Assembly: GCA_947165105.1 (NCBI GenBank)
Contig: CAMUZC010000061.1
Location: 1-9,780 of the forward strand
Source: an uncultured Lachnospiraceae bacterium
GTDB taxonomy: Bacteria; Bacillota_A; Clostridia; TANB77; CAG-508
Direction: 5' to 3'
DNA: 9,780 nt
Part shown: positions 1-9,780 of the stretch, piece by piece
Layout: each line of letters opens with the position of its first letter
How positions within the stretch are numbered: the first letter of the stretch is position 1
Program-made: the position numbers and the translations under genes
The notes under the pieces: generated by a model
Told to the model about the DNA's origin: nothing
Databases searched by the model: none
Seen by the model: the letters and a program-made list of their open reading frames with translations, nothing else

Positions 1-94
1 AATCAACACCTTCTTGATGTTTTGGATCTCCTATTGCACAACAAATATGTTCTTCCTCAATATTTTCCAAACTTAAATTGATATACTCATTCAT
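1..94 (-). CDS. 5' end of a GNAT-like acetyltransferase gene (partial)
   Basis: Thirty-one codons are visible before the window edge, beginning MNEYINLSLENIEEEHICCA and continuing with a Gly-Asp-Pro-Lys stretch. From memory, an N-terminus with Glu-His-Ile-Cys-Cys-Ala-Ile is typical of clostridial GNAT-family N-acetyltransferases, some of which carry a YoaP-like extension. The acetyl-CoA-binding motif would lie outside the window, so the identity is an inference. The ATG at 92-94 lies one base after the TAG stop of the TetR gene. Its ribosome binding site (GAAGGAGT, 103-110) is inside the last TetR codons, so the two genes are almost certainly co-transcribed and translationally coupled. The TetR protein may therefore control this enzyme and its own synthesis. 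Confidence 0.6.
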   Translation of the reverse strand, partial: MNEYINLSLENIEEEHICCAIGDPKHQEGVD

Positions 95-95
95 A

Positions 96-668
96 CTATT
101 TTACTCCTTCCAATGATTTAATTCCGTTAATTATAATTTCTAACGATAAATCAAAACTTTCTTTTATTGATATTGGATTACCAAAAGCATTATTATTAAC
201 CAATAATACAAAACCTTCCAAAAATCCTCTTAATGTTCTTATAATGTGTTCAATATTGTTATCGCTAATATTTAATGACTGTAATACTCTAAATAATAAA
301 CTAAATAATTTTGTTGTTGCTTCATTCTTTTCTTCACTTTCAAATTTGTTATACCAAAGCATAGCAGTAAATACTCCTATATTATTTGTAGCATAATCGT
401 AAAAGGCATAACACATATTTTTCAAAGCATCATAACCTGCTATACCAACAGCTGATTCAATAGCTTTTTCTCCTAGTTCTTTCCAACCATAAAGCATAAG
501 TCTTTCTTTTATCTCATCAAGACTTGAAATATGATTATATAAAGATGGAGATTTAATATTTAGTTCTTCAGCAATCATTTTTAAAGATAAGTTATCTAAA
601 CCAACTTCATTTGAGAGTCTTGCAGCCGTTTCAATAATAAGCTCATCACTAATAATATTCTTTGCCAT
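96..668 (-). CDS. TetR/AcrR-family transcriptional regulator
   Basis: This 190-residue protein has the usual TetR length. Its N-terminal DNA-binding domain spans about residues 8-55, with the helix-turn-helix around 28-47 (Leu-Lys-Met-Ile-Ala-Glu-Glu-Leu followed by Ser-Pro-Ser-Leu-Tyr-Asn-His). The rest is an all-helical ligand-binding and dimerisation domain resembling the WHG-type TetR C-terminal domain. The start is well supported: TTAGGAGG lies 7 bases upstream of the ATG, and a consensus promoter lies further upstream. Family knowledge makes it a repressor released by a small ligand, which cannot be read from the sequence. The palindromic DNA around its own promoter suggests autorepression. 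The downstream acetyltransferase-like gene is coupled to it. Confidence 0.92.
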   Translation of the reverse strand: MAKNIISDELIIETAARLSNEVGLDNLSLKMIAEELNIKSPSLYNHISSLDEIKERLMLYGWKELGEKAIESAVGIAGYDALKNMCYAFYDYATNNIGVFTAMLWYNKFESEEKNEATTKLFSLLFRVLQSLNISDNNIEHIIRTLRGFLEGFVLLVNNNAFGNPISIKESFDLSLEIIINGIKSLEGVK

Positions 669-679
669 CTCAACCTCCT

Positions 680-717
680 AACTAATGATATTTATATTAT
701 AGCTAATCACATTAGTT
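680..717 (-). promoter_or_regulatory. Candidate TetR operator (nested inverted repeats)
   Basis: A perfect 8-bp inverted repeat, AACTAATG (680-687) and CATTAGTT (710-717), brackets the -10 box. A second dyad, CTAAT-N3-ATTAG (703-715), fills the -35/-10 spacer. TetR-family repressors usually bind such dyads over their own promoters, so autoregulation is likely. Which dyad is the true operator cannot be decided from sequence alone. Confidence 0.55.
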
Positions 718-724
718 TAGTCAA
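696..724 (-). promoter_or_regulatory. Sigma-A type promoter of the TetR operon
   Basis: Read on the minus strand, TTGACT (719-724) and TATAAT (696-701) are separated by exactly 17 bases. The expected start site is near 690 and the TetR ribosome binding site follows within 25 bases. This is one of the best promoter matches in the window. Confidence 0.85.
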
Positions 725-757
725 TAATAAAAGGAGAACTTATAAAAATAATCTCCC
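725..757 (-). terminator. Probable intrinsic terminator upstream of the TetR promoter
   Basis: On the minus strand, GGAGA (753-756 region) pairs with TCTCC and an inner ATAA/TTAT stem closes an AAAA-type loop (733-756), with a small internal AC asymmetry. The hairpin is followed by TTTTATTATT. It sits immediately before the -35 box of the TetR promoter and would stop transcripts arriving from the 836 promoter. Confidence 0.5.
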
Positions 758-807
758 CTATAACTTACTATTTCTCTGTTCAAATTTATTTAACTTTTGC
801 TTATATA

Positions 808-836
808 ATAATATATTACTTTAAAAATATTGTCAA
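808..836 (-). promoter_or_regulatory. Orphan promoter with no clear gene downstream
   Basis: TTGACA (831-836) and TATTAT (808-813) lie 17 bases apart on the minus strand. No open reading frame with a ribosome binding site follows before the terminator hairpin at 733-756, so the predicted transcript would be about 70 bases. The -35 box overlaps the T-tract of the preceding terminator, so it could be fortuitous in AT-rich DNA. Confidence 0.45.
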
Positions 837-861
837 AAAAAGAGACAGCTTATGCCATCTC
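835..861 (-). terminator. Intrinsic terminator of the truncated abrB/spoVT-like unit
   Basis: On the minus strand GAGATGGC (854-861) pairs with GCTGTCTC (842-849) through eight base pairs, two of them G-U, around an ATAA loop. Seven T residues follow directly (835-841). This is a textbook Rho-independent terminator. Confidence 0.85.
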
Positions 862-922
862 CTTCTATGTATTCATTGGTCACCATGTTTTTCCTTGATA
901 TATCAACTCTTTTAGACTATTT

Positions 923-1057
923 TCAAGATAATATAATTGTTCCAATGAGGGTAAAGGCGGTTCTCCGCTCTTTTATGCGAAGTGTTTTTCTTATTTCTTT
1001 TGGTATAACTACTCTACCTAAATCATCTATTCTTCTTACAACACCTGTTGCTTTCAT
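923..1057 (-). pseudogene. Truncated AbrB/SpoVT-type DNA-binding protein (44 codons)
   Basis: The reading frame starts with AAGGAGG 7 bases before an ATG and encodes MKATGVVRRIDDLGRVV, then Ile-Pro-Lys-Glu-Ile-Arg-Lys-Thr-Leu-Arg-Ile-Lys-Glu. This is the highly conserved start of the AbrB/SpoVT swapped-hairpin DNA-binding domain. The family would continue with Gly-Asp-Pro-Leu-Glu and the last strands. Here the frame goes to an unrelated tail (RRTAFTLIGTIILS) and a TGA stop. Removing one base after the Lys-Glu codons would restore Gly-Glu-Pro, but the frame then reads Pro-Leu-Pro-Ser-Leu-Glu and does not resume the family sequence. The best reading is a gene broken by a frameshift or a junction with foreign DNA near 965. 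Normal relatives are about 80-180 residues. The intact RBS and terminator leave open that a 44-residue peptide is still made. Confidence 0.75.
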
Positions 1058-1122
1058 TTGTTTTCCTCCTTGTTTTTCAAAGTTTTATATTGTTAGTGTT
1101 GCAATTTTTTTCAAAAATATAC

Positions 1123-1159
1123 AAAAAAACATTGAACTAAATTTTGTTCAATGTTTTTT
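1123..1159 (-). terminator. Bidirectional intrinsic terminator after the protease gene
   Basis: CATTGAAC (1130-1137) and GTTCAATG (1146-1153) form a perfect 8-bp stem with an 8-base loop. Seven A residues precede the stem and six T residues follow, so it can terminate in either direction. It lies about 60 bases after the protease stop codon and insulates that operon from the abrB/spoVT-like remnant. Confidence 0.85.
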
Positions 1160-1217
1160 ATATACATTTATAATTTATTATTTTTCTTGCTCGTAACACC
1201 AAAATATTGCAAACAAG

Positions 1218-1976
1218 TTATATAAATAATAGCCATATTACTTTAGATATTAAATGAGCTCCAAAATGCGCTAACATAGAATATCCAATTCCATATTTTC
1301 TATATAACCATCCAAAAGCTATACCAAATGCTCCATTCATAAGGAAACATCTAAATAATAATAAACCATCAATATATCCAAATGTTTCAATAGTTGCAGG
1401 TATATGTACTGCTGCAAATAATAAAGCAGTTATTATATTTGATATTGCAAATACTTTTGTAGGTATTTCTTTTTCTTTTCTATAAAATATTTTAGCTATA
1501 ATCCATGAAAATAATGACATTAAAAATAATCTCATTAGTATTTCTTCAAATACACCACCATAAGTAAATGCTGAAACAATATATTCAAAAGTTGGTTTAT
1601 TATCATAGCTATGTAATACTGGATTAATAAAACTTCCAAATATATATCTATCAACTACGCTTAAACCTAGCCCTCCAAGAATTGAAATCACAATAACTCC
1701 TATAATTGCTTTTTTGTTTATTTCAAACTTTTTCCACAAGCCTATCTTATTAGATAGTATTATTCCTATACCTGCAAATATAACGGCATATAAAGATATT
1801 TGTGCTACCGAAACAGCAATAAATAACTCTTTTGAACCTATTTGTTTTATTGTTTCTTCGAGCAGACTTTGATCAAATGATTGTAATGTATATATTGTAG
1901 TAAAATATCCTCCAATAATACATATTAAAATCATAAAAGCAAAAAACTTCCAATTTTCTTTAATATATTTCATCAT
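1218..1976 (-). CDS. CPBP-family intramembrane glutamic endopeptidase
   Basis: This 252-residue polytopic protein has hydrophobic segments near residues 12-30, 50-75, 90-107, 133-160, 178-192, 203-222 and 241-252. The three family signatures are present: EEILMR (Glu144, Glu145, Arg149), FAAVH (His191), and a last helix with AHFGAH (His237, His241). These residues form the active site in CPBP/Abi proteases, the family of eukaryotic Rce1. Bacterial members are linked to bacteriocin self-immunity and to cleavage of membrane-bound regulators. The gene follows the regulator by 9 bases, and that regulator's TAG stop is part of its GGAGGAG ribosome binding site, so translation is coupled. Two tandem ATGs occur; the first is used here and the second would remove only one residue. 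The substrate is unknown, but the coupled membrane regulator is the obvious candidate. Confidence 0.9.
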   Translation of the reverse strand: MMKYIKENWKFFAFMILICIIGGYFTTIYTLQSFDQSLLEETIKQIGSKELFIAVSVAQISLYAVIFAGIGIILSNKIGLWKKFEINKKAIIGVIVISILGGLGLSVVDRYIFGSFINPVLHSYDNKPTFEYIVSAFTYGGVFEEILMRLFLMSLFSWIIAKIFYRKEKEIPTKVFAISNIITALLFAAVHIPATIETFGYIDGLLLFRCFLMNGAFGIAFGWLYRKYGIGYSMLAHFGAHLISKVIWLLFI

Positions 1977-1985
1977 AAGCTCCTC

Positions 1986-2597
1986 CTATTCTTTAGTAAG
2001 AACTTTTCTTTGCCAACTTCTTTGATTGCATTTAGGACATTTCATATATCTTGTTCTATTCATGTGCATAGCAAATAATACACTTGAATATGTTGGAATA
2101 TACTTATGATGACATTTTTGACATTCATAATATCCTGCTGTTTGTTCTATTCGTATTGCAAATGGTAGCATAATTATAAATGGTATAAAACCAGTTAGAA
2201 TAAGAGTTATTCTTAACCAATTTTCCATTTCTACAAGTGATGCAATAAGTATTAATGCAAAAAACACAATACTTATCAATACTCCTATAATTATTTCCAT
2301 TGTTAGTAATCTTTTATCTGATTCTTCTTTTTGTTTTACCATTTCAAATAAATTTTGTTCAACTTTTTCATTATAATTATTCATTTCTAATACCTCCCCA
2401 CTTAATAATTCATTTACACTTATTTTAAGTTCACTGCACAACTCTAGCATTATTGATGAATCAGGCATTGCTTTTCCATTTTCCCATTTAGATATAGCTC
2501 TATCCGTTATATTTAATTTTTCTGCAAGTTGCATTTGAGTTAAATTATTCCTTCTTCTACATTCTGCTATAAATTTTCCAATTTTAATCTGATCCAT
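1986..2597 (-). CDS. XRE-family regulator with two membrane helices and a zinc ribbon
   Basis: The 203-residue protein begins with a Cro/CI-type helix-turn-helix (about 6-65; LTQMQLAEKLNITDRAISKW covers the recognition region). A charged linker follows, then two hydrophobic helices (about 101-122 and 129-148) joined by a short Glu/Asn turn, and a C-terminal zinc ribbon (Cys159, Cys162, Cys187, Cys190). The predicted topology puts both the DNA-binding domain and the zinc ribbon in the cytoplasm, held by a membrane hairpin. AGGAGG lies 8 bases before the chosen ATG. The CPBP protease gene overlaps its translation signals downstream. Such a regulator could sense membrane state and be released by proteolysis; that is inference. 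No convincing sigma-A promoter is visible upstream, but two inverted repeats are. Confidence 0.9.
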   Translation of the reverse strand: MDQIKIGKFIAECRRRNNLTQMQLAEKLNITDRAISKWENGKAMPDSSIMLELCSELKISVNELLSGEVLEMNNYNEKVEQNLFEMVKQKEESDKRLLTMEIIIGVLISIVFFALILIASLVEMENWLRITLILTGFIPFIIMLPFAIRIEQTAGYYECQKCHHKYIPTYSSVLFAMHMNRTRYMKCPKCNQRSWQRKVLTKE

Positions 2598-2621
2598 ATA
2601 TCTTTACCTCCTTCAATTTAA

Positions 2622-2694
2622 GTGTAAAATATTATTATTAAAAAGTACACATACCATTGGTTGAGTGGGGTGTTTTTTTATATCAACTAATGGT
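2622..2694. repeat. Two inverted repeats upstream of the XRE gene
   Basis: ACCATTGGTTGA (2653-2664) and TCAACTAATGGT (2683-2694) are complementary at 11 of 12 positions across an 18-base spacer containing GTGGGGTG and a T-tract. The one mismatch is a G-T pair on the plus strand. Closer to the gene, GTGTA (2622-2626) and TACAC (2646-2650) form a second dyad. They could be operators for the XRE protein or part of a terminator for the upstream kinase operon. The remaining gene-free DNA from 2695 to 2785 shows only a weak AACTA/TAGTT hairpin with five T residues and one small reading frame (see findings). Confidence 0.45.
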
Positions 2695-2785
2695 TGAATA
2701 ATTATTTTTTCTTTCTTATTAAACAAATCCCTACTATTGAACCTATAAAAACTATTTTAGTTGAATAAGACTTTGCAAGTTTCAA

Positions 2786-3880
2786 TTATAATTTTCTCAC
2801 AACAACCGTTGCCTCGAAACAATTATCCTCTTTAATTTTAGCAAAAATTTCTCCATCCATTTTATGCATTAATTGCTTACAAATATACAGTCCAAGTCCG
2901 CTTCCTTCTTGCTTTTTAGAATTACTTCCTCTATAGAAAGAATCAAAAATATGTGGTAGTTCTTCTTCTTTTAAGCTACATCCTGTATTTAATACAGAAA
3001 TTAATTTACAATCTTCTTCTTCATAAAATGAGATTGTAATTTGTTTTCCATCTCCATATTTTATTGCATTTTCTATAACATTTTGAATTACTTCTATAAT
3101 CCTGTCTTCATCACCTTTTAATAAACAATCTCCGTAATCTGCTACTAAAAACTTTGTATGAAGTGTTTCTAGTTTATCTGCGTAATATGCTTGTATTTTT
3201 TCCATTACCTCTTTTAAATAAAAACCGCCATCTTTTACTTGAAGCTCCATAAAGTCTTCTCTAGAATTTTTAACTATTTCATTTACATATTGTTCTATTT
3301 CATCTGTATTTTTTAAAATTCCATCTATAACTTCTATTCTTTTTTCTTCTGTATCGTATAAATTTTCTTTTAAAGCCGTGGAATATAGTTTAATTGCAGA
3401 TAATGGTGTTTTTATATCATGTGATAATGATAATATTAATGTCTTTTTTTCTTTCTGATATTTAAGTTCTCTTTTTTTACTGTCTTCCAAATTTTCACGA
3501 AGCATGTCCATTCCCCATGTAAATTTTCCAAAGTATTTATTTTTTTGTTCTTTTAGCGGAATGTTTAAATTTCCTTTTGCTAGTTCATATGGAAGATCTT
3601 TTATATTTGAAAATGGTTTTATTATTCTTTTATTTATATAAATATATGTACCTACCGACAGTACTACAATAGTGCCTAATGCACAGTTTATTAAAAACAG
3701 ATTAGATCTATCGTTATTAGATTTATACTCTGTTTTATATATAACCTGCCCATCTTTTTCTTCACGAATAATATTGCTATCTACATGTTTTGAATTTTGT
3801 ATATATACAAAATTTGTAATTGCTATTATTATTATCTCTAAGATAATTACTCCCCAAAAATATTTCATAAACTTTTTCAT
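2786..3880 (-). CDS. Sensor histidine kinase of the transporter-linked two-component system
   Basis: The 364-residue membrane kinase has helices at about 8-27 and 61-82 flanking an extracytoplasmic loop of only about 33 residues. A HAMP-like linker (83-135) follows, then the dimerisation helix with the phosphorylated histidine in SLSHDIKTPL (His154). The ATP-binding domain has an N box (Asn267, Asn271), a G1 region reading VLNTGCS, an F box (IFDSFYRG) and a G2 box (EGSGLGLY, 345-352). The G1 box has Asn298 where Asp is usual, a variant seen in some related kinases. The short loop leaves little room for a sensor domain, so it may sense the membrane or its neighbouring transporter. Its ATG overlaps the regulator's TGA (ATGA, 3877-3880), a standard coupling. 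GGAGTGGGG (3892-3900) may assist initiation. Confidence 0.93.
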   Translation of the reverse strand: MKKFMKYFWGVIILEIIIIAITNFVYIQNSKHVDSNIIREEKDGQVIYKTEYKSNNDRSNLFLINCALGTIVVLSVGTYIYINKRIIKPFSNIKDLPYELAKGNLNIPLKEQKNKYFGKFTWGMDMLRENLEDSKKRELKYQKEKKTLILSLSHDIKTPLSAIKLYSTALKENLYDTEEKRIEVIDGILKNTDEIEQYVNEIVKNSREDFMELQVKDGGFYLKEVMEKIQAYYADKLETLHTKFLVADYGDCLLKGDEDRIIEVIQNVIENAIKYGDGKQITISFYEEEDCKLISVLNTGCSLKEEELPHIFDSFYRGSNSKKQEGSGLGLYICKQLMHKMDGEIFAKIKEDNCFEATVVVRKL

Positions 3881-4539
3881 TCGAATCTATACCCCACTCC
3901 CCAAACTGTTATTATGTGTTTTGGCTCTTTTGGGTTTTCTTCTATTTTTTCTCTTAACCATTTTATATGTACAGTTAAAGATTGAAATTCAGTTTCACTG
4001 TCACTTCCCCAGATTGTGTTAAATAGATATTCTTTTTTTAATGTTGTATTTTTATTTTCTATTAGTATTTTTAATAATTCACATTCTTTTGATGTTAATT
4101 CATATTCTTTTTTTCCTACAGTTAAGGTTTGTTTAACTGTATTTAGTACCAAATTACCTTCAACTATTTTGTCTATATCATATCTCCTTTTAAAAATACC
4201 ATTTATCTTGGCTAACAAAATATCTATATCTATTGGTTTTTCAATATAATCATCTGCTCCTAAAACAATTCCATTTAATTTATCTTCCTTATTTGTTTTA
4301 GCACTTAAAATAATAATTGGTGTATTTGCATTTTCTCTTATTTTTGAGCATACATTAAAGCCATCTATTCCTGGCAACATTATATCAAGCAGAACTAGCC
4401 TTGCCCCGTACTTTTCGTACAGAGACAAGGCTTTTTCTCCACTTTCTGCAACACTAACCACATAATTTTCCTTTGTTAAGAAATCTTTTAGTAGTGTTGA
4501 AATTTCTTTATTATCTTCTACAATTAAAATATCTATCAT
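3877..4539 (-). CDS. OmpR/PhoB-family response regulator
   Basis: This 220-residue protein has a receiver domain (about 1-115) with acidic pocket Glu8-Asp9, phosphoacceptor Asp52 in LLDIMLPGIDG, Ser79 and Lys101 before Pro. A winged-helix DNA-binding domain (about 125-220) ends SLTVHIKWLREKI and VWGVGYRFE, the expected recognition helix and wing. It would be phosphorylated by the kinase encoded immediately downstream. AGAGGGG precedes the ATG by about 7 bases. The likely target is the permease promoter, where an 11-bp-spaced direct repeat replaces the -35 box, and perhaps its own upstream palindrome. The ABC transporter genes lie upstream on the same strand, separated by a strong palindrome. 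Confidence 0.95.
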   Translation of the reverse strand: MIDILIVEDNKEISTLLKDFLTKENYVVSVAESGEKALSLYEKYGARLVLLDIMLPGIDGFNVCSKIRENANTPIIILSAKTNKEDKLNGIVLGADDYIEKPIDIDILLAKINGIFKRRYDIDKIVEGNLVLNTVKQTLTVGKKEYELTSKECELLKILIENKNTTLKKEYLFNTIWGSDSETEFQSLTVHIKWLREKIEENPKEPKHIITVWGVGYRFE

Positions 4540-4556
4540 AATTAACCCCTCTTGAT

Positions 4557-4589
4557 ATATAGTTTACTATATTGGGAAAATTTTTTCAA
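4557..4589 (-). promoter_or_regulatory. Candidate promoter and dyad upstream of the response regulator
   Basis: ATATAGT-TT-ACTATAT (4557-4572) is a perfect 7-bp dyad 17 bases upstream of the ATG. A weak promoter can be drawn as TTGAAA (4584-4589), 17 bases, TAAACT (4561-4566) on the minus strand, with the dyad covering its -10 box. The -35 box touches the palindrome that follows. The promoter match is modest; the dyad is certain. Confidence 0.4.
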
Positions 4590-4639
4590 TTGGGGACGGA
4601 GAAGATTTTAAAAATTTAAAATCTTCTCCGTCCCCAATT
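4588..4639. repeat. 52-bp perfect palindrome of the GGGACGG family
   Basis: Two 25-base arms are perfectly complementary around a 2-base centre: AATTGGGGACGG opens the left arm and CCGTCCCCAATT closes the right. The inner part is GAAGATTTTAAA and its complement. It sits between the transporter ATPase stop (8 bases away) and the response regulator. It shares the CAAT-(A/T)GGG(G)ACGG head with the element at 7889-7978. Such GGGGACGG palindromes recur in clostridial intergenic DNA, as I recall, and resemble REP-type repeats. No T-tract follows on the minus strand, so it is not a canonical terminator, although it could slow or stabilise the transcript. Confidence 0.85.
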
Positions 4640-4647
4640 TCAAAAGC

Positions 4648-5415
4648 TTACCAACCAAGTTCCATTAACCAGTTATTTAAAGCTCTTTCTCTTTCCATTT
4701 CTTCTTTATCAGAAAATTTATTTGATAACTCAAATTCACCTTGAATATTTCCATCAACTATATATAAAACTCTAGAACATTTTGCTGCAATTTTAGCATC
4801 ATGTGTTACCATCATAATTGTTGTTCCTTCTTTATTTAGCTTAACTAATTCATCCATTACTTCTTCAGATGATGTTCTGTTTAAAGAACCTGTTGGCTCA
4901 TCTGCAAATATTACTTTAGGATTATTTATCATACTTCTACAAATACATGCTCTTTGAAGTTGACCTCCTGATACTTCATTTATATCATTATCAGCAATTT
5001 TGATTATTCCAAGTTTTCTCATTAACTCTTCTGCATGCTTAATCTTTTCTTTTTTAGATTGTTTTGATTTAGTATTTCTTATTGCTGGTAATACAATGTT
5101 ATCTAATACAGTTAAGTTTTTCATCATGTACATTTGTTGAAATATAAATCCCATTTCACTTAAACGTACTTCTGCTAATTTTTTGCTTTTTAATTTTGTT
5201 ATATCTTTTCCATTAAATTTTATTTGTCCACAAGTTGCATTATCCATTCCTGAAACTGTATAAAGTAATGTAGATTTTCCAGATCCAGAAGGTCCCATAA
5301 TTGCAACCATTTCTCCTTCTTCAACACTTAGATTAATATTTTTCAATACATTATTTTGTCTTTTATTAATCACATAAGTTTTACAAAGATCTTTAACTTC
5401 TATTATTTTTGACAT
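4648..5415 (-). CDS. ABC transporter ATPase (MacB/LolD/Bce type)
   Basis: The 255-residue nucleotide-binding subunit has every expected motif: Walker A GPSGSGKST (41-49), Q-loop IFQQM (Gln93), signature VSGGQ (148-152), Walker B VIFADEPTGS (Asp172, Glu173) and the switch His205 in MVTHD. The sequence LNRTSSEEVMDEL after Walker B is typical of the MacB/LolD/BceA subgroup that works with FtsX-type permeases. It starts 21 bases after the permease stop with an AAAGGAAG ribosome binding site, so the two are one operon. In this subgroup ATP hydrolysis usually drives movement of the extracytoplasmic domains to extract or expel peptides or lipids, without classical transport. The C-terminal 30 residues are a charged extension ending in an aromatic cap. 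Confidence 0.95.
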   Translation of the reverse strand: MSKIIEVKDLCKTYVINKRQNNVLKNINLSVEEGEMVAIMGPSGSGKSTLLYTVSGMDNATCGQIKFNGKDITKLKSKKLAEVRLSEMGFIFQQMYMMKNLTVLDNIVLPAIRNTKSKQSKKEKIKHAEELMRKLGIIKIADNDINEVSGGQLQRACICRSMINNPKVIFADEPTGSLNRTSSEEVMDELVKLNKEGTTIMMVTHDAKIAAKCSRVLYIVDGNIQGEFELSNKFSDKEEMERERALNNWLMELGW

Positions 5416-5436
5416 TTTCTCTACTTCCTTTCTTTT

Positions 5437-7812
5437 TTATTCTATATTAGCTGTATCGCTACTCTTAATTCTCTTTGTTGTTAATGACGCCAAAGCTGCT
5501 ATTATTACAGTTGCCACGAATACTATTCCTGGGTATATTAAATATACATGTAATGGATTTATTAAGAAATTAACTTTGTCTAATCCCATCATTGCGAAAA
5601 CAGGGGTACACCATAGTCTTGTTATTGGTACTGCTAAAATAGCAGCTAACACCTCTGCAATAAGTGTTGCAACTAAAAATCTATATGTATGCCATTTGAT
5701 TATATGACCATCTTTAAATCCTATAGCTTTTAATAAAGCTATTTGTGATTTTTCATTTGTTATAAATGATAACTCTATTAATAGTGTAACAAGTATTACA
5801 ACTACAATTGTTATCGCAAGTAATAAGTATTGTACTGCTTCCATTGTATCAACAACACCAAGAAGCTTCGTACATGTTCCTGCTGCATCATATACCTCTT
5901 CAGATTTTACCAATTCTTTTATTTTTTCTATACGATTTTGTCTTTCTTCTTCAGTTGGATTATCTTTATAATCGATTTGATAGTAACCTGTACTAGATAT
6001 TCTATCAAAATTTGATGGTGCATTCTCATTTAATCTTATTACTTCACCTTGATTATTTAATGATTTAAAATATGCTGTTACTATTAATTCTCTTTGTTCA
6101 TTTCCAAAATCAATTGTAATTTTATCTCCTATTTTTGCTCCAAGTTTCTTAGATATTATATCTGTTATTGCTACCTCATTTTCTTTTACTGGAGCAATTC
6201 CTTCATAATACACATATTCATCTGCCTTTATATTTAAGCCTTGAAGAGTTCTTATACTATATGTATTTCCATTAAAAGTTACATTATAATTAAACATTAA
6301 TTCTTCGCACAATTTACATGGAATTCCATTTTTCTCAAATAGATTCTCATATTTTTTTAAATCATCTTCAAATACCTGTTTTGATTTCATGCTATTAAAA
6401 CCATCTACATCTATCTCACCAGGAATAAAGTACACATCACTTTCTTTAAAAAATGCAGTTATCAAATTCTTACTTTTCATAGTGTCAGTTGTAATTACTA
6501 TTCCTAAAACAAGTACTAAACATACAAAAAATGAGATTATAATTGTAATAAATCTTTTGGGTGCACTTAATATATCATTTATTGACATATATAAATTTAG
6601 TTTTATATGACTATTTTTTAATTTATATATAGTTTTTGCTTTATATCTTTCACCTGTTTGACCATTTCTTATTGCTTCTACTGGTGATGCTTTTTTTACT
6701 TTTCCAGTGAATATACGAGCAAATAAAACTGTTACTAATACTGTTAATATAGCTCCTATGATATTTATAGTAATTCCAACAGAGTTTCCAAGTACCATAT
6801 TATCAGTTGATGATTTTATAAGCATATTTCCAAATGGAACGCTTAATAGTAACCCAATAACAGAGCCAACTATACCTAAAGATAAGTATTTAATAATATA
6901 TAAATTTCTTATGCTTTTATTATTAATACCAATCGCTTTCATAACGCCTATTTCTCTGTATTCTTCATTTACTGTAAATGCTATTGTGAATCTAAGTACC
7001 AATAATGCTACTATAACCAAACATACACTTAAAATTAATACAATAAATGCAATTATCATATCCATTACATAAGTTAATTTTACAGTATCTTTTGAAGCTT
7101 TAAATAGACATGATGTTACATCACCTAAGCATTTTTCAACTTGGTTTGGATTATCTGTTTCTATATAGAATACTTCTTCACCCTTTTTTTGTTTTTCTTC
7201 TGCTGTGTTATCTTTATACATAGTATTAAATATTGTTTCGTAATCCTCTTTATTTAGTATTACCCTTGTTATTCCAACAAAACCTGATCCTAAAAATGCA
7301 TCTTTTGCTTTTCCTGCTACTTTTAAATTCAATTTAAGCCCTTTTATATCAACTGTTACTTCATCTCCAATTGATAAATTACTTTTTTCAATGCATCTTC
7401 CAGTTAAATAAACTTCACCTTTTTTTACACTTGTTATTTCATTATCATCCTTATCAAAAAAATGAATAGCTGAATTCTCTATTGCTTGAAGTACAATGTT
7501 GTCTCCACCCTTTAAAGGTTCGTCTCCTCTTTTTATATTATTATTCATTGTTACTATACAAGGTTCAGATTTGTAGCTTTTAACTGATTCTTCTTTACCT
7601 AATAATTCTGGAACATTATTATCTTTTGAACACACTATATAGTAATCACCTATTCCCGCTTTCTCAAAATAATAATCTGTTCCATTCATTACTGTTGCTA
7701 TATTATTTAAGCCACTTGCTGAAAATATTGTTGCTAAAATAATGAATAACAGTAATAAAAAGTTCATAACTTTTTTCTTTTTTAAGTCTAATTTTAAAAT
7801 TCTAAAAAACAT
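5437..7812 (-). CDS. ABC transporter permease with two FtsX domains
   Basis: The 791-residue protein is an internal duplication: TM1 (16-34), an extracytoplasmic domain (about 36-250), TM2-4 (251-275, 305-327, 345-367), a cytoplasmic linker, TM5 (420-442), a second extracytoplasmic domain (443-658) and TM6-8 (660-684, 712-730, 757-778). Each FtsX domain carries the coupling-helix motif, REIGVMKAIGINNKSI (286-301) and KSQIALLKAIGFKDGHI (688-704). This is the 8-TM double-FtsX plan. BceB-type permeases instead have ten helices and one large external domain. With its ATPase and two-component system it is probably a mechanotransmission or extrusion system for antimicrobial peptides or envelope lipids; the substrate is not readable. 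AAGGAGGAG lies 9 bases before the ATG. The gene order (permease, ATPase, regulator, kinase) reverses the usual Bce order. Confidence 0.93.
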   Translation of the reverse strand: MFFRILKLDLKKKKVMNFLLLLFIILATIFSASGLNNIATVMNGTDYYFEKAGIGDYYIVCSKDNNVPELLGKEESVKSYKSEPCIVTMNNNIKRGDEPLKGGDNIVLQAIENSAIHFFDKDDNEITSVKKGEVYLTGRCIEKSNLSIGDEVTVDIKGLKLNLKVAGKAKDAFLGSGFVGITRVILNKEDYETIFNTMYKDNTAEEKQKKGEEVFYIETDNPNQVEKCLGDVTSCLFKASKDTVKLTYVMDMIIAFIVLILSVCLVIVALLVLRFTIAFTVNEEYREIGVMKAIGINNKSIRNLYIIKYLSLGIVGSVIGLLLSVPFGNMLIKSSTDNMVLGNSVGITINIIGAILTVLVTVLFARIFTGKVKKASPVEAIRNGQTGERYKAKTIYKLKNSHIKLNLYMSINDILSAPKRFITIIISFFVCLVLVLGIVITTDTMKSKNLITAFFKESDVYFIPGEIDVDGFNSMKSKQVFEDDLKKYENLFEKNGIPCKLCEELMFNYNVTFNGNTYSIRTLQGLNIKADEYVYYEGIAPVKENEVAITDIISKKLGAKIGDKITIDFGNEQRELIVTAYFKSLNNQGEVIRLNENAPSNFDRISSTGYYQIDYKDNPTEEERQNRIEKIKELVKSEEVYDAAGTCTKLLGVVDTMEAVQYLLLAITIVVVILVTLLIELSFITNEKSQIALLKAIGFKDGHIIKWHTYRFLVATLIAEVLAAILAVPITRLWCTPVFAMMGLDKVNFLINPLHVYLIYPGIVFVATVIIAALASLTTKRIKSSDTANIE

Positions 7813-7845
7813 CTTTTATTTCTCCTCCTTCTGTATTCTAAATTA

Positions 7846-7882
7846 ATTATAAAACAGAAATTATTAAATAATCATTAAATAA
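7846..7882 (-). promoter_or_regulatory. Activator-type promoter of the transporter operon with direct repeats
   Basis: A TATAAT -10 box (7846-7851, minus strand) lacks a good -35. Instead, two identical 9-base repeats, TTATTTAAT (7874-7882 and 7863-7871), occur with an 11-bp period and end 11 bases upstream of the -10. OmpR/PhoB regulators bind tandem repeats of this period at this position. The site is the likely target of the regulator encoded at 3877-4539. ATTATT-A-AATAAT also forms a dyad here. Confidence 0.6.
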
Positions 7883-7888
7883 AAAAAT

Positions 7889-7978
7889 TGCCAATAGGGA
7901 CGGTTCTTTTTGGCAATAAGAACCGTCCCTTTTTCCACGAACCGTCCTTATTGCCAAAGAGAACCGTCCCTATTGGCA
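7889..7978 (-). repeat. 90-bp composite palindrome of the GGGACGG family, probable terminator
   Basis: Outer arms of 32 bases (7889-7920 and 7947-7978) are complementary apart from one T-G position (7908/7959). Four copies of the GGGACGG core occur: forward at 7897, and inverted at 7923, 7942 (shortened) and 7964. The left arm can pair either with the right arm or locally (7897-7908 with 7918-7929), so alternative hairpins exist. On the minus strand the structure is followed by seven T residues (7881-7887), so it should terminate the gene whose TAG stop is the very next base. The unit is REP-like. Confidence 0.85.
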
Positions 7979-8524
7979 CTAATCTTTAATCTCATCTAAA
8001 ACCCAATCATAATCCCTCAAAACATACACACTTCCGCAATACTCGCAAACACCATTTTTGTTTAAATCAATATTTGCACCACATCCTGTACATCTACGTG
8101 CATTTCCAAGTGCTTTTGCATTTTTTATTTTAGAGAATTTTAATGTAACATATTTCTCCTTTCTTACATCTCTATCTCCTGAAATATATTTTTTTGTATC
8201 TTTTGTTATTTTGTAATCTAAATATTTTGTTAATAAACGAACAGTAATTTCAAATCTATCTTCTAATTCTTCAATATTTACTATGTTTGTGTCTGATACA
8301 TTTAATTCATCATATACTTGGATTTCATTTGCTGATTGTAACTCTTGTATTTTTTGGTTGTATTTTTCATAAACTTCTTCTGATAAAAAGTGTCTTATGC
8401 TTTCTAAATTTTGTTTCATTACTCCTGTATATAATTTTATATAAACATTATCAACTTTTGCTTTAAATTTTGCCTCTGAAAATGTGTTATCTTCTCTAAT
8501 TAAATTATCTAAAACCTCACTCAT
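7979..8524 (-). CDS. Soluble Tim44-like protein with C-terminal zinc ribbon
   Basis: This 181-residue protein has no signal peptide or membrane helix. Residues about 15-140 resemble the Tim44-like domain: an initial helix pair (FKAKVDNVYIKLYTGVMKQN), then Leu-Ser-Glu-Glu-Val-Tyr-Glu-Lys-Tyr, then beta strands ending in YVTLKFSK. A zinc ribbon follows (Cys145, Cys148, Cys160, Cys163) and a short tail containing DYDWVLDE. The membrane-bound protein encoded just upstream has the same order of domains and the same CxGCGA/NGVCxYC-type pattern, so the two are paralogues. Bacterial Tim44-like proteins have no established role. AAAGGAAG precedes the ATG by about 9 bases; an earlier ATG in another frame stops after four codons. 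Its stop codon abuts the palindrome that likely terminates it. Confidence 0.8.
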   Translation of the reverse strand: MSEVLDNLIREDNTFSEAKFKAKVDNVYIKLYTGVMKQNLESIRHFLSEEVYEKYNQKIQELQSANEIQVYDELNVSDTNIVNIEELEDRFEITVRLLTKYLDYKITKDTKKYISGDRDVRKEKYVTLKFSKIKNAKALGNARRCTGCGANIDLNKNGVCEYCGSVYVLRDYDWVLDEIKD

Positions 8525-8590
8525 GATTCATACTTCCTTTCATTTTATTATTGAATAGTAACCATTCATCATTTCATCTTATTTGCATAT

Positions 8591-8619
8591 ATAATACCAC
8601 AAAACCAAAAAAGAAACAA
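8591..8619 (-). promoter_or_regulatory. Promoter candidate for the soluble Tim44-like gene
   Basis: On the minus strand TTGTTT (8614-8619) and TATTAT (8591-8596) are 17 bases apart, with an upstream TGG giving an extended -10 (TGGTATTAT). It lies about 65 bases before the ATG, between the fold-back element and the gene, and would allow expression independent of the upstream paralogue. Confidence 0.5.
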
Positions 8620-8650
8620 CAAAAAGCAACACCATAAAACCGTAGAGTAG

Positions 8651-8808
8651 TAAAAATGTCGAAAAATGTCAGCTAGCAAAATTTATTAACCTGTAGTGGA
8701 GTGCGCAGTTTGGCGCCCCCACCTACCGTCTTTCTCTCAAATCCGAACGCCAGTAAACGAACGGAAGGTTAATAATATTTTGCTAGTTGATGTTTTTCGA
8801 CATTTTTA
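8651..8808. repeat. 158-bp fold-back element with two internal hairpins
   Basis: The left arm (8651-8692, starting TAAAAATGTCGAAAAA) is complementary to the right arm (8766-8808, ending TTTTTCGACATTTTTA) over 42 bases, with three substitutions and one extra base. All three substitutions are G-U pairs if the plus strand is RNA. The 73-base centre is richer in G+C than its surroundings. It forms one hairpin directly after the left arm (8693-8726: GTAG/CTAC, TGG/CCA, GCGC/GCGC) and another directly before the right arm (8742-8765: TCCG/CGGA, then CG/CG across an AA/AA loop). The whole would make a three-way junction. It contains no reading frame I accept. It may be a MITE-like element or a structured RNA or single-strand DNA. 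The rest of this intergenic stretch (8525-8815) holds only the promoter above. Confidence 0.85.
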
Positions 8809-8815
8809 CGGCCCA

Positions 8816-9706
8816 CTACAAATTATCTTGTCTAGTACAAACCTTCTTAGACATTACCCAACTTGTATTTTCTCCAACAATCTTAGAACTACAATATGGA
8901 CATACTCCAGAAGCATTTACCTCAACAGGTGCTCCACAGTTTGGACATTTATCTATTTTCTCATCTGTATTCTTCATAATAAATGTGAAGTCATAGTACA
9001 TTCTTAATTTATTTGTCTTGCTTCCTCTTAGGACTTTTCCGCTTTCTTTTTCAATAATATAATCATAGAATTCAATTATATACTTAGCAGTAACTTCAAC
9101 ATTATCATTTTGATCTACACAATTTGTAATTGCTGAATCTCTTAATACGAATCCGCTCATAATGTTTTGCTCGCCCTTAATTTCCATACTTGAAAGTTGA
9201 GATTCATACATATTGAACATTTCATCAGTTATAATATTGTGAACTTTTTCTAATTCAAAATTCATCCATGCATCTTCAACATCTAAGAACATTTGGTAAC
9301 CATCTTTTAAGAATTGATTTTCATCAAATCCTGGTATTAATTCTTTCAACTTAGCAATTGCAGCTGCATTTGGTTGTAATTTAGTAATTGCCTGAATAGA
9401 AGCTTTTCCTCTTTTTGATGCAATAATAATTATTATAAATACAATTATTATCCATATAAATACTCCTACTACATCAGAGCCGTCACCTGATGAACTACTT
9501 GACCCTGAACTATAGCTAGAGCTGCTCCTGCTTGAATGACTTGAACTACTTGAGCTACTTGAGTGGCTTGATGAGCTTCCACCACTATAGCTTGAGTGAT
9601 ATCCAGCATCAGCATGGCTTTTGTTACTGTTGAAAACAAAACACAATGATGTAACCATTGCCAATGTCAGAATAATTTTAGCGAAAGTTTTTAAATACTT
9701 TTTCAT
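8816..9706 (-). CDS. Membrane-anchored or exported Tim44-like protein with Ser/His-rich region and zinc ribbon
   Basis: The 296-residue protein starts with a signal peptide (Lys-rich start, hydrophobic 10-25, SHADAG near 30-35). A Ser-dominated segment with scattered His, Tyr and Gly follows (about 36-75), then a strong transmembrane helix (79-96) followed by SKRGK. A Tim44-like domain (about 115-245) and a zinc ribbon (Cys254, Cys257, Cys269, Cys272) come next, with SWVMSKK near the end. By the positive-inside rule the Tim44-like and zinc-ribbon parts are cytoplasmic and the Ser-rich part is outside. Proteins of this plan occur in Bacillota but their role is unknown. AGGAGAGG lies 9 bases before the ATG. 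Compared with the paralogue downstream, it has about six extra C-terminal residues (TRQDNL), encoded next to the fold-back element. Confidence 0.85.
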   Translation of the reverse strand: MKKYLKTFAKIILTLAMVTSLCFVFNSNKSHADAGYHSSYSGGSSSSHSSSSSSSSHSSRSSSSYSSGSSSSSGDGSDVVGVFIWIIIVFIIIIIASKRGKASIQAITKLQPNAAAIAKLKELIPGFDENQFLKDGYQMFLDVEDAWMNFELEKVHNIITDEMFNMYESQLSSMEIKGEQNIMSGFVLRDSAITNCVDQNDNVEVTAKYIIEFYDYIIEKESGKVLRGSKTNKLRMYYDFTFIMKNTDEKIDKCPNCGAPVEVNASGVCPYCSSKIVGENTSWVMSKKVCTRQDNL

Positions 9707-9726
9707 ATTTATACACCTCTCCTTAC

Positions 9727-9780
9727 TTATTTATTCTCTTTATATTTTTGTACCATTTCATTATAGCATTCTCTACAAAC
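9727..9780 (-). CDS. Possible 3' end of an upstream gene (partial)
   Basis: From the window edge one frame reads VCRECYNEMVQKYKENK and a TAA stop 20 bases before the Tim44-like start codon. The Cys-x-x-Cys and charged tail look protein-like, and the spacing would suit an operon. Seventeen codons are too few to prove coding. The same bases contain an extended -10 promoter match, TGCTATAAT (9760-9768, minus strand), whose -35 would fall outside the window. Either reading, or both, may be right. Confidence 0.35.
   Translation of the reverse strand, partial: VCRECYNEMVQKYKENK

Follow-up and report, generated by a model that had tools for sequence, protein, structure and literature searches.

A family of short mobile hairpins with a conserved folded core in a single, mostly uncultured order of Clostridia

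The fold-back at positions 8651–8808 of the analyzed window (a stretch of 9,780 nt from an uncultured Lachnospiraceae bacterium, contig CAMUZC010000061.1) belongs to a family of short mobile hairpins that encode no protein and occur in a single order of Clostridia, the members of which are mostly uncultured. Covariation shows selection on the core of this hairpin as a folded strand. We favor the reading, to which we give about an even chance, that this is a non-autonomous mobile fold-back element with a core that functions in the form of a folded single strand.

The element is flanked by two minus-strand genes, 7979–8524 and 8816–9706, each with a Tim44 domain, and lies 6 nt from the end of one of them. 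The first-pass annotation described 42-base arms around a 73-base centre (8693–8765), and this fold-back is real (Table 1): the predicted RNA fold has an energy of –70.1 kcal/mol for the plus strand (z –12.1) and –69.1 kcal/mol for the minus strand (z –10.2), equaled in either case by none of 200 shuffles. The three arm substitutions reported there all form G-U pairs in plus-strand RNA (8667 T.G 8792, 8668 G.T 8791, 8672 G.T 8787), with the third position being 8672 rather than 8675. No target duplication is recognizable for the window copy. The window also contains two further long palindromes made of GGGACGG/CCGTCCC, at 7889–7978 and 4575–4652, and consecutive genes for a histidine kinase, response regulator, ABC ATPase and FtsX-type permease at 2786–7812.

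Table 1. Features of the fold-back element in the window.
Feature	Position	Strand	Remarks
Left edge motif GTAGAGTAG	8642..8650	+	common to many copies in the genus, by eye
5' (left) arm	8651..8692	+	42 pairs with 8766–8808; arms variable yet complementary in 117 copies
Conserved core, 5' half, GTAGTGGAGTGCGCAGTTTGG	8693..8713	+	alignments A2, A3, A4; model R2
Variable apical region	8714..8749	+	other sequences or hairpins of differing length in relatives
Conserved core, 3' half, CCAGTAAACGAACGGA	8750..8765	+	pairs with 5' half of the core
3' (right) arm, bulged T at 8776	8766..8808	+	one-base bulge near there frequent among G004 copies
Right edge CGGCCCACTAC	8809..8819	+	contains stop codon of the neighbor gene; ACGGC-type edges frequent among copies, by eye
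Core pairs	8701–8758, 8702–8757, 8705–8754, 8706–8753, 8711–8752, 8712–8751, 8713–8750	+	alignments and outside copies

Dispersed copies and empty sites, both suggested as checks by the first-pass annotation, have been found. Scanning for relatives with the neighboring Tim44-domain protein yielded five loci (L002–L006) in draft genomes labeled Clostridia or Lachnospiraceae, and BLASTN finds no element match at the gene pair of the window in any of them; strong matches are present only in L003 and L006, both away from this pair, so that the window's site lacks an element match in all five. The whole genomes of these five relatives have 3, 15, 39, 30, and 23 matches, respectively. Element matches occur in 8 out of 16 genomes of the genus and in 3 out of 59 genomes of the family sample, one of the latter being weak (G040, 29-base matches only). 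In total, 117 copies, counting that of the window and a few fragments, have been collected, and none of the 117 lies inside an ORF of at least 150 codons by the rule of the script used.

At the level of the order, covariance model R1 has matches in 13 of 287 genomes, and model R2, in 37 of 385 genomes at E ≤ 0.01, 34 of these at E ≤ 0.001, with at most eight candidates scored per genome and with nine of the 34 genomes having supplied sequences of the model. The window itself is matched at 8680–8780 with 100.3 bits, its sequence being a part of R2. In the class (391 genomes) and phylum (398 genomes) samples R2 identifies one genome each, the seed genome only; as the filters were stricter and only a small number of candidates was scored in each genome, weak relatives may have escaped detection at these levels. 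The distant copies have the core in common, but not the arms. Among 21 newly found R2 loci that were inspected, no core is visible in L292 (G057); in this locus and in L337 (G057:C6:233-490) the model gives three tandem matches approximately 91 nt apart, and a pattern search for the core motif found none, so these may be something else.

No Rfam 15 family matches the window at the gathering cut-off, and a search of 13 loci of relatives with E up to 1 yields twelve matches, all sub-threshold; the nearest one, of the long hairpin in L012 to MIR171_1 on both strands (46 bits against the cut-off of 48), is taken as a generic hairpin match. In plasmids and phages, BLASTN retrieves 10 and 35 records with short matches, none covering 80% of the query, and no match for the core of another copy. 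In viral contigs, one matching stretch turned out to consist of low-complexity TGTCG repeats; four of the further 62 and 3 stretches were read and are GC-rich sequences other than the element, the remainder being taken as chance matches. We found no printed description of such an element in the literature searched, where subscription journals are poorly covered.

The first-pass annotation suggested a three-way junction. The small hairpins that it described atop the long stem are indeed present in the minimum-energy fold of the window copy, but they do not constitute the conserved fold, being contradicted by the alignment across genera. When only the genus is considered, a local GTGC/GCGC hairpin and long-range pairing both look possible, with 100% of cells paired in the local register. 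Across genera the local GCGC-type hairpin breaks at column pairs 35–52, 36–50, and 37–49; its rejection concerns the conserved fold, and it is a possible fold of the window copy. The long-range structure has 98.5% of cells paired in alignment A3 (36 sequences, across genera), with the covariation of 0.408, compared to 0.141 in shuffled alignments and at most 0.108 in slid versions, and with ten pairs changed on both sides compared to 6.4 in shuffled ones; the weakest measure, further pair types, is equaled by 22 out of 500 shuffles. For example, the pair 8702–8757 (columns 36–155 of A3) is TA in 21, CG in 13, TG in one, and CA in one of the 36 sequences, and the pair 8701–8758 (columns 35–156) is GC in 23, with A opposite a gap in 13, where the gap placement is alignment-dependent.

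As the structure was partly read from the same alignments, copies outside them provide a fairer test. In 51 such copies, chosen by a pattern permitting either base on each side, the pair 8702–8757 is CG in 35, TA in 15, TG in one, and CA in none. This set comes from 82 loci, of which 64 yielded one copy each, 13 of the 64 being also in the alignments, while 18 were dropped with either no copy fitting the pattern and the arm rule or a copy already kept. Compensatory changes are thus present in relatives both within the genus and across genera, and the comparison supports one irregular hairpin with long-range core pairs, rather than a three-way junction, as the conserved fold. The outcomes that the first-pass annotation named as speaking against its proposal, no second copy and no compensatory changes, have not occurred.

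We also observe deviating variants. In L111, L117, L122, and L124 the loop AGTTTG of the 5' half of the core is replaced by a TAGYAAA-type sequence resembling the 3' half. Several of the loci L280–L300 have a longer apical region, of approximately 72 bases, that is recognizably alike between several genomes and may be a second conserved part.

The arms were analyzed in 101 of the 117 copies, those with arms of at least 38 columns; seven of the 117 gave no arm alignment. In 62 of the 101 the inner arm has no mismatch, and at 80% identity the arm sequences form 24 classes, including eleven one-member classes from G004. The arms of L029 are fully complementary over 73 bases, compared to 11 mismatches and a gap in its sister L033, which suggests arm-to-arm correction.

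Two subfamilies, A and B, have GTTAC ends. In subfamily A (about 165 bp) GTTAC is followed by RTTCAGGTGCC, and a flanking repeat of at least eight bases is present in 13 of 15 copies, abutting the end in 12; subfamily B has outer GTTACWRTTTAAYA, with exact 8-bp repeats in nine of the 11 copies having both ends recognized. Transposition of both subfamilies is shown by these target duplications. By eye, the ends vary by genome, e.g., GTTAC in G243, GGGGACGG in some copies of G173, and GGGACACCTCC in some copies of G064. Moreover, the core halves of L139, L143, and L144 are retained, but their apical hairpin differs; in L150 a B-type end surrounds a different centre, and L141 is an A palindrome without the core. 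Within one genome, the core of L139 points the other way with respect to the outer edges than in L143 and L144, as if arm recombination had flipped it.

Being short, dispersed, and devoid of a transposase gene of its own, the element is a MITE in the broad sense. An ordinary MITE, whose core would be an inert left-over alike between species through recent spread, is nevertheless quite improbable as the full explanation: the terminal inverted repeats with target duplications in subfamilies A and B and the many near-identical copies within G003 agree with it, but the core covaries between genera while the arms and ends differ, one core occurs with different ends, and compensatory change in distant relatives had already weakened this explanation. 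Recent spread would have brought the arms along, hence the likeness restricted to the core counts against it.

Which strand is folded was addressed in several ways. The argument of the first-pass annotation from the G-U pairs in the arms has failed, as distinct GT contexts outnumber distinct AC contexts of arm mismatches by 22 to 13 (p 0.18) and 37 to 30 (p 0.46) in two sets and by 59 to 43 when pooled (p 0.14), significant in neither set. The core is more informative: the pair 8705–8754 (columns 39–152 of A3) is G.T in 20 and G-C in 16 of the 36 sequences, which on the minus strand would be C.A or C-G, and together with the purine-rich loops this supports plus as the likely sense of the folded strand. 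The plus strand of the window copy being opposite to the neighboring genes, as pointed out earlier, reflects a family-wide tendency: 60 of 72 copies between tandem genes have their plus strand opposite to both (p 8e-9), as do 26 of 40 distant copies (p 0.08).

To tell an effect of transcription from one of replication, copies between divergent or convergent genes were compared to the strand that carries most genes in the 14–20 kb around them (the majority strand), an established stand-in for the replication direction in such genomes, used here in place of a mapped origin; the sign of the GC skew agreed with it around the tested copies. Plus and majority strands are opposed in 15 of 18 divergent copies, in both of two further divergent ones, and in all five convergent ones, which makes 22 of 25 pooled (p 0.00016). 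In all these orientation counts near-identical copies are entered as separate insertions. The 18 divergent copies are those out of 26 chosen for long contigs. From the second set, only convergent and divergent cases were used; its overall ratio of 13 opposite to 11 same is an unfair tally, as nine of its stretches had been picked as exceptions. Since the bias is observed where the local genes are neutral, the core orientation tracks the chromosome strand. Loss of unstable insertions fits this bias equally well as targeted placement. A need for the plus fold on the lagging-strand template would predict the opposite of the observed orientation.

These data also bear on a transcription terminator or insulator hairpin. 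The window copy is 6 nt from a gene end, at a site where a terminator-like hairpin is visible by eye in L002 and L005. But copies lie least often at convergent gene ends (5 of 103 and 6 of 62 copies, compared to 26 and 16 at divergent starts), their orientation goes with the chromosome strand in places where the local genes are neutral, and termination leaves the conserved core unexplained. This makes such a role highly improbable.

Another candidate is an RNA transcribed from the plus strand that has a regulatory or protein-binding function and is carried along by mobile elements; the transcript would then be selected, and the core would be an RNA internal-loop motif. This would account for covariation that resembles that of structured RNAs, as well as for the purine-rich loops and the G.T/G-C pair seen on the plus strand. 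Columns 49–50 and 146–147 of A3 alternate between CG/GC and GA/AG (49–147: CG 23, GA 12, AA 1; 50–146: GC 21, AG 13, AC 1, GA 1), tandem G.A pairs being common in RNA, and the apical part of L301 has a short stem closed by GAAA. Still, we consider this explanation somewhat unlikely, as the plus strand is antisense to the neighboring genes in most copies, the arms, and hence any promoter inside them, appear not to be conserved, and no Rfam match reaches the cut-off. Based on the orientation and on arms that appear to conserve no promoter, we infer that the core probably acts as DNA near the fork rather than as RNA.

Returning to the favored mobile element with a folded single-stranded core, its ends would be recognized by transposases acting in trans, which for the GTTAC ends would be an enzyme making 8-bp duplications and for GGGACGG-type ends possibly HUH tyrosine transposases. 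Search with TIR patterns found no autonomous partner for the GTTAC ends in these draft genomes, which may lack it; PF00872 matches only G118 out of 12 genomes, and Y1_Tnp matches three out of five, with none in G003 and G005, both rich in copies. In the genus, five of seven loci with Y1 transposases have GGGACGG repeats on their flanks. In L060, L062, L063, L065, and L066, Y1 (HUH) transposase genes lie between inverted GGGACGG repeats, single or multiple; the same motif composes the two further palindromes of the window. These flanks resemble those of the TIR-associated tyrosine transposases, whose TIRYT ends have GGGGWSAS in common (PMC3733652).

The element is similar to REPINs and the TIR repeats of RAYT/TIRYT (IS200/IS605-like) in being palindromic and foldable as a single strand, and some of its relatives carry GGGGACGG or GGGACACC outer arms. 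Unlike IS200/IS605-type repeats, subfamilies A and B make 8-bp target duplications, which argues against an enzyme of this (HUH) type for them. With bcr1 of the Bacillus cereus group the element shares short length, lack of a protein, intergenic location, multiple copies, and foldability. The elements bcr1–bcr3 are described as MITE-like and often transcribed in UTRs (PMC3446304); in contrast to bcr1 as described, the core fold here is conserved across genera and is joined to different ends and arms. There may also be an analogy, in the manner of working and not in membership, to the attC sites of integrons. In the latter, structure is conserved above sequence, the terminal hairpin is variable, the folded single strand is recognized, and the orientation relative to replication matters.

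The core of the favored element would be recognized as a plus-sense folded single strand, most probably of DNA that becomes exposed near the replication fork; such recognition would keep its fold while the ends and arms change. Complementarity of the arms would probably depend both on end recognition and on correction templated by the hairpin. A bolder proposal, which we regard as unlikely, is that the heritable unit is the approximately 40-base folded core, joining unrelated transposon ends, tolerated in near-any complementary arms and placed by replication polarity, and thus forming a class of mobile structure separate from those of MITEs, REPs, and attC sites.

As a rule, small fold-back elements of bacteria are viewed as debris defined by their ends, whereas here the conserved part is inside. 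The family is therefore a test case for how selection within a mobile element can fall on a structure rather than on a gene, and for whether it acts on RNA or on DNA exposed by replication. Moreover, the covariance model allows for the annotation of many intergenic palindromes in these bacteria.
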